This document shows, in pieces, positions 1-64,000 of a DNA stretch of 64,000 nucleotides. The notes under the pieces are model-generated. The model saw only the letters and a program-made list of their open reading frames with translations. It did no database searches and had not been told where the DNA came from. The stretch is from contig JAHEZL010000013.1 of the NCBI GenBank assembly GCA_023251095.1, positions 1 through 64,000 of the forward strand. The letters are read 5' to 3'. The translations under genes and the position numbers were made by a program. How positions within the stretch are numbered: the stretch's first letter is position 1; each line of letters begins with the position of its first letter. The stretch comes from Flavobacteriales bacterium (GTDB lineage Bacteria > Bacteroidota > Bacteroidia > Flavobacteriales_C > GCA-002722245).

Positions 1-1
1 T

Positions 2-1900
2 AATTTTGTGACTTCTAGTCCTGTTGTTAATCTCAACGCTTCTTATGTTTTTTCAGGACTGACAGCTACTACCAAATATAAAGCAATAGTAAAATCGGGA
101 GTTTGTCCGGCAGATACTTCAACCAGTGCAACAATCACTGTTGATCCTGTTTCTGTTGGTGGATCGGTAACTGCAAGCACAACAGTTTGTTCGGGAACCA
201 ACGCAGGTGTTTTAACTCTTGCAGGACATACAGGAACCATTACCGGTTGGGAAAGTTCAACAGATAATTTCTCTACTAAAACAGCGATTCCTAACGTAAC
301 AACTTCACAGGCTTATAACAATATTACTACTACAACTAAATACAGAGCAGTTGTAAAATCAGGAATTTGTTCTTCCAGTAGTTCAGCAAGTGCAACCATT
401 ACGGTTGATCCTGTTTCCGTTGGAGGTACAGTAACTACAGATGCAACGGTTTGTTCGGGATCTAATTCGGGACAAGTAACTTTGGCCGGACAAACAGGAG
501 CTATTACCGGTTGGGAAAGTTCCGAAGATGATTTCGTAGCGGATATCAAACCAATTATAAATACCTCTGCCGTTCAGAATTTCAATGGCCTTACCGCAAC
601 AACAAAATACAGAGCGAATATTAAATCGGGAGTTTGTGCTGCAGCCAATTCAAGTGCTGTAATCATTACGGTTGATCCGATATCGGTTGGAGGAACTGTA
701 AGTTCCGATGCTATGGTTTGTTTGGGAGTTAATTCAGGAACATTAAACCTTGCAGGAAATACAGGAGCAGTAATAGGATGGGAAAGCTCTACAGATGGTT
801 TTGTTACTTCAACACCTATTTCTAATTTAACTTCTTCTCAGGCTTATCTTAATCTTACTCAAACAACGGAGTACAGAGCCATCATCAAATCGGGAGTTTG
901 TTCTTCTGTGAAATCAGCAGATGCTACCTTGACTATTGATCCTATCACAGTAAGTATCGAAAATAAAACAATATGTGAAGGAAGTACTTCTTCATTTAAT
1001 GCTGGAACAGGATACACTACTTATACATGGACAGGCTTAGGAACCGGAACCGATTCAATTACTCCTGCATTAATAGATGGTCAATACATCATCACAGTAA
1101 CTGATGCTTTGGGTTGTGTGGCTACGGATGACGCTTACTTAATTATTAATCCTTTTCCTATGCCTGATTTAGGCGGAGATACTTCTATGTGTCAGGGGAA
1201 ATCAGTTGTTTTAGATCCTTCCACGGCAAGCAATTTAAATTATGTGTGGATGCCGGGTTTACAAAACACCTCTACTTTATCGGTTAACACTACCGGAAAT
1301 TATAAAGTAACAGTAAGTGATAATATTGGCTGTTCACGAAGTGATTCTGTTTTTGTACAGGTACATGCTTTGCCAATTGCGTCTTTAGGAAATGATACAA
1401 CAATTTGTGACAACGGATATGACCGTTTGACTTTACATCTTCAATACAGCGGAACAAAACAATTGCTGTGGAGCACAGTAGATAAAAATGTGGATGCTAT
1501 CATTATCGGAGAAACCGGAACTTATTGGGTGGAAGTAACCGATTCTAATCAATGTTCAATAAAAGAAACAATTGAGGTGAGCAAACTTTGTCCGGATTAC
1601 ACCTTCCAATGGCCCAATGTATTTACACCAAACGGTGATGGAAAAAATGACGACTTCCAACCTAAAGATGTTGATGATGTGAACTTCCAGCAAATCATGG
1701 CCAATATGGAAAAACTCAACTTCGTGGTGTACGACAGATGGGGAATTAAAGTGTTTCAATCTGAAAAAGTTATTCCTCGTTGGGATGGTAAATTCAATGG
1801 CAACGAGATGCCGGGAGGAACTTATTACTGGGTAGTATTTTATACCAACACAGCAGGAAAATCTTATGAAGACAAAGGATTTTTCACTTTGATAAGATAA
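2..1900 (+). CDS. Repeat-rich surface protein with T9SS type B (gliding motility-associated) C-terminal domain, 5' truncated
   Basis: The reading frame is open to the left edge of the window, so only the last ~632 residues are seen. A GTG at position 8 is the first start-like codon but lies inside a repeat and is not a credible start. Three full copies and one partial copy of an ~88-residue unit come first; each carries GWESS and TTKYRA-like motifs and ends in (V/I)DP(V/I)(S/T). Two Ig/SprB-type segments with paired cysteines follow. The last ~95 residues hold VFTPNGDGKNDDF, YDRWGIKVF and WDGKFNG, the hallmark of the TIGR04131 domain that sends proteins through the type IX secretion system. 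By family knowledge such proteins are exported across the outer membrane and act as adhesins or surface filaments. A strong hairpin terminator follows directly. Function beyond export is unknown. Confidence 0.9.
   Translation, partial: NFVTSSPVVNLNASYVFSGLTATTKYKAIVKSGVCPADTSTSATITVDPVSVGGSVTASTTVCSGTNAGVLTLAGHTGTITGWESSTDNFSTKTAIPNVTTSQAYNNITTTTKYRAVVKSGICSSSSSASATITVDPVSVGGTVTTDATVCSGSNSGQVTLAGQTGAITGWESSEDDFVADIKPIINTSAVQNFNGLTATTKYRANIKSGVCAAANSSAVIITVDPISVGGTVSSDAMVCLGVNSGTLNLAGNTGAVIGWESSTDGFVTSTPISNLTSSQAYLNLTQTTEYRAIIKSGVCSSVKSADATLTIDPITVSIENKTICEGSTSSFNAGTGYTTYTWTGLGTGTDSITPALIDGQYIITVTDALGCVATDDAYLIINPFPMPDLGGDTSMCQGKSVVLDPSTASNLNYVWMPGLQNTSTLSVNTTGNYKVTVSDNIGCSRSDSVFVQVHALPIASLGNDTTICDNGYDRLTLHLQYSGTKQLLWSTVDKNVDAIIIGETGTYWVEVTDSNQCSIKETIEVSKLCPDYTFQWPNVFTPNGDGKNDDFQPKDVDDVNFQQIMANMEKLNFVVYDRWGIKVFQSEKVIPRWDGKFNGNEMPGGTYYWVVFYTNTAGKSYEDKGFFTLIR
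155..949 (+). repeat. Three tandem ~265-bp coding repeats
   Basis: Units at 155-418 (264 nt), 419-685 (267 nt) and 686-949 (264 nt) each begin with a GTT-GG codon pair encoding Val-Gly-Gly and end with Asp-Pro-x-(Ser/Thr). A further partial copy occupies the sequence before 155. They encode the 88-89-residue repeats of the surface protein. Similarity is visible at the nucleotide level (for example the recurring GGTTGGGAAAG and AAATCGGGAGT stretches), so they probably arose by tandem duplication. Confidence 0.85.
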
Positions 1901-1932
1901 TTTAATCTGCTAGCATAAAATTCAATATTTTT

Positions 1933-1960
1933 AGAGCCGCATAACCTGCGGCTCTTTTTT
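1933..1960 (+). terminator. Rho-independent terminator of the T9SS surface protein
   Basis: A 9-bp perfect stem (AGAGCCGCA at 1933-1941 pairing with TGCGGCTCT at 1947-1955), a 5-nt loop and a run of six T ending at 1960. The T run touches the ATG of the next gene at 1961. Confidence 0.85.
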
Positions 1961-2905
1961 ATGACGAAATTTTTCTTTTCAATAGCATTTGTTTTTGCTC
2001 TGTTTGCAGCTTTTGTTCCTCTTCAAAAAAAGGAGAACAAAGCAATGAAAACAGAGAATGTAATTATTGTTGTAATTGACGGTCCGCGCTATTCGGAAAC
2101 ATGGGGCGATAGTTCTTGTCAATACATTCCTATGATGTCGGGAAAGCTATTACCGCAAGGTGTTTTGTATAAAAACTTCAGAAATACGGGACATACTTTT
2201 ACCAATGCGGGCCACACATCAATAACTACGGGAGTAGATCAATTTATCAATAACCTGGGAATGGAAATTCCTGATCATCCTTCCATCTTTCAGTATTATC
2301 TGAAGTCGAAAAATATGGATCCTGCCAACACCTGGATCATCACCAGTAAAGATAAGTTGGAGATTTTATCGAATTGCAAGGATTCTGTCTGGAAAGATAA
2401 ATACAAACCTTCCACAGATTGTGGTGCAAAGGGTTTGAGCACAGGCTATCGCAACGATTCAATTACGGTTATGCGCACTTTGGAGGTAATGAAACAACAT
2501 CATCCGCATCTCATTTTAATTAATTTGAAAGAGCCTGATTTTTCCGGTCATGCAAATAACTGGACAGGATATTTAAAAGGAATTCAAGTCGGCGACAGAT
2601 ATGTTTATGAGATTTGGCAAGCGATACAGAATGATCCGTTGTATGCTGATAAAACAGCCTTGCTGATTACCAGTGATCACGGCCGACATTTAAATGGAGT
2701 GAAAAGCGGTTTTACCAATCATGGTGATGAATGTGAAGGTTGTCGGCACATCAACTTATTGGCTCTCGGACCCGATTTTAAAAAGAATGTTATTTTAGAT
2801 ACTACCCGAAATCAAAAGGATATTGCGAGTACTGTGGCGTATTTACTGGATTTTTCCATTCCTACTTCACAGGGTGAAATAATGCAAGAAATGTTTGTGA
2901 AATGA
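1961..2905 (+). CDS. Alkaline-phosphatase-superfamily protein (nucleotide pyrophosphatase/phosphodiesterase-like), exported
   Basis: The 314-residue protein has the alkaline-phosphatase fold signatures in order. VVIDGPR near residue 40 holds the first metal-binding Asp. AGHTSITTG near 82-91 has Thr86 as likely nucleophile. EPDFSGHANNW and ITSDHGRH supply further metal ligands. A last conserved stretch, RHINLLALGP, follows. The first ~20 residues form a hydrophobic signal-like segment, which supports the ATG at 1961 even though it abuts the preceding terminator; the next in-frame ATG (2045) would remove the signal. The family hydrolyses phosphate or sulfate esters; the substrate here is not predictable. 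The stop overlaps the start of the GSCFA gene by 4 bp (ATGA), so the two are translationally coupled. Confidence 0.8.
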   Translation: MTKFFFSIAFVFALFAAFVPLQKKENKAMKTENVIIVVIDGPRYSETWGDSSCQYIPMMSGKLLPQGVLYKNFRNTGHTFTNAGHTSITTGVDQFINNLGMEIPDHPSIFQYYLKSKNMDPANTWIITSKDKLEILSNCKDSVWKDKYKPSTDCGAKGLSTGYRNDSITVMRTLEVMKQHHPHLILINLKEPDFSGHANNWTGYLKGIQVGDRYVYEIWQAIQNDPLYADKTALLITSDHGRHLNGVKSGFTNHGDECEGCRHINLLALGPDFKKNVILDTTRNQKDIASTVAYLLDFSIPTSQGEIMQEMFVK

Positions 2906-3834
2906 ATTTCAGAACCGAATTAAATATTCTCCCTTCTTCACTACAATTGAATTATTCCGATACGCAAATGTTTATCGGTTCTTGTTTTTCTGAAAACATA
3001 GGGAAGAAAACGGAAGCACTTCGTTTCAATACTTTGATCAATCCTTTTGGAATTGTTTTTAATCCTTTTTCGCTTTCAAAAAATCTTTTGAGAGCCATTG
3101 AAAACAGGGTGTATACAGAAGAGGAGCTTGGATTTCATAACGGACTTTTTTATAGCTTCGATCATCATTCTTCTTTTTCGCATGCCGATAAAAAGGTGTG
3201 TTTGCAAAAGATCAACGAAGCACTTTTTACAGCACATGAATTTTTAAAAAGAAGCAAAGTTTTGTTCATCACTTTTGGTTCGGCGTGGGTGTATTTAAAA
3301 GATGAAAAAGCGGTGGCGAATTGTCATAAAATTCCCAATCAGCATTTTGAAAAACAATTGTTGCAGTTGGAAAATATCACTTCATGGTACAATGGTTTGT
3401 TGTTGCATCTGAAGAAAATAAATCCGCAGATGAATATTGTTTTTACAGTGAGTCCGGTGCGTCATTTAAAAGATGGATTTATAGAAAATCAAAGAAGCAA
3501 AGCAATTTTATTGGAAGCGGTGCATCGCATTGTGGAGCACAATAAAAACGCTTTTTATTTTCCTGCTTATGAGTTGGTGATGGATGATTTGAGAGACTAC
3601 AGATTTTACGGAAAAGATCTTTTGCATTTAACTGAAGTGGGAGTGGAGTATGTGTGGAAAAAATTTATGCAAGCGTATTATTCGGAGCATACGCAGGGAA
3701 TAATGAAAGAGGTGGATAACCTTAATTTATTTTTAAATCATAGGGCGATGAATGAAGATGAAAGTGCTTTGGCGGTGAAAAAAGAGAAGGAGGTCGTGGA
3801 GTTGAAAAATAAATATCCTTTTTTGAGGTTGTAA
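2902..3834 (+). CDS. GSCFA-domain protein
   Basis: The N-terminal part carries the family-naming motif GSCFSENIG at about residues 26-34, then INPFGIVFNP and later FITFGSAW, VSPVRHLKDG and HLTEVGVEYVW. These match the GSCFA family (SGNH-like esterase fold), common in Bacteroidota and of undetermined biological role. Length (310 residues) is near the family's usual size. No signal peptide is seen, so it is probably cytoplasmic. It is coupled to the phosphatase-fold gene upstream by an ATGA overlap, which suggests a shared substrate or process. Four bases after its stop begins a long inverted repeat. Confidence 0.85.
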   Translation: MNFRTELNILPSSLQLNYSDTQMFIGSCFSENIGKKTEALRFNTLINPFGIVFNPFSLSKNLLRAIENRVYTEEELGFHNGLFYSFDHHSSFSHADKKVCLQKINEALFTAHEFLKRSKVLFITFGSAWVYLKDEKAVANCHKIPNQHFEKQLLQLENITSWYNGLLLHLKKINPQMNIVFTVSPVRHLKDGFIENQRSKAILLEAVHRIVEHNKNAFYFPAYELVMDDLRDYRFYGKDLLHLTEVGVEYVWKKFMQAYYSEHTQGIMKEVDNLNLFLNHRAMNEDESALAVKKEKEVVELKNKYPFLRL

Positions 3835-3837
3835 AAA

Positions 3838-3997
3838 TAAATCCCTCTGCCTGCACACAGAATTCCTTCGCACCTCCCTTTTTCAAAGGGAGAAGTGCGT
3901 TACTCATCCATACTTAAATAATGGTTTTCAGGGAATGGGTCTCTCCCTTTGAAAAAGGGAGGTGCGAAGGAATTCTGTGTGCAGGCAGAGGGATTTA
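3838..3997. repeat. Perfect 56-bp inverted repeat (MITE- or REP-like hairpin element)
   Basis: The arms at 3838-3893 and 3942-3997 are exact reverse complements over 56 bp and are separated by a 48-nt spacer. Each arm contains its own smaller hairpin (CTCCCTTT-TTC-AAAGGGAG at 3874-3892 and its mirror). There is no transposase and no obvious target-site duplication. Both arms can be read as the same short peptide in opposite directions, which explains spurious small reading frames here. I infer a dispersed non-autonomous element; folded RNA from it would also stop transcription. Confidence 0.8.
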
Positions 3998-4011
3998 ATT
4001 TATACCAACAA

Positions 4012-4042
4012 AAAAAACCGCCCCTTTTCAGGAGCGGTTTTT
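4012..4042 (-). terminator. Bidirectional hairpin terminator
   Basis: The stem AAAACCGCCCC / GGAGCGGTTTT (one mismatch) surrounds a TTTTCA loop. It has an A-run on the left and a T-run on the right, so it can work in both directions. It lies 18 bp beyond the stop of the minus-strand lipoprotein gene at 4060. Confidence 0.75.
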
Positions 4043-4059
4043 CTATGATTTTAAAAATC

Positions 4060-4638
4060 TTATTTATTCATTTTTTCCATTTCAGCTTCGAAAGTTTTTT
4101 TGAATTTTTCGTAATCGTAATCCACTTTCAAGCTTTCGTCTTTTGTTAATCTGTCGTTGATTGCAGAAACTAAATCATCAGCGCCCAACTCAATAGCAAC
4201 ATAAGATTTGTAGTTGCCTTCAGGAGTTTTGGTTAATTTATCGCAGATCACTTTGATACCGCTTAATTTTTGGTTAACCACCTCTCTTGTCAAGCCTTCA
4301 TATTTTTTCTCCAAATCTTCTTTTTTGTTGTGTTCGTTGTCTTTAACGTAGTTGTCTAAAGTAGATTTGATCGTTGTTGAAATGAAAGAAGCTAAATGTT
4401 GTTTCGCTTCGATCAACGATTTGTTTTTAGCAGTTTGCTGATCCATGCTCTCGCTAACGGCATTGGCACGGAAAGTTTTTTTGTCGGAGAAGAATTCAGG
4501 TCCGGTGCAATATTCGTTTACCAATACTTCACCTACCGGTTGTTTAGCTGCTTCTTTCTTTTTGCTTTTACATCCTATAACTGCAACTGAAGTAATCAAT
4601 GCAAATAAGAACAATGAGGTTTTAAATGTAGTTTTCAT
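4060..4638 (-). CDS. Hypothetical lipoprotein, LPP20-like
   Basis: A 192-residue protein with a lipoprotein signal: hydrophobic stretch SLFLFALITSVAVIG followed by Cys23 and a charged KSKKK tract. The body contains CTGPEF, then a helical region resembling proteins of the LPP20 type (RANAVSESMDQQTAKNKSL), and a SYVAIELG strand near the end. It is probably anchored in the periplasmic or outer membrane leaflet. No enzymatic motif is visible and I assign no function. It is a single-gene unit with its own promoter-like sequence and a hairpin downstream. Confidence 0.75.
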   Translation of the reverse strand: MKTTFKTSLFLFALITSVAVIGCKSKKKEAAKQPVGEVLVNEYCTGPEFFSDKKTFRANAVSESMDQQTAKNKSLIEAKQHLASFISTTIKSTLDNYVKDNEHNKKEDLEKKYEGLTREVVNQKLSGIKVICDKLTKTPEGNYKSYVAIELGADDLVSAINDRLTKDESLKVDYDYEKFKKTFEAEMEKMNK

Positions 4639-4705
4639 GTTTCGAGTATTTAATTTATCAAATCTTTTTTTAATTAATTGTGATAGGTAATTTTCAATTA
4701 CTGTG

Positions 4706-4737
4706 CCAAAATAAGAATTTACTTTTTATAAAAGCAA
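4706..4737 (-). promoter_or_regulatory. Candidate promoter of the LPP20-like lipoprotein gene
   Basis: Read on the minus strand: TTG at 4737-4735, 21 bases, then TATTTTGG at 4713-4706, close to the Bacteroidota -33/-7 form (TTTG, 19-21 bases, TAnnTTTG). It starts at the edge of the terminator of the gene upstream, leaving ~65 nt of leader. Confidence 0.4.
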
Positions 4738-4761
4738 GAAGGCGGCATTTAGCCGCCTTCT
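4737..4761 (-). terminator. Terminator of the Ig-like lipoprotein gene
   Basis: A 10-bp perfect stem (AGAAGGCGGC at 4737-4746 with GCCGCCTTCT at 4752-4761) and a 5-nt loop, 20 bp beyond the stop at 4782. On the minus strand it is followed by a T-rich tail. Confidence 0.75.
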
Positions 4762-4781
4762 GCAATTAAAATAAGAGGTGA

Positions 4782-6263
4782 TTACATTGTAACATTGATG
4801 GTGATTTGTTGAGTTGCATATCCGCCTGAACATACTGTAATAATAGCTGTTCCCGGTCCGGTTGCAGTAATAACACCTGAGTCCTCATCCACATTTGCAG
4901 CCTGAAGGTTATCACTATGGAATTTAAGTGCAGGGTTTGCAACAACGTTGTTATTGGCATCCTTAGCAGTTACAGTCAACGTAAGTTGATTAGTTCCAAA
5001 CAAAGAAAGATTGGCTGAGCTTCCCTGAGAGATAGTGATAGAAGCTACATCAGCGTTTCCTGTACCACAATCGGCACCGCCGCCAATAGCCACAGAAACC
5101 AAAGCAGCACCGCCTATATATTCCGAAGCATTAGGTACGGTAGCAATTACTACAGAAGCCATTCCCGGCATTGCATCGGATTTAATGGTCACTTTTCCGT
5201 TAGCATCTACAGAACCAATATCGAATATAGAGATACCATAAGAAGGAATCGTCCAGTTAAATTGGGTAATGCTCATGATTTGCGTCATTGTTTTAGCGTT
5301 GTAAGCTTTAGCAGTAAAAGTTTTGCTTCCGCCGGCAGCGATAGACATCATCATTGGATCAACAATAACGATAGTATCCGGAGAAATAAGGATTTCAGCC
5401 ATACCTGTTATTCCTTTTGCTGTTGCGCTGATGTTCACAGAACCAACGCCTTTTGCAGTTACAATACCATTGGCATCTACTGTAGCCAAAGCATTATCGG
5501 CACTGCTCCATGTAAAAGAAGTGCTTACTTCGGCGCCACCCGTATCAAAAGCTTTAGCAGATAAAGTCACCTGGTCCCCTTTGAACAAGTCGGAAGATCC
5601 GGGAGTCACTTTTACTTTCGTTACAGGCAGACTGATTTTGATTTCGGCCAATACTAATACAGGAACAATCACTTCTGATTCTTTTCCGTTGACAGTAGCT
5701 TTAACATGGATCAAAGTAGAGCCTTCTTTCACTAAGCTGACCAATCCTGTATTGCTTACAGAAGCTACACTAGCATCGTCGCTGGAGTAAGTATACGTTG
5801 GTGTGCCACCTGCATTGAAAAATATTTTTTCCAATTGAATGTTTTCACCGGCGTAGAATACAATACCGCCAGGCAATACAGTGAATAAGGAAGGCATGCG
5901 GATTTGAAGCGGAGCCTCGGCAGTCAATGTGCTGCCTTCGATTTCCACTGTGGCTTTTACATAAACCACACCCGAAGATTTTACAGAAATTAAACCACCA
6001 CCATCAATAGTAGCAACAGCTGCATCGCTGGTGCTCCATTTCAATCCATCGGCCAATTTGTAATTTCCTGATTTATCAATGAGGTGGGCGAGATAAATAA
6101 CGCCTTGATCGGGTTGCAGGGTTACCGGACCGTTATCGATGACCAGTACATAATTTTCAGCGCCTTTGCCGGTGTCTTTGTCCTTGTCGGCATCCTTTTT
6201 ACAGGCGGTAAAACAGAGTAATACGGGGAGTATGCCCGCGACGATTTTTTTTAGTGTAATCAT
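4782..6263 (-). CDS. Lipoprotein with tandem bacterial Ig-like (BIG2) domains
   Basis: The 493-residue protein begins with a lipoprotein signal (GILPVLLCFTAC, then KKDADKDKD). The rest is made of about five BIG2-type modules. Recurrent signatures are WSTSDAAVATID-G-LISVKSSG, YSSDDASVASVSNTGLVS, WSSADNALATVDANGIVTAKG and FHSDNLQAANVDEDSGVIT. Such domains form beta-sandwich stalks on surface proteins and commonly bind partners or carbohydrates. There is no catalytic domain. It is a single-gene unit, divergent from lgt, with a strong terminator downstream. Its target is unknown. Confidence 0.85.
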   Translation of the reverse strand: MITLKKIVAGILPVLLCFTACKKDADKDKDTGKGAENYVLVIDNGPVTLQPDQGVIYLAHLIDKSGNYKLADGLKWSTSDAAVATIDGGGLISVKSSGVVYVKATVEIEGSTLTAEAPLQIRMPSLFTVLPGGIVFYAGENIQLEKIFFNAGGTPTYTYSSDDASVASVSNTGLVSLVKEGSTLIHVKATVNGKESEVIVPVLVLAEIKISLPVTKVKVTPGSSDLFKGDQVTLSAKAFDTGGAEVSTSFTWSSADNALATVDANGIVTAKGVGSVNISATAKGITGMAEILISPDTIVIVDPMMMSIAAGGSKTFTAKAYNAKTMTQIMSITQFNWTIPSYGISIFDIGSVDANGKVTIKSDAMPGMASVVIATVPNASEYIGGAALVSVAIGGGADCGTGNADVASITISQGSSANLSLFGTNQLTLTVTAKDANNNVVANPALKFHSDNLQAANVDEDSGVITATGPGTAIITVCSGGYATQQITINVTM

Positions 6264-6374
6264 AATTTTGGGTTTTAATTATTAATAGATGCCCGTCATT
6301 TTCATAAACCGTACCATAATTTTTGTGAGCGGTTATTTAATATGTTTCGCTTATTTTTACCGCAAATCATTATT

Positions 6375-7535
6375 ATGTATCCTGCTTTATATTATTTCTT
6401 TTATGATGTTTTCGGTTGGGAGATCGACGGACTCAAATACTTGCCCAGCTTTGGTTTCTTTGTGGCCATGTCATTTTTGTCGGCTGCTTATTTTTTCGGA
6501 AAAGAATTAAAAAGAAAAGAGCAACTGGGATTCCTTTCTGCGGGAACGGAAAAAATTTTAAAAGGGAAACCTGCTTCTGCGGTGGAATTGATAAGCAATG
6601 GAGCAATTGGATTTGTTTTAGGATTCAAGTTTGTCGGTTTGTTTTTAGGAAGTACGGACGGTGTTGAAATCAAAGAATATATTTTTTCCTCTAAAGGAAA
6701 TCCGCTGGCAGGAATAATACTCGGTGCTTTTTTTGTTTACTTAAAATACAAAGAGAAAGACAAGGAAAAATTGGTGGAGCCTAAATGGGTAGAAGAAACC
6801 GTGCACCCTTATCAAAGAGTGAGTGAACTCACTATGATTGCTGCTTTAGCAGGAATTATAGGAGCTAAACTTTTTCATCAGTTTGAAAACTGGGAGGAGT
6901 TTATGAGAGATCCCATTGGTAATTTATTTTCTGATTCAGGACTGACTTTCTATGGCGGATTGATTTTAGGTGCTGGGGCGGTGATTTATTATGTGCGAAA
7001 AAAAGGAATGAATATTCTGGTGGTGGCCGATGCTTGCGCTCCTGCATTGATATTGGCGTACGCCATTGGAAGAATAGGTTGCCAGGTTTCGGGAGATGGT
7101 GATTGGGGCATTGAAAATTTGGATCCTAAGCCTGAATGGCTGGGCTTTTTACCCGATTGGATGTGGGCTTATTCTTTTCCACACAATGTAAATGAAGTGG
7201 GTGTTCCTTTGGCTGATTGCGGAGGGTGGGAGCCTTATTGTACTATGTTACCGGCTCCTGTTTATCCAACAGCCTTTTATGAAACACTGATGGGCTTGGC
7301 CATTTTCGGGTTCCTCTGGGCGATCAGAAAAAAAATATCTATTCCCGGAATGATGTTCAGTATTTATCTTCTTTTGAATGGAGTCGAACGCTTTACTATT
7401 GAATTAATTCGTGTGAACAATGAAGGCGACTTCCTGGGAATGAAAATCACTCAGGCGCAATTCATTTCTTCTACATTAATGCTCATCGGATTGACCGGCA
7501 TGGCCTATTTTTATAAAAAAGGAAAGAAAGTATAA
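6375..7535 (+). CDS. lgt: Prolipoprotein diacylglyceryl transferase
   Basis: This integral membrane enzyme transfers diacylglycerol from phosphatidylglycerol to the lipobox Cys of prolipoproteins, the first step of lipoprotein maturation. Diagnostic motifs are GLTFYGGLILG, YAIGRIGCQVSGDGDWG (Lgt signature with the essential Arg), VYPTAFYE and NGVERFTIELIRVN, set among about seven hydrophobic segments. I prefer the ATG at 6375 because Lgt proteins of this phylum, as I remember them, begin MYP...; an ATG at 6342 would add 11 residues. At ~386 residues it is longer than the E. coli enzyme because of an N-terminal insertion. suhB follows after 1 bp, so the two are co-transcribed. Confidence 0.92.
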   Translation: MYPALYYFFYDVFGWEIDGLKYLPSFGFFVAMSFLSAAYFFGKELKRKEQLGFLSAGTEKILKGKPASAVELISNGAIGFVLGFKFVGLFLGSTDGVEIKEYIFSSKGNPLAGIILGAFFVYLKYKEKDKEKLVEPKWVEETVHPYQRVSELTMIAALAGIIGAKLFHQFENWEEFMRDPIGNLFSDSGLTFYGGLILGAGAVIYYVRKKGMNILVVADACAPALILAYAIGRIGCQVSGDGDWGIENLDPKPEWLGFLPDWMWAYSFPHNVNEVGVPLADCGGWEPYCTMLPAPVYPTAFYETLMGLAIFGFLWAIRKKISIPGMMFSIYLLLNGVERFTIELIRVNNEGDFLGMKITQAQFISSTLMLIGLTGMAYFYKKGKKV

Positions 7536-7536
7536 A

Positions 7537-8331
7537 ATGAATTATCAGCTTTTGTGCGAAGAAGTAATTGTCCTTTCAAAAAAAGTAGGACAGTTTTTAA
7601 AAGAAGAAAATAAAAAAATCCGTGCTTCCGATGTGGAATCCAAAGAACACGGCAATAGCTTGGTGACCTACGTTGATAAAGCCGCCGAAAAACAAATCAT
7701 TGAAAAATTATCGCAAATGATTCCCGAATCGGGATTTATCGCCGAAGAAGGAACTTCTGATATAATAGGTAAGGATTACAACTGGATCATTGATCCTTTG
7801 GATGGCACTACCAACTTTATTCATGGTTTGCCTATTTACTCGGTATCTATTGCTTTACAAGAGGGAGAAGAAATTGTTTTAGGAGTGGTGTATGAAGTCA
7901 ATCTGGAAGAATGTTTTTATGCCTGGAAAGACAGTAAAGCTTATCTGAACGGAAAAGAAATTCATGTTTCATCGGCAGCAAGAATGGAAGATTCATTGAT
8001 TGCAACCGGCTTTCCTTACTGGGATTTTGGAAAGATGGATGCCTATCTGGAAATACTAAAAGATTTTACTGCAAACACCCGTGGTATTCGCAGAATTGGT
8101 TCAGCTGCGGTTGATCTGGCATATGTTGCCGCCGGAAGATTTGAAGCGTTTTATGAATACAGCTTAAAACCCTGGGATGTTGCCGGAGGTGCTTTTATCA
8201 TTGAAAGAGCAGGAGGGAAGGTTACTGATTTTTCAGGTAAAAGAGATTTGATTTCCGGTAGGGAAATGTTAGCCAGCAATGGCGTAATTCACGACATTCT
8301 TCAGAAAAAAATCGCAGATAAATTTTTATAG
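7537..8331 (+). CDS. suhB: Inositol monophosphatase family protein
   Basis: The 264-residue protein shows the Mg-dependent IMPase motifs. EEG near residue 72 and WIIDPLDGTTNFIHG near 88-102 form the metal site, and KPWDVAGGAFIIERAGG near 211-227 is the second signature. It hydrolyses inositol phosphate or related phosphoesters; family members also act in ribosome biogenesis as SuhB. It is cytoplasmic. It begins 1 bp after lgt ends. Exact substrate is not readable from sequence. Confidence 0.9.
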   Translation: MNYQLLCEEVIVLSKKVGQFLKEENKKIRASDVESKEHGNSLVTYVDKAAEKQIIEKLSQMIPESGFIAEEGTSDIIGKDYNWIIDPLDGTTNFIHGLPIYSVSIALQEGEEIVLGVVYEVNLEECFYAWKDSKAYLNGKEIHVSSAARMEDSLIATGFPYWDFGKMDAYLEILKDFTANTRGIRRIGSAAVDLAYVAAGRFEAFYEYSLKPWDVAGGAFIIERAGGKVTDFSGKRDLISGREMLASNGVIHDILQKKIADKFL

Positions 8332-8333
8332 AA

Positions 8334-8777
8334 TTACTTCGTCAACAACTCCTTCACCAAAGTTGAAATTACTTTTCCATCGGCTTTTCCTGCCAAAGCT
8401 TTAGTTGCAACACCCATTACTTTACCCATGTCTGCCGGAGAAGAAGCTCCTGTTTCTGTGATAATTTTTTCGACTGCTGCTTTGATTTCTTCTGCGCTCA
8501 TTTGTTGTGGTAAATAAGCTTCCATCACAGCAGCCTGAGATGTTTCAACTTCAGCTAATTCGGGTCTGTTCTGACTAATATAAATATCAGCAGTTTCTTT
8601 TCTTTGCTTCACCATTTTTTGCAAAGCTTTTATTTCACTTTCAGGAGTTAATCCCTCAGGAGATGTTTTCAATAATAAAATTGCTGATTTGATTGCGCGC
8701 AAAGATTCCAGTTTTTTAGAGTCTTTAGCCAGCATTGCGGTTTTGATATCTGCGTTGATTTTTTCTTCGAGTGTCAT
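8334..8777 (-). CDS. GatB/YqeY domain-containing protein
   Basis: The 147-residue helical protein matches YqeY throughout: MTLEEKINADIKTAM, LRAIKSAI, EIKALQKMVKQRKE, EAYLPQQMS and ADMGKVMGVATKAL. YqeY is the free-standing form of the tRNA-binding tail domain of GatB, the amidotransferase that makes Gln-tRNA or Asn-tRNA; its own role is unproven. It is convergent with suhB (2 bp between the stops) and divergent from the VOC gene. Confidence 0.9.
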   Translation of the reverse strand: MTLEEKINADIKTAMLAKDSKKLESLRAIKSAILLLKTSPEGLTPESEIKALQKMVKQRKETADIYISQNRPELAEVETSQAAVMEAYLPQQMSAEEIKAAVEKIITETGASSPADMGKVMGVATKALAGKADGKVISTLVKELLTK

Positions 8778-8830
8778 TTTTCTTCTTTTAGGAGCGTAAA
8801 ATTAATAAATTAAAGAACTATTTTTAAGGA

Positions 8831-9214
8831 ATGTTAAATGCAGTACATCATATCGCCATCATTTGTTCTGATTATGAAAGGTCCAAAGCTTTTTATGTGG
8901 ATGTTTTAGGATTGGAAATTATCAGGGAAATATACCGGTCGGAGCGGGAATCTTACAAATTGGATTTGGCTCTTAACGGGCAGTTTGTGATAGAATTATT
9001 TTCATTTAAAAATCCTCCTAAACGCGTATCCGGTCCGGAAGCAGCAGGTTTGCGTCATCTTGCCTTTGAAGTGAGCGACCTCGATGCGGTAGTGACAAAG
9101 TTAAAAGACAAGAATATTGCTGCGGAAACTATCAGGGTGGATGCATTCACAGGAAAACGCTTTACTTTTATTGCTGATCCTGATGATTTGCCAATTGAAT
9201 TTTATTCAAAATAA
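8831..9214 (+). CDS. VOC-family (glyoxalase I-like) protein, SMU1112c/YaeR type
   Basis: The 127-residue protein has two beta-alpha-beta-beta-beta modules. Putative metal ligands are in VHHIAI (N-terminus), VIELFSF, LRHLAFEV and PIEFY (C-terminus), the spacing expected of glyoxalase I/dioxygenase-fold enzymes. FYVDVLGLEIIRE and FTFIADPDD are typical of the YaeR/SMU1112c subgroup. The metal-dependent reaction and its substrate are unknown. An S4-domain gene starts 4 bp after the stop. Confidence 0.85.
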   Translation: MLNAVHHIAIICSDYERSKAFYVDVLGLEIIREIYRSERESYKLDLALNGQFVIELFSFKNPPKRVSGPEAAGLRHLAFEVSDLDAVVTKLKDKNIAAETIRVDAFTGKRFTFIADPDDLPIEFYSK

Positions 9215-9218
9215 TACT

Positions 9219-9428
9219 ATGGAATTTAAACTGGACGGCCAGCAATACATTGAATTGAACGCACTATTGAAAACATTGGGTTTGGTAGAAAGTGGCGGTC
9301 ATGCTAAAGTAGTCATTGATAGTGGTGAAGTTAAAGTCAATGGAGCAATTGAAACACGCAAGAGAAAGAAGCTCCGGGATGGAGAAAAGGTAGAATATAA
9401 GGGAAAAACCGTAGTCATTAAGAGCTGA
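9219..9428 (+). CDS. Small S4-domain RNA-binding protein, YbcJ/YaaA type
   Basis: A 69-residue protein made almost entirely of an S4 domain: FIxL-like N-terminus (YIELNALLKTLGLVESGG), AKVVIDSGEVKVNG, ETRKRKKLRDG and VEYKGKTVVI. S4 domains bind structured RNA; free-standing small versions of the YbcJ family are thought to act on ribosomal RNA or tRNA. An upstream in-frame start at 9117 would place 34 extra residues inside the VOC gene and is not credible. Probably co-transcribed with the VOC gene. Confidence 0.85.
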   Translation: MEFKLDGQQYIELNALLKTLGLVESGGHAKVVIDSGEVKVNGAIETRKRKKLRDGEKVEYKGKTVVIKS

Positions 9429-9511
9429 TAATCAATAACTTATTAACATATAAATTCGAGGACAATCAATGATTTTAGAATTAGATTGTTGATTTTGTTA
9501 ATTAAATGCCA

Positions 9512-9542
9512 TTGCTTTCCTTTCTATTATTTACTATCTTAT
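9512..9542 (+). promoter_or_regulatory. Candidate promoter of the small transcription unit
   Basis: TTG at 9512-9514, 20 bases, TATCTTAT at 9535-9542, an approximate Bacteroidota -33/-7 pair. Transcription would begin near 9549, about 30 nt before the ATG at 9579. The stretch 9429-9511 holds nothing else that I recognise. Confidence 0.35.
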
Positions 9543-9578
9543 AATCAGCTTTTTACAACTAACATTAAATCTTTTTTT

Positions 9579-9752
9579 ATGTCGCAAGGTAATAGGATGA
9601 TTGTTCGTTCAATGATCGAAGAGGGATCAAAAAGAAAGAAGTCTATTCTTGTGTTACAAAGGTACTTGAGGATGAAGTACAAAATTTTCATCAGCTGTAC
9701 TGTTTTGGAAAGAAGAATGAGTTCAGAACCGGCAATGGGTTCAGCTGCATAA
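9579..9752 (+). CDS. Possible small basic protein (57 residues)
   Basis: The frame begins MSQGNRMIVRS, is rich in Lys/Arg in the middle (GSKRKKSILVLQRYLRMKYK) and ends PAMGSAA. It does not match any family I recognise. The ATG follows a T-run and no ribosome binding site is evident. A candidate promoter lies upstream and a perfect terminator hairpin downstream, so the region is likely transcribed; the product could be a small protein or a non-coding RNA of ~260 nt. An in-frame upstream start at 9486 would lie before the putative promoter and is rejected. Confidence 0.3.
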   Translation: MSQGNRMIVRSMIEEGSKRKKSILVLQRYLRMKYKIFISCTVLERRMSSEPAMGSAA

Positions 9753-9778
9753 GCTGTAACGGTTCGATCAAAAAAATT

Positions 9779-9810
9779 AAACCCCTTTCTGTTTTAACAG
9801 AAAGGGGTTT
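9779..9810 (+). terminator. Bidirectional terminator between the small unit and the peroxiredoxin gene
   Basis: A perfect 15-bp stem (9779-9793 with 9796-9810, AAACCCCTTTCTGTT and its complement) around a 2-nt TT core, followed by a T-rich tail. An A-rich stretch on the left makes it usable for the minus-strand gene ending at 9830. Confidence 0.85.
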
Positions 9811-9829
9811 TTCTTTTTACAATATCAGC

Positions 9830-10465
9830 TTAATGTTTCGCCAAATAATTAGCAATTCCTTCAGCATTTGCTTTTAAAGCTTCGTCACCTTTTTTCCAAT
9901 TGGCCGGACAAACTTCACCGTTTTCTTCATTGAAGATTAAAGCATCTACAATTCTTAATGCTTCATCAATGCTTCTTCCTAACGGGAAGTCATTTACTAC
10001 CTGGTGTCTTACCACACCTTTTTTGTCAATAAGGAACAAACCTCTGTATGCTTGAGGGGCATTGCCCACGAATTCAGATTCTCCTGCTTCGTTGATGGTG
10101 TATTCTCCTGCTAACACATCATAATTTTCTGAAATGGATTTTGATAAATCAGAAACCAATGGGTATTTCACACCTTGGATACCGCCTTTGTCTTTTGGAG
10201 TGTTCAACCACGCCCAGTGAGAATATTTTGAATCCACTGAACAACCTATTACAGCTGTGTTTTTACTTTCGAATTCTGCCAGTTTTTCCTGAAACGCATG
10301 TAATTCAGTAGGACAAACAAAAGTAAAGTCGAGTGGGTAAAAGAAAAACACCACATTCTTTTTTCCGATATATTGATCGAGAGAGAAATTTGCAACAAAT
10401 TCTCCGCCGTTAACAACTGCATCCGCTTTAAACAAGGGAGCTTTTTTTCCTACAAGTACTGCCAT
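9830..10465 (-). CDS. Typical 2-Cys peroxiredoxin (AhpC/Prx1 type)
   Basis: It reduces hydrogen peroxide and organic hydroperoxides in the cytoplasm. The peroxidatic Cys51 lies in FTFVCPTE, and the resolving Cys186 lies in GEVCPANW near the C-terminus. DFPLGRS and Thr/Arg active-site positions are present. Length (211 residues) and the C-terminal extension fit the Prx1/AhpC class. It is a single gene with a hairpin terminator downstream. A TATTTTTG box at 10489-10496 lies ahead of the start, but no good -33 element accompanies it, which would fit activator-dependent expression (inference). Confidence 0.93.
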   Translation of the reverse strand: MAVLVGKKAPLFKADAVVNGGEFVANFSLDQYIGKKNVVFFFYPLDFTFVCPTELHAFQEKLAEFESKNTAVIGCSVDSKYSHWAWLNTPKDKGGIQGVKYPLVSDLSKSISENYDVLAGEYTINEAGESEFVGNAPQAYRGLFLIDKKGVVRHQVVNDFPLGRSIDEALRIVDALIFNEENGEVCPANWKKGDEALKANAEGIANYLAKH

Positions 10466-10555
10466 TTTTTTAATTTTTAGTTATGGGTCAAAAATATAAT
10501 TTCTAATTCTATTTGTGTGTCAGGATCACATAGATTTTACTGATGAGCCAATAAT

Positions 10556-11254
10556 CTATATTAATAGGGCACATCCCAATCCAACAAGAATGACCAGCAT
10601 TTTAATCAGATTGAATTTATGAGAATCGGCTGCTTCAAATAATATTGTTGTAGAAATGTGCAAAAGGATTCCCGCCACGATAGCTAAAGGAATAGCCAGC
10701 ATTTCAGGAGTAAAAAACCAGAGATTGGCGCAAACTGCTCCTAAGGGTGTTAGCAATGAAAAACCAAATAAGAAGAGGAAAATAGTGCTGTTTTTTATGC
10801 CTGAATGCTTGAGCATATTGGTTAAAACAATGGTAATAGGAACGTTATGTACTAAAATTCCGGTGACCAAAGCATGATGTAATTCTTCGTTTTGTAAATG
10901 GGTATGGGCGTTCAGTGGCCATCCTTCAATAAAAGCGTGAGTTCCCAAACTAATCAATACTGCATAAGGAATTTCATGTTTATGCGGATGTGCGTGTCCG
11001 TGTTCAATTCCACCCGAAAAAACACCCAGCAGCAATTGTGTTAAAAAGCCAACAATTACAAAAATACCAGCATAACTGTGATTAAGCTCGTAGCTTTCAG
11101 GTAATATATCGGTGAAGCAAATACCAATTAAAAAGGCTGCACTAAAGGCATTGAGTAATTTAGTGGCGCTTGCCGGAAGTACTTTTGAATAGAGGAAAAT
11201 AGATCCGATAAGGATCACTGCTCCGATTAAAACTATGTATTCTATTGTGTTCAT
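10556..11254 (-). CDS. ZIP-family divalent metal transporter
   Basis: The 232-residue membrane protein has about seven to eight hydrophobic helices. The transport-site motifs are HAFIEG in one central helix and HNVPITIVL in the next. A His-rich cytoplasmic loop (GHAHPHKHE) precedes them, typical of ZIP proteins. The likely role is uptake of zinc or another divalent metal across the inner membrane. Its start overlaps the stop of the methyltransferase gene by 4 bp, so both belong to one operon. Confidence 0.88.
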   Translation of the reverse strand: MNTIEYIVLIGAVILIGSIFLYSKVLPASATKLLNAFSAAFLIGICFTDILPESYELNHSYAGIFVIVGFLTQLLLGVFSGGIEHGHAHPHKHEIPYAVLISLGTHAFIEGWPLNAHTHLQNEELHHALVTGILVHNVPITIVLTNMLKHSGIKNSTIFLFLFGFSLLTPLGAVCANLWFFTPEMLAIPLAIVAGILLHISTTILFEAADSHKFNLIKMLVILVGLGCALLI

Positions 11255-11976
11255 GCTAATTTCTCTGCCAAGATAATTAATCTGTCGGATTCTTCAGTAA
11301 AGCCCTCTAAATTGTATGATCCGAAGGTTTCTTTGATTTTGAATCCGCTTAAAGTTAAAATTCTTTCGAAATCGTTTAGCGTCAGTAATTGCACTTTCTC
11401 TACATAGAAAAAGTCTTTTCCCTGATCATTAAAACGAATTTCTTTGATGATTCTATTGTTCTCAATGTATTTGTGGATGTTGTACACAAGGCCTCCGACT
11501 TCTTTTTTTTCATCGGATTGCAGGTTTTTCGTCACTTTTACTGCATTGAGGAAGTCGATGACTAAAATTCCATCCTTTTTTAAGCCGGCATGAGTAGATT
11601 TAAGGGTTTTGATGTTTCCTCTCTCATTTTCAAAATAACCGAAACTGGTAAAGAGGTTAAAAGCGTAATTGAAATAATTTGTAAAAAAAATATTTCTCAT
11701 ATCATGCACATAAAAGGCAAGATGATCGTTTTCCAGTTTTTTAGCCTCTTCAATGCTTTTTTCAGATAAATCAAAGCCTGTTACATCAAAGCCCATTTGA
11801 TTGATTATCTGTGCATGTCGCCCTTTTCCACAGCCAATATCAAGGATTTTAGAGTTTTTGGGAATGTTTAAATAAGGAAGTAATTTATGTAGGAAAACAC
11901 TGGCCTCATCCGTATTTCTACATAGATAAAGCTGGTGGTAATAGGGTGTGTTAAACCAGGATTCAAACCATTCCAT
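11251..11976 (-). CDS. Class I SAM-dependent methyltransferase
   Basis: The Rossmann-like SAM site is clear: ILDIGCGKGRHAQ (motif I), then GFDLSEKSIEEAK and FTSFGYFEN, then the late motif ILVIDFLNA. I prefer the ATG at 11976 (MEWFESWFNTPYYHQLY), because the only alternative, TTG at 12003, adds nine residues that overlap a promoter-like TATTTTAG. The family includes small-molecule methylases; the substrate is unknown. It is the first gene of a pair with the ZIP transporter. Confidence 0.85.
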   Translation of the reverse strand: MEWFESWFNTPYYHQLYLCRNTDEASVFLHKLLPYLNIPKNSKILDIGCGKGRHAQIINQMGFDVTGFDLSEKSIEEAKKLENDHLAFYVHDMRNIFFTNYFNYAFNLFTSFGYFENERGNIKTLKSTHAGLKKDGILVIDFLNAVKVTKNLQSDEKKEVGGLVYNIHKYIENNRIIKEIRFNDQGKDFFYVEKVQLLTLNDFERILTLSGFKIKETFGSYNLEGFTEESDRLIILAEKLA

Positions 11977-12021
11977 TCCGCTTATTTTACTGCTAAAATA
12001 CAATTCCCTGTTGTTTTGGCG

Positions 12022-12051
12022 TTGTATAATTTTTAAAATACCGTAATTTCA
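12022..12051 (+). promoter_or_regulatory. Candidate promoter of siaB-siaC
   Basis: TTG at 12022-12024, 19 bases, TAATTTCA at 12044-12051. The same -7 octamer with the same spacing occurs ahead of the beta-helix T9SS substrate (27957-27928). Confidence 0.4.
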
Positions 12052-12142
12052 TTAGTTTTGTTTGAGATGAAACTCAAATTCGTTTGCTGCGTTCAATGTT
12101 TAAAAAGTAAGCTTGGTGGACAATATATCTGATAAGCCCCGT

Positions 12143-12694
12143 ATGAAGTTTGATATTTATAGTTTCTATAAGAAGATGGAACATAATGATATTATGCTGT
12201 CTTTCAAGGGCGACATTACTTCTGAGCTCCTCACTTCCATGCTGCAAATTATGGAAACCAAGCTTGAAAACATGGACGAACAACCTAAAACCCGTAGAAA
12301 GGTTTATAATGTCTTGGTTGAATGTCTTCAGAACTTATACCACCACAGAGACGAAATGGAATCGGCTGCTGCTAATGATGAAACAAAGAAGCAGGCTATC
12401 TTCATGATCAGCAAAAACACATTGGAATACAATATAATGACAGGGAACTTTGTGAAAAACGATAAAGTGGCCATGTTAAGAAACAGAATAGATAAGATTA
12501 ACGGAATGACCAAAGAGGAGTTGAAACAACATTACCAGGATGTTTTGAGCCTGGAAGGGTTCTCTGAAAAAGGCGGTGGCGGCCTCGGTTTTATCGATAT
12601 TGCCAGAAAAAGCGGGCAAAACTTATCTTATGATTTTCTGCAAATAGATGCAGATTATTCTTTCTTCAGTTTATACATTAAAATCTCTCAATAA
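12143..12694 (+). CDS. siaB: SiaB-family protein kinase (DUF6272)
   Basis: The ~183-residue protein resembles GHKL-type kinases of the SiaB family. An N-box-like NVLVECLQNLYHH (Glu60, Asn64) and a glycine-rich GGGGLGFIDIARKSG near the C-terminus form the ATP site. In Pseudomonas the SiaB kinase phosphorylates SiaC on a threonine. I choose the ATG at 12143 (MKFDIYSF); GTG at 12116 or TTG at 12113 would add about ten residues. siaC begins 9 bp after the stop, and a bidirectional terminator closes the pair. No SiaA phosphatase or SiaD cyclase is in the window. Confidence 0.85.
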   Translation: MKFDIYSFYKKMEHNDIMLSFKGDITSELLTSMLQIMETKLENMDEQPKTRRKVYNVLVECLQNLYHHRDEMESAAANDETKKQAIFMISKNTLEYNIMTGNFVKNDKVAMLRNRIDKINGMTKEELKQHYQDVLSLEGFSEKGGGGLGFIDIARKSGQNLSYDFLQIDADYSFFSLYIKISQ

Positions 12695-12703
12695 TATCTC
12701 ACT

Positions 12704-13084
12704 ATGGACAAAATTACAATAGAAGGCACATCAAAAACACCAACGATTATCTTTGATTCAGAAACGGGATTATTGGAATTGAAAGGGCGTTCGATTCCTG
12801 AAAATTCAATTGAATTTTATAAGCCTGTTGTGGAGTCTCTCGACAAATATGCTCACGAGCCAAAAGAAAAAACAAGTGTCAATATTCAGTTGGAATATTT
12901 TAATACCAGCTCTTCTAAATGTATTTTGGATTTATTTAAAAAATTGGAAGCCATTCATAAAACCGGTAAAGAGGTAGTGATTAACTGGTACTACGAAGAG
13001 GATGATGAGGATATGTTAGAAGCAGGAGAAGACTATCAGGCTATTATTAAAGTGCCTTTCAAAATGATTGAAGTAGGAGATTGA
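12704..13084 (+). CDS. siaC: SiaC-family regulatory phosphoprotein (DUF1987)
   Basis: The 126-residue protein carries LEYFNTSSSKCILDLFKKL at about residues 63-81. Thr68 lies in the NTSS motif, at the same position as the phosphorylated threonine described for Pseudomonas SiaC. An acidic stretch (YYEEDDEDMLEAGED) follows. It is the expected substrate of the kinase encoded just upstream. In Pseudomonas, unphosphorylated SiaC stimulates a diguanylate cyclase. The partner here is unknown, since no cyclase lies nearby. Confidence 0.88.
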   Translation: MDKITIEGTSKTPTIIFDSETGLLELKGRSIPENSIEFYKPVVESLDKYAHEPKEKTSVNIQLEYFNTSSSKCILDLFKKLEAIHKTGKEVVINWYYEEDDEDMLEAGEDYQAIIKVPFKMIEVGD

Positions 13085-13104
13085 TTCTCTAATTAAAATA
13101 AAAC

Positions 13105-13136
13105 AAAAATGCCCTTGAAGATTCAAGGGCATTTTT
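13105..13136 (+). terminator. Bidirectional terminator between siaC and the ABC exporter
   Basis: A perfect 15-bp stem (13105-13119 with 13122-13136, AAAAATGCCCTTGAA and complement), with a T-run on the right and an A-run on the left. It serves siaC and the converging permease gene. Confidence 0.88.
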
Positions 13137-13154
13137 GTTTTGTGATACAGTGAA

Positions 13155-14219
13155 TTAATACCACTTATATATCTTCAGTCCCACCAAATAAAGCAAAACG
13201 CCCACAGAAGAGAGGATAGCCAAAGCAGGCCAAACTTGTGAGAAACCTGCACCTTCAATAAATATACTACGTACACTATCAGCCAGTAAAGTCAAAGGAA
13301 GTTTTTCAATGACAGGCGTGATCCAATCCGGGAAGTTATGATAACTGAAAAAGATGCCCGAGGATACCATCATAGGCATTACCACTACGTTGATGAGTCC
13401 GTTCCCAATTTGTGTGTTAGCGGTGCGGGAAGAAGCCAGTACAGCCAATCCGAAGAAGATGACATTGCCCGCGATGATCATTGCAATTAAAGCGGGAACG
13501 CTTCCCTGTACGGTAATGTCAAAATAGAAGTAAGCAAAGGATAGGAGCAAGGTGGCTTCTATGGCGCTCATGATGATTCGCGTGATGAGGTGTGAAAAGA
13601 GGAACAAGGATTTATTCATTGGAGTGGCTACCATCCGGCGTAAAAGCTTTTTAGATCTTCTGTCGATTAAAGTATAGCTGATTCCCCACATGCACGACAT
13701 CATGATGTTCATGGCCAATAAACCGGGAATAAGGAAGTCGATGTAGCGTGTTCCAACCTGACTGAAGGTTTCGATTTCACCACTGTTTGCGGTGATATTT
13801 CCGTTTTTCAAAGCGTAGGATACTTGTAGTTGTGCGAGTTGTGCCTCAGCATTTTTAGGATCAAGGTGGTATTGTAAACGATCTCCTTTTTCAAGGATAA
13901 TCATAGCCACTTTTCCTTTTTTGATCATTTGGATAGCCTCATCCCATGTAGCTTTTTCAAAGATGTAGTCGGTGTATCCTGCTTTATCGTTGCCTATTTT
14001 TTTGTGATTGAGATCTGAGCCGATGAAGTTACTCATCGTTTTAGAGGATGAATTTTCATTTACCCAGGCCACGTGTTTTATAGGTTCGCCTTGTTTGGTG
14101 AAAGCGATACCTAAGCCCCAGGCCATTAAAATAGGGAAGCCTAATACCCAAAACAGAATTCCGGGATTGCGATAGAATTCCCTGATTTGTACCAATACCA
14201 TTTGCCACAATTGTTGCAT
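13155..14219 (-). CDS. ABC-2 type transporter permease
   Basis: The 354-residue protein begins with one membrane helix (NPGILFWVLGFPILMAWGLGI), then a ~150-residue extracytoplasmic region, then about five helices, the layout of ABC-2 exporter permeases. DRRSKKLLRRMVATPMNKSLF is the typical cytoplasmic coupling stretch. It starts 10 bp after the ATPase gene ends and must form the exporter with it. The cargo (drug, lipid or polysaccharide) cannot be read from the sequence. Confidence 0.88.
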   Translation of the reverse strand: MQQLWQMVLVQIREFYRNPGILFWVLGFPILMAWGLGIAFTKQGEPIKHVAWVNENSSSKTMSNFIGSDLNHKKIGNDKAGYTDYIFEKATWDEAIQMIKKGKVAMIILEKGDRLQYHLDPKNAEAQLAQLQVSYALKNGNITANSGEIETFSQVGTRYIDFLIPGLLAMNIMMSCMWGISYTLIDRRSKKLLRRMVATPMNKSLFLFSHLITRIIMSAIEATLLLSFAYFYFDITVQGSVPALIAMIIAGNVIFFGLAVLASSRTANTQIGNGLINVVVMPMMVSSGIFFSYHNFPDWITPVIEKLPLTLLADSVRSIFIEGAGFSQVWPALAILSSVGVLLYLVGLKIYKWY

Positions 14220-14229
14220 AGCGTGTGTT

Positions 14230-15171
14230 TTATTCGTTTAATCTTCTTCCTGTCATAGCGATGAACAAATCGTCCAAAGTCATTTTGCGACATTCTAAAG
14301 TTTTGATTTTTTTAGTTTGTTTTTTCATCTCATCCAGGAAGAGTGGGAGATAAGCAATGATATCGTCAACGAGTAATTGCCATTTTTCAGTTTTAGCATC
14401 GTAAGTCAGTTGCTTTTTTCCATTGCCGTCGGGAAGTTGAATAGATCTATTGTCGCCTTCTATACTGAATTCTATGATTTCCGAGCTTTCATTTTTAGAT
14501 AATAATTCATCTAAAGTTCCCTGAGCCAAAATGCTTCCTTTATCGAGAATTACAATACGATCGCAGAGGTAATCCGCTTCTTCCATATAATGGGTAGTGA
14601 GGATCATAGTGATGTTCTTTTCCTTTTTCAGTTTGAAAAGAATATCCCATATTTCTCTGCGGGCAGTTGGATCTAAACCAGTTGTGGGTTCATCCAGTAA
14701 AATAATTTCAGGGTTGTTGATCAGTGCGATACCCAAAGCCAATCGCTGGCGCTGTCCGCCGGAAAGATTGATTACAAAGGCTTCTGCTTTTTCTTGTAAA
14801 TTGACAAGATCCAATATTTCACTGCAGCGCTCATCGCCAATAGCATAGAAAGAAGCAAAAAGTTTTACGGTTTCTTTAACTTTTAATTTATCGAAGAAGT
14901 GGGTTTCCTGAAGGGAAATTCCTAATAATTTATGGAGTTCATCCTCATGGTCCTTCCAGGTTTTTCCATTAATGAGAATTTCACCTTCGTCCTGTTTCTG
15001 AATACCTTCTACCATCTCCATGAGAGTGGTTTTACCTGCGCCATTCGGACCGAGCATGGCGACGTATTCGCCTTTTAATATTTCAAGATTCACTCCGTTT
15101 ACCGCCTTAAGCGCACCGAAGCTCTTTTTTACATTTTGTATGGATATAGCAATGTTGTTGCCTGTCATCAC
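14230..15171 (-). CDS. ABC transporter ATP-binding protein
   Basis: The 313-residue ATPase has Walker A GPNGAGKTT, signature LSGGQRQRL, Walker B IILLDEP with the D-loop TTGLDP, and the H-loop in LTTHYMEEADYLCD. The C-terminal ~80 residues form the extension common in exporter ATPases of the drug-resistance (DrrA/CcmA-like) class. It pairs with the ABC-2 permease downstream (10 bp gap). hpf lies 34 bp upstream and may be co-transcribed. Confidence 0.92.
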   Translation of the reverse strand: MMTGNNIAISIQNVKKSFGALKAVNGVNLEILKGEYVAMLGPNGAGKTTLMEMVEGIQKQDEGEILINGKTWKDHEDELHKLLGISLQETHFFDKLKVKETVKLFASFYAIGDERCSEILDLVNLQEKAEAFVINLSGGQRQRLALGIALINNPEIILLDEPTTGLDPTARREIWDILFKLKKEKNITMILTTHYMEEADYLCDRIVILDKGSILAQGTLDELLSKNESSEIIEFSIEGDNRSIQLPDGNGKKQLTYDAKTEKWQLLVDDIIAYLPLFLDEMKKQTKKIKTLECRKMTLDDLFIAMTGRRLNE

Positions 15172-15205
15172 GAAAAAATTTCGATAAAGATGACAATTTT
15201 TCCAA

Positions 15206-15499
15206 TCAATTGTGTTTTTCCTTGTGCTTTTTCAATTGTTTTTCCACGCTATTGATGGAGTGTTCCAAAGCCGATTCAAAACTACCCGCAATAGATCTTG
15301 CGAAAAGTTCATGTCCGGGAATATGCGCCGCCAGCTCACACTCAAAATGTTCGTCTTTATGATTATTGGATAATTTGTAAAACACTTTACAAGTAGTGAT
15401 CTCACTAGAGAATTTTTTCAGCTTGGAGATTTTCGTGCTGGTGAACTCTTTCAATTCTTCTTTGGATTTGAAATTCACATCTTGAATAGTAATTTGCAT
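15206..15499 (-). CDS. hpf: Short-form ribosome hibernation promoting factor (HPF/YfiA family)
   Basis: The 97-residue protein shows the HPF fold: MQITIQDVNFKSKEELKEF, KISKLKKFS, CKVFYKLSNNHKDEHFECELAAHIPG and ALEHSINSVEKQLKKHKEKH, with a basic C-terminus. It binds the decoding centre of idle ribosomes in stationary phase. It lacks the C-terminal dimerisation domain of long HPF. A Bacteroidota-type promoter precedes it. Confidence 0.9.
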   Translation of the reverse strand: MQITIQDVNFKSKEELKEFTSTKISKLKKFSSEITTCKVFYKLSNNHKDEHFECELAAHIPGHELFARSIAGSFESALEHSINSVEKQLKKHKEKHN

Positions 15500-15527
15500 A
15501 GCTTATATTTTATTGATTTACTTATGT

Positions 15528-15558
15528 TGAAGATAGAAGATACGGTTTTCTTTGCAAA
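15528..15558 (-). promoter_or_regulatory. Candidate promoter of hpf
   Basis: On the minus strand TTTG (15558-15555), 19 bases, TATCTTCA (15535-15528). About 29 nt lie between the -7 box and the ATG at 15499. Confidence 0.4.
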
Positions 15559-15601
15559 TGATAATGGACACTAAGGAAAATGTTTAAACGCAGGAAATAA
15601 A

Positions 15602-15629
15602 AAATCCCCCGCCAATTGACGAGGGATTT
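15602..15629 (-). terminator. Terminator of clpC
   Basis: Outer stem AAATCCC/GGGATTT with an imperfect inner stem (CG/CG, two mismatches). On the minus strand it is followed by a T-rich run. It lies 26 bp past the clpC stop. Confidence 0.6.
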
Positions 15630-15654
15630 CTTTTATTTAAGAGTATTTCACGAA

Positions 15655-18204
15655 TTATTCGCTTTCTTCTTCTTTAGCCTTTTTTTTGTTTTTTGGCTTT
15701 ACCACTTTAAGAAGGATTTCTTGTTTTTCTTTATCGAAATCGATTTGGATAACATCACCTTCCTTCAGGTTGGATTGAATGATTTCCTCGGCTACAGCGT
15801 CTTCCAGGTATTTTTGGATGGCGCGTTTCAGCGGACGGGCACCGTATTCAGGATCATAACCTTTGTCGGCAATAAAGTCTTTCGCTTCGGTGGACAACTT
15901 CATTGTCAATCCGATGTTAGATAAACGTTTGTACAATTTCTCTAACTCAACATCAATGATTTGGTGAATGTCTTCCGGTCTCAATGGATTGAACATAATA
16001 ACATCATCAATCCTGTTTAAGAACTCAGGAGCGAATGATTTTTTCAAAGCACCAGTGATTACACCTTTTGCATTATCATCAGCCGCAACAACTTTAGCAG
16101 AAGTTTGGAAACCAACACCTGTACCGAATTCTTTTAATTTACGAGTACCAATGTTAGAAGTCATGATGATAATAGTATTCTTGAAATCAATTTTTCTACC
16201 CAAACTATCTGTCATTTGTCCGTCATCCAAAGCCTGTAACAACAAGTTAAATACGTCTGGATGTGCTTTTTCAATCTCATCTAATAAAATGATAGAGTAT
16301 GGTTTTCTTCTAACTTTTTCAGTCAATTGTCCGCCTTCTTCATAACCAACGTATCCCGGAGGTGCTCCAATCAATCGGGAGATAGCAAATTTTTCCATGT
16401 ATTCACTCATGTCGATGCGAATCATTGCTTCTTCAGAATCGAACATGAATTTCGCTAATTCTTTTGCCAATTGAGTTTTTCCAACCCCTGTTGGTCCGAG
16501 GAAAATAAATGAACCAATCGGTTTGTTCGGATCTTTCAATCCTGCGCGGTTACGTTGAATGGCTTTCACCACTTTGTCAATCGCTTCGCCCTGACCAATT
16601 ACCTTACCTTTCAATTCTTCAGGCATACGGGCCAGTTTACCGCTTTCTTTTTCAGCGATACGCATGGTTGGTATACCTGTCATCATTCCTATTACTTCAG
16701 CAACGTCTTCAACGTTCACTGTTTCACGGTGATTTTTAGTTTCTTCTTCCCAGCGTTTTTTAGCGTCTTCTAATCTTTCAATCAGCTGACGTTCTTTGTC
16801 GCGTAAGCGTGCGGCTTCTTCGTATTTCTGACTTTTAACAACTTTGTTTTTTTCGTCTTTGATGCCTTCGATGTCTTTTTCAATATCTAGAATTTCTTTC
16901 GGAACATTAATATTCGTGATGTGAACACGTGATCCCGCTTCATCTAACGCATCAATGGCTTTATCCGGAAGGTGTCTGTCGGTAATGTATCTTGCGGATA
17001 ATTTAACGCAGGCTACAATAGCTTCAGGTGTGTAGTTCACATTGTGGTGAACTTCGTATTTGTCTTTGATGTTATTTAAAATCTGAATTGTTTCGTCAAT
17101 GGTAGTAGGTTCAACAATTACTTTTTGGAATCTTCTTTCCAAAGCACCGTCTTTTTCAATGTACTGGCGGTATTCATCTAAAGTAGTAGCACCGATGCAT
17201 TGTAGTTCACCTCTTGCCAATGCAGGCTTGAACATGTTGGAAGCATCCAGTGATCCTGAAGCTCCACCTGCACCAATGATGGTGTGGATCTCATCGATAA
17301 ATAAAATTACTTCCGGAGATTTTTCAATCTCGTTCATCACCGCTTTCATACGCTCTTCAAACTGTCCGCGGTATTTTGTACCGGCAACTAGTGAAGCCAA
17401 ATCAAGGGTAACAATTCTTTTTCCGAACAATACGCGAGATACTTTTCTTTGGATGATGCGCAAAGCGAGTCCTTCAGCAATTGCCGATTTACCCACACCC
17501 GGCTCACCTATTAAAATTGGATTGTTCTTTTTTCTTCTACTTAAGATCTGAGATACTCTCTCAATTTCTTTTTCTCTACCAACGATTGGATCTAGTCTAC
17601 CTTCAATGGCCATTTTGGTCAAATCGCGACCGAAATTGTCCAGTACAGGAGTTTTAGATTTAGTGTCGGTTGGTTTTTTAGCAGTCGGACCGCCTGATGA
17701 AAACTCATTGGTTTCATCTTCGTTCTCGTCATCTGGAGTTCCAGGTAATTCTGCTTTTGGTTCTGATTCGTCTTCTACTGCGTGCATTTCTTCTTTGATT
17801 GAATCGTAATCGATGTTGTAGTCATCGAAAACTTTGGTTATTATATTGTCTTCGTCTTTTAAGATAGATAAAAGCAAGTGCTCGGTACCTATCATTTGAC
17901 TCTTAAACAGCTTTGCCTCCAAATAGGTTATCTTTAATGCTCTTTCTGCTTGTTTTACTAAAGGAATATTTCCGGGTTGGTTGAAGTTTTTAGATTTTGA
18001 TTTAATGCTGTTCTCAATGGATTTGCGCAATTCCGCAAGATCCACTTTCAGGTTTTTTAAAATCTTAACTGCATTTCCTTCTCCTTCGCGCAAAATTCCC
18101 AGGAAAAGATGTTCTACGCCAATGTAGTCATGGCCCAGTCGGAGTGCTTCTTCCCTGCTGTAGGTGATCACATCCTTAACTCTCGGTGAAAATTTCGCTT
18201 CCAT
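15655..18204 (-). CDS. clpC: ATP-dependent Clp protease ATP-binding subunit ClpC
   Basis: An 849-residue AAA+ unfoldase that feeds proteins to ClpP. Domains in order: two Clp N-repeats (residues ~1-145, FSPRVKDVITYSREEALRLGHDYIGVEHL); an acidic linker; AAA-1 with GEPGVGKS and the Walker B region VILFIDEIHTIIGAG; a UVR/middle domain (KVVKSQKYEEAARLRDKE) that marks ClpC rather than ClpA; and AAA-2 with GPTGVGKT and IILLDEIEKAHPDVF. The ATG at 18204 (MEAKFSPRV) is chosen; an upstream ATG at 18261 adds 19 residues unlike the family. It is divergent from gyrA. Confidence 0.95.
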   Translation of the reverse strand: MEAKFSPRVKDVITYSREEALRLGHDYIGVEHLFLGILREGEGNAVKILKNLKVDLAELRKSIENSIKSKSKNFNQPGNIPLVKQAERALKITYLEAKLFKSQMIGTEHLLLSILKDEDNIITKVFDDYNIDYDSIKEEMHAVEDESEPKAELPGTPDDENEDETNEFSSGGPTAKKPTDTKSKTPVLDNFGRDLTKMAIEGRLDPIVGREKEIERVSQILSRRKKNNPILIGEPGVGKSAIAEGLALRIIQRKVSRVLFGKRIVTLDLASLVAGTKYRGQFEERMKAVMNEIEKSPEVILFIDEIHTIIGAGGASGSLDASNMFKPALARGELQCIGATTLDEYRQYIEKDGALERRFQKVIVEPTTIDETIQILNNIKDKYEVHHNVNYTPEAIVACVKLSARYITDRHLPDKAIDALDEAGSRVHITNINVPKEILDIEKDIEGIKDEKNKVVKSQKYEEAARLRDKERQLIERLEDAKKRWEEETKNHRETVNVEDVAEVIGMMTGIPTMRIAEKESGKLARMPEELKGKVIGQGEAIDKVVKAIQRNRAGLKDPNKPIGSFIFLGPTGVGKTQLAKELAKFMFDSEEAMIRIDMSEYMEKFAISRLIGAPPGYVGYEEGGQLTEKVRRKPYSIILLDEIEKAHPDVFNLLLQALDDGQMTDSLGRKIDFKNTIIIMTSNIGTRKLKEFGTGVGFQTSAKVVAADDNAKGVITGALKKSFAPEFLNRIDDVIMFNPLRPEDIHQIIDVELEKLYKRLSNIGLTMKLSTEAKDFIADKGYDPEYGARPLKRAIQKYLEDAVAEEIIQSNLKEGDVIQIDFDKEKQEILLKVVKPKNKKKAKEEESE

Positions 18205-18331
18205 ATTATTTCGTTTGTAAATATAGTACAAGGGTAAATATATTGAAAAAATAGTATTCATGCTGCTTTCAGACCGAAAAGTGAATTGTTAATTTCTAAC
18301 AAAATTTTGTTAGTAAGTGGGGGTAAAAAAA

Positions 18332-18364
18332 TTGCTGTTTCCGACCTTTGATTTAGTATTTTCG
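18332..18364 (+). promoter_or_regulatory. Candidate gyrA promoter
   Basis: TTG at 18332-18334, 22 bases, TATTTTCG at 18357-18364. The -7 octamer is identical to those at 23177-23170, 36782-36775 and 43140-43147; the spacer is 2 bp longer. Confidence 0.35.
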
Positions 18365-18392
18365 TTGCCCTGTACAATATAATATAGTAACT

Positions 18393-20957
18393 ATGGCCGA
18401 CGGAGAAAAAATTATTAGAGTAAATATTGATGAGCAAATGAGAGCATCGTACATTGATTATTCAATGTCGGTGATTGTTTCAAGAGCTTTGCCTGATGTT
18501 AGAGACGGTTTAAAACCGGTTCACAGAAGGGTGCTTTTCGGGATGCTCGAATTAGGAGTATTGTCCAACAGAACTTATAAAAAATCCGCAAGAATTGTAG
18601 GAGAGGTTTTAGGTAAGTATCATCCGCATGGTGATACCTCTGTTTATGATGCTATGGTGCGTATGGCACAGCCGTGGTCATTGAGATACCCTTTGGTGGA
18701 CGGACAAGGTAACTACGGTTCCGTTGACGGCGACAGCCCGGCTGCAATGCGTTATACAGAAGCGCGTTTGCAAAAAATTGCTGAAGAAATGATTCGTGAT
18801 ATCGACAAAGAAACAGTTGATTTTACAAATAACTTTGATGATACCTTAACAGAACCATCAGTAATGCCAACGGTTTTGCCGAATTTATTGGTAAACGGTG
18901 CATCAGGGATTGCAGTAGGTATGGCTACAAATATGCCGCCTCACAACTTAACTGAAATCATCAATGGAATAGTTGCTTTTATTGAGAACAATGATATCAC
19001 AGTTGCTGAATTGATGCAGTTTGTAAAAGCTCCGGATTTCCCTACAGGTGGAATTATTTATGGATACGACGGTGTAAAAGAAGCTTTTGAAACCGGTCGC
19101 GGACGAATTGTTTTGCGTGCAAAAACTGAAATTGAAGTAAGTTCAAGTGGTAAAGAAAGAATCATTGTTACTGAAATTCCTTACCAGATCAACAAAGCGG
19201 AAATGATCAGAAAAACTGCTGAATTGATCAACGATAAAAAACTGGAAGGCATTTCTGATATCCGTGATGAGTCAGACAGAAGCGGGATGCGTATTGTTTA
19301 CGAAATCAAAAACAATGCGATTACCAATGTTGTTTTAAACAGCTTATATAAATATACTTCTCTTCAGTCTTCTTTCAGTGTGAACAACATCTGTTTGGTA
19401 GGTGGTCGTCCGAAGTTATTGAACTTAAAAGAATTGATTTTGTATTTCGTTGAGCACCGTCACGAAGTGGTGGTTCGACGTACACAATACGATTTAAGAA
19501 AAGCAGAAGAAAGAGCGCATATTTTAGAGGGATTGATCATTGCTTCCGACAACATCGACGAAGTAATTGCATTGATCAAAGCGTCGAAAAGTCCGGATGA
19601 AGCCCGTCAGAAATTAATCGACAGATTCTCTTTGTCTGATCTTCAATCGCGTGCGATTGTAGAGATGAGATTGCGTCAATTGACAGGTCTGGAGCAGGAT
19701 AAATTGCGTGCTGAGTTTGAAGAAATCATGAAGAGAATTGCTGAGTACAAAGAAATCTTGGCGAGCAAAGACAGAAGATTTGAAATCATCAAAGCAGAAT
19801 TGATAGAGCTGAGAGATAAGTTTGGTGATGGAAGAACAACTGAAATTGATTTCTCAGGTGGAGATTTCCGAGTGGAAGACATCATTCCTAATAAAGAAGT
19901 GGTAGTGACTATTTCTCACTTGGGTTATATCAAACGAACAGAATTAATTGAATACAAACGTCAGGGACGTGGTGGAGTAGGCTCTAAAGGAAGTGCAACG
20001 AGAGATGAAGATTTCTTAGAGCATTTGTTTATTGCTAAAAACCATGACTGGTTATTGGTGTTCACTGAAAAAGGAAAATGTTTCTGGATGAGAGTATTTG
20101 ATATTCCTGAAGGAGCTAAAGCGACCAAAGGAAGAGCGATCCAAAACTTAATTAATCTCGAAAGAGATGATAAGGTTATGGCTTACATCAACGTTGGTGA
20201 TTTGAAAAACGATGAATACATCAACAACAACTTCATCATCATGGTGACTAAAAAAGGTGTCATCAAGAAAACAAGTCTGGAAGCTTATTCCCGTCCGAGA
20301 GCTAATGGTATCAATGCCATCAACGTACGTGAAGGAGATCAGTTACTGGAGGCTAAATTGACTAACGGAACCAATGAAATATTAATCGCTATTAAATCAG
20401 GAAGATGTATTCGCTTCAACGAATCAACGGTTCGTCCGATGGGAAGAAATGCTACTGGTGTGCGTGGTGTTAATATGGAAGACGACAGCGATGAGGTAAT
20501 AGGAATGATTTCTATTATTGATCCGTCAAAAGAATCTGTATTGGTAGTTTCTGAAAAAGGATTTGGTAAACGTACTTTATTAAATGATCCTGAAGATGGT
20601 GAACCTGTTTACAGAATCACGAATCGTGGTGGTAAAGGTGTTAAAACCTTGAATATTACTGATAAAACAGGCCATTTAGTAGCTCTGAAAAGTGTAACGA
20701 ATGAAGATGATTTAATGATCATCAACCGTTCGGGAATCGCTATCAGAATTGCAGTTGCTGAATTGCGTTTGATGGGAAGAGCTACTCAAGGAGTTAAATT
20801 GATCAACCTGAGAAATTCTGATGGAATTGCTGCAGTGGCGAAAGTTCCTGCTTCTGACGAAACAGAAATCGCTGCTGACGGAGAAGTTTCCGAAGAAGGT
20901 GCTGATGAAACAACCGAAGGTGAAGTTGAAGGAGGAAACGAAGAACCGGCAGAATAA
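18393..20957 (+). CDS. gyrA: DNA gyrase subunit A
   Basis: The 854-residue subunit cuts and rejoins DNA in gyrase. The N-terminus [28 protein letters not shown] and the catalytic Tyr in [10 protein letters not shown] are present. The quinolone-resistance region reads [15 protein letters not shown], with Thr at the position of E. coli Ser83 and Asp at that of Asp87, an ordinary susceptible-type arrangement. The GyrA box needed for DNA wrapping appears as [10 protein letters not shown] near residue 526, followed by the beta-pinwheel blades. The C-terminal ~40 residues are acidic ([15 protein letters not shown]). It is a single-gene unit with a terminator just downstream. Confidence 0.97.
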
Positions 20958-20976
20958 TATATTAAATAATTCTAGG

Positions 20977-21004
20977 AGCCCACTCGTCAGCCGACGGGTG
21001 GGCT
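20977..21004 (+). terminator. gyrA terminator
   Basis: Stem AGCCCACTCGTC / GACGGGTGGGCT (one T-G wobble) around AGCC, followed by TTTCCTTT. Confidence 0.8.
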
Positions 21005-21092
21005 TTTCCTTTATATAAGGATAGATAAAGCTTATTGAAAAGCTTCAAAAAGGGATTATGTAATTCCTACTTTTACCACTTAAAATAGCATT

Positions 21093-22352
21093 ATGGCCAT
21101 AGCAATAGATTTAGAGACAAAGAAAAAAGGAACTTTTTCCAAATACGAGATTTTTGTTATCATTTTATTGGCCTTCATCCAGTTTTCAGTAGTACTTGAT
21201 TTTATGGTGCTGGCGCCATTGGGCTACCACTTGATGCCGGCATTAAACATGTCGAAAGCTGATTTTGGTAATGCTGTGGCGGCCTATGCTTTTAGTGCAT
21301 TTGCTTCGGGACTTTTAGTAGCCGGCTTTGCAGATAAATTCGATCGTAAAAAACTGTTGGTGTTTTTTTATATAGGATTTATCATAGGGACTTTTCTATG
21401 CGCGCGCGCCAATACTTATGAGTTTCTTGTTTTTGCAAGAATAGTAACGGGATTGTTTGGCGGAGTGATCGCTTCTATTTCCAATGCGATTGTAACCGAT
21501 ACTTTTCAGTTGCATGTGAGAGGAAGAGTGATGGGTATGATACAAATTGCTTTCGCGGCAAGCAACGTACTGGGGATTCCTTTTGGTTTATATTTTACGC
21601 GTACCATAGGCTGGCACATTCCCTTCCTGATGATTGTTGCAGTTAGTATTGTTGCGGTAGTAGTGGTTTTTGCCTACCTGAAACCTGTAGATGCGCATTT
21701 GAAAATCAAAAGTGATAAGAATCCTCTTCAGCACTTGATAGCTACGGTGTCCAATCGCAATTATCTGGTGCCTTTCCTGGCAACAACTTTATTGGCTACC
21801 GGTGGTTATATGTTGATGCCTTATGGTAGTGATTTTGGAGTACATAATCTGGGAATTTCCGAAGAAAACCTCACGTATCTATACATGCTTACCGGAATCG
21901 CTACAATTGCAGTAATGCCAATGGCAGGTGCTCTTAGTGATAAAGTAGGGAAGTATAAAGTGTTTTTTGTGGGATCTGTAGCCAGTATAGTTTTGATTTG
22001 TATTTACGGTAATCTGGATGTCACCCCTTTCTGGATTGTGGTTGTACTGAACATCTTGTTGATGTCGAGTATCATGTCGAGAATAGCTCCGTCGCAAGCC
22101 CTTATGTCGGCAATTCCTGATCAAAAGGACAGGGGTGCTTTTATGAGTATTAACTCCTCGGTAATGTATTTGGCGGGAGGTATTTCGGCCTTTATTGCAG
22201 GAAAGATTGTAGGTGGAAAAAAAGGAGGTGTTGTAGAAAATTATGATATCCTTTGTTATGTGGTATCGGGAGCAATTATCGTTACTTTAATCCTTATGTT
22301 CTTTGTGCATAAGCAAGTGGAGAAAAAAATAGCACAGCACAAAAAAGTGTAA
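21093..22352 (+). CDS. MFS transporter
   Basis: The 419-residue protein has twelve predicted membrane helices and major facilitator signatures: GLLVAGFADKFDRKK in the loop between helices 2 and 3, ARIVTGLFGGVIASISNA in helix 4, and MPMAGALSDKVGKYK as the mirrored loop in the second half. Layout fits proton-driven efflux of the DHA1 (drug/arabinose efflux) group. The substrate is unknown. It is a stand-alone gene closed by a very strong terminator. Confidence 0.9.
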   Translation: MAIAIDLETKKKGTFSKYEIFVIILLAFIQFSVVLDFMVLAPLGYHLMPALNMSKADFGNAVAAYAFSAFASGLLVAGFADKFDRKKLLVFFYIGFIIGTFLCARANTYEFLVFARIVTGLFGGVIASISNAIVTDTFQLHVRGRVMGMIQIAFAASNVLGIPFGLYFTRTIGWHIPFLMIVAVSIVAVVVVFAYLKPVDAHLKIKSDKNPLQHLIATVSNRNYLVPFLATTLLATGGYMLMPYGSDFGVHNLGISEENLTYLYMLTGIATIAVMPMAGALSDKVGKYKVFFVGSVASIVLICIYGNLDVTPFWIVVVLNILLMSSIMSRIAPSQALMSAIPDQKDRGAFMSINSSVMYLAGGISAFIAGKIVGGKKGGVVENYDILCYVVSGAIIVTLILMFFVHKQVEKKIAQHKKV

Positions 22353-22364
22353 TTCAGTACAGAT

Positions 22365-22412
22365 TGAAAACAAAAAAGTCCCACAGTTTTCTGTGGGACT
22401 TTTTTGTTTTCA
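22365..22412 (+). terminator. Bidirectional terminator with a 22-bp perfect stem
   Basis: The arms 22365-22386 and 22391-22412 pair without mismatch around a TTTT loop, with the core GTCCCACAG/CTGTGGGAC flanked by A and T runs. It lies between the MFS gene and the converging outer-membrane protein gene (stop at 22421). Confidence 0.9.
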
Positions 22413-22420
22413 GGTTCTTC

Positions 22421-23152
22421 TTAGAACATAATGAATCCAGCTCTTTTCTTACATTTTGATCTTGCAAAATATCCGAGATCCCAGTTCAATTCCAGCATCA
22501 ACTGAACGCTTATCGGGAAAGTAACTGCGTATTTCTGGTAGGTTGTAGAAAAATCGGGACTGTCGATAGGATAATACTTTGTTGTGCCTTTTCCTCCAGC
22601 GTTTGAAATAAGATCGGTTAAGCCTGTATCAAAACGGATTCCGATAGTGCTGTAAATGTTATCTGTTGCAAAAAGAATGCTTCCAAATCCGAAAACAGCG
22701 CCATAAGTTTTTTCTTCAAACTTTGATGTTACGTCCATCGAAGCAGTACCGCTTTCTAAAACAGTTTTTCTGAAACCCAGGCGCGGACCAACTTCAAGGT
22801 AGCTTCCGTTGTCGCTGTTGTATCTGAATAAAATAGGAATATTTACTGAATTGATTTGAATGTTTCTTTTAACCTCAGCATCTGAAGCATTTTTGTAGGT
22901 GTTGTTTTGATTCGCCTGATCCCACATATATTCACCAATGATGGCATATTCTGCACTGAAATCGAAGCCTGCTTTGAATCCGTAGGAAAAAGCGTAGCTC
23001 GGTGTTTTGCTAATTCTATTGTCTTGCAGAGTGTTTTCATTGATGAACATGGATGTACCGCCACCGCCTTTGAGTCCGATCTCAAAAAAACTTTGGGCTT
23101 GTGCCATCTGACAAACACATAAAAACAAGATTGATAAAAGTAAATTTCTCAT
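22421..23152 (-). CDS. Outer-membrane beta-barrel protein (PorT-like)
   Basis: The 243-residue protein has a signal peptide (MRNLLLSILFLCVCQMAQAQS). A barrel of alternating aromatic/hydrophobic strands follows (FFEIGLKGGGGTSMF, YGFKAGFDFSAEYAIIGEYMW, INIPILFRY-like stretch, YLEVGPRLGFRK, YSTIGIRFDTGL). This matches small outer-membrane beta-barrels of the PorT/OmpW-like group in Bacteroidota. The C-terminus FIMF ends in Phe as barrels often do. Function is unknown. A TTTTG-N20-TATTTTCG promoter precedes it. Confidence 0.75.
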   Translation of the reverse strand: MRNLLLSILFLCVCQMAQAQSFFEIGLKGGGGTSMFINENTLQDNRISKTPSYAFSYGFKAGFDFSAEYAIIGEYMWDQANQNNTYKNASDAEVKRNIQINSVNIPILFRYNSDNGSYLEVGPRLGFRKTVLESGTASMDVTSKFEEKTYGAVFGFGSILFATDNIYSTIGIRFDTGLTDLISNAGGKGTTKYYPIDSPDFSTTYQKYAVTFPISVQLMLELNWDLGYFARSKCKKRAGFIMF

Positions 23153-23169
23153 ATATTTGATTTGTATTG

Positions 23170-23200
23170 CGAAAATAAGCTTAAAAGGAGCACATTACAA
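23170..23200 (-). promoter_or_regulatory. Promoter of the outer-membrane beta-barrel gene
   Basis: On the minus strand TTG (23200-23198, part of TTTTG), 20 bases, TATTTTCG (23177-23170), leaving an ~18-nt gap to the ATG. Spacing and -7 box are identical to the promoter of the PKD adhesin operon. Confidence 0.55.
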
Positions 23201-23234
23201 AATCAAATTTTTAATAGATAAAACAAAAACGATT

Positions 23235-23981
23235 ATGAGTTTACTTCAAGGAAAAGTTGCCATTGTTACAGGCGCATCAAGAGGAATCGGAAGATCAATT
23301 GCCAAAAAATTTGCAGAGAACGGAGCCATAGTAGCCTTCACATATTTGTCTTCAGAACAAAAAGCAAGAGAGCTGGAAGATGAATTGAATGCTTTAGGTG
23401 GAATTGCCAAAGGATTTAAATCGGATGCGGCCAATTATGCAGCAGCCGAACAATTGGTAAATGATGTGGTGGCACAATTCGGAACAGTTGATATCGTTAT
23501 CAATAATGCCGGAATTACCCGCGATAATTTATTGATGAGAATGAGTGAGCAACAATTCGACGAAGTGATTTCAGCGAATTTGAAATCTATTTTCAATTTA
23601 ACCAAAGCGGTAACGAAACCGATGTTGAAAGCAAAAAAAGGATCAATTGTAAATATAGGTTCAGTGGTGGGAGTGAATGGTAATGCCGGACAAGCGAACT
23701 ACGCTGCGTCAAAAGCAGGAGCTTTCGGATTTACAAAATCAGTGGCTAAGGAATTGGGATCAAGAAACATTCGTTGCAACGCCATTGCTCCGGGATTTAT
23801 AAAAACAGAAATGACAGAAGTTCTCGATCCTAAAGTGGTAGAAGGATGGGTAAGTGGTATTCCGTTGAAAAGAGCAGGAGAGGGAGAAGATGTTGCGGAG
23901 TTGTGTGTTTTCCTGGCGTCAGATAAAAGCACTTATATCACCGGACAGGTGATTAATGTGTGTGGCGGAATGTCGATGTAA
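23235..23981 (+). CDS. fabG: 3-oxoacyl-[acyl-carrier-protein] reductase
   Basis: This is a short-chain dehydrogenase of 248 residues that reduces 3-oxoacyl-ACP with NADPH in fatty-acid elongation. Cofactor site TGASRGIGRSIA, NNAG motif (INNAGITRDNLLMRM), catalytic Ser in GSVVGVNGNAGQ, and YAASKAG with the catalytic Tyr and Lys are present. GFIKTEMTEVL and the C-terminal YITGQVINVCGGM are characteristic of FabG. The ATG at 23235 (MSLLQGKVAIVTGA) fits the family; a frame start at 23157 would add 26 residues. The VWA gene follows after 20 bp. Confidence 0.93.
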   Translation: MSLLQGKVAIVTGASRGIGRSIAKKFAENGAIVAFTYLSSEQKARELEDELNALGGIAKGFKSDAANYAAAEQLVNDVVAQFGTVDIVINNAGITRDNLLMRMSEQQFDEVISANLKSIFNLTKAVTKPMLKAKKGSIVNIGSVVGVNGNAGQANYAASKAGAFGFTKSVAKELGSRNIRCNAIAPGFIKTEMTEVLDPKVVEGWVSGIPLKRAGEGEDVAELCVFLASDKSTYITGQVINVCGGMSM

Positions 23982-24001
23982 TTTTTAAATAAAAGCATTC
24001 G

Positions 24002-26089
24002 TTGAAAATAGAAATAGTAACCCAATACCCGGCAGGATACTTTGTGTTCTGCATTTTGTTGGGATTACTGTATGCTGGTTTTGCTTATTACAGAAATAAG
24101 AAAAACTCAGAAATTCCCCGCGGAATAATTGTTGCCTTGTTTAGTTTCAGGTTACTTTCGGTTGCTGTTATTTCTTTTCTTCTTTTGGTTCCCTTTATCA
24201 AAACAATTCACTCGAACATTGAAAAACCGGTGTTGATTATTGCTGCCGATAATTCCAGATCTATTTTGGCTACAAGCAAAAATTACGGAGCGGAAGTCAA
24301 TGCAAAAGTGAAAGAGTTGAAAGGAAAACTCAGTGAAGATTTCGAAGTGCGTTTTCATTCTTTCGGAGAAAAAACAGGAGAGCCCGATTCCTTAAATTTT
24401 TCGGAACGCAGCACCGATTTTTCTTTGTTGTTTGAAGATTTGGAAACCCGCTATTCCAATAAAAATATTGGAGCATTGATAGTGTTGAGTGATGGGATTT
24501 ATAATGCAGGTCAAAATCCGGTATATGCCAATAATTTAAAGCATGTGCCTGTATATTCGGTGTTACTGGGAGATACTACTTTGCGCAAAGATCTTTTCAT
24601 TAAAGAAATGTATTTCAACAATATCACTTATCTGGGAAATGAATTTCCGGTGGAATTGCTGATAGATTGTGAGGCTTGCAAAAATGAAAAAACTGTTGTT
24701 TCCATATCTGTGGATGGTGTGGTGAAAAAAGAAGAAGAGTTGCTTCTAAATACTTTGCCGCTCACTTATAAGTTTCTGCTGAAAGCCGAAAAAACGGGTA
24801 TGCATAAAATAGGAGTGAAGTTAAAAGCACTCAACGGAGAAATAATTCGCATCAATAATTCCAGAGAAGTTTATGTGGAAGTGTTGGATGGTCGTCAGAA
24901 AATACTGGTATTGTCGAAATCTTCACATCCTGATGTGGGCGCCATTAAAACCATTGTTGAAGCCAATGAAAATTACAAAGTAGAGGTACAGCAGTTTGAT
25001 AATTTCAAAGGGAATATTGATGCCTATAATATGGTGGTGATGCATCAGTTGCCCGATGATGCTGCGCAAAGCGAACAGTTGTTGAAGAAGATTACTAAAA
25101 ATAAAATTGGATTGTTATTGGTATTGGGCACGCAAATGAAATATCAGCAATTGTTGAGAGTGAATTTCGGAGTACAATGGCAAAATATTTTGTCGGGAGT
25201 GAGAAGTTTTAATGATGCATATCCTGTTTTACAAAAGAATTTCACTTTGTTTAATTTAAGTGCAGGAACGCAGGAATTTTTCAAAGATCTCCCACCGCTT
25301 AAAACGCCGTATATACAATTTACAGTTCCGGGCAACGCCGAAAATCTGGCACTGCAGAAGATAGGAAGTGTAAGCACGGAATTGCCTTTGATTTCTTTTT
25401 ACAATTTAGAAGAAAGTAAAATTTGTTTGATTGCCGGAGAAGGTTTGTGGAGATGGAAGCTCAGTGATTTTTTGAAACATCAGTCGGAAACTCATTTTGA
25501 AGAACTCTTTCAAAAAACCATTCAGTACTTATCTGTGAAATCCGATAAGTCGAATTTCAGAATTGCGCACAAGAAAAAATTCTCTGAAAATGAAGAAGTA
25601 ATTTTAGATGCGGAGTTGTACAACGACAGTTATGAATTGATCAACGAGCCCGAAATAAAATTAAAACTGACCAATGGTTCAGGGAAAGAGTTTTCTTATG
25701 TGTTTGGTAAAACGGCTGATAAATACCGATTGAGTTTAGGGTTTCTTGCTCCCGGCAATTATCACTTTGATGCAAAGGCAGTGCTGGGTGCAAAGCAATA
25801 CAATAAGCAGGGCGCTTTTGTGGTAGAAGAATTGAAGCTGGAGGATATTACAACAAGAGCCGATGCTTCATTGATGAAAAAATTGGCCGAAGAAAGAGGA
25901 GGTAAATTGTTTTTTACTGCCAATACCAATGCTTTAATTCAAGCCATTAAAGAGAGAGAAGACATTAAGCCTGTTGAGCATTCCATGGTGGAAATGAAAG
26001 AAATGATTCACCAGAAATGGATATTCTTTTTGATCATTACTTTGTTGACGGCAGAATGGTTTGTAAGAAAAAGATCGGGAATGAACTGA
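24002..26089 (+). CDS. Membrane-anchored VWA-domain protein with TTG start
   Basis: The 695-residue protein has two N-terminal membrane helices (residues ~13-30 and ~42-66). A von Willebrand A-like domain follows with a MIDAS motif, DNSRS (Asp83, Ser85, Ser87), and a second Asp in IVLSDGIYNAGQN. A large extracytoplasmic region comes next, and a last helix (WIFFLIITLLTAEWFV) near the end. Similar proteins sit in membrane complexes with other VWA proteins and MoxR ATPases, but none are beside it here. In frame, a TAA at 23990-23992 leaves only the TTG at 24002 as start. Its stop is directly adjacent to the stop of the converging gene. Confidence 0.8.
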   Translation: MKIEIVTQYPAGYFVFCILLGLLYAGFAYYRNKKNSEIPRGIIVALFSFRLLSVAVISFLLLVPFIKTIHSNIEKPVLIIAADNSRSILATSKNYGAEVNAKVKELKGKLSEDFEVRFHSFGEKTGEPDSLNFSERSTDFSLLFEDLETRYSNKNIGALIVLSDGIYNAGQNPVYANNLKHVPVYSVLLGDTTLRKDLFIKEMYFNNITYLGNEFPVELLIDCEACKNEKTVVSISVDGVVKKEEELLLNTLPLTYKFLLKAEKTGMHKIGVKLKALNGEIIRINNSREVYVEVLDGRQKILVLSKSSHPDVGAIKTIVEANENYKVEVQQFDNFKGNIDAYNMVVMHQLPDDAAQSEQLLKKITKNKIGLLLVLGTQMKYQQLLRVNFGVQWQNILSGVRSFNDAYPVLQKNFTLFNLSAGTQEFFKDLPPLKTPYIQFTVPGNAENLALQKIGSVSTELPLISFYNLEESKICLIAGEGLWRWKLSDFLKHQSETHFEELFQKTIQYLSVKSDKSNFRIAHKKKFSENEEVILDAELYNDSYELINEPEIKLKLTNGSGKEFSYVFGKTADKYRLSLGFLAPGNYHFDAKAVLGAKQYNKQGAFVVEELKLEDITTRADASLMKKLAEERGGKLFFTANTNALIQAIKEREDIKPVEHSMVEMKEMIHQKWIFFLIITLLTAEWFVRKRSGMN

Positions 26090-27880
26090 TTATTTTATCA
26101 ATTCAATTTTTTTGAATAGCACTGAATTTTCAGTGTTTATGCGCACTACATAAGTGCCAGCCGGTTTTTCCGATAAATCCAGTACCCCTGATAAATAATT
26201 TGAAGAATAAACCATTTGTCCTAAAGCATTGGTGACTTCAAAGGAAGAAATCTGATCTTTATTTCCCGAAAACACAATGTTGAATCTTCCTGATGAAGGA
26301 TTAGGGAAAATAGAAAAATCAATATTTTTATCTTTGCAATTGGTAGTGGAAATCACGGCGGAGTATTCAAATCTCCCGTCGAAATCCGTTTGTTTTAAGC
26401 GGTAGTAAGTGATTCCCGGTAACTGATTTTCTTCATTCCCTGTGTAATTTATTATTTGAGTAGAATTTCCTGCGCCTTTAGCGGTAAAAGAAATTTCCCA
26501 GTTTTGAAGGTCTTTGGATCGCTCGATGCTAAAGAAATCATTGTTGATTTCACTTCCTGTTGTCCAGTTGAATTCCAGTTCATGAAGGTTGTTGCAGTTG
26601 GCGTCAAAACCTATAAGGGTAATTGGTAAGCTTCCCACTTCAAAAGCACCTATTTCAGGCGGATTTCCTCTGCTTCCGGCAGAGGTGATGTCATTGGTGA
26701 CTAATCCCGTTACACCTACGTTTGCTGCAGGTGATCCTGATCCGATGGTTAAATTACATATAGAGGCGTTGGTATATCCAGGATCTCCGCTTGTTCCATT
26801 TGCTTCGGGTGTTCTTCCGGAAGTTGAGTTCCAAAGAGCTCGGGTAGTATAGTCTGTATTTGCCCATCTGGCAACATTTGATCCGGCAGTGTAATATAAA
26901 TTGTAATTAACGTTGGCACCGGTGAAATTACTTGTACTATTAAAATACAAAGGATAATCTGAGGCGGTGTTACCATAACAATAAAAAATATTGTTTTTCA
27001 ATATAGTTGAAATACAAGCTTCATCCAGTTGGACGCAATAATTTTTACAATAAAAGGAATTGTTGTAAAGTACAGCACCTGCTCTGTCCTGACCACGGTA
27101 AACTCCAGTTAAGAAATTGGAAAAGAAATTATTTTTGCAGACAAAATTTGTTGATCCCTGATCGTCATATACTCCCCAATTCGCTTCTGATCCGCTAACT
27201 CCATCAATGTGATTTCTTTCGATTGTAAGATCGCTGCATGCCGAAGCCTGCTCTACGTGAATGGCTTTTGATGCTGTTCCTGTTGCCCTTACGTCACATA
27301 AGGTAAGTGTACAATTGTTTGCCGCGTTGAAAGTATGAAAAGCCACACTTCCTGCATCAACGCCTATGAGAATGGAGTTTTGTACAGTAATGTAATCGGG
27401 CTGACCAAGATAAAACACATCGCTGGTGGAGGCAGCAGTCATGCTTAATCCGTCAAAAGTAATATAATCATAGGTGTCTGAACTACTCGGAAACTCAAAT
27501 AAAATACCTGAACTAGAAGTAATAGCTGTTGTGTAGGTGCCTCCTGTACCTGCTCCCTGTATGGTCAATACGTTTGCTCCCGTACCTGTTCCATAGTCGT
27601 TACTTGCGCTTGTGTTCCAGTTAATTCCTGTCCAGGAATATGTCCCATTGTCAATGTAAACAATGTCTCCTGCTCCAAGATCATAGGATGTTAAAACGGA
27701 TAAAAGAGTAAGTTTTGGAGTACCGACAGCTGTTCCATTATTGGCATCATTACCAACAGCTGAACACCATCTGTCTCCTGCAGTACTATTGTTGTTTACG
27801 TAGTAACTTGTTGCTTTAGCCTGAAAGCATACAAGCGAAAACAAAATCTGAAAAAATATTACAACACTTAACTTTTTCAT
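26090..27880 (-). CDS. Secreted right-handed beta-helix protein with T9SS type A sorting domain
   Basis: The 596-residue protein has a signal peptide (MKKLSVVIFFQILFSLVCFQAKA). A parallel beta-helix follows, with the early motif GTAVGTPKLTLLSVL...GDIVYIDNGTY and repeated Asn/Ser-rich turns (residues ~25-390). Then comes an ITLIGFDANC...LEFNWTTGSEINNDFF module (fibronectin-like, residues ~415-510). The ~75-residue C-terminal domain begins FSIFPNPSSGRFNIVF and ends in GTYVVRI...KKIELIK, a T9SS type A signal. It is therefore exported across the outer membrane. Beta-helices of this sort often bind or cleave polysaccharides; no catalytic residues are evident. Confidence 0.85.
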   Translation of the reverse strand: MKKLSVVIFFQILFSLVCFQAKATSYYVNNNSTAGDRWCSAVGNDANNGTAVGTPKLTLLSVLTSYDLGAGDIVYIDNGTYSWTGINWNTSASNDYGTGTGANVLTIQGAGTGGTYTTAITSSSGILFEFPSSSDTYDYITFDGLSMTAASTSDVFYLGQPDYITVQNSILIGVDAGSVAFHTFNAANNCTLTLCDVRATGTASKAIHVEQASACSDLTIERNHIDGVSGSEANWGVYDDQGSTNFVCKNNFFSNFLTGVYRGQDRAGAVLYNNSFYCKNYCVQLDEACISTILKNNIFYCYGNTASDYPLYFNSTSNFTGANVNYNLYYTAGSNVARWANTDYTTRALWNSTSGRTPEANGTSGDPGYTNASICNLTIGSGSPAANVGVTGLVTNDITSAGSRGNPPEIGAFEVGSLPITLIGFDANCNNLHELEFNWTTGSEINNDFFSIERSKDLQNWEISFTAKGAGNSTQIINYTGNEENQLPGITYYRLKQTDFDGRFEYSAVISTTNCKDKNIDFSIFPNPSSGRFNIVFSGNKDQISSFEVTNALGQMVYSSNYLSGVLDLSEKPAGTYVVRINTENSVLFKKIELIK

Positions 27881-27927
27881 ATAAAAGAATTAGTGTACAA
27901 ATTACACTTTAATTACATTCGGTGCAA

Positions 27928-27957
27928 TGAAATTAGTAAAATACTGTCAAAATACAA
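27928..27957 (-). promoter_or_regulatory. Candidate promoter of the beta-helix protein gene
   Basis: On the minus strand TTG (27957-27955), 19 bases, TAATTTCA (27935-27928), the same pattern as ahead of siaB. This is the only notable signal in the 153-bp gap 27881-28033; no clear terminator was found there for the T9SS operon that ends at 28034. Confidence 0.4.
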
Positions 27958-28033
27958 TGCGATCTATGTATTTTCCCGTACTAATGTTTTGGAAACGAAA
28001 ATTGTATTTTTTGTTTCGGCAGAAACGATGATC

Positions 28034-29203
28034 TTAATAGATAGTGATTTTTTGTGTTCGGATTCTCTCTCCATCGCTTATTCTCACTAGGTAAATTCCT
28101 GAAGGAAGAAGTTGTGAAATATGGATGATATTTTCATTCCATATGGATTCATTCCGGAGGATACTGCCCATTGGATTAATAATTTGAAGGGTTATTTTTT
28201 TTGAAAAATCATTGTTTAATGCAATATTGAATTCTCCTTGAGAAGGATTTGGATAAACCATAAAATGAAGCGGTTCAATTTCGGCAACAGTGTTGCTGAT
28301 TCCTCCCGTAATGGTTTTTAATACGATGCCATTGTCTCCAACAATAATAGCCGTGGTATCGTTGATGAATTGTATGTCATTGAAATGATTGTTGTAGCTC
28401 ACAGCAACGCTCAACCACTTTTCTCCTTTAGGAGCAGCCATAATTTTTGCATTTTTCCCAACGGTAATGCAGTTGTTGCTAATGCAATTGATGCTTCGGA
28501 GTTGTTCGCTGCATAAAGAATCTGTTTTCGTTTGAGTGAATGTTTTACTTGTTTTTAATTCAAATCCTTTGTCGCCAATAAAAATTAACGAATCGTTTTC
28601 CAGTATCACATCGGTTAAATAGCGCGTGGTAGAAGCGTTTACCAATGTCCAGTTGTCGCCTCCGTTTACCGATTTAATAATGGTGCCATTTGCTCCGCAA
28701 GCAATAATTTCGGTGGCAGAGAGATAAAGAACCTTGTTCAACAAATAAATAGTGACAGGAGTGATGTTGCTCCACGATGAACCACCATTGATGGTTTTTA
28801 AAACAGTGCCGTTATTTCCGACAATGATTCCATTGGTGCTATTGAAAAAAGCTACTGCATTTAAATCGTTTGCACTTGGAGAAGTTATGGTGTTCCAGTT
28901 GGATCCGCTGTTGGTACTTAATAAAATAGTACCGCTGTTTCCTACTGCAACGCCCACCGCAGAACCATTGATGAATTTTACGTCTTTCAGATTTTTATTA
29001 CTTCCTGAGCTCACAATGCTATAGGAATTTCCGGTGTTGCTTGTTTTCAATATAGTTCCTGTATCACCTACTATTATTCCCGATGAGGAAGAGCTGAAAG
29101 CAATCGCATTTAAATTTTTAGTAGTGCTTACAGTAGTTTTGGTCCATTGACAAAACAAGGAAAGCGGAAAAATGAAGAGTATTAAAAACAAATTATTTTG
29201 CAT
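28034..29203 (-). CDS. Secreted YCF48/BNR-repeat protein with T9SS type A sorting domain
   Basis: The 389-residue protein begins MQNNLFLILFIFPLSLFCQ (signal peptide). An upstream in-frame start at 29323 would place 40 residues inside the neighbouring gene and is rejected. Six to seven beta-propeller repeats follow, with motifs IIVGDTGTILKTSNTG, VGVAVGNSGTILLSTNSG, GIIVGNNGTVLKTINGG and KSVNGGDNW, the YCF48-like pattern. The C-terminal domain from FMVYPNPSQGEFNIAL to the end is a T9SS type A sorting signal. It overlaps the OmpA-like gene by 11 bp and is the last gene of the PKD-adhesin operon. Its binding partner is unknown. Confidence 0.85.
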   Translation of the reverse strand: MQNNLFLILFIFPLSLFCQWTKTTVSTTKNLNAIAFSSSSSGIIVGDTGTILKTSNTGNSYSIVSSGSNKNLKDVKFINGSAVGVAVGNSGTILLSTNSGSNWNTITSPSANDLNAVAFFNSTNGIIVGNNGTVLKTINGGSSWSNITPVTIYLLNKVLYLSATEIIACGANGTIIKSVNGGDNWTLVNASTTRYLTDVILENDSLIFIGDKGFELKTSKTFTQTKTDSLCSEQLRSINCISNNCITVGKNAKIMAAPKGEKWLSVAVSYNNHFNDIQFINDTTAIIVGDNGIVLKTITGGISNTVAEIEPLHFMVYPNPSQGEFNIALNNDFSKKITLQIINPMGSILRNESIWNENIIHISQLLPSGIYLVRISDGERIRTQKITIY

Positions 29204-31148
29204 TGGCAGAAGTATTAAGCTGACCTGTAACTTTAAAAATAATGCGTCGGTTTTGTTGGCGTCCTTCGGGATTGTCTTTGCCATCAGGCATGGTATTGAA
29301 GGCGATGGGTTGTGTGCTTCCATAACCTTTCGCTACCAAACGGTTTTCATCAATTCCTTTTTGTATTAAATAATCCACAACGCTTTTTGCGCGGGCCTGT
29401 GATAATTTTAAATTATAATCGGGAGCACCTTTGTTATCAGTATGTGCAGCAATTTCAATAATCAAGTCGGGATTCTCATTCAGGAAAGTAAGCATCTGTT
29501 GCAATTCATTAACGGATTCACCGGTGAGTGTTGCCTTGTCATAATCGAAATAAATATTGTTCAAGCGGTATTCTTTATTCATTTTGATAGCTTCCATAAA
29601 AACCTTGATGGTTGTGGTGTCAGTGGTGAAATCAGTCATTTTGAAAGAACGAGTAGTTTTCAAAAATCCTTTTTTGTGAGCATTCACAACAATAGAATCG
29701 TTAGGAAGAAGAGAATAAATTTTTCCTGGTTCAACAGTGATTGAATCTTTGTTGTGATAAAAAATCAAGGAAGTTTCGCTGAGTATTTTTTCAGTGCTGT
29801 CGGTAATTTCTTCTACAGAAGAAACAGTAAAATGTTTTTTTTCTTCTTTGTAAAAACGGAAGATATCATCACAGCAATTGCTTTTTTTAATGTCGGTTCG
29901 GTTGGAGACAAGGTAGCCTGAATTTTTTTTGAAGCTGCGGAAATAAAAATCATCGAGATTGCTGTTGAAAGGTTTGCCCATATTCTTTGGCTTTTCAAAG
30001 TTTTTCCCTTTGTCGGTAGCCACCATAATATCATACCCGCCCACACTTTCAAAACCATTGGAAGAGAAGTATAAATTTCCGTTAAACGGATCTATGAAGG
30101 GAGTAATTTCATTTTCGGTGGTATTGAATTTCCGTCCCATGTTGGCTGCTTTTTCCACCACAAACTGCGCATCAATTTCGGCAAACCAGATATCGAGTCC
30201 GCCGTTGCCTCCGGGTTTATCCGAAGTGAAATATAAAATATCCTGTTTGTCTTTTTCATCCCAGGCCAGTGCCGGATGCGTAGAAGTAAATTCTCCCGAA
30301 GGATCATTCACCAGATCACTTATTTTTACAGGAATTTCCCAGCTGTCGCCTTTTTTTGAAGTAGCATAAATTTTACAAATTTCTTTGCCGTTATCATTTT
30401 TATTGCACTCGGTAAAATACATTCTTTTGCCGTCGGTAGAAAAAGAAACATCGGAAATGTCTCCGCTGAAATCTTTAAAAAGCAAAGGCAGAAACAATTC
30501 TGCTTTGGCAGTGCTGTCGCTAATTTTTATGGCGTACAATCGCGATTTAGGGTTGGCAGCAGTCACATCAATTTTAAGTAAAGTATCTGAAATCAAAGTG
30601 GAAAAAACCAGCAAATCATCCTGCACTAAAGTAGGCGATAGTTCGCTGTATCTCTTGTTAACAGAGCTTGGAAGTGCTTCAATAATGAAGTTGGGATTAA
30701 CGGGCATGTTGGCTGCCACTGCGCACATTTTTATTTCGTCTTTTGCTTTTGCGGTGTAATACGACTGGTTATTTCCTTTGTAATTTTTTTTAAAATTTTC
30801 AAAATGCTCTTTTGCTTTTTCGTAGTTCCCCAGTGTTTTGTAAGAGAGTGCCAGTTGAAATTCCGCCAGTTGAAAATCTTTGTCGTTCAGTAAAAAAAGT
30901 TTTTCTGTCCAGGAATGCGCTTCTTTAAAATCACCAATTTTCTGATAAGCCAAAGCCACTTGCTGCATGGCGTAAGGATTGTTTTTATTTTTCTCCAGCT
31001 CTTCTAAAAAGAGTTCAATGGCTTGGTAATAATTTCCTTCATACAAGGAATTATCGGCGAGTTTAATCAAGCTGCTTTTGTGCTGACTGAATGCTGCAAC
31101 TGAAAATAGCAGTGTGAAGAAACAATATGTGATAAAAAGTTTTTTCAT
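29193..31148 (-). CDS. PorE-like OmpA-family protein (TPR, PD40 propeller, OmpA C-terminal domain)
   Basis: The 651-residue protein has a signal peptide (MKKLFITYCFFTLLFSVAAFS) and TPR repeats at ~25-130 (ALAYQKIGDFKEA, LALSYKTLGNYEKAKEHFE). A PD40/WD40-like propeller lies at ~170-400 (DVSFSTDGKRMYFTE, YFTSDKPGGNGGLDIWFAE, LYFSSNGFESVGGYDIMVA). A short beta domain follows. The OmpA peptidoglycan-binding domain comes last (NIYFDYDKATLT, IAAHTDNKGAPDYNLKLSQARA, RRIIFKV). This is the architecture of PorE and of OmpA-like partners of SprB-type adhesins, which tie the type IX machinery or its outer-membrane partners to peptidoglycan. It starts immediately after the PorP/SprF stop. Confidence 0.9.
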   Translation of the reverse strand: MKKLFITYCFFTLLFSVAAFSQHKSSLIKLADNSLYEGNYYQAIELFLEELEKNKNNPYAMQQVALAYQKIGDFKEAHSWTEKLFLLNDKDFQLAEFQLALSYKTLGNYEKAKEHFENFKKNYKGNNQSYYTAKAKDEIKMCAVAANMPVNPNFIIEALPSSVNKRYSELSPTLVQDDLLVFSTLISDTLLKIDVTAANPKSRLYAIKISDSTAKAELFLPLLFKDFSGDISDVSFSTDGKRMYFTECNKNDNGKEICKIYATSKKGDSWEIPVKISDLVNDPSGEFTSTHPALAWDEKDKQDILYFTSDKPGGNGGLDIWFAEIDAQFVVEKAANMGRKFNTTENEITPFIDPFNGNLYFSSNGFESVGGYDIMVATDKGKNFEKPKNMGKPFNSNLDDFYFRSFKKNSGYLVSNRTDIKKSNCCDDIFRFYKEEKKHFTVSSVEEITDSTEKILSETSLIFYHNKDSITVEPGKIYSLLPNDSIVVNAHKKGFLKTTRSFKMTDFTTDTTTIKVFMEAIKMNKEYRLNNIYFDYDKATLTGESVNELQQMLTFLNENPDLIIEIAAHTDNKGAPDYNLKLSQARAKSVVDYLIQKGIDENRLVAKGYGSTQPIAFNTMPDGKDNPEGRQQNRRIIFKVTGQLNTSANAK

Positions 31149-32195
31149 TTAAAAGAGTCGGTTACAAGGCACAATGCGCAATTTGTTTTTTTGAATGTTG
31201 AATAAATTGTGTGTGTATATAATTGATAATTCCAAAGCTCCATTGTAATTGCTGGCAACATACAAATTGGAGGCATTGACGTCATAAGTAAAATTGAATT
31301 GCCAGTTGTTGTGATTCACTCCCACTAAAAAATTAAAAGCGTCACCAACGCGGTACCAGAGTCCGGCTTTGAGATAAATATTTTCTTTAAATGATTTACC
31401 AAAACCGTGGTTGATCACCGCACCGATATTCAATTGCTTGGCTTTGTTTTGATACAAAAACATAATAGAAGGCGTGATGAATAAATATTTTGAAATGTTG
31501 TATTGACCATCGGCATGAACAATCAGTTTGGGCGACAAAAGATCTTTGTTGCCGGTAAAAGATTGATCGGGCATATTGATGTGCGCCACCGAGATTCCGC
31601 TGTTGATGTAATAATTTTTTGCGTTGTACCAGTAGCCCGCACCAATTTGAATATCGGGACGGATGATGCTGGTGTTGGTGATGTTTTCTCCGTTGGAAGA
31701 TCCTGTGAAATCAGCATCTACATAATTGAATTGATTTTCATAAACAAGGATAGCAGGGTTGATGGATTTTTGAAATAATCCGATTTGAATGCCTCCGAAT
31801 ATTTTTTGCGTTTGTGTTTTATTGAGAAAGTGGTGGTAAGATAAATTGAGTCCGAGGTGTATCATGGATAATGAGCCTGAGCCTGTGTTATCTGACAGCA
31901 GCGACAATCCGCCACCAACAAAATTCCCTTTTAATTTTTCTTCCATAAATTTTTTGTCACTATAAACAGAGGAAGAAATAAACGGTGAAGCCACAGAGTT
32001 CCATTGATTGCGATATAAATATCCCAAACGGAATTCTCCGTTGATATCGCCAGTTAATGCGGGATTAAGCGCTAATGGCGCATTGGTGAATTGTGAAAAA
32101 TGAATGTCCTGACTTTTTGCTGTAAAAATAAAAAAGGACAACAGCAAAGTGATTAACTGTGAAGCAGAAACTTTTATTTTTAAATTTTTTATCAT
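31149..32195 (-). CDS. PorP/SprF-family type IX secretion membrane protein
   Basis: The 348-residue protein has a signal peptide and the PorP/SprF opening QDIHFSQFTNAPLALNPALTG, then RNQWNSVASPFISSSVYSD. About 14 barrel strands follow up to the end. By family knowledge each SprF-like protein assists secretion or surface attachment of a type B CTD protein encoded next to it. Here the partner is evidently the PKD adhesin, whose stop overlaps this start by 4 bp. The OmpA-like gene follows with no gap. Confidence 0.92.
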   Translation of the reverse strand: MIKNLKIKVSASQLITLLLSFFIFTAKSQDIHFSQFTNAPLALNPALTGDINGEFRLGYLYRNQWNSVASPFISSSVYSDKKFMEEKLKGNFVGGGLSLLSDNTGSGSLSMIHLGLNLSYHHFLNKTQTQKIFGGIQIGLFQKSINPAILVYENQFNYVDADFTGSSNGENITNTSIIRPDIQIGAGYWYNAKNYYINSGISVAHINMPDQSFTGNKDLLSPKLIVHADGQYNISKYLFITPSIMFLYQNKAKQLNIGAVINHGFGKSFKENIYLKAGLWYRVGDAFNFLVGVNHNNWQFNFTYDVNASNLYVASNYNGALELSIIYTHNLFNIQKNKLRIVPCNRLF

Positions 32196-35100
32196 CTTAT
32201 CAGTGCAATATTTCCTTTTTGAAAAACTTCGGTACTTGTTTTTTTATTGATGGCTTTGATGTAATACACAAAGGTTCCTTCGTTTTGCAAAGAGCCTCTG
32301 TAATTGCCATCCCAACCTTGTTCTATATCCGAAGTTTGAAAAACTAATTCACCCCATCTGTTGTAAATGGTGAAATCGATGAGCTTCATTTCTCCGGCAT
32401 TTAAAATTTTCACGAAATCATTTTTACCATCGCCATTGGGTGTAAATCCCGAAACTATTTTTACAAAATCCTGAGCGGAAACCGCCAGGACTTTGCTTAT
32501 GGAATCCATGCAGTTTCCTTCATTGGAAGCGTACAATGTAATTTTGTATTCGCCTTTTTTCGCATAATTTTTTGCCGGATTCGGTTTGTCGGAACTGCCG
32601 CCATCGCCCAAATTCCATTTCCATTTTGAAGTATTATCGGAATTATCCGTAAAGAAAACAGTACTGTTGACCGACGGATTTTCGGGTTCAATATTGAAAT
32701 CGGCAACAGGCGGATAATAAGAAGAAAGAGAAATCAGTGAATCAATCTGACAAAGAGTTTCACCATAAATAATATGCAGATTAAAATTTTGCGCTCCTGT
32801 TTTATCAATCGAATAAGAAGCCAGAGTAGAATCCTGTTTCACCAGATCATGCTCCCAAAACCATTTGTTGATGGCTACTGTATTGTCGGTGTTTACTGCT
32901 TTTAGCTGAGCCGTGAAAGGAATACAAAATAATTGGGTGAGTGTGTCAATTTTCAATTTAGGAGATTTATAAACGCTTATATTTTTAACAGCAGTGTCAC
33001 TACAACCAATACTGCTTTTTGTAATTAAAGTGATGTTGTATTTTCCTTGCGCCAGGTAGGCGTGCAGCGGACTGGTGATAACGCTTGAGTTGTTGTCGCC
33101 GAAATTCCAGTTGTGTGTTAAAGTAAACTGCCCCGACGATACATTGGTGAATTGCATATTGCCCAATGAACACAACAAACTATCGGTCATTGCAAAATCA
33201 CTGATTACTTTTTCGGCGTAAACTTTTTGTCCTTTGAGCGAAGAGATGCAATTGTTGGAATCCAGTAATTGTACTTCGGGATTGTACAATCCTTTGGTGG
33301 TGTAATTGTGATAAACTGAATCCTGCTGAACAGCATAATTAAAGGATTCTATGTTGCCATCTCCATAATCCCAAACGTAAAAATCGGTTCCCGTAAAATT
33401 CTGATCGAGGAGCACAGAGATGGGAACACAGCCTGAATCGGGATTTAAAATATATGATCCGTAAGGTCCTTTCACGTGAATGTATTTCGATTTTGTAAGA
33501 GAATTAGAACAGCCATTGGTATTGGTAGCAGTTAATTTAACATCAAACTTTCCGGGATGCGTGTAATTGTTGATGGCATTTTGCTGATTGCTGATATTGC
33601 CATCACCCATGTCCCACAACCAGCTTTGTATATTGCTTTGGGAAGAATCGTAAAAAGAAACTAAAAAAGGAGAACAGTTGGCTACTGTTGAATCGGCAGC
33701 GAAATCAACAACAGGCAAGGCAGCAATATTGGTGAGTTGTAATTTGGTGTTGGTGTCTCTGCAGCCAAATGGATTGAGAGCATACAAAGTGATGTCGAAG
33801 ATCCCTGTTTTGTTAAAAATAAAAGATGGATGTGTCGCCGATGAAGTATCATTTCCTCCGAAATTCCATTTGTAAGTCAGTGTTCCCGACGGTGCGGATT
33901 GATTGATGAATTTAACGGTATCGCCTATACATCCAATGGTTTTATTGGTAGTGAAATTGGCGCTTGGTTTAGAGATATTGATGAAGTTTGATTTTGTTAT
34001 GGAATCTTTACATCCATAGCTGTTTTGTAAAACCAAACTCACCGAATAATTTCCTGCGGTGTAATAAGAATGTGTGGGATTAAGCAGTACAGAAGTTTTA
34101 TTGTCGCCAAATTTCCAGAGCCGTGAAGTAATGGTTTTGGTAGAAGCAGAGGAATCGGTAAACTGAATCACATCGCCCTTGCAATAATTATTTTTGCTGC
34201 TGCCGAAATTGAGTTTTATTCCTTCAATGCGAATAGTATCGAGCTGCAGACTTTGACATTCCTGGATGCTGTTGATATTGGTGCTGATATAATTGTAAGG
34301 CACGCGGGATGCTGCATAAACCTGAACTACAAATACGCCGGTATCTCCGTAGGTTTTATTGGTGGTATCGGCATCGGGCCCACCTAAAGTACTGCCATCA
34401 CCAAAATCCCAATCGTAATCGTAAATATTTCCCAAAGTGCTTTTGGTCAGATTAATCATCGTAACATTTTCATGGAGACAGGCTGTTGCCGGAACTACTT
34501 TCTTTAAAACCATGGAATCCACTTTTATGGTCCGCGTGGCATTGTCGGTACAACCTTCGGTGGTATTGGTGGTGCTGATATTAATGTCGTAAATTCCTGA
34601 ATTGGTGATATTGATAAAAGTAGTGTCGTTGGCTTTTATTTTCGCCAGGGTATCGGTGGTGCCGCGTTTTACAACATTGAAATAATTGAATTGATCCCAG
34701 CCGGATGATCCATTGAATAGTCCCACTGAAAACGGGGGTTTGCAAGCGCCTAAACTCAATATTCCATTGGGGAAAACATAGTTGGGCATAGCCATGTTGG
34801 ATTTGATAAACACCGGTTTTTTAACTTCAGCATAACAACCGTTGTTGCCCACAATCATGTTTACATAATAAGTTCCTGTTTTGGGTTGAGCGTCGTGTGC
34901 CCACAAAGTATCATTGATTTTATTGGTTTGATGCGGCGTCCATTTTTCATATTTATGCGATGGATTTTGAATAGCAACGTAATCTTCAATGGCGTAGTAG
35001 TAACCTGAATCGGGACAAGTACTCGGTAATTTTCCATTTACATCCAGTAAATTATTTCCGTTCTGATACATCGACCAACACCAGTAATTGGCTTTAGTAG

Positions 35101-36751
35101 CGGGATTGGTGTATTTCGTTTTATCGGTATATTGATGCTGGGTGTGAAAACAAAAAGTATCGGCATCTGTAGTGAAATCAGTTACACTTGGCTTTTCTCC
35201 TGTTTTTACGGCTTGATATACTGTATCACCGGAAATACATCCATTTGCATTTTCAACAACTAAGCTTACAGCATACACTCCGGTGTTATTATAAGTATGT
35301 GTAGGGTTTTTAAAAGTAGAGCTGTTGGCTGCTCCAGAAGAGGGATCACCAAAATTCCATTTCCATTTTATGATGGGAGAGGTGTAGGTGATGCTGTTGT
35401 CTTTAAATGAAACATTCAGCGGAGCACAACCGCTGAAAGGAGTATCAATTTTAAAACCTGCCAAAGGAACGGGAAAACTCAGTTGTACGGTATCGCCATG
35501 GCTGCAACCCCATAAATTACTTTGTATTAAAATGGCTGTGGCCAGGGCCGGAGGAACTGTAAATGTTGCACTTGGATTGGTGAGCAGAGAGCTTTGTCCG
35601 TTTGAAAAATACCATTGCGATGTAGCGTTTGATCCCACAGCCTGATTCACGAAATTAACCGTGAACGGTGCTTTGCAGGTTAAGGGAGAAAAACTGAAAT
35701 TGGCTGTCGGACTGGTATAAACCTGTGTGGTAGTATCAATACAACTTTTATTAAAGCGACTGATTAAACGAAGATTGTAAGTTCCTTTTGCTGCAAATTT
35801 ATGCGAAGGATTAACACTCATTGCAGTGTCTCCATCTCCGAAATCCCAGATATTCATGGTGCCTAAAGGATTTCCTGTGTTGTTAAAATGAATGGTGAAA
35901 TCTTCTTGTCCGTTGCAGGCTACAGTATAATTGAAATTGGTTTTGTAGTCGGTGATCCGTATTACTTTTTTTAAAGTATCAGAGCATAAAGATCCCGTGC
36001 TGTTTACTATCATACTTGCCGTGAGCGTATCAAACTGAGTATAATTGTGTTTGGGTGATTTTGCAGTAGAAACATTTCCATCGCCAAAATCCCAGCTGTA
36101 ATTGAGGTTGGTGCCTGTGGATGTATTTGTAAATTGAACAGCTGCCGGAAGTTCACACACAAAAGTATCGGCTGAAAAAACCGCGTGAGGTTGATTGATG
36201 TTGATGTAATTATTGATTACGTAGGTGTTTGTACATTCATTGGCATCTTCAATTTGCAGGTAAACATTGAATTTCCCTTCTTTGGAATAACTGTGAACGG
36301 GGTTTTGCTGAGTGGAAAATAAACCGTCGCCAAAACTCCAAAACCATTTGGTAATGGTGGCCGATTGTGGCACGGAAAGATCGCTGAATTGAATAGGGGA
36401 GTATCCGCACAAAGCGGTTTTGTTGGCTATGAATTCCGCGTCGGGTGAAGCATATACGGGAATGGTAATGCTTTTAGAAGTAGAGCCCTGAACATTGGAT
36501 GCAGTAAGAGTGATGGTGTAAATTCCGGGGAAAGAAAAAAGCAATGATGGATTTTCTTCCGTGGAAGTACTTCCGTTTCCAAAATCCCAGCTATAGCTGA
36601 TAGGACCTTGTGTAGATTCATTGGTGAATTTTATTAGAACAGGGGCACAACCTTTGGATTTATCGGCTGTGAAATCAGCAAGAGGCTGAGCATACAGTGA
36701 AATAACACTAAGATGAAGAAAGAGAAATATATAGTGTTTAAAAAATCGCAT
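32192..36751 (-). CDS. Giant PKD-domain adhesin with T9SS type B C-terminal domain
   Basis: The 1519-residue protein begins with a signal peptide (MRFFKHYIFLFLHLSVISLYAQP). It is built from a chain of PKD domains; I count about thirteen core motifs of the W-x-F-G-D-G type (WDFGNGS, WSFGDGL, WDFGDGN, WDFGDGD, WNFGDPS, WKFGDNK, WNFGGND, WDMGDGN, WDYGDGN, WNFGDNN, WNLGDGG and others). Each is followed by a (H/N)xYxxxGxY(D/N)(V/I) strand. The end carries SGFTPNGDGKNDFVK, YNRWGELVFQ and EGTFVYYI, the type B sorting domain. It should be exported by the type IX system and displayed on the surface or released, probably as an adhesin. First gene of a four-gene operon with its partner SprF. Confidence 0.93.
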   Translation of the reverse strand: MRFFKHYIFLFLHLSVISLYAQPLADFTADKSKGCAPVLIKFTNESTQGPISYSWDFGNGSTSTEENPSLLFSFPGIYTITLTASNVQGSTSKSITIPVYASPDAEFIANKTALCGYSPIQFSDLSVPQSATITKWFWSFGDGLFSTQQNPVHSYSKEGKFNVYLQIEDANECTNTYVINNYININQPHAVFSADTFVCELPAAVQFTNTSTGTNLNYSWDFGDGNVSTAKSPKHNYTQFDTLTASMIVNSTGSLCSDTLKKVIRITDYKTNFNYTVACNGQEDFTIHFNNTGNPLGTMNIWDFGDGDTAMSVNPSHKFAAKGTYNLRLISRFNKSCIDTTTQVYTSPTANFSFSPLTCKAPFTVNFVNQAVGSNATSQWYFSNGQSSLLTNPSATFTVPPALATAILIQSNLWGCSHGDTVQLSFPVPLAGFKIDTPFSGCAPLNVSFKDNSITYTSPIIKWKWNFGDPSSGAANSSTFKNPTHTYNNTGVYAVSLVVENANGCISGDTVYQAVKTGEKPSVTDFTTDADTFCFHTQHQYTDKTKYTNPATKANYWCWSMYQNGNNLLDVNGKLPSTCPDSGYYYAIEDYVAIQNPSHKYEKWTPHQTNKINDTLWAHDAQPKTGTYYVNMIVGNNGCYAEVKKPVFIKSNMAMPNYVFPNGILSLGACKPPFSVGLFNGSSGWDQFNYFNVVKRGTTDTLAKIKANDTTFINITNSGIYDINISTTNTTEGCTDNATRTIKVDSMVLKKVVPATACLHENVTMINLTKSTLGNIYDYDWDFGDGSTLGGPDADTTNKTYGDTGVFVVQVYAASRVPYNYISTNINSIQECQSLQLDTIRIEGIKLNFGSSKNNYCKGDVIQFTDSSASTKTITSRLWKFGDNKTSVLLNPTHSYYTAGNYSVSLVLQNSYGCKDSITKSNFINISKPSANFTTNKTIGCIGDTVKFINQSAPSGTLTYKWNFGGNDTSSATHPSFIFNKTGIFDITLYALNPFGCRDTNTKLQLTNIAALPVVDFAADSTVANCSPFLVSFYDSSQSNIQSWLWDMGDGNISNQQNAINNYTHPGKFDVKLTATNTNGCSNSLTKSKYIHVKGPYGSYILNPDSGCVPISVLLDQNFTGTDFYVWDYGDGNIESFNYAVQQDSVYHNYTTKGLYNPEVQLLDSNNCISSLKGQKVYAEKVISDFAMTDSLLCSLGNMQFTNVSSGQFTLTHNWNFGDNNSSVITSPLHAYLAQGKYNITLITKSSIGCSDTAVKNISVYKSPKLKIDTLTQLFCIPFTAQLKAVNTDNTVAINKWFWEHDLVKQDSTLASYSIDKTGAQNFNLHIIYGETLCQIDSLISLSSYYPPVADFNIEPENPSVNSTVFFTDNSDNTSKWKWNLGDGGSSDKPNPAKNYAKKGEYKITLYASNEGNCMDSISKVLAVSAQDFVKIVSGFTPNGDGKNDFVKILNAGEMKLIDFTIYNRWGELVFQTSDIEQGWDGNYRGSLQNEGTFVYYIKAINKKTSTEVFQKGNIALIR

Positions 36752-36774
36752 TTATAGTTTTGGCTGTTGTCTTG

Positions 36775-36805
36775 CGAAAATAAGTATTTTAAAAGAGGGG
36801 GTCAA
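36775..36805 (-). promoter_or_regulatory. Promoter of the PKD adhesin operon
   Basis: On the minus strand TTG (36805-36803), 20 bases, TATTTTCG (36782-36775). It lies 23 bp before the ATG at 36751. Confidence 0.55.
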
Positions 36806-36812
36806 CTTTGAA

Positions 36813-37376
36813 TTAGTTCAGCGACGGCGTATCCGAAAAATTACTCAATACCGAGAAAGGTGAATTATTGTCCTTTAATATTTTTCCCCACAACTGTCGG
36901 GGTGAATTAAAAAACACATATTCTTTTTTGCAGGGAAAACAGAACCATGAATTTTTTTTCATTTCTTCTCTGATCTGAGAGGGTCCCCAGCCGGCATAGC
37001 CCATAAAAAAACGAATGTTGTTGTTGTTGAGCTTGTTTTCTTTTGCCAGCTGCTGAACCGAACTGAAATCACCGCCCCAAAATATGCCGCTGCGGATTTT
37101 AGTGCTGTTTGGAATTTCTTTCTCTAAAGTATGAATGTAAAAGATGATGTCATTGTCAACAGGACCACCTAAAAATACCGGTAAATCTACTTTCGGGAAA
37201 TCTTTGATGGCGTCACACACTTTAATATTGGAGGGAGAATTGATCACGAAGCCCATTGTGCCCTGTTTGGAATGTTCAACAAAAAGCACCACCGACCTCT
37301 TAAAATACGGATCGTGCAAAAAGGGTTCGGCTACAATAACTTTTCCTTGTTCTATACGTGGCGTTTTCACATTCAA
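36813..37376 (-). CDS. YqgE/AlgH family protein
   Basis: The 187-residue protein matches UPF0301/YqgE: GKVIVAEPFLHDPYFKRSVVLFVEH near the start, GTMGFVINSP, VFLGGPVDNDIIFYIH, FFMGYAGWGPSQIREEM and WF at the expected places. The fold is known, the biochemical role is not; AlgH is named for an effect on alginate regulation in Pseudomonas. It is divergent from the pseudo-peptidase lipoprotein gene and transcribed toward the PKD operon. The 156-bp gap at 37377-37532 shows no clear promoter. Confidence 0.9.
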   Translation of the reverse strand: MNVKTPRIEQGKVIVAEPFLHDPYFKRSVVLFVEHSKQGTMGFVINSPSNIKVCDAIKDFPKVDLPVFLGGPVDNDIIFYIHTLEKEIPNSTKIRSGIFWGGDFSSVQQLAKENKLNNNNIRFFMGYAGWGPSQIREEMKKNSWFCFPCKKEYVFFNSPRQLWGKILKDNNSPFSVLSNFSDTPSLN

Positions 37377-37532
37377 ATAATTTATTTTTATGGTAATGTG
37401 TTATACCCACATTTTCTTTCTGTTTTTTTCTTGTGGAATGAGGGGTATTTCATACTAAATCAAACAATGAATATACTACAGTTTTTACAATGTTTTTTCT
37501 TTTTGACAGAAATACATATTTTTATCACATCT

Positions 37533-38462
37533 ATGGTAAAAATAAATTACTTCCTCCTCCTGTTTTCTTTAGTGCTTTTTTCTTGCGCTGAAGATAAAAA
37601 TGAAAGCAAACAAATTGCAGCTGCTGACTTAGTAAAAGAGGTGGATACTACCCTTTTAAAAGACATTGTAGCGTATAAAACGGTATTGAATGTGGTGCGT
37701 GAATCTGAGTTGATGCCCGATTTTACTTTCGTGCCGGGAGACGTGGAAAAAGCAAAAGCTTATATCGCCAACAATGAGCGATTACTGGCTTACAATCCCG
37801 ATTTTATTAAGAAATTACAACAGCAATCTTTAAACGATACCAATTGGACCGGCATCAGTATTCTGGCCAGAGAGATCAGCCATCATCTTTCTAAACACAA
37901 GATGGAAGGCGGTACGCCAAGTGCAGCCGAAAATCTGGAAGCCGATAAAAATGCAGGTTTTGTTTTGTTTAAAATGGGTGCCACTCTGGAAGAAGCTATC
38001 AGAGCTTTGGAAGAAAGCTCCAACGAACAAAGTCCGGCACAGGCCATGATTTTAAACAAACGTATTGTTGCCTTAACGGAAGGATGGCAGGAAGCAAAAA
38101 TTTTACACGCTCCTCAGCAAAAAATAGAGGACCTTACGCCAAAAGAAATAACCAAGAAAAATGAAGCTGAAAAGAAAGTAAAGTCTGAAGCAGTAGCAGC
38201 CAATGGCGGACATAAAGTTTTGTACAATGTATTTATTGCCGGCGACAGTTTGATTTATAAGGTGGCTGCCGACAATCAGATTTTTGTAATGATCAGCGGA
38301 AAACCGGTGATTGTTGGAACAAAACTATCTTCTAATAAAATAGGTTTCGATTGGTTTTTTGAACAAAATCATCACCGCTATGGAGTGGATAAAGCCGGTC
38401 GCTTATGGGCCCGCTCTCTGGAAGGTGAATTTAAAGTAATAGGTCAGGCCATCGCTCAATAA
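37533..38462 (+). CDS. Lipoprotein related to zinc metallopeptidases, active site degenerate
   Basis: The 309-residue protein has a lipoprotein signal (MVKINYFLLLFSLVLFSCAED). Residues ~108-150 read LAREISHHLSKHKMEGG...AAENLEADKNAGFVLFKMGATLEEA, which has the layout of the M48-like peptidases of this phylum (HExxHHLxxH, then LExEAD..GFVL.KMGA). The first zinc-binding His is Arg here (AREISHH), so hydrolysis is unlikely. A Lys/Glu-rich linker and a beta-rich C-terminal domain (NVFIAGDSLIYKVA to the end) follow. It heads an operon with a small lipoprotein and the E1 fusion gene. The true start is 37533; the frame extends upstream but without a plausible signal. Confidence 0.65.
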   Translation: MVKINYFLLLFSLVLFSCAEDKNESKQIAAADLVKEVDTTLLKDIVAYKTVLNVVRESELMPDFTFVPGDVEKAKAYIANNERLLAYNPDFIKKLQQQSLNDTNWTGISILAREISHHLSKHKMEGGTPSAAENLEADKNAGFVLFKMGATLEEAIRALEESSNEQSPAQAMILNKRIVALTEGWQEAKILHAPQQKIEDLTPKEITKKNEAEKKVKSEAVAANGGHKVLYNVFIAGDSLIYKVAADNQIFVMISGKPVIVGTKLSSNKIGFDWFFEQNHHRYGVDKAGRLWARSLEGEFKVIGQAIAQ

Positions 38463-38471
38463 AATATAAGT

Positions 38472-38663
38472 ATGAAAAAAATAATATACACTTCGCTTTT
38501 GGCAAGCTTGTTTTTTGCCTGCGGACCGTCAGCTGAAGAGTTGGAAGAGCATGAAAAAAAAGTGGAGAGTGAGGAATTGAAGTTGCCCGATGAATTTGAA
38601 AAAGAATTGGAAAGCATGGGCATGGAGGCTGATTCAACCGCTGCCGATTCAACTAAAAAATAA
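38472..38663 (+). CDS. Small acidic lipoprotein (63 residues)
   Basis: Signal and lipobox are clear: MKKIIYTSLLASLFFAC, Cys17. The mature part is short and highly charged (EELEEHEKKVESEELKLPDEFEKELESMGMEADST), with no known domain. The Glu/Leu pattern suggests one amphipathic helix. It starts 9 bp after the pseudo-peptidase gene. Its TAA stop overlaps the ATG of the E1 gene by one base (TAATG), so translation is coupled. Function unknown. Confidence 0.7.
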   Translation: MKKIIYTSLLASLFFACGPSAEELEEHEKKVESEELKLPDEFEKELESMGMEADSTAADSTKK

Positions 38664-40636
38664 TGGAATTTAAAAGTCAGGGATTGTCAAATGAACTGAT
38701 GTTAGATCTCTACCGTCGTTTAGTTACTCCCCGTTTATTTGAAGAAAAAATGCTGGTTTTGCTCCGACAGGGGAAAATCTCAAAATGGTTTTCCGGTATC
38801 GGTCAGGAGGCTATATCCGTGGGTGCTACAAAAGCATTGAACAGCGATGAATACATTTTTCCGATGCACCGTAATCTGGGTGTTTTTACCGGCAGAGATA
38901 TTCCTTTCAACAGATTGTTCGCACAGTTTCAGGGCAAAGCTTCGGGCTTCAGTAAAGGTCGCGAGCGTTCTTTCCATTTCGGAACAAATGAATACCATAT
39001 AGTTGGAATGATTTCACATTTGGGACCGCAATTGTCGCTGGCCGACGGTGTGGCTTTGGCCTGCAAACTCAACAAAGAAAGAATAGCAACTTTGGTTTTC
39101 ACGGGAGACGGCGGTTCGAGTCAGGGTGAATTTCACGAAGCCTTAAACGTTGCCGCAGTTTGGCAATTGCCCGTCATCTTTGTGGTAGAGAGCAACGGCT
39201 ATGCTTTGTCAACTCCTTCCAAAGAACAATTTTTAAATCCAAGTTTTGTAGATAAAGCCCATGCTTACGGCATTGATGCGGTGAGTATTGATGGCAATAA
39301 TATTTTAGAAGTGTACAACACTTTTGCCCAAACGGCTGAAAAGGTGCGCAAAAATCCGCAGCCTTTTTTGGTGGAGTGTCGTACTTTCAGGATGCGCGGA
39401 CATGAAGAAGCATCGGGCACAAAATACATTCCGCAGGTTTTATTTGAGGAGTGGGCTAAAAAAGATCCTGTCGCCACTTACGAAGCTTTTTTACTGAAAG
39501 AAAATATTCTTTCCGAGTCGGAAAAAGAAAAAATAAATAAAGAACTCAAACAGCAAATTGCCGATGCTGTAAATGAAGTGATGGAGGAAGAAGAAATCAT
39601 TCCTGATCTTGCTACAGAGTTAGCAGATGTTTATGCGCACAATGAAAACGAAGAAATAAAACCTTCGGGTGAAAATAAAGAAGTGCGCTATATTGATGCG
39701 CTGAGTGATGCACTCCGACTGGCTTTGCGAAAGCACGACAATTTAGTGCTGATGGGACAAGACATCGCAGAATACGGCGGAGCTTTTAAAGTGACGGAAG
39801 GAATGCTGGAGGAATTCGGCAAAGAAAAAATAAGAAATACACCTTTGTGTGAATCGGCAATTGTAGGCGCAGCAATGGGCTTGAGCATCAAAGGGTGGAA
39901 GTCGGTAGTGGAAATGCAGTTCGCCGATTTTGTCACTTGCGGCTTCAACCAGATTGTAAATAATTTAGCAAAGAGCAATTACCGCTGGCAGCAAAATGCT
40001 GATGTTGTAGTGCGCATGCCAACGGGTGCAGGTGTTGCGGCGGGCCCTTTTCACAGTCAGAGCAATGAAGCCTGGTTTTTTCATGTGCCCGGACTCAAAA
40101 TAGTTTATCCCGCTTTTCCATACGATGCCAAAGGATTATTGCTGGCAGCCATTGAGGATCCCAATCCTGTAATGTATTTCGAGCACAAGGCGATGTACCG
40201 AAGCTTATCGCAACAAGTACCCGAAGGCTATTTTACACTTCCAATCGGTAAAGCAGCATTGGTGAAAGAAGGAGAAGCAATTTCCATCATCACTTATGGA
40301 ATGGGTGTGCACTGGGCGCTAAAAGCAATTGAAACAAGCGGCATCTCTGCTGACATTTTAGATTTACGAACTTTACTTCCTCTCGATACGGAAGCTATTT
40401 TTGAAAGCGCCAAAAAAACCGGAAGAGTTTTAGTATTACATGAAGATACGTTGTTAGGTGGAATTGGTGCGGAAATCAGCGCTCTCATCACAGAGAATTG
40501 TTTTGAGTATCTGGATGCTCCGGTGGCGCGTGTTGCAAGTTTGGATACTGCGGTTCCTTTTAATTCGCTACTAGAAAAACAGTTTTTAGGAGAGGTGAGA
40601 TTGGTGGAGAGGTTGAAAGAATTACTGGCGTACTGA
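38663..40636 (+). CDS. 2-oxo acid dehydrogenase E1 component, alpha and beta subunits fused
   Basis: The 657-residue protein joins both halves of a thiamine-diphosphate E1. Residues 1-~300 are the alpha part with the ThDP motif GDGGSSQGEFHEALN near 147 and VESNGYALSTPS. From ~338 (VRYIDALSDALRLALRKHDNLVLMGQDIAEYGG) runs the beta part with GAAMGLSIKGWKSVVEMQFADF and ITYGMGVHW. It decarboxylates 2-oxo acids in a pyruvate- or branched-chain-type complex; the sequence is closest to branched-chain/acetoin-type E1, but the substrate is not certain. The fused form is common in Bacteroidota. E2 and E3 partners are not beside it. Confidence 0.9.
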   Translation: MEFKSQGLSNELMLDLYRRLVTPRLFEEKMLVLLRQGKISKWFSGIGQEAISVGATKALNSDEYIFPMHRNLGVFTGRDIPFNRLFAQFQGKASGFSKGRERSFHFGTNEYHIVGMISHLGPQLSLADGVALACKLNKERIATLVFTGDGGSSQGEFHEALNVAAVWQLPVIFVVESNGYALSTPSKEQFLNPSFVDKAHAYGIDAVSIDGNNILEVYNTFAQTAEKVRKNPQPFLVECRTFRMRGHEEASGTKYIPQVLFEEWAKKDPVATYEAFLLKENILSESEKEKINKELKQQIADAVNEVMEEEEIIPDLATELADVYAHNENEEIKPSGENKEVRYIDALSDALRLALRKHDNLVLMGQDIAEYGGAFKVTEGMLEEFGKEKIRNTPLCESAIVGAAMGLSIKGWKSVVEMQFADFVTCGFNQIVNNLAKSNYRWQQNADVVVRMPTGAGVAAGPFHSQSNEAWFFHVPGLKIVYPAFPYDAKGLLLAAIEDPNPVMYFEHKAMYRSLSQQVPEGYFTLPIGKAALVKEGEAISIITYGMGVHWALKAIETSGISADILDLRTLLPLDTEAIFESAKKTGRVLVLHEDTLLGGIGAEISALITENCFEYLDAPVARVASLDTAVPFNSLLEKQFLGEVRLVERLKELLAY

Positions 40637-40643
40637 AAAAAAA

Positions 40644-42980
40644 TTACTCCATCAACTTCTTCAACCTATCCATAGAATCCTGATTTCTTGGTAATTGCAT
40701 CGCCTTTATAATCTGCTCTTTTTCTTTGTCGGTTAAATGCCAGCTCAAAGAAAGTTCCTTGTGTTTACCGCCCTGAGGCAATTCAAAATTGATTACATCT
40801 ATATCACCACTGAACCATTCGGAGCAGTATTGCAGGAGCTGATCGTGGTTCATGTCCTGAGTCCTGAACATGTTTCCGTAGATACTTCCCACCGGTGATA
40901 ATAACGATTGTAAAAACGTTCGGTGTTTGTTTTCGGGCACGGTGTACATTTTTTCGCTGTCGCGGATTTGAATAAAAACAATACCGCTGGTGTTGGTGCT
41001 GATCCAGTTTCGGTAGGTGTAAATAAACTTAAGAGAAGATTCAATACCGAAATTATCCCGCACTCCTGCGTCCATGACCTGAATCTCAGGGTCACTCGGT
41101 AAACTGGCAATAGGCATAATGAAAGGGAAAGTGGAACTCATGCGCAGTGCTGAAGTGAAGCGGAGGTTATCGGCATCCTGATCTTTAAAGAAGCGGGTGA
41201 ATTCAATGGCGTCTAAAACATAATCGTTGCGGATATTGTTTTTAGGCGACATATAAGACAGATAGGAAATAGGCTGAGAAGAAATGAGGAGTTTACTTCC
41301 ATCGTTAATGATGGTAGGCGCCAGAATAAGCATAGGTATTTCGGCATTGTTTTCAGGCTCGCGGTATTCCCACAGGCGCTTTTCCATAACGTGTTCGGTG
41401 TTTTCGTTTAAGTCGGCTTCAAAGGCATAACCCCTGTCTACTTTGTATTTGTATTTCCCGTCGTCAAAACTGCGGAACTTAAAAATAAGGTCGTTCATGG
41501 TGACGTGAAAGGAAAGTTTGTTGAGCAAATCTTTTGAAATATTTTCGCGGTATTTTCCTGCGTACAAGTCCTTGATTTTCCCTTGTTGTTTTCTTAAATA
41601 CAATTCACGTAAGTAAGCAGCACCCACCATTCCTCCCGAAGAACCGGTAAACATTTGTGTGTGGTTTAAGAGTTGCCCTTTTAAAGTACTGTCGGCATAG
41701 GTCATGGTGTAAAAGGTCCAGAGTCCGGCACGCAATCCGCCTCCCGAGCAATTCACAAAAACCAGTTTTGGTTTTTGTCCGCGGGCCAATGAATTTTTAT
41801 TATTTTTTTTCCGCCATTTATCCAATATACCAATGGTGTGTTTAAAATCATCCATGTAAATATCCGAGTTGATATTGCTGGCTAAAGTGTGGGCGCTGAA
41901 ATTGGCTTTTGAAGTTTCGTAATTGAGTCCGTAAGCTTTGTTGTTGGAATCAAAAAAATCGAATTGAGAGAGGTAATTAAACAAAAGAAAAAGTCCGATC
42001 AGCACTGCGCCGGCCCAGCCTCTGAACCACGAATGAATGGCCGAATCGAGCATGAGGAACAAGGTGAAAAGTAAAATCAAACTAGCGCCGGCCGGAATAA
42101 TAAAATAGCGGAAATCGCTCAAAAAGCTCAATCCCACGATGGAACAGAAAACCAAAATTTCAAACAGGGCAGCATTCAAATGATTTTGATCAAATACCTG
42201 CTTCAGCATTTTATTGTCGTAGTGATCAATATTTCTGGCCAGTTTTATTTTAAAAGGACTGGTCAGATAAGTGGATACATTCCATTCCCTGTCGATGTTA
42301 ATGAAGTCATCCCATTGCACTTTTTTATGTAAAACGGCTTTGATGGTTTTTGTGCTTTTTTGTTTCTCGTCGGGGTAAATATCTATCTCATCCTCATCGG
42401 TCACTTCTTCATGTCCTTGTTCTACGGCAAGGTCAACACCAAACATTTTTTTTATGTCTTTATTGGTAGAAGAAAAATAAGCGAAGCAAAGGAAAATATT
42501 GATGACGTACCCTATAACAAAAAACAATGCTGTACCTCCTATAAACATCCAGCCTTCGTTGGTTTCGTACATGTAATAGGAGATTACATTCCAGAGGTAA
42601 ACAAAAATACCGATGAGGGGTAAAATAGAGTTATTTACACAGTATTTTATGAAGGGCCGCGACAGAGTTGCCAGAAACGCAAAGCGATGACCGTTCATTA
42701 TATAAGAGGAAATATTGAAGGCCATCACAAAACCACCATATGAAAATCCTATGATGAAATAAGAAAACATGGACACATTATGGAGGTATTCAGGGGAAAG
42801 AAACAAGTGTTGAATTCCGTAATTGCTGGCGATGTTTCCGTTGATAAAGCCCAAAACAATCAGCCAGAAGAAGATAATGAAGTGATTGTTTTTCAGATGA
42901 ACCCAAACCAATTGTAACGGAAAAAAATAAAACCATCTTTTGATAAAACGGTTTTTAAAAATGTGTTTTCCTACACTCAT
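40644..42980 (-). CDS. Membrane protein with patatin-like phospholipase domain
   Basis: The 778-residue protein starts with about seven to eight membrane helices (residues ~25-350), interrupted by an acidic cytoplasmic loop (EVTDEDEIDIYPDEKQ). The C-terminal ~390 residues are a patatin domain. They carry the oxyanion motif SGGGLRAG, the nucleophile Ser in FTGSSGGMVGA (GxSxG), and the catalytic Asp in VMDAGVRDNFG. All catalytic elements are present, so lipid acyl-hydrolase activity is expected at the inner membrane. The lipid substrate is unknown. It is convergent with the E1 gene. Confidence 0.85.
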   Translation of the reverse strand: MSVGKHIFKNRFIKRWFYFFPLQLVWVHLKNNHFIIFFWLIVLGFINGNIASNYGIQHLFLSPEYLHNVSMFSYFIIGFSYGGFVMAFNISSYIMNGHRFAFLATLSRPFIKYCVNNSILPLIGIFVYLWNVISYYMYETNEGWMFIGGTALFFVIGYVINIFLCFAYFSSTNKDIKKMFGVDLAVEQGHEEVTDEDEIDIYPDEKQKSTKTIKAVLHKKVQWDDFINIDREWNVSTYLTSPFKIKLARNIDHYDNKMLKQVFDQNHLNAALFEILVFCSIVGLSFLSDFRYFIIPAGASLILLFTLFLMLDSAIHSWFRGWAGAVLIGLFLLFNYLSQFDFFDSNNKAYGLNYETSKANFSAHTLASNINSDIYMDDFKHTIGILDKWRKKNNKNSLARGQKPKLVFVNCSGGGLRAGLWTFYTMTYADSTLKGQLLNHTQMFTGSSGGMVGAAYLRELYLRKQQGKIKDLYAGKYRENISKDLLNKLSFHVTMNDLIFKFRSFDDGKYKYKVDRGYAFEADLNENTEHVMEKRLWEYREPENNAEIPMLILAPTIINDGSKLLISSQPISYLSYMSPKNNIRNDYVLDAIEFTRFFKDQDADNLRFTSALRMSSTFPFIMPIASLPSDPEIQVMDAGVRDNFGIESSLKFIYTYRNWISTNTSGIVFIQIRDSEKMYTVPENKHRTFLQSLLSPVGSIYGNMFRTQDMNHDQLLQYCSEWFSGDIDVINFELPQGGKHKELSLSWHLTDKEKEQIIKAMQLPRNQDSMDRLKKLME

Positions 42981-43116
42981 TGGCGGATGGCTAAAAATGA
43001 TTATTAAACGCTTTACGACAAATTAATAATAATGTTAGCGGCCCGTTAAACATTTGCCTGAAGTTACCAACAGATCGCTGAGAATAAACAGCTTTTGTAT
43101 TGATTTTCAAGCCTCC

Positions 43117-43147
43117 TTGCGTGGCATGTTTAATATTTCTATTTTCG
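43117..43147 (+). promoter_or_regulatory. Candidate promoter of the secreted 414-residue protein
   Basis: TTG at 43117-43119, 20 bases, TATTTTCG at 43140-43147, leaving a ~31-nt gap to the ATG. The rest of the 198-bp gap (42981-43178) shows nothing else. Confidence 0.5.
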
Positions 43148-43178
43148 CGGCCTACTAAATATTTAAAACACTATACAA

Positions 43179-44423
43179 ATGAAAAATTTATTGATCGCCT
43201 TTTTGTGCGTGGCTTACCTGGGTACAAATGCTCAAAAAGTACATGACGAAACAGTGGAGTACCACTACAAGCAAATGCCAACAAATCCAATCAAAACATC
43301 TAAGGATTTCATAAGTAAATTGGAAGTGGAGTATGAATCGGAAGTGATGAGAGAGCTGCAATCGTGGGAAACTCAAAAGAAAGACGCGAGAACAAAATTC
43401 AAAGCAGATTCAGCCATGTGGGTAATGGAAGATAAAAGAGCTGAAGAGCAATACCAGGCTGATTTAGTGGAATACAATAAAAAGAGTGTAGCTCAAAAAG
43501 TAGTGGAGAAAAAATTGTTGGAGGAGAGCAAGCCTTACCGACACTATCCTTCAAAACCTTACTATACCGAACCGGCAGAGCCGAAACACAGAACTTTATT
43601 CGATAAAAAAGTATTGGCCGATCAGCATTTGGTGTTGTACGGATACAACAAAGTAGCTACAGGTACTGCTATTACTTACACAGTAACCATTCACGGATTT
43701 GAATTGGGTGAAAAGAAAAAAGAATCATTCAGTTCTATTGAAATGTCAAACAACGTAGCCAAATCGGTGATGCATTATTATTACACATACAAATACAGAT
43801 TCCCAATGACGGTTAAAGTTGTTGATGCCAACGGAACAGTATTGATGAGTGAAAGAGTAGTGAAGTTTGATGAATATGCTCAGGCTTCTACGGGTCAGCA
43901 AACTTACGATTACAACGTGTCAGATGATGAGTGGTACCGTATTCAAAAGCGTTTGGAAGAAGAAATGACTTCTAAATACCTGGATCAGATCAACGATATA
44001 GTGAATGGTAAATACGGTTTCCTTCCTGTAAGAGTGAAAACAGAAGTGTTTTTCGTGAAAAACAAAGACGGATTATATGATGATTTCGATAAGGCACTTA
44101 CCGCTGCAAAAAGAGGGTATTCGGAGCTTATTTCTACTCCGGAATCAGCAAAAGAAAATTTGGAAATAGCAACTGCCATCTGGACTAAAGCATTGGCTGA
44201 GTCAAACGTAGCAGATAAAAAAGCAAGGGTGAATGAAAATGTAACGATAGCTTTGTTGTTCAATCTGATTGAATCAAGTATCAATATTTATCATTTGGAT
44301 CAGGCAGGAGAGTTTATTGCCAAACTGGAAAAAATGGATATCAGCAAAAGAGAAAAAGAAAGAGTGAAAGCTTTTGCTGAGCGCTTGTATGACGCGCAAA
44401 AACGATTGAAGGCGAATAACTAA
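43179..44423 (+). CDS. Hypothetical secreted protein (414 residues)
   Basis: It has a signal peptide (MKNLLIAFLCVAYLGTNAQ). A long, highly charged helical stretch (residues ~45-120, ELQSWETQKKDARTKFKADS and following) is probably coiled coil. A beta-rich middle part follows (TAITYTVTIHGFELGEKK, FPMTVKVVDANGTVLMSERVV), then a helical C-terminal half with TPR-like spacing (KENLEIATAIWTKALAES, AGEFIAKLEKMDISKREKERVKAFAERL). No family recognised. Probably periplasmic. It has its own promoter and terminator, so it is a single-gene unit. Confidence 0.7.
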   Translation: MKNLLIAFLCVAYLGTNAQKVHDETVEYHYKQMPTNPIKTSKDFISKLEVEYESEVMRELQSWETQKKDARTKFKADSAMWVMEDKRAEEQYQADLVEYNKKSVAQKVVEKKLLEESKPYRHYPSKPYYTEPAEPKHRTLFDKKVLADQHLVLYGYNKVATGTAITYTVTIHGFELGEKKKESFSSIEMSNNVAKSVMHYYYTYKYRFPMTVKVVDANGTVLMSERVVKFDEYAQASTGQQTYDYNVSDDEWYRIQKRLEEEMTSKYLDQINDIVNGKYGFLPVRVKTEVFFVKNKDGLYDDFDKALTAAKRGYSELISTPESAKENLEIATAIWTKALAESNVADKKARVNENVTIALLFNLIESSINIYHLDQAGEFIAKLEKMDISKREKERVKAFAERLYDAQKRLKANN

Positions 44424-44436
44424 GTAAAATAATTTT

Positions 44437-44478
44437 TACAAAAAAGCCGGACTTACTTAAAGCTCCGGCTTTTTTGTT
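44437..44478 (+). terminator. Bidirectional terminator overlapping the end of the converging gene
   Basis: Core arms AAAAAAGCCGGA (44440-44451) and TCCGGCTTTTTT (44464-44475), extended by two or more outer pairs. The 12-nt loop contains the stop codon of the minus-strand GT-C gene (44453-44455), so the 3' arm is also coding sequence for its last residues. Confidence 0.85.
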
Positions 44479-45643
44479 TTATAAATCCCGCCAGTAGAAT
44501 TGCTATTAACCAGGGTTCTATCAGGAGTCGGTGCCGACTTTCAAAATAAAACCAGCATTGCAAAATGCTCAATGCAATAAAGGGAAGCATTAGTAAAAGA
44601 GATTGCTTTGATCGGATCAATACAATCACTAACAGCATTACCAATACAAAATTGAAAATGCGGTAGATAAACCATACGGAATTCACTTTTTCAGAATAAT
44701 TTTTTCCAATGTGATCGGATAAAAGCCAAAAGTTTTTCAGCTTAATGAAAAACATGGAAATAACATGGGCGGGCTCTTCTTTCAATAGATTTTTATATTT
44801 CTCCATGAAGAAATCATTCTGATCTTTAACAGAAAATTTTCCTATTTGCAAGAGTTCGTCTTTGCTGAGCGCGCTGTAATATGTTTCACCGTTCAGCAAA
44901 TAATTTCCGCCTTCGGAATTATGCAAACTTCCTTTCCACAGTATTTTACCATTGGTGGAAGTGAGTCCGGCAATGTCATCGCTAATGTAGTTGTGTATCA
45001 CCCATGGAGCGAGCATAAGCAGCATTCCTAAAATCGATAAGCTAATTTTTTTATAAGCTTTTTGATACAGCAGAATAGCTATTGCAATGAATGGAAATAC
45101 AATAAATGTCCCGCGTCCTAATATGGCGAGTCCGGTGAATATCCCTGCTTCAATAGGTTTGCTGCTTTTTTGATCAATCAAATAAAGAAGAGTTGCAATG
45201 CCGACGTTGAGCATCATGAAATCGTGAGTGAAAGGATGAACGTTCTTAAGTTCGTAATACAAAAAAGCCGGATGAAGTAGTGGAATCAAGGAAAGCAAGC
45301 GGATGTTGTTTTCAGATAAGGTGATCCATTTCTTCTTTTGAAGTTTTGTTAAATTGCGTTTTAACAGCAGGCATCCAATAATTGATAAAAGGATATTTAA
45401 AATAATTCCCGCGATGGGTGCAGGATAAATGGCCAAGGCAATGGAAAGTAAAACCGGATAAACCGGAAATTGAAAGCTGTGGTTAACGGTGCCATCATTG
45501 AAATAAAAGAAGTCGCCATATTTTAAAATATTCTCCGCTATCACATAGTCTTCCCAGGTTTGAACATCGGGGATAAAAAAGGCAACAGTAATTTTTAAGC
45601 AAAGAATGGAAAGCAGGGCGATATAGAAAATTTTCGATTTCAA
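44453..45643 (-). CDS. GT-C-type membrane glycosyltransferase-like protein (ArnT/PMT-like)
   Basis: The 396-residue protein has about ten membrane helices. An early acidic loop, FIPDVQTWEDYVIAENILKYGDFFYF, sits where GT-C enzymes place their catalytic Asp. A central ILGRGTFIVFPFIAIAILLY and APWVIHNY match family 39-like transferases that use polyprenyl-phosphate sugars. The short C-terminal part after the last helix is basic (KQKSRSFK) and is encoded within a terminator arm. Its gene starts 4 bp after the MenE-like gene ends. Donor and acceptor are unknown. Confidence 0.7.
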   Translation of the reverse strand: MKSKIFYIALLSILCLKITVAFFIPDVQTWEDYVIAENILKYGDFFYFNDGTVNHSFQFPVYPVLLSIALAIYPAPIAGIILNILLSIIGCLLLKRNLTKLQKKKWITLSENNIRLLSLIPLLHPAFLYYELKNVHPFTHDFMMLNVGIATLLYLIDQKSSKPIEAGIFTGLAILGRGTFIVFPFIAIAILLYQKAYKKISLSILGMLLMLAPWVIHNYISDDIAGLTSTNGKILWKGSLHNSEGGNYLLNGETYYSALSKDELLQIGKFSVKDQNDFFMEKYKNLLKEEPAHVISMFFIKLKNFWLLSDHIGKNYSEKVNSVWFIYRIFNFVLVMLLVIVLIRSKQSLLLMLPFIALSILQCWFYFESRHRLLIEPWLIAILLAGFIKQKSRSFK

Positions 45644-45647
45644 AATA

Positions 45648-46685
45648 TCACAGAGCGTTTCGTTTTATTTTTCCTGAATCGGTATAATTGAATTTATCAA
45701 TGTTTCTTATCTCTTTGATTTGCTCGTATTTTCCAAGGTATTTGTTGAGTTCATTGAGGTTGAGTGCGGCATCGTTTTCTACTACCAGTATTACTTTATT
45801 GGTGAGTTTTTCATCGGGTTCGGAGGAGATGATGAAAGGTAGAGGAATCAAGGCGCGCAGCTTGTCTTCAATGGTTTCGGGATTGAGTTTTATCCCGCCG
45901 GTGTTGATGATGTTGTCGTGTCGGCCAATCCAGTCGAATTGCTTGTCGTTGTGTAAAATAACCACATCATTGGTGATGATTTCTTCCTCTGATATTTTTG
46001 GAGCGTTGATGATGAGGCAATGCCTGTCGTCCACCGAAAAGGAAACTCCGGGCAAGGCAGTGTAATTCTTTTTCCCGGGAGGATTTATTTGCTGGATGGC
46101 AACATGACTAAGTGTTTCCGTCATTCCGTAAGTATGGTAAACCTCGCATTTAAAGTTGTGCAAAAGCGTTGCTGTTTCTTCGCTCATCGGTCCGCCGCCA
46201 ACAATTATTTTTTCAATTTTATTGATTCTTTCTGCAAAAGGGGAATGTAAAATATCGTAGAGCTGATTGGGTACAAAGGCAGTAAAATCAATATAACTGT
46301 TGAATTCTTCCAGCGGATTTCCTGTTGGTTCAATGGCAAAAAGATTCCATTTCAGTACCGCACTGCGCACCATCATCATTTTTCCGGCAATGTAGTTAGG
46401 AGAAAGGGCGAGGAGGGCTTTTGTATTTTCGCGCAAAGTGAAAAAACTTCCCGTCATGAGGGCGCTGTTGGTGAGTCGCTTTTTTTGAACTTCTATTTCT
46501 TTTGGAATACCTGTTGTTCCTGATGTTTTAAGCGTAATGGTTTCGTTGTCGTTTAGCCATTCTAAGGTAAATTCGGCCAGATCTCTGATCCATTTTTCAG
46601 AATGATTGTTCCATTCATTGCATTGATCGATAATATCCTGCTTTGAAGCGGAGGCGAAATTGATGTTGATTATTTGGGAGCTCAC
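45648..46685 (-). CDS. menE: Short AMP-binding ligase, MenE-like (o-succinylbenzoate-CoA ligase family)
   Basis: The 345-residue adenylate-forming enzyme has the ATP motif TLKTSGTTGIPKE, YHTYGMTE, the hinge DWIGRHDNIINTGGIKL and the terminal lysine region SGKIKRNAL. It lacks the long N-terminal part of most acyl-CoA synthetases, as Bacteroidota MenE does. MenE ligates CoA to o-succinylbenzoate in menaquinone synthesis. No other men genes are adjacent, so assignment rests on length and motif spacing. A lipoprotein gene lies 38 bp upstream and a GT-C gene 4 bp downstream. Confidence 0.75.
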   Translation of the reverse strand: MSSQIININFASASKQDIIDQCNEWNNHSEKWIRDLAEFTLEWLNDNETITLKTSGTTGIPKEIEVQKKRLTNSALMTGSFFTLRENTKALLALSPNYIAGKMMMVRSAVLKWNLFAIEPTGNPLEEFNSYIDFTAFVPNQLYDILHSPFAERINKIEKIIVGGGPMSEETATLLHNFKCEVYHTYGMTETLSHVAIQQINPPGKKNYTALPGVSFSVDDRHCLIINAPKISEEEIITNDVVILHNDKQFDWIGRHDNIINTGGIKLNPETIEDKLRALIPLPFIISSEPDEKLTNKVILVVENDAALNLNELNKYLGKYEQIKEIRNIDKFNYTDSGKIKRNAL

Positions 46686-46723
46686 CGGGTAAAAATAAGC
46701 ATATGATTTTTCTAATTCTTAAT

Positions 46724-47191
46724 CTATTTCAAAATAATAGCAGCTCTTGCATCAAAGCGCAGAAAGCGTTTTTTATTTTTCGCAAAAGGTTTTAGCCAAT
46801 CCGCAAGCAGGGCGCTGTTTTCCATTTTGGCAATGCCCTGCAAAATACAGCGGTGTTGAAGGAGCGAGTCGTTAAAAGTTAAGGGTTCTTCTAATTCAGC
46901 ATAAAAGAAATTCAGGGAATCGCTTTTGAGCAGGATGGTATTTCCTTCAATTTTTTCAATGCTGCCAAGGATCTTGGCTTTGGCTTTTGTATCGTCCACC
47001 AATTCATGTTCAATAAAAGGAGCTTCAAGGGCATTAAAGTGATCCATCTCCTCCAGGCCTATAAACTCGCCTTCAATTAAAATGCTTTTTTGTACGCCTT
47101 TATACGTATAAGAATGGTGTGTGACAAGGCTTTCGGAGCAAGAAGCCAGTGCTAAAGTAAAGAGTATTAATAGTTTAGAATGCATATTCAT
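46724..47191 (-). CDS. Hypothetical lipoprotein (155 residues)
   Basis: The lipoprotein signal is MNMHSKLLILFTLALASC with Cys18. The mature protein is beta-rich (SYTYKGVQKSILIEGEFIGLEE, KAKILGSIEKIEGNTILLKSDSLNFFYAELEEPL), reminiscent of small OB-like or barrel domains, and ends with a basic segment (KNKKRFLRFDARAAI). No family recognised. It lies upstream of the MenE-like gene on the same strand and is probably in its operon. Confidence 0.7.
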   Translation of the reverse strand: MNMHSKLLILFTLALASCSESLVTHHSYTYKGVQKSILIEGEFIGLEEMDHFNALEAPFIEHELVDDTKAKAKILGSIEKIEGNTILLKSDSLNFFYAELEEPLTFNDSLLQHRCILQGIAKMENSALLADWLKPFAKNKKRFLRFDARAAIILK

Positions 47192-47213
47192 TTACAATAT
47201 TAACAGATTTAAT

Positions 47214-47246
47214 TTGCTTCGTAACATAATTTCCACTTACCTTTGA
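47214..47246 (+). promoter_or_regulatory. Promoter of the hypothetical 161-residue protein
   Basis: TTTG at 47214-47217, 21 bases, TACCTTTG at 47239-47246: an exact match to the Bacteroidota consensus. About 40 nt remain to the ATG at 47287. Confidence 0.6.
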
Positions 47247-47286
47247 CTCCACGCAAAGTGAGGGTTTTGCGTTAACCTAGAAAAAA

Positions 47287-47772
47287 ATGAACCAAACAGA
47301 AGCTAAAAAAATCATCAAGGACACCGAGTATCTTAACAACAGGATCCTGGCGTTTAAAAATGCAGAAAGTACTACAGGGATGAAGTACTGCAAGGTAATT
47401 GATAAAAAATATCTTTTTTCAAGTACTGATGAAAACAAGAAACAGGGAGATGTTAAAATCCGCTTTAAAGATTTAATGACAGGAAAAGAATTCATGGAAC
47501 AACTTACTATCGTTGCCCGTGAATACAGCAAAAAAGTAGTTAAGGAGACGGACGATGTAAAAGCTGCTTTATTGACTATTCTTTCTGATGAGACTGAACC
47601 TGTTAAATCTTTGGAATGGGTGTTGAACAACTTAAAAGCGCAAGCTCCTAAGTTATATACAGCCAATAAAGACAAAGCTGAAGGTCATTTATTTGAATTG
47701 TGGTTGGAAAGCAAAGTAACACGTTCTACTTTTAAATCGAAAAACCTAACGGTTTATTCTTTGAAGAAATAA
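47287..47772 (+). CDS. Hypothetical cytoplasmic protein (161 residues)
   Basis: No signal peptide or membrane segment. Charged and mixed alpha/beta: MNQTEAKKIIKDTEYLNNRILAF at the start, a beta part (MKYCKVIDKKYLFSS...GDVKIRFKDLMTG), then helices (SLEWVLNNLKAQAPKLYTANK). I recognise no family. It has a consensus promoter and a strong palindromic terminator, so it is a well-expressed single-gene unit rather than part of the P450 operon downstream. Confidence 0.65.
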   Translation: MNQTEAKKIIKDTEYLNNRILAFKNAESTTGMKYCKVIDKKYLFSSTDENKKQGDVKIRFKDLMTGKEFMEQLTIVAREYSKKVVKETDDVKAALLTILSDETEPVKSLEWVLNNLKAQAPKLYTANKDKAEGHLFELWLESKVTRSTFKSKNLTVYSLKK

Positions 47773-47793
47773 TTAAGAAGAAGGAATATATAG

Positions 47794-47827
47794 AAAACGG
47801 CATCCGTCAATTGACGGATGCCGTTTT
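47794..47827 (+). terminator. Palindromic terminator upstream of the P450 operon
   Basis: A perfect 34-nt palindrome (arms 47794-47810 and 47811-47827, core CATCCGTCAATTGACGGATG) followed by more T to 47831. It separates the hypothetical gene from the P450 operon. Confidence 0.88.
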
Positions 47828-47841
47828 TTTTTATGTCTTAA

Positions 47842-47871
47842 TTGTGATTATTAATAAATCTGCCTAATTTG
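47842..47871 (+). promoter_or_regulatory. Weak candidate promoter of the P450 operon
   Basis: TTG at 47842-47844, 20 bases, TAATTTG at 47865-47871, one base short of TAnnTTTG. If used, transcription starts near 47878, only ~5 nt before the ATG at 47883, which would favour the later starts at 47904 or 47919. Confidence 0.3.
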
Positions 47872-47882
47872 CAGATGATAGT

Positions 47883-49295
47883 ATGCGAAATACTATTTGT
47901 TGGATGAATCTAAATAAAATGGAATTGAATCAGAATCCTCATACAGCAAGGAAAAAAAACCTTCCGCCTGTTGCTAAAGGAGCAATCCCTCTTGTAGGGC
48001 ACTTATTTAAATTTAAAGGAGATACTTATCGTTTTTTGGGTGAGAATTGTAAAACAATGGGCCCCGTATTTTCATTTAAGTTATTGTCGCGTAATTTCTA
48101 TGTATTGAATCATCCTGATTTCATCAAGCATGTTTTGGTAAGCAATGCAAAGAACTATACCCGAAAAAAATCCTATCAGTTTTTAGAGGAAATGCTGGGG
48201 CAGGGTTTGTTGACTACGGAAGGGGAGGAATGGAGAAGAAAACGAAGAATTGCCCAGCCTGCTTTTTACAAGGATCAGCTGGAAAGATTGCTGCATCAAA
48301 TGGAAGTGTCCATTAATAAATTTACCGACAATTGGGAAAACAGAGCCCCCGCAAGAATTGATCTGGATACCGAAATGAATCATTTGGCCCTGAGTATTTT
48401 GAGTTCTTCCATTATTCAAGCGGATTTAGAGCATCAGATACCTTTGGTAAAAAAACATCTTTTGGATGCGTTGACACATTTATCCAATAAGCGTTTCAGG
48501 GCAATAAAATGGTTGAACTACCTTCCCGGCAAAACAAAATCCGATGGTGAAAAAGGAATACAAGCCTTGAAAAGCATTGTGTCGGAAATCATAGCGTCCC
48601 GTAGGAAATCCACTGAAGAACACACCGATTTACTGTCGATGTTCATGTCGTCTACAGATGAAGAGACAGGAGAGAAATTAAGTGATCAGGAATTGCTGGA
48701 TGAAGTGATGACCATGTTTGTAGCCGGCCATGACACTACCTCTGTAGTGCTGACCTGGGCTTTTTGCCTGATAGCTCAGCATCCTGATATTGAAGAAAAA
48801 GTGGTAAAAGAAATCAATGATAATTTCAAGGAAGATTTTCTTTCCATGAGTGAATTGAGAAACTTTCCATATACTAAAATGCTGATACAGGAGGTGATGC
48901 GACTTTATCCTCCAGTTTGGAGTTTTGGAAGAAAAGCAATAGCCGACGATGAGATTAATGGCTATCATGTGCCGGCAAATACCTTTTGTACCATGCCGGC
49001 CATTTTTGTGCACCGTAACCCGGAATTCTGGGAAAAACCAAACGATTTTTATCCTGAGCATTTTTTGCCTGAAAAGGTAAAGGCCCGGCATAAACATGCC
49101 TATTTCCCCTTTAGTGCCGGTCAGCATTTGTGTATAGGAGAACATTATGCATTGATGGAAATACAGTTGGTACTCATCCACCTGCTCAAAAAATATAAAA
49201 TCACACTGGAGTCTGATCAACCCATTGAAATGCAATTGCTGATCACTTTAAAGCCAAAAGACATCGTTTATGCCCATTTTGAAAAACGAAAATAA
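47883..49295 (+). CDS. Cytochrome P450
   Basis: The 470-residue monooxygenase has all P450 landmarks: PPVAKGAIPLVGHL near the N-terminus, the I-helix oxygen-binding motif AGHDTTS (residues 281-287), ExxR in EVMRLYPP (Glu337, Arg340), and the haem loop FSAGQHLCIG with Cys417. Overall it resembles bacterial CYP4/CYP102-like fatty-acid hydroxylases (TTEGEEWRRKRRIAQPAF). No membrane anchor is seen. Starts at 47904 and 47919 (after AAATAAA) are also possible. No ferredoxin or reductase gene is adjacent. It is the first gene of a five-gene operon and probably hydroxylates the pathway's lipophilic substrate (inference). Confidence 0.93.
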   Translation: MRNTICWMNLNKMELNQNPHTARKKNLPPVAKGAIPLVGHLFKFKGDTYRFLGENCKTMGPVFSFKLLSRNFYVLNHPDFIKHVLVSNAKNYTRKKSYQFLEEMLGQGLLTTEGEEWRRKRRIAQPAFYKDQLERLLHQMEVSINKFTDNWENRAPARIDLDTEMNHLALSILSSSIIQADLEHQIPLVKKHLLDALTHLSNKRFRAIKWLNYLPGKTKSDGEKGIQALKSIVSEIIASRRKSTEEHTDLLSMFMSSTDEETGEKLSDQELLDEVMTMFVAGHDTTSVVLTWAFCLIAQHPDIEEKVVKEINDNFKEDFLSMSELRNFPYTKMLIQEVMRLYPPVWSFGRKAIADDEINGYHVPANTFCTMPAIFVHRNPEFWEKPNDFYPEHFLPEKVKARHKHAYFPFSAGQHLCIGEHYALMEIQLVLIHLLKKYKITLESDQPIEMQLLITLKPKDIVYAHFEKRK

Positions 49296-49303
49296 TTTAT
49301 CTT

Positions 49304-50065
49304 ATGGATTCATATACAGAAAAGCCTTGGCTTAGCTATAGAAATGACATCATTGATTTTTTAAATTTAAGGAAGGATCAAAATCCTGCATGCGCTATAT
49401 TTGAAGCGGATATTACTAAGGCAACACAAATTATTACTAAACATAAAGACAGGAATCCTTCAAATTCTACCCTCGCGTATTTGTTGTGGTGTTACGCACA
49501 AGCCATTAAAAAACATCCGGAGATGCAGGCCATCAAAAAAGGGAAAAAACTTATTTTGTTTGATGATGTTGATATCACAATGATATTTGAAAAAACACTT
49601 CCCAACGGAGAAAAGGCTCCTGTTCCTCATATTTTTCGTTCGGTTCAAAATAAATCTTATGCTGATATTAAAGCAGAAATCCTGAGTTTGAAAGACAAAG
49701 ATTTGTCAGAAATAAACAAAAGAAAGAAGAGTCGGTTTTTTAAAGTATTACCTGCTTTTTTACGAATGTCCATTTTAAAAATGGCGCTAAAAGATCCTGT
49801 TCGCCGGAAGCAGGCATTGGGAACAGTTGCTTTTACTACGCTGGGACTTACCGTAAGAAACAGAAAGTTCTGGCCGGTACCTATCGGTCCTTATCCATGC
49901 TCCATAGCCGCGGGTTCTTCCGTAATTGATAAAGGAATACAGGGCGATAAAAATATTTGGTGCTTAACGATCAGTTTTGATCACAATATGAATGACGGGG
50001 CTCCGGCAGTGCGTTTCGGTCAAACGTTTATTAACTTATTGGAAAGCGGGGAAGGATTATTATGA
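49304..50065 (+). CDS. Stand-alone E2-type (2-oxo acid dehydrogenase) acyltransferase-domain protein
   Basis: The 253-residue protein matches only the chloramphenicol-acetyltransferase-like catalytic core of E2 enzymes. An N-terminal region (RNDIIDFLNLRKDQNPACAIFEADITKA) precedes DVDITMIFEK. The catalytic motif near the end is FDHNMNDGAPAVRF, with His227 and Asp231-Gly232 (HxxxDG). There is no lipoyl domain and no E3-binding domain, so it is not part of a dehydrogenase complex. The fold transfers acyl groups from CoA or carrier thioesters, so acylation of the operon's product is plausible. It starts 8 bp after the P450 gene and overlaps the methyltransferase start by 4 bp. Confidence 0.8.
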   Translation: MDSYTEKPWLSYRNDIIDFLNLRKDQNPACAIFEADITKATQIITKHKDRNPSNSTLAYLLWCYAQAIKKHPEMQAIKKGKKLILFDDVDITMIFEKTLPNGEKAPVPHIFRSVQNKSYADIKAEILSLKDKDLSEINKRKKSRFFKVLPAFLRMSILKMALKDPVRRKQALGTVAFTTLGLTVRNRKFWPVPIGPYPCSIAAGSSVIDKGIQGDKNIWCLTISFDHNMNDGAPAVRFGQTFINLLESGEGLL

Positions 50066-50955
50066 AAAAAAATAAGCCAAGTGCCACCGCAATGTTTGTC
50101 GCCAACGGCATGTATTACAATATTCATCAGGAAATGCTGCAACAGGACATTCCTGAAGATGTGAAAAAATACAATGCGCAACTCATTGAGCATTTTTATG
50201 GAATCAAAAGTAAGGGCTCAAAACGCTGGCGCCTTTTCATTTGTAACATTGTGCAATTGTTTTCCATCAGAGGATTTTTTTTGCATTTCCTTATCCGGAA
50301 AAAATGCATAGAAAAGCAAGTGAAAGAATCGATAGCACAAGGATATGGTCAAGTTGTTATTTTGGGTGCGGGTTATGATACCTTGTGTTCACGATTGGCA
50401 GAACAACATCCAAATGTAAATTTCATTGAATTGGATCATCCGGCCACAGCTGCTAATAAAGTTGCTCTATTTAAGGACTTGGAGTGGCAGAAGTCGAATA
50501 TTAAATATCTCGCACATGATTTAAAAAATATTGATGCGGCCTTTAAAAGCAATGAAATCAATACGAGCTTAAAAACTGTTTTTGTTTGCGAAGGTGTTTT
50601 TATGTATCTCCAACAGGAAGAGGTAAAACAGATTTTAAATGCAGTGAATCAATATTTTAAAAGTGATTGTAAATTTGTTTTTACGTTCATGGAGGAATCA
50701 GCATCGGGCAACTATATGTTTAAAAATGCCACAGCTTTTGTGAAGTTATTGCTGAAACTGAAAAATGAACCTTTTACCTGGGGCATGAAACCGGAAAACA
50801 TTGGGAAATTTCTCGAAAGTAACTCATGGTATTTGATGGATATCTTCGATCATCAAAAATTAAAAAGAGATTTTTTATCCAAAGAAAACCAACACCTTCC
50901 TGTAGCGATAGGTGAAAATGTTGTGTGTGCTATAAACCACAAAAATGGGAAATAA
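50062..50955 (+). CDS. LCM-family (TIGR00027-type) SAM-dependent methyltransferase
   Basis: The 297-residue protein starts with the family pattern PSATAMFVANGMYY. The SAM site is VVILGAGYDTLCSRL (residues ~98-112), followed by FIELDHPATAANK, FVCEGVFMYLQQEEV and FTFMEES. This family (leucine carboxyl methyltransferase fold) methylates carboxyl or hydroxyl groups, often in polyketide-like or lipid products. Its neighbours suggest methylation of an acyl acid or its conjugate. It overlaps the gene before by 4 bp and the next by 11 bp. Confidence 0.85.
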   Translation: MKKNKPSATAMFVANGMYYNIHQEMLQQDIPEDVKKYNAQLIEHFYGIKSKGSKRWRLFICNIVQLFSIRGFFLHFLIRKKCIEKQVKESIAQGYGQVVILGAGYDTLCSRLAEQHPNVNFIELDHPATAANKVALFKDLEWQKSNIKYLAHDLKNIDAAFKSNEINTSLKTVFVCEGVFMYLQQEEVKQILNAVNQYFKSDCKFVFTFMEESASGNYMFKNATAFVKLLLKLKNEPFTWGMKPENIGKFLESNSWYLMDIFDHQKLKRDFLSKENQHLPVAIGENVVCAINHKNGK

Positions 50956-53494
50956 AACAAGATATAAAGTATTGCAGTATGGGATTTATCCTGTAACCAT
51001 GCTTCTTTCTGTTGTTTTGTTTTTTGCTTTGCAAGCTGTTGATGAAAAATACTTAGCGGCTACTACCGTGCCGGTTTTGTTTGCCATCCTCATTATTATC
51101 ATCAGTGAAAAATACCTGCCGTTTAAAAAAGAGTGGAAGCCAACTACAAAGGATTTTAAAAATGATGGACTCTATCTTTTGCTGATTCAAACCCTATTGC
51201 CTAAGATTTTTGTTTGGTTGCTGGCCTTGTTTACGCTGCGTTTTTTAAAGCGGAATGATTTGATCATTTTCGATATATGGCCTTCTCATCTTCCTCTCGG
51301 AATTCAGGCCCTGATGGTGGTGCTCATATCAGATTTTGCAAGGTACTGGCTGCATCGGTTGAATCATACTATTCCTGTTTTATGGCGCTTGCATGCGGTT
51401 CATCATTCGGTAGATAAAATGTACTGGATGAATACTTCCCGTTTTCATCCGCTGGAAAAAGCACTACAATTTCTAATGGATGTTCTTCCATTTATGCTGT
51501 TGGGGGTTCCGGAAGAAGTACTTGCCTTGCATTTGGTGTTGTATGGTGTGAACGGATTTTTTCAGCATTGCAACATCGACCTGAAGTTTGGCTGGCTCAA
51601 CTACATTGTGAGCAGTACGGAGTTGCACCGGTGGCATCATTCACGCCTTCCCGAAGAATCCAATAATAATTATGGTAACAATGTTATTGTTTGGGATCTT
51701 TTATTCGGATCGTATTTTATACCTGAAGAAAGAAAAGTTGAAGAACTGGGACTGATCAATAAAAACTATCCTTCGGATTTTACGGGCCAGATGAAAGCGC
51801 CGCTAAGAAACAATTACGATAAAATAGATTCGCCTGAAATAAGTCTTTCAGCTTTGCTTTTGAATTGGCTGATGAAAGTCAAAATTGCCATTATTAAAAG
51901 AACCAGCTACAAAGATTTTTATGAAGGAACTAAGCGATGTGCTTTTCAGCAAAATCAGGTTTTGTTGCGTATTATCAACAACAATAAAAACACATCTTTT
52001 GGTGAAAATCATTCATTTAATTCCATTGCTACTTACCAGGATTTTAAAAAGTTAGTTCCTGTAAACACTTATGAAGATTTAAAACCTTACATCGTTGAGC
52101 AGGCAAAAAACAAAAACACTAAATCAATAATAAGCGATGAAATTATCATGTTCAACAAAACGAGTGGTACTACATCGGAACCTAAATTGATACCGGTAAC
52201 CCGGCAGACTTTAAAAGGGCTCAAAAAAAGTCAGCAGATATCTATGTATTTGCAATATAAAAGTCAGTCTTTGGGTTATGTGGGGAAAGTTATGGGAATT
52301 GTAAGTCCTGCAATTGATTCAATGAGTGAATACAATATTCCCGTGGGTTCAGCATCCGGACTTTTTTATAAAAACATGCCTTTCTTTGTCCGCAGTAAGT
52401 ATGTGGTGCCGCACGCTGTATTTGAAATTGATGATTATGAATTAAAATACTACTGCATTTTGCTACTTAGCCTGCAACATACAGATGTCACTTATTGCGG
52501 AACTGCAAATCCTACTACATTTTTAAAATTGACTAAAATTTTAAATGAAAGAAAAGCTGATTTTTTAAAGGATTTAAAATCGGGTTCTGTTTCCGGCTTA
52601 GCAGAAAAATCTGAGATAAGAGAAGTGATTTTAAAAAAGCTGAAGCCTTCAAAAGAGAGAATAGCGGAACTTGAAAAAATATTTGAATCGCAGGAAAAGC
52701 TGGCCTTTCACCATTTGTGGCCACATATAAAATTGCTCACTACCTGGTCGGGAGGAAGCTGTGGTGTTGCATTAAAAACGGTTCTTGAACTGATGCCTGA
52801 AAACACAACAGTGATTGATCCTGGCTATCTTTCCAGCGAATTGCGCGGATCGATTACCTTCGATGCAAAAACGCAAGGCGGACTTTTTACTTTTCAGGAT
52901 AATTTTTTTGAATTTGTTGAACGCAGCAACTGGGAAAGCGAAAAGCTTGAATTTCTTCTTCTCCATGAGCTGGAAGTAAATAAGGAATATTATCTTTTTG
53001 TGACTACTTCGGCAGGGTTGTATCGTTATAATATGAATGATATTATAAAAGTAAGTGGCTTCGTTAATCAGTGTCCGCTTGTACATTTCATTCAAAAAGG
53101 AAAAGGAGTGTGCAACATCACCGGTGAAAAATTATATGAAAGTCAGTTGTTAACGGCTTTAAACCAATTGGGATTAAACTATTTATTTGTTCAGGTTTTG
53201 GCCAATGAAGAAACCTGTACTTACGAATGTTATATTGAAACAGATAAAACCATCAACAGCGATTCGGTTTCCGATCAGCTAGATGCATTGATTTGCGAAC
53301 AAAATATGGAATACAAAGAAAAACGGGCCAGCAAAAGATTGAAGCGCATTGAAATAAAAAACCTGAAAACAGGCGCCTTTGATTTAATTAAGCAACAATT
53401 CATACTCACGGGTAAAAATGAAAGTCAGTACAAAACCATTTTGCTGCAGTATAAAAAAGATATGGGTACCGACTTAAATCAATATCTGAAATAA
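50945..53494 (+). CDS. Fusion: fatty acid hydroxylase/sterol desaturase domain + GH3-type acyl-acid amido synthetase domain
   Basis: One uninterrupted 849-residue frame. Residues ~1-280 are a membrane di-iron hydroxylase: several hydrophobic helices and the His clusters HRLNH (137-141), HAVHH (150-154), H208 and HRWHH (228-232). Residues ~310-849 are a GH3-family (auxin-responsive type) adenylating enzyme. Its ATP motif is FNKTSGTTSEPK (403-414), the YxxSE motif is GYLSSE (627-632), and YRYNMND (693-699) ends the motif set, followed by VSGF and a GEKLYE stretch. The plant relatives form acyl-adenylates and couple them to amino acids. I infer hydroxylation of a lipid acid and its amide formation by one protein. 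Overlaps the methyltransferase gene by 11 bp; one base separates it from the enolase gene. Confidence 0.88.
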   Translation: MGNKTRYKVLQYGIYPVTMLLSVVLFFALQAVDEKYLAATTVPVLFAILIIIISEKYLPFKKEWKPTTKDFKNDGLYLLLIQTLLPKIFVWLLALFTLRFLKRNDLIIFDIWPSHLPLGIQALMVVLISDFARYWLHRLNHTIPVLWRLHAVHHSVDKMYWMNTSRFHPLEKALQFLMDVLPFMLLGVPEEVLALHLVLYGVNGFFQHCNIDLKFGWLNYIVSSTELHRWHHSRLPEESNNNYGNNVIVWDLLFGSYFIPEERKVEELGLINKNYPSDFTGQMKAPLRNNYDKIDSPEISLSALLLNWLMKVKIAIIKRTSYKDFYEGTKRCAFQQNQVLLRIINNNKNTSFGENHSFNSIATYQDFKKLVPVNTYEDLKPYIVEQAKNKNTKSIISDEIIMFNKTSGTTSEPKLIPVTRQTLKGLKKSQQISMYLQYKSQSLGYVGKVMGIVSPAIDSMSEYNIPVGSASGLFYKNMPFFVRSKYVVPHAVFEIDDYELKYYCILLLSLQHTDVTYCGTANPTTFLKLTKILNERKADFLKDLKSGSVSGLAEKSEIREVILKKLKPSKERIAELEKIFESQEKLAFHHLWPHIKLLTTWSGGSCGVALKTVLELMPENTTVIDPGYLSSELRGSITFDAKTQGGLFTFQDNFFEFVERSNWESEKLEFLLLHELEVNKEYYLFVTTSAGLYRYNMNDIIKVSGFVNQCPLVHFIQKGKGVCNITGEKLYESQLLTALNQLGLNYLFVQVLANEETCTYECYIETDKTINSDSVSDQLDALICEQNMEYKEKRASKRLKRIEIKNLKTGAFDLIKQQFILTGKNESQYKTILLQYKKDMGTDLNQYLK

Positions 53495-53495
53495 G

Positions 53496-54608
53496 ATGCT
53501 GAAAACTTTAGAATTCGTCAGTTTAAAAATTCCTTTCAAGTTAAGTTTTAAGCATAATTCTGCTGAAAGAAAAGAAACTCAAACATTAATTATTATTGCT
53601 GATGATGGTATATTCAAAGGTTATGGTGAAGGTTGTCCGCGGGAATATGTGACGAATGAATCCATGCTTACGGCAAACAATTTTTTTAGTAAAGTAAAAA
53701 GTATAATTATAGAAGAGATTTGTGATCTGGATTCCCTAGTGCTTTTTAAAAATAAAAATGCCCCTGATATCGAAAAAAATCATGCAGCATGGTGTGCGAT
53801 TGAAATTGCCTTATTGGATTTGTTTGCAAAACAAAAGCATTGTTCTGTAGAGAAATTATTGAAGCGGAATGAACTCAGCGGTGAATTTAAATATACTGCT
53901 GTTGTGGGGGATGGTTCTGTGAAATATTTTACGGAAATAGTGCGTCAACATCTGAAACTTGGTTTTAATGATTTCAAATTAAAAATAAGTGGCAATGCAG
54001 AAATTGACTATGAAAAAATAGCTATTTTAAAGGATTTGTGCAGCTCATGTACCATCAGGCTGGATGCCAATAATGTTTGGGAAAATACAGCGGATGTTGT
54101 TCGTTATATCAATAGACTACCCTTTCCGATTAGTGCTTTGGAAGAACCGCTTCAGGATAAAAAACTGGATAGTCTTATAGCACTTTCCAAAGAAATTAAA
54201 ACACCAATTATTCTTGATGAATGTTTCAATCATTTTGATGATCTGCAAAAAATAGCGCTGTATAAAGAAGCTTTTATTATAAATCTTAGAGTATCGAAAA
54301 TGGGCGGAATCATTAATTCATTAAGGATAGCTGATTTTTGTGTTGAAAATGGAATAGCAGTGAATATAGGTGCTCAAGTGGGAGAAACAAGCATTTTAAC
54401 TCGTGCAGCTTTGTTTATTGCTAATGCAATTAGCCCACATTATATTGGCTTGGAAGGTGGGTATGGAACTTTTTTATTGCAAAATGATCTTGTTGAAAAA
54501 CCTTTAATGTTTGGTGAAGGAGGAGTAATGGATCCGAAGGTTTTGTTGGATCATGAAGTAAATGGACTTCAGCTCAATGTTTTAGGGGATAATTTAAAAC
54601 TTCGCTAA
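53496..54608 (+). CDS. Enolase-superfamily enzyme (muconate lactonizing/dipeptide-epimerase-like)
   Basis: The 370-residue protein has an enolase N-terminal capping domain (FKHNSAERKETQT, GYGEGCPREYVT) and a barrel with the full catalytic set. This set is Lys161/Lys163 in FKLKISG, Asp190 in RLDANN, Glu216 in LEEPL, Asp241 in LDECF and Lys268 in SKMGG. The two opposed lysines are what epimerases, racemases and o-succinylbenzoate synthases need. The eighth strand reads GLEGGYG and lacks the DxD seen in L-Ala-D/L-Glu epimerases, so a dipeptide is not assured as substrate. It is the last gene of the P450 operon and overlaps the TonB receptor gene (opposite strand) by 15 bp. Confidence 0.82.
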   Translation: MLKTLEFVSLKIPFKLSFKHNSAERKETQTLIIIADDGIFKGYGEGCPREYVTNESMLTANNFFSKVKSIIIEEICDLDSLVLFKNKNAPDIEKNHAAWCAIEIALLDLFAKQKHCSVEKLLKRNELSGEFKYTAVVGDGSVKYFTEIVRQHLKLGFNDFKLKISGNAEIDYEKIAILKDLCSSCTIRLDANNVWENTADVVRYINRLPFPISALEEPLQDKKLDSLIALSKEIKTPIILDECFNHFDDLQKIALYKEAFIINLRVSKMGGIINSLRIADFCVENGIAVNIGAQVGETSILTRAALFIANAISPHYIGLEGGYGTFLLQNDLVEKPLMFGEGGVMDPKVLLDHEVNGLQLNVLGDNLKLR

Positions 54609-57134
54609 AACTCTAAAGTTCAGCAAGCGACTTGTTAAATGGTTGGGCACTGCATATTGCGTGTTGGCCACATCTTTGATCCAAAAATAACTTACGGTAT
54701 TTTCAATATCGAGCAAATTGAACACTTCGGCGCGCAGCATCAATCCATCCAGAAAGCGGAGCAGGCTGGTTTGTTTGATAGGTACCAATTGTTTTCCTTT
54801 TCGGAGGAGATTGTCTTTAATGACTTCATAAGAGAAACCGATGTCTACACGGCGGTAATCAGGAATGCGCAATACATTGCGAAATTGCACCGACCCCGGC
54901 ACTCCAAAGGGATAACCTGTTCCGTAGCTCAGGGTAAGGTGAAGTTTTAAAGCAGGGAAGCGTGGCATTTCATCTTGAAAAAAGAGATTGGCTGCAAAGC
55001 GCTGGTCGGTGGAGCGGGGAATGAATCCCGGATTCACTTTTAAACTGTCGGTAGCCACATTGTTGGTGGTGTAGCCGCTGTGAATTTCTTCTCCTTGTGA
55101 ATTGAAATAGCGGTAATAATAATTGTTGGTGATGTCTTCCTGAGTGGTCATGTAAGTGAGACTTAACCAGGATTCCAGTCCTTTTACAAATTCACCGTTC
55201 AGTCGCCCTTCAATTCCTCTTGCAAAGCCGTGTGAACTGTTTGTGCCATAGTAATTGATTTGTACCTGATCTACATCGTAAGGAATTAAATTGTAGAGGT
55301 CTTTGTAGTAGGCTTCTGTGGTGAGTTTAAAGGGGCGTTTCCACCAGTAAAAGCTGCTGGTCATAGCTATGCCATACTGAATAGAGGTTTGCGCCATTAC
55401 GCCTGTTTGTAATTGGTATTGCAAATTTCTTAGTTCTTTGTAAAAAGGGGGTTGCTGGTAAACGCCAACATAGGCGCGGTAAGCAAATTTTAAACTGTCG
55501 CTTGCTTTGTGGGAGGGGAGGTAGTTGAGCAATACACGCGGACTCACCACCACTTGTTGATTGTAGTCCCAGTAGTTGGCCCGAATTCCGGTGGACATTG
55601 TTAACTCTCTTCCGTTTTTATTACTGAACAGCGACCAGTTTCTTTGCAGAAAGGCCATGAAGCGATTGGTTTGTAATTGATTGTTGGCTTGAATCGAAAC
55701 GGGAAAAACAATCTGCTGACCGGTGTTGGGTAAGGAATAGCCCGCCGAATCCAGGTTTTGCCATTGTTTGTAGGAGGCATCAATGATTTCCATCTGGTAT
55801 TTCAATCCCCACAACCAGCCGCCTTTTTCGTATTTGTATTCGCCGTTCCATTCAAAATTATAAATGGTGGCGTTGAGCTGACTCCGCGTGTGATTGAGAA
55901 AGGAACCTGCGCCTAAATTAAAAGCTACTTTTCCGAAATCGGTACTTCCCAAATCATTTTCCAGAGAGTTAAGCGCATAGGCACCCAAAATATCGAAACC
56001 TACTTTTTCATTTGTGTTGTAGGCCGAGGTGTTGAATTTCATTTTTAGGCGGTAGTTCGGTTTGTATTCGGCCGAGAAGGCTCCGAAATAACTTTCAAAT
56101 ATATCGTCCTCTTTTCCTTCAAAAAATACTTTTAACTGAAAAGCATTGTTGATCCCACCAAACCTGGTTTCTCTGTTGGCAGGAATAGAGAAAAATTCAT
56201 TGCGTGCGATGTTTCCCAAAAAAGAGATTTCCCATTTTTTACCGAGAGGATAAGTGATGTAGGTTTGAAAATCAATAAAATTTGGTTTGTAAGTTCCCTG
56301 TGTTTCTGTGGAGTTGAGTAAATAAGCATTTGATTTTTGGCGGAAGCCCATCAGATAAGTTCCTTTGTTACGGGCGAATTTTCCTTCGGTATGAGCCCGA
56401 ACACCTAGTAAACTAAGGTTAAGCGAGTGGGCTATGGAATCGGGTTTTTTGTAGGTGATGTCCAGTACCGACGACATTTTATCTCCGAAACGGGCTTCGA
56501 AACCACCGGCATAAAAATTAAGATTGTCGACCATATCCGAGTTCACAAAACTCAATCCTTCCTGCTCTCCCGCACGCACCAGTAGGGGTCGGAAGATTTC
56601 AATGCCGTTGACATAAATTAAATTTTCATCGAAGTTTCCTCCGCGAACGGAGTATTGACTGCTTAGTTCATTGTTGTTGCTTACTCCGGGCAATGATTTT
56701 ATAATGTCGGTTGCGTCACCACCGGCCGAAACAAAGTTATTGAGGTGTTTCGCATTGATTTTTATTTCTCCCTTGCTGTTTTTTTCTCTTTCAATTTTTA
56801 TCACTTTAGTGGATAAAATATGGAGAGTCATTACCATATTTAAATTAAGCTTTTCACCCGGTGCCACTTTAATTTTTTTGATGATGGGCAGATAGTTGAT
56901 CTGGGTGAATTCCAGCGTGAAAGCTTTATTGGCCGGTAATTTTATGGCAAAGGTACCACTGTCGCCGGTGCTGTTTATTTCACGGAGTTCACTTACGTAT
57001 ATGTAAACGTCTTTAATTAAAGTTCCGTTGCTGTCTCTAAGGGAACCATATACTTCTCCCTGATCTTGCGCCAAACTTTGAATCGAACAAAAGGCAAGAA
57101 AAAAGAGAATGATATGTGAAAAGCTACTTTTCAA
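54594..57134 (-). CDS. TonB-dependent outer-membrane receptor
   Basis: The 846-residue protein has a signal peptide (MKSSFSHIILFFLAFCSIQSLAQ). A carboxypeptidase-regulatory-like domain follows (EVYGSLRDSNGTLIKDVYIYVS, residues ~25-100). Then come the plug (DATDIIKSLPGVSNNNELSSQYSVRGGNFDENLIYVNGIE, ~140-230) and a 22-strand-type barrel. The C-terminus reads RLLNFRVLAKF, ending in Phe. Substrate class is not evident; no SusD-like partner is adjacent. Its start overlaps the preceding gene by 11 bp, and its 3' end overlaps the enolase gene on the other strand. Confidence 0.9.
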   Translation of the reverse strand: MKSSFSHIILFFLAFCSIQSLAQDQGEVYGSLRDSNGTLIKDVYIYVSELREINSTGDSGTFAIKLPANKAFTLEFTQINYLPIIKKIKVAPGEKLNLNMVMTLHILSTKVIKIEREKNSKGEIKINAKHLNNFVSAGGDATDIIKSLPGVSNNNELSSQYSVRGGNFDENLIYVNGIEIFRPLLVRAGEQEGLSFVNSDMVDNLNFYAGGFEARFGDKMSSVLDITYKKPDSIAHSLNLSLLGVRAHTEGKFARNKGTYLMGFRQKSNAYLLNSTETQGTYKPNFIDFQTYITYPLGKKWEISFLGNIARNEFFSIPANRETRFGGINNAFQLKVFFEGKEDDIFESYFGAFSAEYKPNYRLKMKFNTSAYNTNEKVGFDILGAYALNSLENDLGSTDFGKVAFNLGAGSFLNHTRSQLNATIYNFEWNGEYKYEKGGWLWGLKYQMEIIDASYKQWQNLDSAGYSLPNTGQQIVFPVSIQANNQLQTNRFMAFLQRNWSLFSNKNGRELTMSTGIRANYWDYNQQVVVSPRVLLNYLPSHKASDSLKFAYRAYVGVYQQPPFYKELRNLQYQLQTGVMAQTSIQYGIAMTSSFYWWKRPFKLTTEAYYKDLYNLIPYDVDQVQINYYGTNSSHGFARGIEGRLNGEFVKGLESWLSLTYMTTQEDITNNYYYRYFNSQGEEIHSGYTTNNVATDSLKVNPGFIPRSTDQRFAANLFFQDEMPRFPALKLHLTLSYGTGYPFGVPGSVQFRNVLRIPDYRRVDIGFSYEVIKDNLLRKGKQLVPIKQTSLLRFLDGLMLRAEVFNLLDIENTVSYFWIKDVANTQYAVPNHLTSRLLNFRVLAKF

Positions 57135-57753
57135 TTTTTAAATCACCGTTGCGCCAGGCTTTGATAAATTGAGCCCATGCGATAGGATTGAGCAGATTGT
57201 TTGGAGGCAATTGTCCGGCATAATACAATCTGCTTTTGTATTGATCCTGCTGCCATTTGTAATTCAAACTTGCGTCAGCGCGGTATTCAACAGAATTGTC
57301 CACCTGCATTCTATTCAAATTCTTTTTTGCATTTTCCATATCGCCTTCGGGAACTTTCATGTTTTCGAAAGCATATTTAAACTGCTCATAAGTGGGCCAT
57401 CTAGAAATAATGATGGGTTCAATTTTACTTACTCTTTCCATGGTTTGAATCAAAGAATAAGAGGATTGAGAAAGGGTATCGGCAAGGATATACATTTCTG
57501 ATTTATAGCCGTCGCAATAAAATCCTAGGGTGTCACCCAATGTAACTACCAAAGAGAAATAACCTGAAAAGTCGGTGAGGGTTTCGCGGGATGTTCTTTT
57601 CACCAGAATGTGGGCATAAGCCACGGGGTGCAGACTGTCTTTAGTAATGATAATCCCCGTGAGCTGAATTACTTTTTTTGAATTTTGTGCCACTAAGGAC
57701 GAGCATGCGGATGAGAATGCTATCAAAAAGATATATAGAAATTTGTTTCTCAT
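57124..57753 (-). CDS. Secreted carboxypeptidase-regulatory-like-domain protein
   Basis: The 209-residue protein begins MRNKFLYIFLIAFSSACSSLVAQ, a signal peptide with a Cys but without a strict lipobox context. Residues ~30-105 (IQLTGIIITKDSLHPVAYAHILVKRTSRETLTDFSGYFSLVV) form the beta-sandwich of CarboxypepD-regulatory domains, which also open TonB receptors of this phylum. The rest is helical (FENMKVPEGDMENAKKNLNRMQ) and Asn/Trp-rich (GQLPPNNLLNPIAWAQFIKAW). It is translationally coupled to the TonB receptor, so it is probably an accessory of that receptor. Confidence 0.75.
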   Translation of the reverse strand: MRNKFLYIFLIAFSSACSSLVAQNSKKVIQLTGIIITKDSLHPVAYAHILVKRTSRETLTDFSGYFSLVVTLGDTLGFYCDGYKSEMYILADTLSQSSYSLIQTMERVSKIEPIIISRWPTYEQFKYAFENMKVPEGDMENAKKNLNRMQVDNSVEYRADASLNYKWQQDQYKSRLYYAGQLPPNNLLNPIAWAQFIKAWRNGDLKIEK

Positions 57754-57780
57754 GATGTAAAGCTAATAAAAACGGAGGGA

Positions 57781-59544
57781 CTATTTTATTATTGTAAGCT
57801 TTACTTCTTGAGTATTTTTATTGCCGTCGGAAACCACCACTTTAACAGTGTGAGGGCCTTCTGTGAGGTATTTAGGGATATCAACTGTTAGGGTTTTGCT
57901 TTTCGGTTCAAGGAAGGCAATTTCCCAGTTGTCATCAAAATACACGTCGTATTTGTAGAGGCCGGTTCCCCAATCTTCAATCGTGAATTTTAGTTGAGTA
58001 AGAGCGGCAATACTTCCGTTGTTTTTAATGTTGACGAGAGAAACAAAGGGTTTTAGCGTATCGATACTTAAGCAGTAAGCGCCCAGATATTTCACTTCGG
58101 CTTTCACGGTGTTGTTTCTGAATTCGGTGGTAAAGTGTTTGGAAGGAATACCATTGTTGTTCACCTTGGCAATGGTCAGTTTTTCTTTCATGGGAAAGAG
58201 AGAACTGTCTACCGTAAAATACAAAATTACTTTTCGTTGAATGGGCGTTCCTTCACCCAATACCTGATGGATGTCGCTTAAGCAGCGGCCAATTTTTTCG
58301 CGTTTGGTATGTTTGAAGTTGGTGGAATTGTAAAAAGTGTAAGGCTTGATGTCGATGGTAAAAGTACTGTCGGTATATTGAAAATCCTGATTGTGACAAA
58401 CCAAGGGATCTTTGCAAATGGCAGGAGCAGTTCTTTCTATTTTTTTTCCCTGGCGCACCTTAAAATTTAAAGTGGTTTTATTTAAATAAGCATCGTAAAC
58501 GGTGTAGGTGATGGTGTGCAGGTTGGTGTCCGACAAAATTATTCTTCCTTCATTTTCAACATTATCGTAGATGCCCAGTTGATTGTTTTGGTCCAGATAA
58601 CTTTTGTGTATCCAGCGGTGATAGTTTGCACGGTAAGAATAATCGGTATGTGTGTTGATGTAGCGCGTATTACTGAAGGCAATGTGATCCATTTCGTGGC
58701 GGTATACTTCGTGACTGTCGATGGCCAATGAAATGATATAAACACCACATTGATTGGCATAGCCACTTAAGCGGTCGATAGTGGAAACCCCAAAGCCAAT
58801 CGGGCCATACACCTCAATAGGATGGGGATGTACGGTAGAATCTTTTTCAGTATACAAATGATATTTTCCCTGAATTTTTACGGTGTGAAAATATTGTGCG
58901 GAAATTTGATTGTTGACAGATGACGAATCGGAAAGCGGATAAACTCTGATGCCATAAATTTCGGGAGGAATTTTATCTACTACCGGTAAGCCGAAAAGCA
59001 AAGGATTGCATTGAATATCTCCTTTTCTGATTTCAAAATGAATGTGAGGATGTTCGGAAGCACCTGTATTTCCTGAAAAAGCAACCATCTCTCCTTTTTT
59101 AACGAGGATAGAGTCGGGAGCAAAACGGTAGTCGGCGTCGTTCCATTGAACGTTGTGTTGTCGCTGACGGAGCAGACTGTCGATTCTCGGACTCATTTTA
59201 TTTAAATGTGCATATACCGTTGTGAAACCGTTGGGGTGAGTAATGAAAAGAGTTCGGCCATAGCCGTATGGCGATAAATCAATTCGTGATACATAACCAT
59301 CTGCCGCTGCATAAACATTTCTCCATTCCACTCCGCCTGTTTTTACATCGAGTCCGCCGTGAAAATGGTTGTTTCTTAATTCTCCGAAATTCCCCGCACA
59401 GCCCACCGGACCATCAGTCGGCCATATGAAATAACCTTTAGGATATTTTATAGCGTTGCTGTCGGTAACAATAGAATCCTGAGCGAAAGCATTCACACTG
59501 AAAAATAAAAGCAGAAGGAAAATGTTGTAAAAATTGTTTTTCAT
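57781..59544 (-). CDS. M23-family metallopeptidase with C-terminal Ig-like region
   Basis: The protein has a signal peptide (MKNNFYNIFLLLLFFSVNAFAQ). The LytM/M23 domain follows (residues ~45-185): HxxxD in HFHGGLD (His62, Asp66), YAHLNKMSP, and HPHIHFEIR with HxH at 167-169. All zinc ligands are present, so it can cut peptidoglycan peptide bonds. The remaining ~400 residues are beta-rich and end in a stretch like LTQLKFTIEDWGTGLYKYDVYFD, an Ig-type module. The start at 59544 is preferred; ATG 59565 would place MSIFGPA before the signal peptide. First gene of an operon with the CarboxypepD-domain protein and the TonB receptor. Confidence 0.88.
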   Translation of the reverse strand: MKNNFYNIFLLLLFFSVNAFAQDSIVTDSNAIKYPKGYFIWPTDGPVGCAGNFGELRNNHFHGGLDVKTGGVEWRNVYAAADGYVSRIDLSPYGYGRTLFITHPNGFTTVYAHLNKMSPRIDSLLRQRQHNVQWNDADYRFAPDSILVKKGEMVAFSGNTGASEHPHIHFEIRKGDIQCNPLLFGLPVVDKIPPEIYGIRVYPLSDSSSVNNQISAQYFHTVKIQGKYHLYTEKDSTVHPHPIEVYGPIGFGVSTIDRLSGYANQCGVYIISLAIDSHEVYRHEMDHIAFSNTRYINTHTDYSYRANYHRWIHKSYLDQNNQLGIYDNVENEGRIILSDTNLHTITYTVYDAYLNKTTLNFKVRQGKKIERTAPAICKDPLVCHNQDFQYTDSTFTIDIKPYTFYNSTNFKHTKREKIGRCLSDIHQVLGEGTPIQRKVILYFTVDSSLFPMKEKLTIAKVNNNGIPSKHFTTEFRNNTVKAEVKYLGAYCLSIDTLKPFVSLVNIKNNGSIAALTQLKFTIEDWGTGLYKYDVYFDDNWEIAFLEPKSKTLTVDIPKYLTEGPHTVKVVVSDGNKNTQEVKLTIIK

Positions 59545-59707
59545 CGCAGGCCCAAAAATACTCATCCTTGACCTTAATTGGATGCAAATAATATCAACAA
59601 AGGATTGTTTAGTTCCATCGGTATTTTTATTATTTGTGTAAATTTTACACTTTTGTCTTTGAATTCATCTTTTTATAAAATATATTTAGTTTCAAAGAGA
59701 TTGTGTT

Positions 59708-62029
59708 ATGAGAAAATTATTGATTGTTACGGTGGCAGCTTTTGTGTTGTTGAGTTTTCAGAACAATGAAAAACAAGCTTTGTATAAAGACGCTAAAGCC
59801 CCGGTGAATGAAAGAGTAGAAGATTTATTATCGAGAATGACTTTGGATGAAAAAGTGGCGCAGTTGATGTGCATGTGGGAAACAAAAAAAGCATTTTGTG
59901 ATGCTAAAAATAATTTTGATGTAAAGAAAGCTTCTGTTGTTTTGGCCAATGGTATGGGACAAATCGGAAGACCGTCGGAAGGAAAAAACGCTTATGAAAC
60001 GGTAGTTTTCGCCAATGCCATTCAAAAGTTTTTAATTGAAAAAACCCGTTTGGGAATTCCTGCCATGTTTCACGAAGAGTGTTTACACGGACACGCAGCG
60101 ATTGACGCCACATCATTTTCACAACCCATCGGATTGGCTTCTACCTGGAACACTGAACTGATTCATGAGGTATTTACTTTAACCGCTAAAGAAGCGCGTG
60201 TAAGAGGAACGCATCAGGCGTTGTCGCCCGTTTTAGATGTTGCGCGTGAACCGCGATGGGGAAGGGTGGAGGAAACTTATGGTGAAGATCCTTATTTAGT
60301 AAAAGAAATGGCGGTGACTGCAGTAAAAGCTTTTCAGGGAAATTTAACCAATGGATTAGATAATGAACACGTGTTCTCTACTTTAAAACATTTTGTGGCG
60401 CACGGACAACCTGAAAACGGCACCAATTGCGCACCGGTGAATGTATCCAACAGAGTGCTGCGCGAAGTGTTTATGTATCCTTTTCAAAAAGCCATTGAAG
60501 CCGGAGCGGAGAGTGTAATGTCTTCTTACAATGAGGTAGATGCTGTTCCTTCTCATGCCAATAAATGGCTGCTGACGGAGGTTTTAAGAAATGAATGGAA
60601 ATTTAAAGGAGTGGTGGTTTCTGATTATTACGGAATTCAGGAATTGAATAACCGACATCACATTACCGCCGACACGCTTAAAATGGCTGATCTGGCCATC
60701 AATGCGGGAGTTACCATGGAACTTCCCGAACCGGCTGTTTATCCTAAACTGAAAGATCTGGTAAAGCAGGGAAAGATTTCTGAAAAAGTAATTGATGAAA
60801 AAGTGCGTTTGGTTTTGCGACATAAATTTTTGTCGGGAGCTTTTGATCATCCTTATGCTGATCCTAAAAAAGCGCAGGAAATAGTGGGTAGTGCGCAAGG
60901 CGATGCTTTGTCGCTTAAAGTGGGAGAGGAGACGATGGTATTGTTGAAAAATGAAAATTCATTAGCTCCTCTCGATGTAAAAAAATACAAAACCATAGCA
61001 GTGATCGGTCCCAATGCTAAAGATACTTTACTGGGTGGCTACAGCGGAGTTCCCAAACATTTTGTAACGGTGCTGGAGGGTGTGAAAAAATTGGTAGGTG
61101 CCGAAGCAAAAGTGAACTATGCCGAAGGTTGTAAAATCACCTTGCCCGGAAGATGGGAAGACGATAAAGTTTTGTTGAATTCATATGAAAACGATGAAAA
61201 GCTCATCAATGAAGCCATTGTCGTTGCTAAAAATTCTGATGTAATTATTTTGGCCATCGGCGGAAATGAGCAAACTTCCAGAGAGGCGTGGAACGACAAT
61301 CACATGGGAGATCGTTCGCATTTGGATTTGCTTGGCCGACAAATGGATTTGGTTAAAGCCTTGGAGAAAACAGGAAAACCTATTGTGGTACTGTTGTTCA
61401 ATGGCAGTCCGATATGCATCAATTATATCAGTGAGCACATTCCAACCATTTTTGAATGCTGGTATCTCGGACAGGAATCGGGAACGGCTGTGGCCAATGT
61501 ATTGTTTGGAAAAGTGAGTCCGTCGGGAAAATTACCCATCAGCATTCCGCGATCAGTAGGGCATATACCATCTTACTACAATTACAAACCATCGGCAAGA
61601 AGAGGTTATTTGTTTGATGATGTTTCATCTTTATACACTTTTGGTTATGGCTTGAGCTATTCCTCTTTTGAGCTGGGAGCGCCTGTTTTAAGTAAAAATA
61701 AAATTGCTACAGATGAAAAAGTAACGGTTTCGGTAAAGGTGACCAACACCGGAAAATATGAAGCGAAGGAAGTGGTGCAATTGTATATTCACGATGAGGA
61801 ATGCTCGGTTACTAGGCCAATAAAGGAATTGAAAGGTTTTAGAAAGATTTCCTTAAAACAGGGAGAAAGCAGGGTAGTGGAATTTTTACTCGACAAAGAA
61901 AGTTTTGCCTGCTGGAACATCGATATGAAATATGTGGTGGAGCCGGGAAATTTCACCATTATGACGGGAACTTCCTCTCTGGATAAAGATCTTCAGAAAA
62001 CAACGTTAACAGTGGTGGAATATAAGTAA
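59708..62029 (+). CDS. bglX: Glycoside hydrolase family 3 beta-glucosidase
   Basis: The 773-residue exoglycosidase has an N-terminal hydrophobic segment (MRKLLIVTVAAFVLLSF), probably a signal peptide. The (beta/alpha)8 domain contains MTLDEKVAQL, RLGIPAMFHEECLHG, LSPVLDVAREPRWGRVEETYGEDPYL, KHFVAHG and the nucleophile Asp306 in VVVSDYYGI. The second domain has VIGPNAKDTLLGGYSG and LAIGGNEQTSREAWNDN. A fibronectin-like C-terminal domain (VTNTGKYEAKEVVQLYIHD) closes it. It removes terminal glucose or xylose residues from oligosaccharides, probably in the periplasm. Single-gene unit; not related to the auxin GH3 family despite the name. Confidence 0.93.
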   Translation: MRKLLIVTVAAFVLLSFQNNEKQALYKDAKAPVNERVEDLLSRMTLDEKVAQLMCMWETKKAFCDAKNNFDVKKASVVLANGMGQIGRPSEGKNAYETVVFANAIQKFLIEKTRLGIPAMFHEECLHGHAAIDATSFSQPIGLASTWNTELIHEVFTLTAKEARVRGTHQALSPVLDVAREPRWGRVEETYGEDPYLVKEMAVTAVKAFQGNLTNGLDNEHVFSTLKHFVAHGQPENGTNCAPVNVSNRVLREVFMYPFQKAIEAGAESVMSSYNEVDAVPSHANKWLLTEVLRNEWKFKGVVVSDYYGIQELNNRHHITADTLKMADLAINAGVTMELPEPAVYPKLKDLVKQGKISEKVIDEKVRLVLRHKFLSGAFDHPYADPKKAQEIVGSAQGDALSLKVGEETMVLLKNENSLAPLDVKKYKTIAVIGPNAKDTLLGGYSGVPKHFVTVLEGVKKLVGAEAKVNYAEGCKITLPGRWEDDKVLLNSYENDEKLINEAIVVAKNSDVIILAIGGNEQTSREAWNDNHMGDRSHLDLLGRQMDLVKALEKTGKPIVVLLFNGSPICINYISEHIPTIFECWYLGQESGTAVANVLFGKVSPSGKLPISIPRSVGHIPSYYNYKPSARRGYLFDDVSSLYTFGYGLSYSSFELGAPVLSKNKIATDEKVTVSVKVTNTGKYEAKEVVQLYIHDEECSVTRPIKELKGFRKISLKQGESRVVEFLLDKESFACWNIDMKYVVEPGNFTIMTGTSSLDKDLQKTTLTVVEYK

Positions 62030-62030
62030 G

Positions 62031-63080
62031 CTAATTTCTGTCTTTGAAGGCATTCCATCCCTGAGCTTTCAACTCATGACGCGAACCATCTTTGGCAATA
62101 AGGCTGCAGCCGTTGCTTTTGGCAGTGAAATGGCCTATTACCGTAACCAGAGGATTGCTTTTTACTTTGTCGTAATCAGCCAAATCAATGGCAAATAAAA
62201 GTTCATAATCTTCACCACCGTTTAAAGCGGCAACAGTAGGGTCAATACCAAATTCCATGGCTCTGTCGAGGGTTTGCGGATCCAACGGAATTTTTTCTTC
62301 GTACAGTTCCACACCTAAATCCGATTGAGAACAAAGGTGTAATATTTCAGAAGCCAATCCGTCGGAAATATCAATCATTGCTGTAGGAACCAACTTCATG
62401 TCTTTAAACATTCTGAATACATCGGCACGTGGTTCAGGTTTAAGCTGACGTTCCAGTATATAATCATTTCCATCAAGATCAGGTTGTGCTTTCGGACTCT
62501 CCATAAAAACTGCTTTTTCTCTTTCCAGCACTTGCAGTCCCATGTAAGCTCCGCCTAAATCGCCGCTTACCACCAGTAATTGATTTTCTTTTGCAGTGTT
62601 TCTGTAAACGATATTTTTTTCGTCGGCATAACCAATAGCAGTGATGCTGATCACCAGTCCGCTGGTGGAAGAAGAAGTGTCGCCACCCACCAAATCAACG
62701 TTGTAATTTTTGCAAGCCAGCAATATTCCTGAATACAATTCTTCCACTGCTTCCAGGGAAAAGCGATTGGATAAAGCCACTGAAACCGTAATTTGTTTTG
62801 GTTCGGCGTTCATCGCGTAAATGTCGCTGAGGTTTACTGACACCGCTTTGTAGCCGAGGTGCCTGAGCGGAACATAGGATAAATCAAAATGAACACCTTC
62901 TACCAGCATATCGGTAGAAACCACTGTTTTTTTTCCTTCGCTATCTAACACAGCAGCATCGTCGCCAATGCCTTTGATAGTGGATTTATGTTCAATGTTA
63001 ACACTGTTTTTAATGTGATTGATCAATCCGAATTCTCCTAATTCAGATAGTTCGGTACGGTTGTCTTTGTTTTCAAACAT
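62031..63080 (-). CDS. thiL: Thiamine-phosphate kinase
   Basis: The ~349-residue enzyme phosphorylates thiamine monophosphate to the diphosphate cofactor. Motifs: GIGDDAAVL and STDMLVEGVHFDLSY (metal and ATP binding), AVSVNLSDIYAMNA, GGDTSSS, GDLGGAYMGL and AMIDISDGLASE. Length fits ThiL. The start at 63080 (MFENKDN) is chosen over 63095. The GT2 gene ends 17 bp upstream, so both are co-transcribed. The cofactor is needed, among others, by the E1 enzyme in this window. Confidence 0.93.
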   Translation of the reverse strand: MFENKDNRTELSELGEFGLINHIKNSVNIEHKSTIKGIGDDAAVLDSEGKKTVVSTDMLVEGVHFDLSYVPLRHLGYKAVSVNLSDIYAMNAEPKQITVSVALSNRFSLEAVEELYSGILLACKNYNVDLVGGDTSSSTSGLVISITAIGYADEKNIVYRNTAKENQLLVVSGDLGGAYMGLQVLEREKAVFMESPKAQPDLDGNDYILERQLKPEPRADVFRMFKDMKLVPTAMIDISDGLASEILHLCSQSDLGVELYEEKIPLDPQTLDRAMEFGIDPTVAALNGGEDYELLFAIDLADYDKVKSNPLVTVIGHFTAKSNGCSLIAKDGSRHELKAQGWNAFKDRN

Positions 63081-63097
63081 GAAACAAAAATACACAT

Positions 63098-64000
63098 TTA
63101 GTTAAGAGAATAAAGAATTTGAGAGATTAAGCGCCAACGGTATTTGAATAATTTAGGGAAGAAAATTTTTACAATCAGGTGTTCTCTTTTTTGTAGTCCG
63201 TGGCGTTCACAAAAAGAAAGGATGTTTATTATTTTCTCTTTTTTTCTCAATAAATAGTTGAGTATTTCAAGGTTGTCGGTTTTGTTGTATTGTGTATATA
63301 TTTTTTGAATTTCTGCTATTCTTTTTTCAGCTCCGCTTCCCGATTTATGGGCTTCGTGAATGCGGTAAGCGGAAAGGTATTTGTTGGTGAAAACAGAAAT
63401 CACTCCTTTTTCATGTGCACGAATGAACCATTCCCAATCAAAGCAATAATGCATGTTTAAGTTCAGCGCGCCAACTTTTTGCCAGGCTTTTTTAGTCCAG
63501 AATGAACTGGGCTGAATATAAAAATCATAGTCGGTGATTTGATGCGTATCATTTGCTTTGCATACATCTGATCCGTAAGCAAGCGGCGAATTTTCTTTAA
63601 AATGAAAGCAATTACCGGCAAGGATTGTTTCATTTTCAATATTGAGTTGTTGCGCAACATAATGCAAGGTTCCCGGCATAAAAAAATCATCGGAATTGAG
63701 CCAGCATAAAATATCACCTGTAGCTTTTGCAAACCCCTGATTGATGGCGTCAGCCTGACCTTTATCGGGAGCACTTTGCCAGAAGGTAATGTGTTGAGCA
63801 TGTTTTTTTATTATATCCACAGTGTTATCGGTGCTGCCGCCATCCATAATGATATACTCAATATTAGGATAGTCTTGCATCAATACCGATTGTATGGTTT
63901 CTTCAATAAACTGGCCTTGATTGAAGCTGGGGGTGATGACTGATATTTTGGGGAAATTTCCTATCACGCTTGTGTTTTTGCTTTCCAGATTCGGGGTTGA
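63098..64000 (-). CDS. Family 2 glycosyltransferase, possibly 5' truncated
   Basis: The GT-A fold is clear: ISVITPSFNQGQFIEETIQSVL, YIIMDGGSTDNTVDI, DKGQADAINQGF, and the DxD-like LNSDDFF, with FDWEWFIRAHEKG downstream. It transfers a sugar from a nucleotide donor, probably to a cell-surface glycan. The GTG at 63967 is a possible start, but the frame continues without a stop to the window edge (residues STPNLESKNTSVIGNF), so the true start may lie beyond. It precedes thiL by 17 bp. Confidence 0.88.
   Translation of the reverse strand, partial: STPNLESKNTSVIGNFPKISVITPSFNQGQFIEETIQSVLMQDYPNIEYIIMDGGSTDNTVDIIKKHAQHITFWQSAPDKGQADAINQGFAKATGDILCWLNSDDFFMPGTLHYVAQQLNIENETILAGNCFHFKENSPLAYGSDVCKANDTHQITDYDFYIQPSSFWTKKAWQKVGALNLNMHYCFDWEWFIRAHEKGVISVFTNKYLSAYRIHEAHKSGSGAEKRIAEIQKIYTQYNKTDNLEILNYLLRKKEKIINILSFCERHGLQKREHLIVKIFFPKLFKYRWRLISQILYSLN

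Follow-up and report, generated by a model that had tools for sequence, protein, structure and literature searches.

A hydroxylase–GH3 gene cluster in Bacteroidota and Nitrospinota as a candidate carrier-free route to amino lipids

OlsH, the GH3 enzyme of the Singulisphaera OlsH/OlsI pathway published in 2025, requires neither CoA nor ACP to produce N-acyl-ornithine from a free fatty acid, ATP, and Mg2+, and shows minor activity on lysine and arginine (PMC12493201). Its authors expect several OlsH homologues to use other amino acids; they count over 7500 GH3 homologues in bacteria, nearly 90% of them in Bacteroidota, and urge work on their diverse functions (PMC12493201). This paper was the sole relevant match in a literature search for the cluster described here and for bacterial GH3 biosynthetic clusters.

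The window analyzed here, a stretch of 64,000 nucleotides from a Flavobacteriales genome, contains a five-gene cluster that is best read as a variant of this known kind of GH3-dependent amino-lipid synthesis. As in the OlsH/OlsI pathway (PMC12493201), a GH3 enzyme is encoded in an operon beside lipid-modifying enzymes, amide formation would be carrier-free, and the genome is without OlsB and OlsF. No PF13444 (OlsB/OlsF-type) gene was found in the genome, which rules out classical OlsB/OlsF amino-lipid synthesis there. The cluster differs from the OlsH/OlsI pathway, however, in that its GH3 domain scores far below the OlsH cut-off and that no adjoining gene is recognized as OlsG (N-methyltransferase) or OlsI (alpha/beta-hydrolase). 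It also adds an OlsE-like hydroxylase, often fused to the GH3 enzyme, and a racemase-like enzyme, and its candidate O-acyltransferase has an unrelated fold (E2/CAT). A first-pass annotation knew of no described pathway with this exact gene set, a statement that has to be narrowed: the cluster lies near a published type, with OlsE and OlsH as its closest relatives.

The five open reading frames follow one another on the forward strand with intergenic gaps of 8, −4, −11, and +1 bp. Upstream, the operon is bounded by the intrinsic terminator of the preceding gene (47792–47829), a 17-pair palindromic stem followed by a T-run; downstream, a converging gene on the reverse strand (54594–57134) overlaps the 3′ end of the last operon gene by 15 bp. 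Our ORF and Pfam check reproduced the one-strand, five-gene operon of the first-pass annotation in coordinates, gaps, and domains, and both of the boundaries that it had named. A terminator scan found no terminator-like sites on the forward strand within the operon, and a sigma-70 promoter scan was uninformative (19 found versus 22.6 expected). The GC content of the operon (33.6–39.3%, with the enolase-type gene at the low end) falls inside the range of the window, so there is no clear sign of recent import. Near the operon, and divergent from it, a gene at 45648–46685 (reverse strand) encodes a short, MenE-like AMP-binding protein of 345 residues that lies outside the conserved cluster; the gene at 44453–45643 (reverse strand) encodes a protein of 396 residues with multiple membrane spans and no Pfam match.

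The largest protein of the operon, encoded at 50945–53494 on the forward strand, has 849 residues and joins a membrane FA_hydroxylase domain to a complete three-domain GH3 enzyme. Its structure model has a mean pLDDT of 83, with the hydroxylase half weaker. The N-terminal domain (50945–51832, forward strand; PF04116, E = 5e-31), part of the conserved core, belongs to the FA_hydroxylase/sterol desaturase superfamily of membrane di-iron enzymes (108 bits against a Pfam cut-off of 31), and the histidine boxes HX3H, HX2HH, and HX2HH are kept in all 13 hydroxylases of the cluster type. The nearest curated family is OlsE (NF052566), the ornithine-lipid head-group hydroxylase; the window domain, which carries the superfamily's three histidine boxes, differs from OlsE in its score, 187.1 bits against a cut-off of 475, and in being fused or operon-linked to GH3.

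The C-terminal part (51833–53494, forward strand; PF03321/PF23571/PF23572, E = 6e-66 for the N domain), likewise a core component, is a GH3 adenylating amide synthetase whose N, central, and C domains score 223, 75, and 52 bits against a Pfam cut-off of 23.6. The nucleotide-binding motifs TSGTT, GYLSSE, and YRYNMND are intact in the window and present in most members; in two Nitrospinota members, motif 2 or 3 departs from the simple search patterns. The domain matches plant GH3 structures by profile and by fold. With GH3.12, GH3.15, and JAR1 it shares the fold and the three nucleotide-binding motifs, but it is only 20–26% identical to them, bacterial, and linked to a membrane hydroxylase. The best NCBIfam match is OlsH (NF052613), at 76.9 bits against a cut-off of 620. 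OlsE and OlsH are the best NCBIfam matches across the cluster members too, and in the window each is the sole match of its half of the fusion; since both fall far below their cut-offs, the substrates may differ. Two further GH3 genes lie elsewhere in the genome, and a plasmid search with the GH3 domain gave no match.

When 84,980 species genomes were scanned for close relatives, two loci came up, one in an uncultured Flavobacteriales MAG (L040) and one in a Nitrospinaceae MAG (L041). GH3 profile searches detected this GH3 type in 5 of 395 genomes from the class to which the window belongs (each with E = 1e-236 or better, and no others at E = 1e-80), in 2 of 395 genomes across the phylum, the window's own included, in 2 of 245 genomes of a second Bacteroidota class, and in 6 of 77 genomes of the Nitrospinota, the phylum of L041. 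It is missing from all four congeners and from the five other family members examined. A three-gene core of OlsE-like hydroxylase, GH3, and enolase-superfamily enzyme defines 14 loci: the window, seven others in Bacteroidota, and six in Nitrospinota. The order P450–E2–hydroxylase–GH3–enolase is found in the Bacteroidota loci G024, G219, G310 (where the enolase gene is cut), G607, G812, and L040; in G331 only GH3–enolase is visible, the hydroxylase being lost at a contig end. The six Nitrospinota loci read small membrane protein–hydroxylase–GH3–enolase and have neither P450 nor E2. Hydroxylase and GH3 are fused in six genomes, namely the window's and all those just listed with the P450–E2 order except L040, and are separate but adjacent in seven (L040 and all Nitrospinota). 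Most gene joints in the Bacteroidota loci overlap by 4 bp. In both the GH3 tree and the hydroxylase tree, the window's class stands apart from G607/G812 and the Nitrospinota. The enolase-gene tree has poor support and does not enter the argument for a shared history.

A profile of the enolase-type enzyme, four rows of which come from these clusters, picks exactly the GH3-positive genomes (5 of 395 in the class and 6 of 77 in Nitrospinota), with no unpaired case. The corresponding Fisher p values, 1e-11 for the 395 genomes and 4e-9 for the 77, overstate independence, because profile rows were drawn from the clusters, the genes lie side by side, and several of the genomes are closely related. 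So strict a partnership between this GH3 type and the enolase-type enzyme in two phyla was unexpected, as was the hydroxylase–GH3 fusion in Bacteroidota. In two phyla, with a Nitrospinaceae genome among the carriers, one GH3 subfamily is linked both to a hydroxylase and to a racemase-like enzyme.

These data bear on the possibility that unrelated genes came to lie together by chance in a single genome, as the LCM gene, found only in the window, might suggest. The core recurs at 14 loci in two phyla, and its GH3 and enolase types pair without exception, which makes this hardly credible and refutes it for the core; the LCM gene alone may have been placed by chance. The view of the first-pass annotation that the operon is built on the hydroxylase–GH3 protein, is carrier-free, and involves no PKS or NRPS is supported, and the operon is co-conserved. 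The co-occurrence of five families that it had envisaged in other genomes holds for the hydroxylase–GH3–enolase core, while P450 and E2 are confined to Bacteroidota; as a unit, the exact set of five does not survive, the LCM gene being unique to the window among the 14 loci. Directly upstream of the hydroxylase, all six Nitrospinota loci carry a membrane protein of about 150 residues without a significant Pfam match (L060, 11627–12091, reverse strand; L041, 9521–9970, forward strand; equivalents in L061–L064), which none of the Bacteroidota loci has.

The third core enzyme (53496–54608, forward strand; MR_MLE_C, E = 3e-26) had been labeled an enolase-superfamily enzyme, which is correct as to superfamily but generic. 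All 13 complete members have the KxK motif, the D-E-D metal ligands, and the strand 6 lysine of the MLE subgroup, and by structure and motifs the enzyme looks like an N-succinyl/N-acyl amino acid racemase, with racemase activity putative. Among the solved folds nearest to its structure model (pLDDT 86) are dipeptide epimerases and N-acyl/N-succinyl amino acid racemases. With N-succinyl-Arg/Lys racemase (2P88) and the dipeptide epimerases 3JVA, 1JPM, and 3Q45 it shares the fold, the metal site, the KxK motif, and the opposing lysine; it differs in lacking DxD, in having its own HxxxxR and CPRxY loops, and, in most comparisons, in a one-residue insertion before the strand 7 glutamate. Strand 8 reads E-G-G/A in all 13 complete members, as against DxD in the three solved dipeptide epimerases, DFD in a dipeptide-epimerase paralogue of the same genome, and E-L-T in the solved N-succinyl-Arg/Lys racemase, which the cluster enzyme resembles at this position. 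The DxD motif of dipeptide epimerases binds the substrate ammonium, the free amine of the dipeptide. Its loss rules out a dipeptide epimerase and would suit a substrate with an amine that already bears an acyl group, the kind of product expected from the neighboring GH3 enzyme. Invariant HxxxxR, CPRxY, and QVGE(T/S)S motifs (residues 20–25, 47–51, and 294–299) distinguish the subgroup from the solved relatives compared. The capping (specificity) loops carry invariant Arg25 and Arg49, and these may mean that the substrate group is anionic, not basic.

The enzyme scores similarly against MenC, DgcA, and muconate models. It does not reach the NCBIfam MenC models (98 versus 200 and 56 versus 130 bits), and these cut-offs, the co-conservation with GH3 in Nitrospinota, and another MLE-type paralogue on contig 16, MenC-like by eye, rule out a MenC role. 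The enolase superfamily readily switches between reactions such as dehydration, OSBS, and cycloisomerization. The enzyme might thus be a dehydratase or lyase acting on the product or a precursor, for example a β-hydroxy acid or a hydroxylated head group; eliminations use the same fold and metal site, and models of cis-3-hydroxy-L-proline dehydratase and sugar-acid dehydratase also match below cut-off. We consider this decidedly unlikely, as the nearest solved structures, whether compared by sequence or by fold, are epimerases and racemases that share its KxK...K pair.

We regard it as moderately probable that this operon specifies a carrier-free route to an amino lipid (N-acyl amino acid), combining GH3 ligation, hydroxylation, and α-epimerization. 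This reading draws on the synteny of the core, seen at 14 loci in two phyla, the GH3/enolase pairing, the fusion or adjacency of hydroxylase and GH3, the OlsE and OlsH matches, the motifs and fold neighbors of the enolase-type enzyme, and the absence of a PF13444 gene. Against it count the sub-threshold OlsE and OlsH scores, Arg25 and Arg49, the ease with which enolases switch reaction, and the lack of P450 and E2 in Nitrospinota. Substrates, step order, and product are predicted here from the core genes, their conservation, and their intact catalytic motifs. The gene set probably makes an uncharacterized membrane-type lipid from a fatty acid and an amino acid, which gives a concrete product class for one bacterial GH3 subfamily. 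Using ATP, the GH3 enzyme would activate a free fatty acid as its adenylate and pass the acyl group to the α-amine of an amino acid, which for OlsH is ornithine; here ornithine or lysine is the most likely amino acid, though weakly indicated. The fused hydroxylase, which would hold the ligase at the membrane beside it, would then act on the head group of the product, as OlsE does, or on the acyl chain. With Mg2+ and its two lysines, the enolase-type enzyme would remove and return the α-proton of the N-acyl amino acid, yielding an epimeric (D) head group. In Bacteroidota, the P450 would oxidize the acyl chain and the E2/CAT-fold enzyme would attach an acyl group to the new hydroxyl by an ester bond, in the role of OlsA, OlsF, or OlsI; together they could build an acyloxyacyl lipid. 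In the window organism alone, the LCM enzyme would probably methylate a carboxylate of the product. The order of all steps after ligation, up to esterification, is a guess.

A further, tentative proposal, on balance doubtful, is that epimerization of the N-acyl amino acid follows amide formation and leads to membrane lipids whose hydroxylated head group has the D configuration, made by a hydroxylase–ligase fusion and an enolase-superfamily lipid epimerase. To our knowledge, lipids are not an established substrate class of the enolase superfamily. If true, the proposal would extend the superfamily to lipids, and it predicts an undescribed stereo-configured amino lipid.

In place of a membrane lipid, the competing product is a small specialized metabolite, a signal or antibiotic of the acyl-amide or acyl-dipeptide kind. 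GH3 would then link an amino acid or dipeptide to an acid other than a fatty acid, stereochemistry would be set by the epimerase, and the other four enzymes would decorate the product. The P450 and LCM proteins resemble tailoring enzymes, the curated models nearest to the P450 are terpenoid oxidases, GH3 enzymes of plants act on small aromatic acids or on jasmonates, and a rare, patchy distribution, with four congeners and five family members lacking the cluster, is typical of accessory metabolites. We nevertheless consider this product unlikely: the ligase's fusion to a membrane di-iron domain and the resemblance to OlsE and OlsH favor a lipid, no conserved dedicated transporter or regulator was seen beside the core among those flanking genes that were annotated, and the loss of DxD speaks against a free dipeptide.

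The hydroxylated acyl amide of the first-pass annotation remains the simplest reading of the product, but its methylation does not carry over: no LCM homologue is present among the ORFs of any other of the 14 loci, so methylation is no general product feature. The LCM-type SAM methyltransferase (50062–50955, forward strand; PF04072, E = 5e-26) scores just above the TIGR00027 cut-off and had no match in a PDB search. The E2/CAT-fold acyltransferase (49304–50065, forward strand; PF00198, 2-oxoacid_dh, E = 2e-13) stands alone without a lipoyl domain; its catalytic HxxxDG is kept in all seven Bacteroidota copies, and its solved relatives are remote. The P450 (47883–49295, forward strand; PF00067, E = 5e-96) has intact catalytic motifs in the window, the heme motif FSAGQHLCIG and AGHDTT, and 3dbg and CYP102/BM3 types as its nearest solved structures. 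Because homologues lack its first dozen residues, its true start may lie a few codons downstream, for example at the ATG at 47919.

Follow-up and report, generated by a model that had tools for sequence, protein, structure and literature searches.

A fused fatty-acid hydroxylase and GH3 protein in an accessory gene cluster of Bacteroidota, with separate neighbouring counterparts in Nitrospinota

Results and discussion

The fused gene and its operon

The window analysed here is a 64,000-nucleotide stretch (positions 1 to 64,000) of contig JAHEZL010000013.1 from a Flavobacteriales bacterium. A single uninterrupted frame on the plus strand, from the ATG at 50945 to the stop at 53494, encodes an 849-residue protein that joins a fatty-acid hydroxylase to a GH3 enzyme, a call supported by Pfam and by fused homologues. 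The hydroxylase domain (PF04116, residues 123–256, 51311–51712; 108 bits against a cut-off of 31) retains complete His clusters: H137xxxH141, H150xxH153H154, H208 and H228xxH231H232. It is followed by the GH3 N-terminal domain with P-loop TSGTTSEPK (residues 323–613, 51911–52783), the central domain with YRYNMND (residues 651–718, 52895–53098) and the C-terminal domain (residues 748–834, 53186–53446), which has the conserved GH3 C-terminal Lys in QYK; the motif GYLSSE is present as well. All three GH3 domains (PF03321, PF23571 and PF23572) exceed their Pfam cut-offs of 23.6 bits, with GH3 at 223, GH3_M at 75 and GH3_C at 52, and the same three pass in the five other fused copies and one split copy scanned. 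A sequence-only reading of this DNA had described an unbroken frame with intact His clusters and GH3 motifs, and Pfam and alignment agree; with motifs apparently intact in both modules, both look active, as it had proposed.

We placed the junction by eye at about residues 290–300 (51812–51844), where the hydroxylases of the split genomes stop when their C-termini are compared with the fused chains, and the fused chain contains no extra linker domain. Hydrophobic segments lie within residues 8–202, with a further hydrophobic stretch at residues 299–317. An AlphaFold model of the fusion, built from a 5-row alignment, was too poor for use (mean pLDDT 57.5).

The neighbouring genes, which the sequence-only reading had omitted, all lie on the plus strand. 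A terminator-like hairpin of 17 pairs with a T run (47792–47829) follows an upstream 161-aa gene and precedes a cytochrome P450 (47883–49295) identified by Pfam and by its haem Cys motif FSAGQHLCIG and AGHDT. Next comes a stand-alone E2-like acyltransferase (49304–50065), a 2-oxoacid_dh catalytic domain without a lipoyl domain that keeps HxxxDG, with H227, D231 and G232 invariant in all six aligned sequences. An LCM-family SAM methyltransferase (50062–50955) shares 4 and 11 nt with the genes on either side; it is confined to the window's copy of the cluster, and no solved structure matched it at E 0.001. One nucleotide past the fusion gene lies an enolase-superfamily (MLE subgroup) epimerase/racemase (53496–54608). 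A promoter scan was uninformative, returning 19 sites where shuffled sequence gave 23.9 on average.

Distribution of fused and split forms

We searched with one species-wide scan using a single-sequence query (six peptide patterns, two loci), together with sampled genomes of two phyla. This search recovered the full-length fused frame in eight genomes (the window's own, G024, G219, G310, G607, G812, G1015 and G1057), the other seven proteins sharing 45–53% identity with the window protein over almost its full length. Seven further genomes, one Flavobacteriales MAG and six Nitrospinota, carry the halves as neighbouring separate genes, so that the pair is fused or adjacent in every one of the 15 genomes found to carry it. 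This recurrence rules out an artefact or a chance joining, and it bears out that no stop or frameshift separates the domains. The His clusters are kept in 15/15 copies, as are the GH3 adenylation motifs with minor variants such as GYIATE in G741; alignment thus revealed no loss of ATP-binding residues.

Gene order is equally stable. The epimerase/racemase gene lies directly 3' of the pair in all 15 copies, and the P450 and the lipoyl-free E2-like acyltransferase lie just upstream in all nine Bacteroidota copies; a search elsewhere in the six Nitrospinota cluster genomes, made without a positive control, found no E2-like gene. Two congeners show an empty site at the position of the cluster, and we therefore regard the operon as an accessory cassette. 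The adjacent TonB receptor was ruled out as a member, since it also borders the empty site in these congeners. None of 241 matching plasmid records spanned 80% of the fusion in one place. The cluster has a G+C content of 0.367, compared with 0.387 across the window; this falls near the bottom of the range for stretches of equal size, a weak sign of transfer. Hydroxylase, GH3 and epimerase distances co-vary over 13 copies (r 0.79–0.85; 0 of 2000 permutations as high), a set that omits G310, whose epimerase is cut by a contig end, and G738, available as short loci only.

The history of the joining can be read in two ways. Split Nitrospinota hydroxylases group beside the fused G607 and G812 in the hydroxylase tree (four rows removed: paralogues from the window's own genome and own genus, one long branch and one partial sequence), whereas the Nitrospinota fall outside all Bacteroidota copies in the GH3 tree, which requires at least two fusion or fission changes. 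Because the trees disagree, a single fusion with later fission and several fusions are both possible. Five duplicate partial rows were removed before two of the three GH3 trees, and all three carry long-branch warnings where the plant, OlsH-type and Streptomyces branches meet.

Relationship to characterised enzymes

The sequence-only reading called bacterial GH3 enzymes little studied, which is fair: they number in the thousands, yet our literature search turned up a single characterised member, OlsH, the lyso-ornithine lipid synthetase of Singulisphaera acidiphila, a GH3-like enzyme whose reaction was assigned in 2025 (PMC12493201). In that study OlsH uses ATP to join a free fatty acid to ornithine, giving N-acyl ornithine, while with hydroxypalmitate its signal was very weak; it shares a planctomycete operon with the alpha/beta-hydrolase OlsI and has more than 7500 matches in bacteria. 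The cluster GH3 resembles OlsH in its bacterial GH3 fold, three ATP motifs and lipid-gene setting, and by analogy would be expected to perform ATP-dependent N-acylation of an amino acid. It differs in being joined to a hydroxylase, and Pfam found no OlsI-type hydrolase among the operon genes. Membership in OlsH is ruled out by the curated cut-off of model NF052613: the GH3 half scores 77 bits against 620, and four other cluster copies score 73–94. Two GH3 paralogues elsewhere in the window's genome are of the OlsH type (388 and 429 bits), which is common in Bacteroidota, and the cluster GH3s form a clade separate from them in the GH3 tree; the cluster GH3 need not provide this organism's basic aminolipids. 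PF13444, presumably the domain of OlsB/OlsF/GlsB-type N-acyltransferases, had no match in eight of ten cluster genomes, the window's included, and was found only in G1015 and G1057.

The GH3 half aligns better to plant GH3 enzymes than to the OlsH type, a nearness that rests on alignment scores because long branches meet in the GH3 trees. It shares the common fold and motifs with JAR1, AtGH3.5 and AtGH3.15, and AtGH3.5 gives a single alignment across about 500 residues at 115 bits. The plant enzymes are nevertheless distant and have no hydroxylase domain; motif III of the cluster proteins ends in ND rather than GD, and TWxGGSCG-like and QKGxG..TGEKL stretches are specific to the cluster.

The nearest labelled family for the hydroxylase half is OlsE, which, going by the title of a 2018 paper by Hoelzl et al., reportedly hydroxylates the ornithine head group of the lipid. 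The half belongs to the same FA_hydroxylase superfamily and matches model NF052566 over its full length (positions 5–285 of 293), at 187 bits against a curated cut-off of 475 that rules out membership; a Rhizobium protein passing that cut-off (534 bits) sits in another clade. Five cluster copies scanned score 160–200 bits versus 71–113 for four other Bacteroidota homologues. Since three plasmid and two Flavobacteriales-order hydroxylases from unrelated settings also reach 147–181, the resemblance fixes no substrate.

The downstream enzyme keeps the KxK, the opposite Lys and the three metal ligands in all 13 aligned copies. Its profile best matches an N-succinyl Arg/Lys racemase (2p88, 160 bits), followed by the dipeptide epimerase 3jva (154 bits), and fold comparison of its model, which was of good quality (78.1, pTM 0.82), does not separate racemase, dipeptide epimerase and muconate cycloisomerase (Z of about 31–33). 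It shares catalytic residues, metal ligands and fold with N-succinyl/N-acylamino acid racemases and dipeptide epimerases, and differs from them in its low identity (about 20–24%) and in being tied to a GH3 gene. Racemisation of N-acyl amino acids is a candidate activity.

Proposed pathway and alternatives

We suggest, with confidence evenly balanced, that the fused protein stands at the centre of an accessory operon for making and modifying an N-acyl amino acid, either an aminolipid or a lipoamino acid. The proposal builds on what we observed: intact catalytic motifs, kept gene order, the fused/split relation, and a cassette with an empty site. The GH3 half would use ATP to activate a hydrophobic acid, fatty or otherwise, and link it through an amide bond to an alpha-amino acid at its amino group; its product is likely an alpha-CH carboxylate, because the epimerase needs such a substrate. 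The epimerase would then remove and return the alpha-proton of this amide, with inversion or racemisation. The OlsE-like di-iron half may hydroxylate the product, the amino-acid part being as likely a target as the chain. In Bacteroidota, a further hydroxyl would come from the P450, and the E2-like enzyme would probably acylate one hydroxyl; in the window's species the methyltransferase may cap either a carboxyl or a hydroxyl group.

The sequence-only reading held that fusion implies direct hand-over of a hydroxylated product to adenylation at the membrane. The single chain, the membrane segments and a common pathway in 15/15 copies agree with part of this, but channelling by fusion is not required where 7 of 15 copies are split, and the operon sets tighter limits on the chemistry than the fusion. 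We think it unlikely that the di-iron half acts first on a free fatty or isoprenoid acid that the GH3 half then adenylates and amidates: the shared chain and short junction favour this order, and residues 299–317 could keep the GH3 half near the membrane, yet OlsE acts on the head group of ornithine lipid (PMC4484230), which would place the amide step earlier, and the separate genes persist. That the fusion is neutral, a stop-loss having merged two adjacent genes of one pathway that stayed merged by chance, is a real possibility, though we lean against it. The split hydroxylases stop at the point past which the fused chain continues, G731 has an ATGA stop/start overlap between its two genes, and split copies are still present; against this, the fused form has been retained in genomes from two classes of the phylum to which the window belongs, and in G1015 and G1057, at 45–53% identity.

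Other readings concern the product. A secreted small molecule (a signal, a metal-binding compound or an antibiotic lipoamino acid) in place of a membrane lipid appears somewhat unlikely; the patchy, cassette-like spread with its empty site and the P450 and methyltransferase tailoring genes would suit it, but the operon has no export gene and the TonB receptor lies outside the cassette. A GH3 half that links two amino acids or a short peptide, with an ordinary dipeptide epimerase downstream, is very unlikely. The nearest solved structures do include the dipeptide epimerases 1jpm, 3jva and 3q45; the eighth strand of such enzymes ends in a D-x-D motif. However, the D-x-D of 3q45 aligns to EGxYGT in the one alignment reaching it, the family having an invariant E320-G321 there, and a dipeptide ligase would be an odd partner for a membrane hydroxylase.

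Within our proposed N-acyl amino acid pathway, a more specific version seems to us decidedly doubtful: an undescribed class of bacterial aminolipid whose amino-acid head group is inverted (D-configured), in which the fused membrane enzyme would build and hydroxylate the N-acyl amino acid, the enolase-family racemase would flip the alpha-carbon, and in Bacteroidota the P450 and E2-like acyltransferase would take the place of the 3-hydroxy-acyl route by which the acyloxyacyl form usually arises. If true, it would represent a GH3-based lipid pathway apart from OlsH/OlsI, common to Bacteroidota and Nitrospinota.

Implications

Our literature search, for which subscription papers were mostly out of reach, found no paper that describes either the fusion or the cluster. 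Judged by its sequences, the cluster represents what appears to be a second, distant bacterial GH3 group with fixed partners, so that predictions about its product can be made and put to the test: oxygenation from the hydroxylase and P450, and acylation from the E2-like enzyme. A Bacteroidota species makes hydroxylated lysine lipids (PMC4484230) by a hydroxylation pathway without an assigned enzyme, for which the cluster hydroxylase family is one candidate. Plants use this kind of enzyme, GH3, to couple hormones to amino acids; the cluster probably builds modified lipids of fatty acids and amino acids. The enzyme pair is fused in eight of the nine Bacteroidota copies and encoded by separate neighbours in another phylum, the Nitrospinota. 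Nature thus supplies both arrangements, and comparing them would show whether the product changes when a membrane hydroxylase is physically linked to an adenylating enzyme.

A conserved hydroxylase–GH3 fusion

The fusion gene (50945-53494) encodes 849 residues in a frame open throughout, as the sequence-only reading had reported, with Pfam matches above cut-off to FA_hydroxylase (fusion residues 123-256), GH3 (323-613), GH3_M (651-718) and GH3_C (748-834). The histidine clusters (H137/H141, H150/H153/H154, H208 and H228/H231/H232) and the three GH3 motifs (TSGTTSEPK, GYLSSE and YRYNMND) noticed in that reading are all intact, and the Lys of QYK close to the C-terminus is kept. Hydrophobic segments concentrate in residues 8-202, with one more at 299-317, at the start of the GH3 half. 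Searches across genomes recovered seven full-length fused homologues (G024, G219, G310, G607, G812, G1015 and G1057) with 45-53% identity to the window's protein, so that, with the window's own genome, eight genomes carry a fusion that is real and conserved.

With the fusion as query, fused proteins were found in 2/60 relatives (the window's genome and G024), in 2/244 genomes of the class of G607 and in none of four congeners or five other family members. The order of G731 (299 genomes) yielded two fused versions and one split, with a hydroxylase relative alone in six further genomes. The split version, in G731 itself (a Flavobacteriales MAG; locus L028), encodes a 296-aa hydroxylase and GH3 separately, the stop of one frame overlapping the start of the next in ATGA. 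Split pairs also occurred in 6/77 genomes of the phylum of a Nitrospinaceae MAG (G730, G735, G738, G741, G743 and G747), each a 290-297-aa hydroxylase followed directly by a 549-575-aa GH3. Because the stand-alone hydroxylases stop at the point from which the fused chain runs on, fusion has added no linker domain.

Operon and accessory genes

In the window, genes for a P450 (47883-49295), a lipoyl-free E2-like acyltransferase (49304-50065) and a methyltransferase (50062-50955) precede the fusion, which is followed by an enolase-superfamily epimerase (53496-54608); the gaps are 8, -4, -11 and 1 nt, and a 17-pair terminator-like hairpin lies 3' of the gene preceding the operon. The epimerase comes next after GH3 in all 15 cluster copies (eight fused, seven split), though in G310 the contig ends within it. 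P450 and E2-like genes lie immediately upstream in 9/9 Bacteroidota copies and in 0/5 Nitrospinota copies for which several kb of flanking sequence were available; the E2-like protein had no match in six Nitrospinota genomes, in a search run with no positive control. There, a hydrophobic protein of 144-205 aa precedes the hydroxylase (L029 9521-9970, L070 6904-7521, L071 10127-10591, L072 10616-11119), a candidate extra subunit with no Pfam match in the four scanned. The methyltransferase is present only in the window's copy among those compared. The E2-like query gave four close matches among 395 class genomes (any match in 12), and the epimerase two among 395 phylum genomes (five at E 1e-20 or better).

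E2-like and P450 gene pairs without hydroxylase or GH3 occur in other Bacteroidota (L073, L074, L075, L078 and, partially, L042), where only L075 and L078 were seen to share neighbours; the pairs seem to make up a two-gene module of their own.

The five-gene unit lies between a 161-aa protein gene (47287-47772) and a TonB receptor gene. In congeners G003 and G004 only 51 and 58 nt separate the 161-aa gene (its protein 94% and 89% identical to that of the window) from the receptor gene; these empty sites (L110 978-4037 and L107 3537-6621, against window 47287-57134) each have their own terminator-like hairpin inside the 51-58 nt gap. The receptor gene has different neighbours in G001 and G002. 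Since the cassette is present in 1/5 genomes of the genus, gain in the window's lineage is a simpler reading than loss in its congeners. The 161-aa gene is conserved better than its neighbours in G003 and G004.

Relations of the two halves

On the NCBIfam model for OlsH, a characterised lyso-ornithine lipid synthetase, the window's GH3 scored 77 bits and those of four other cluster copies 73-94, against 388 and 429 bits for the two other GH3s of the window's genome. On plant GH3 structures the ranking is reversed: the fusion scored 115 bits over one 500-residue stretch and the Nitrospinaceae GH3 103, whereas a paralogue from the window's genome scored 65 in two pieces. The 15 cluster GH3s formed a single clade (100/99) apart from OlsH-type paralogues, in a tree to which a long-branch warning applies. 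A Streptomyces sp. SGAir0924 plasmid (L097 3228-12365) carries a GH3 gene among PKS, P450, aminotransferase, dehydrogenase, LLM oxidoreductase and thrS genes; we take this order to resemble the borrelidin cluster, a likeness that a literature search did not confirm.

The cluster hydroxylases formed a clade (85/93) among proteins resembling OlsE, the ornithine lipid head-group hydroxylase; two rhizobial OlsE proteins, of which one scores above the OlsE cut-off, fall elsewhere in the tree. Pairwise distances of hydroxylase, GH3 and epimerase correlate over 13 copies (0.85, 0.83 and 0.79), as expected of partners inherited together. In another setting, an OlsE-like hydroxylase that spans two overlapping frames and may be broken (L094 6690-13256, G1185) adjoins genes for a P450, AMP-ligase, GNAT protein and presumably BtaA-like DUF3419 protein, possibly a further lipid cluster. 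Plasmid OlsE-like hydroxylases (L098 6001-6855, L096 6992-8233) lie near efflux, helix-turn-helix/AraC-regulator or copper-ATPase genes.

Proposed pathway

The nearest solved relatives of the P450 include entries for CYP46A1, BM3, CYP4B1 and 3dbg, which we take to be CYP170A1; such relatives make a role in oxidising lipids plausible. The E2-like protein could plausibly transfer an acyl group to a hydroxyl, since it keeps HxxxDG and is without a lipoyl domain. In 13/13 aligned copies the epimerase retains the KxK motif, the Lys facing it and the metal ligands; its best profile match is the N-succinyl Arg/Lys racemase 2p88, followed by dipeptide epimerases, and fold comparison nearly ties racemase/dipeptide epimerases with muconate cycloisomerases. 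Enzymes carrying this Lys pair act on the alpha-protons of carboxylates that neighbour an amide, with N-succinylamino acids and dipeptides among their substrates (PMC8142540). An N-acyl amino acid made by GH3 would be a suitable epimerase substrate.

The sequence-only reading is right in part: it placed both activities in a single pathway at the membrane, which stands, and had the hydroxylated acid handed over directly for amide formation, which is one possible route. That idea would favour hydroxylation before amide formation; the precedent of OlsE favours the opposite order, in which the amide would be formed before hydroxylation. We found no description of this gene set in the literature, and the fusion is a variant on known kinds of enzyme.
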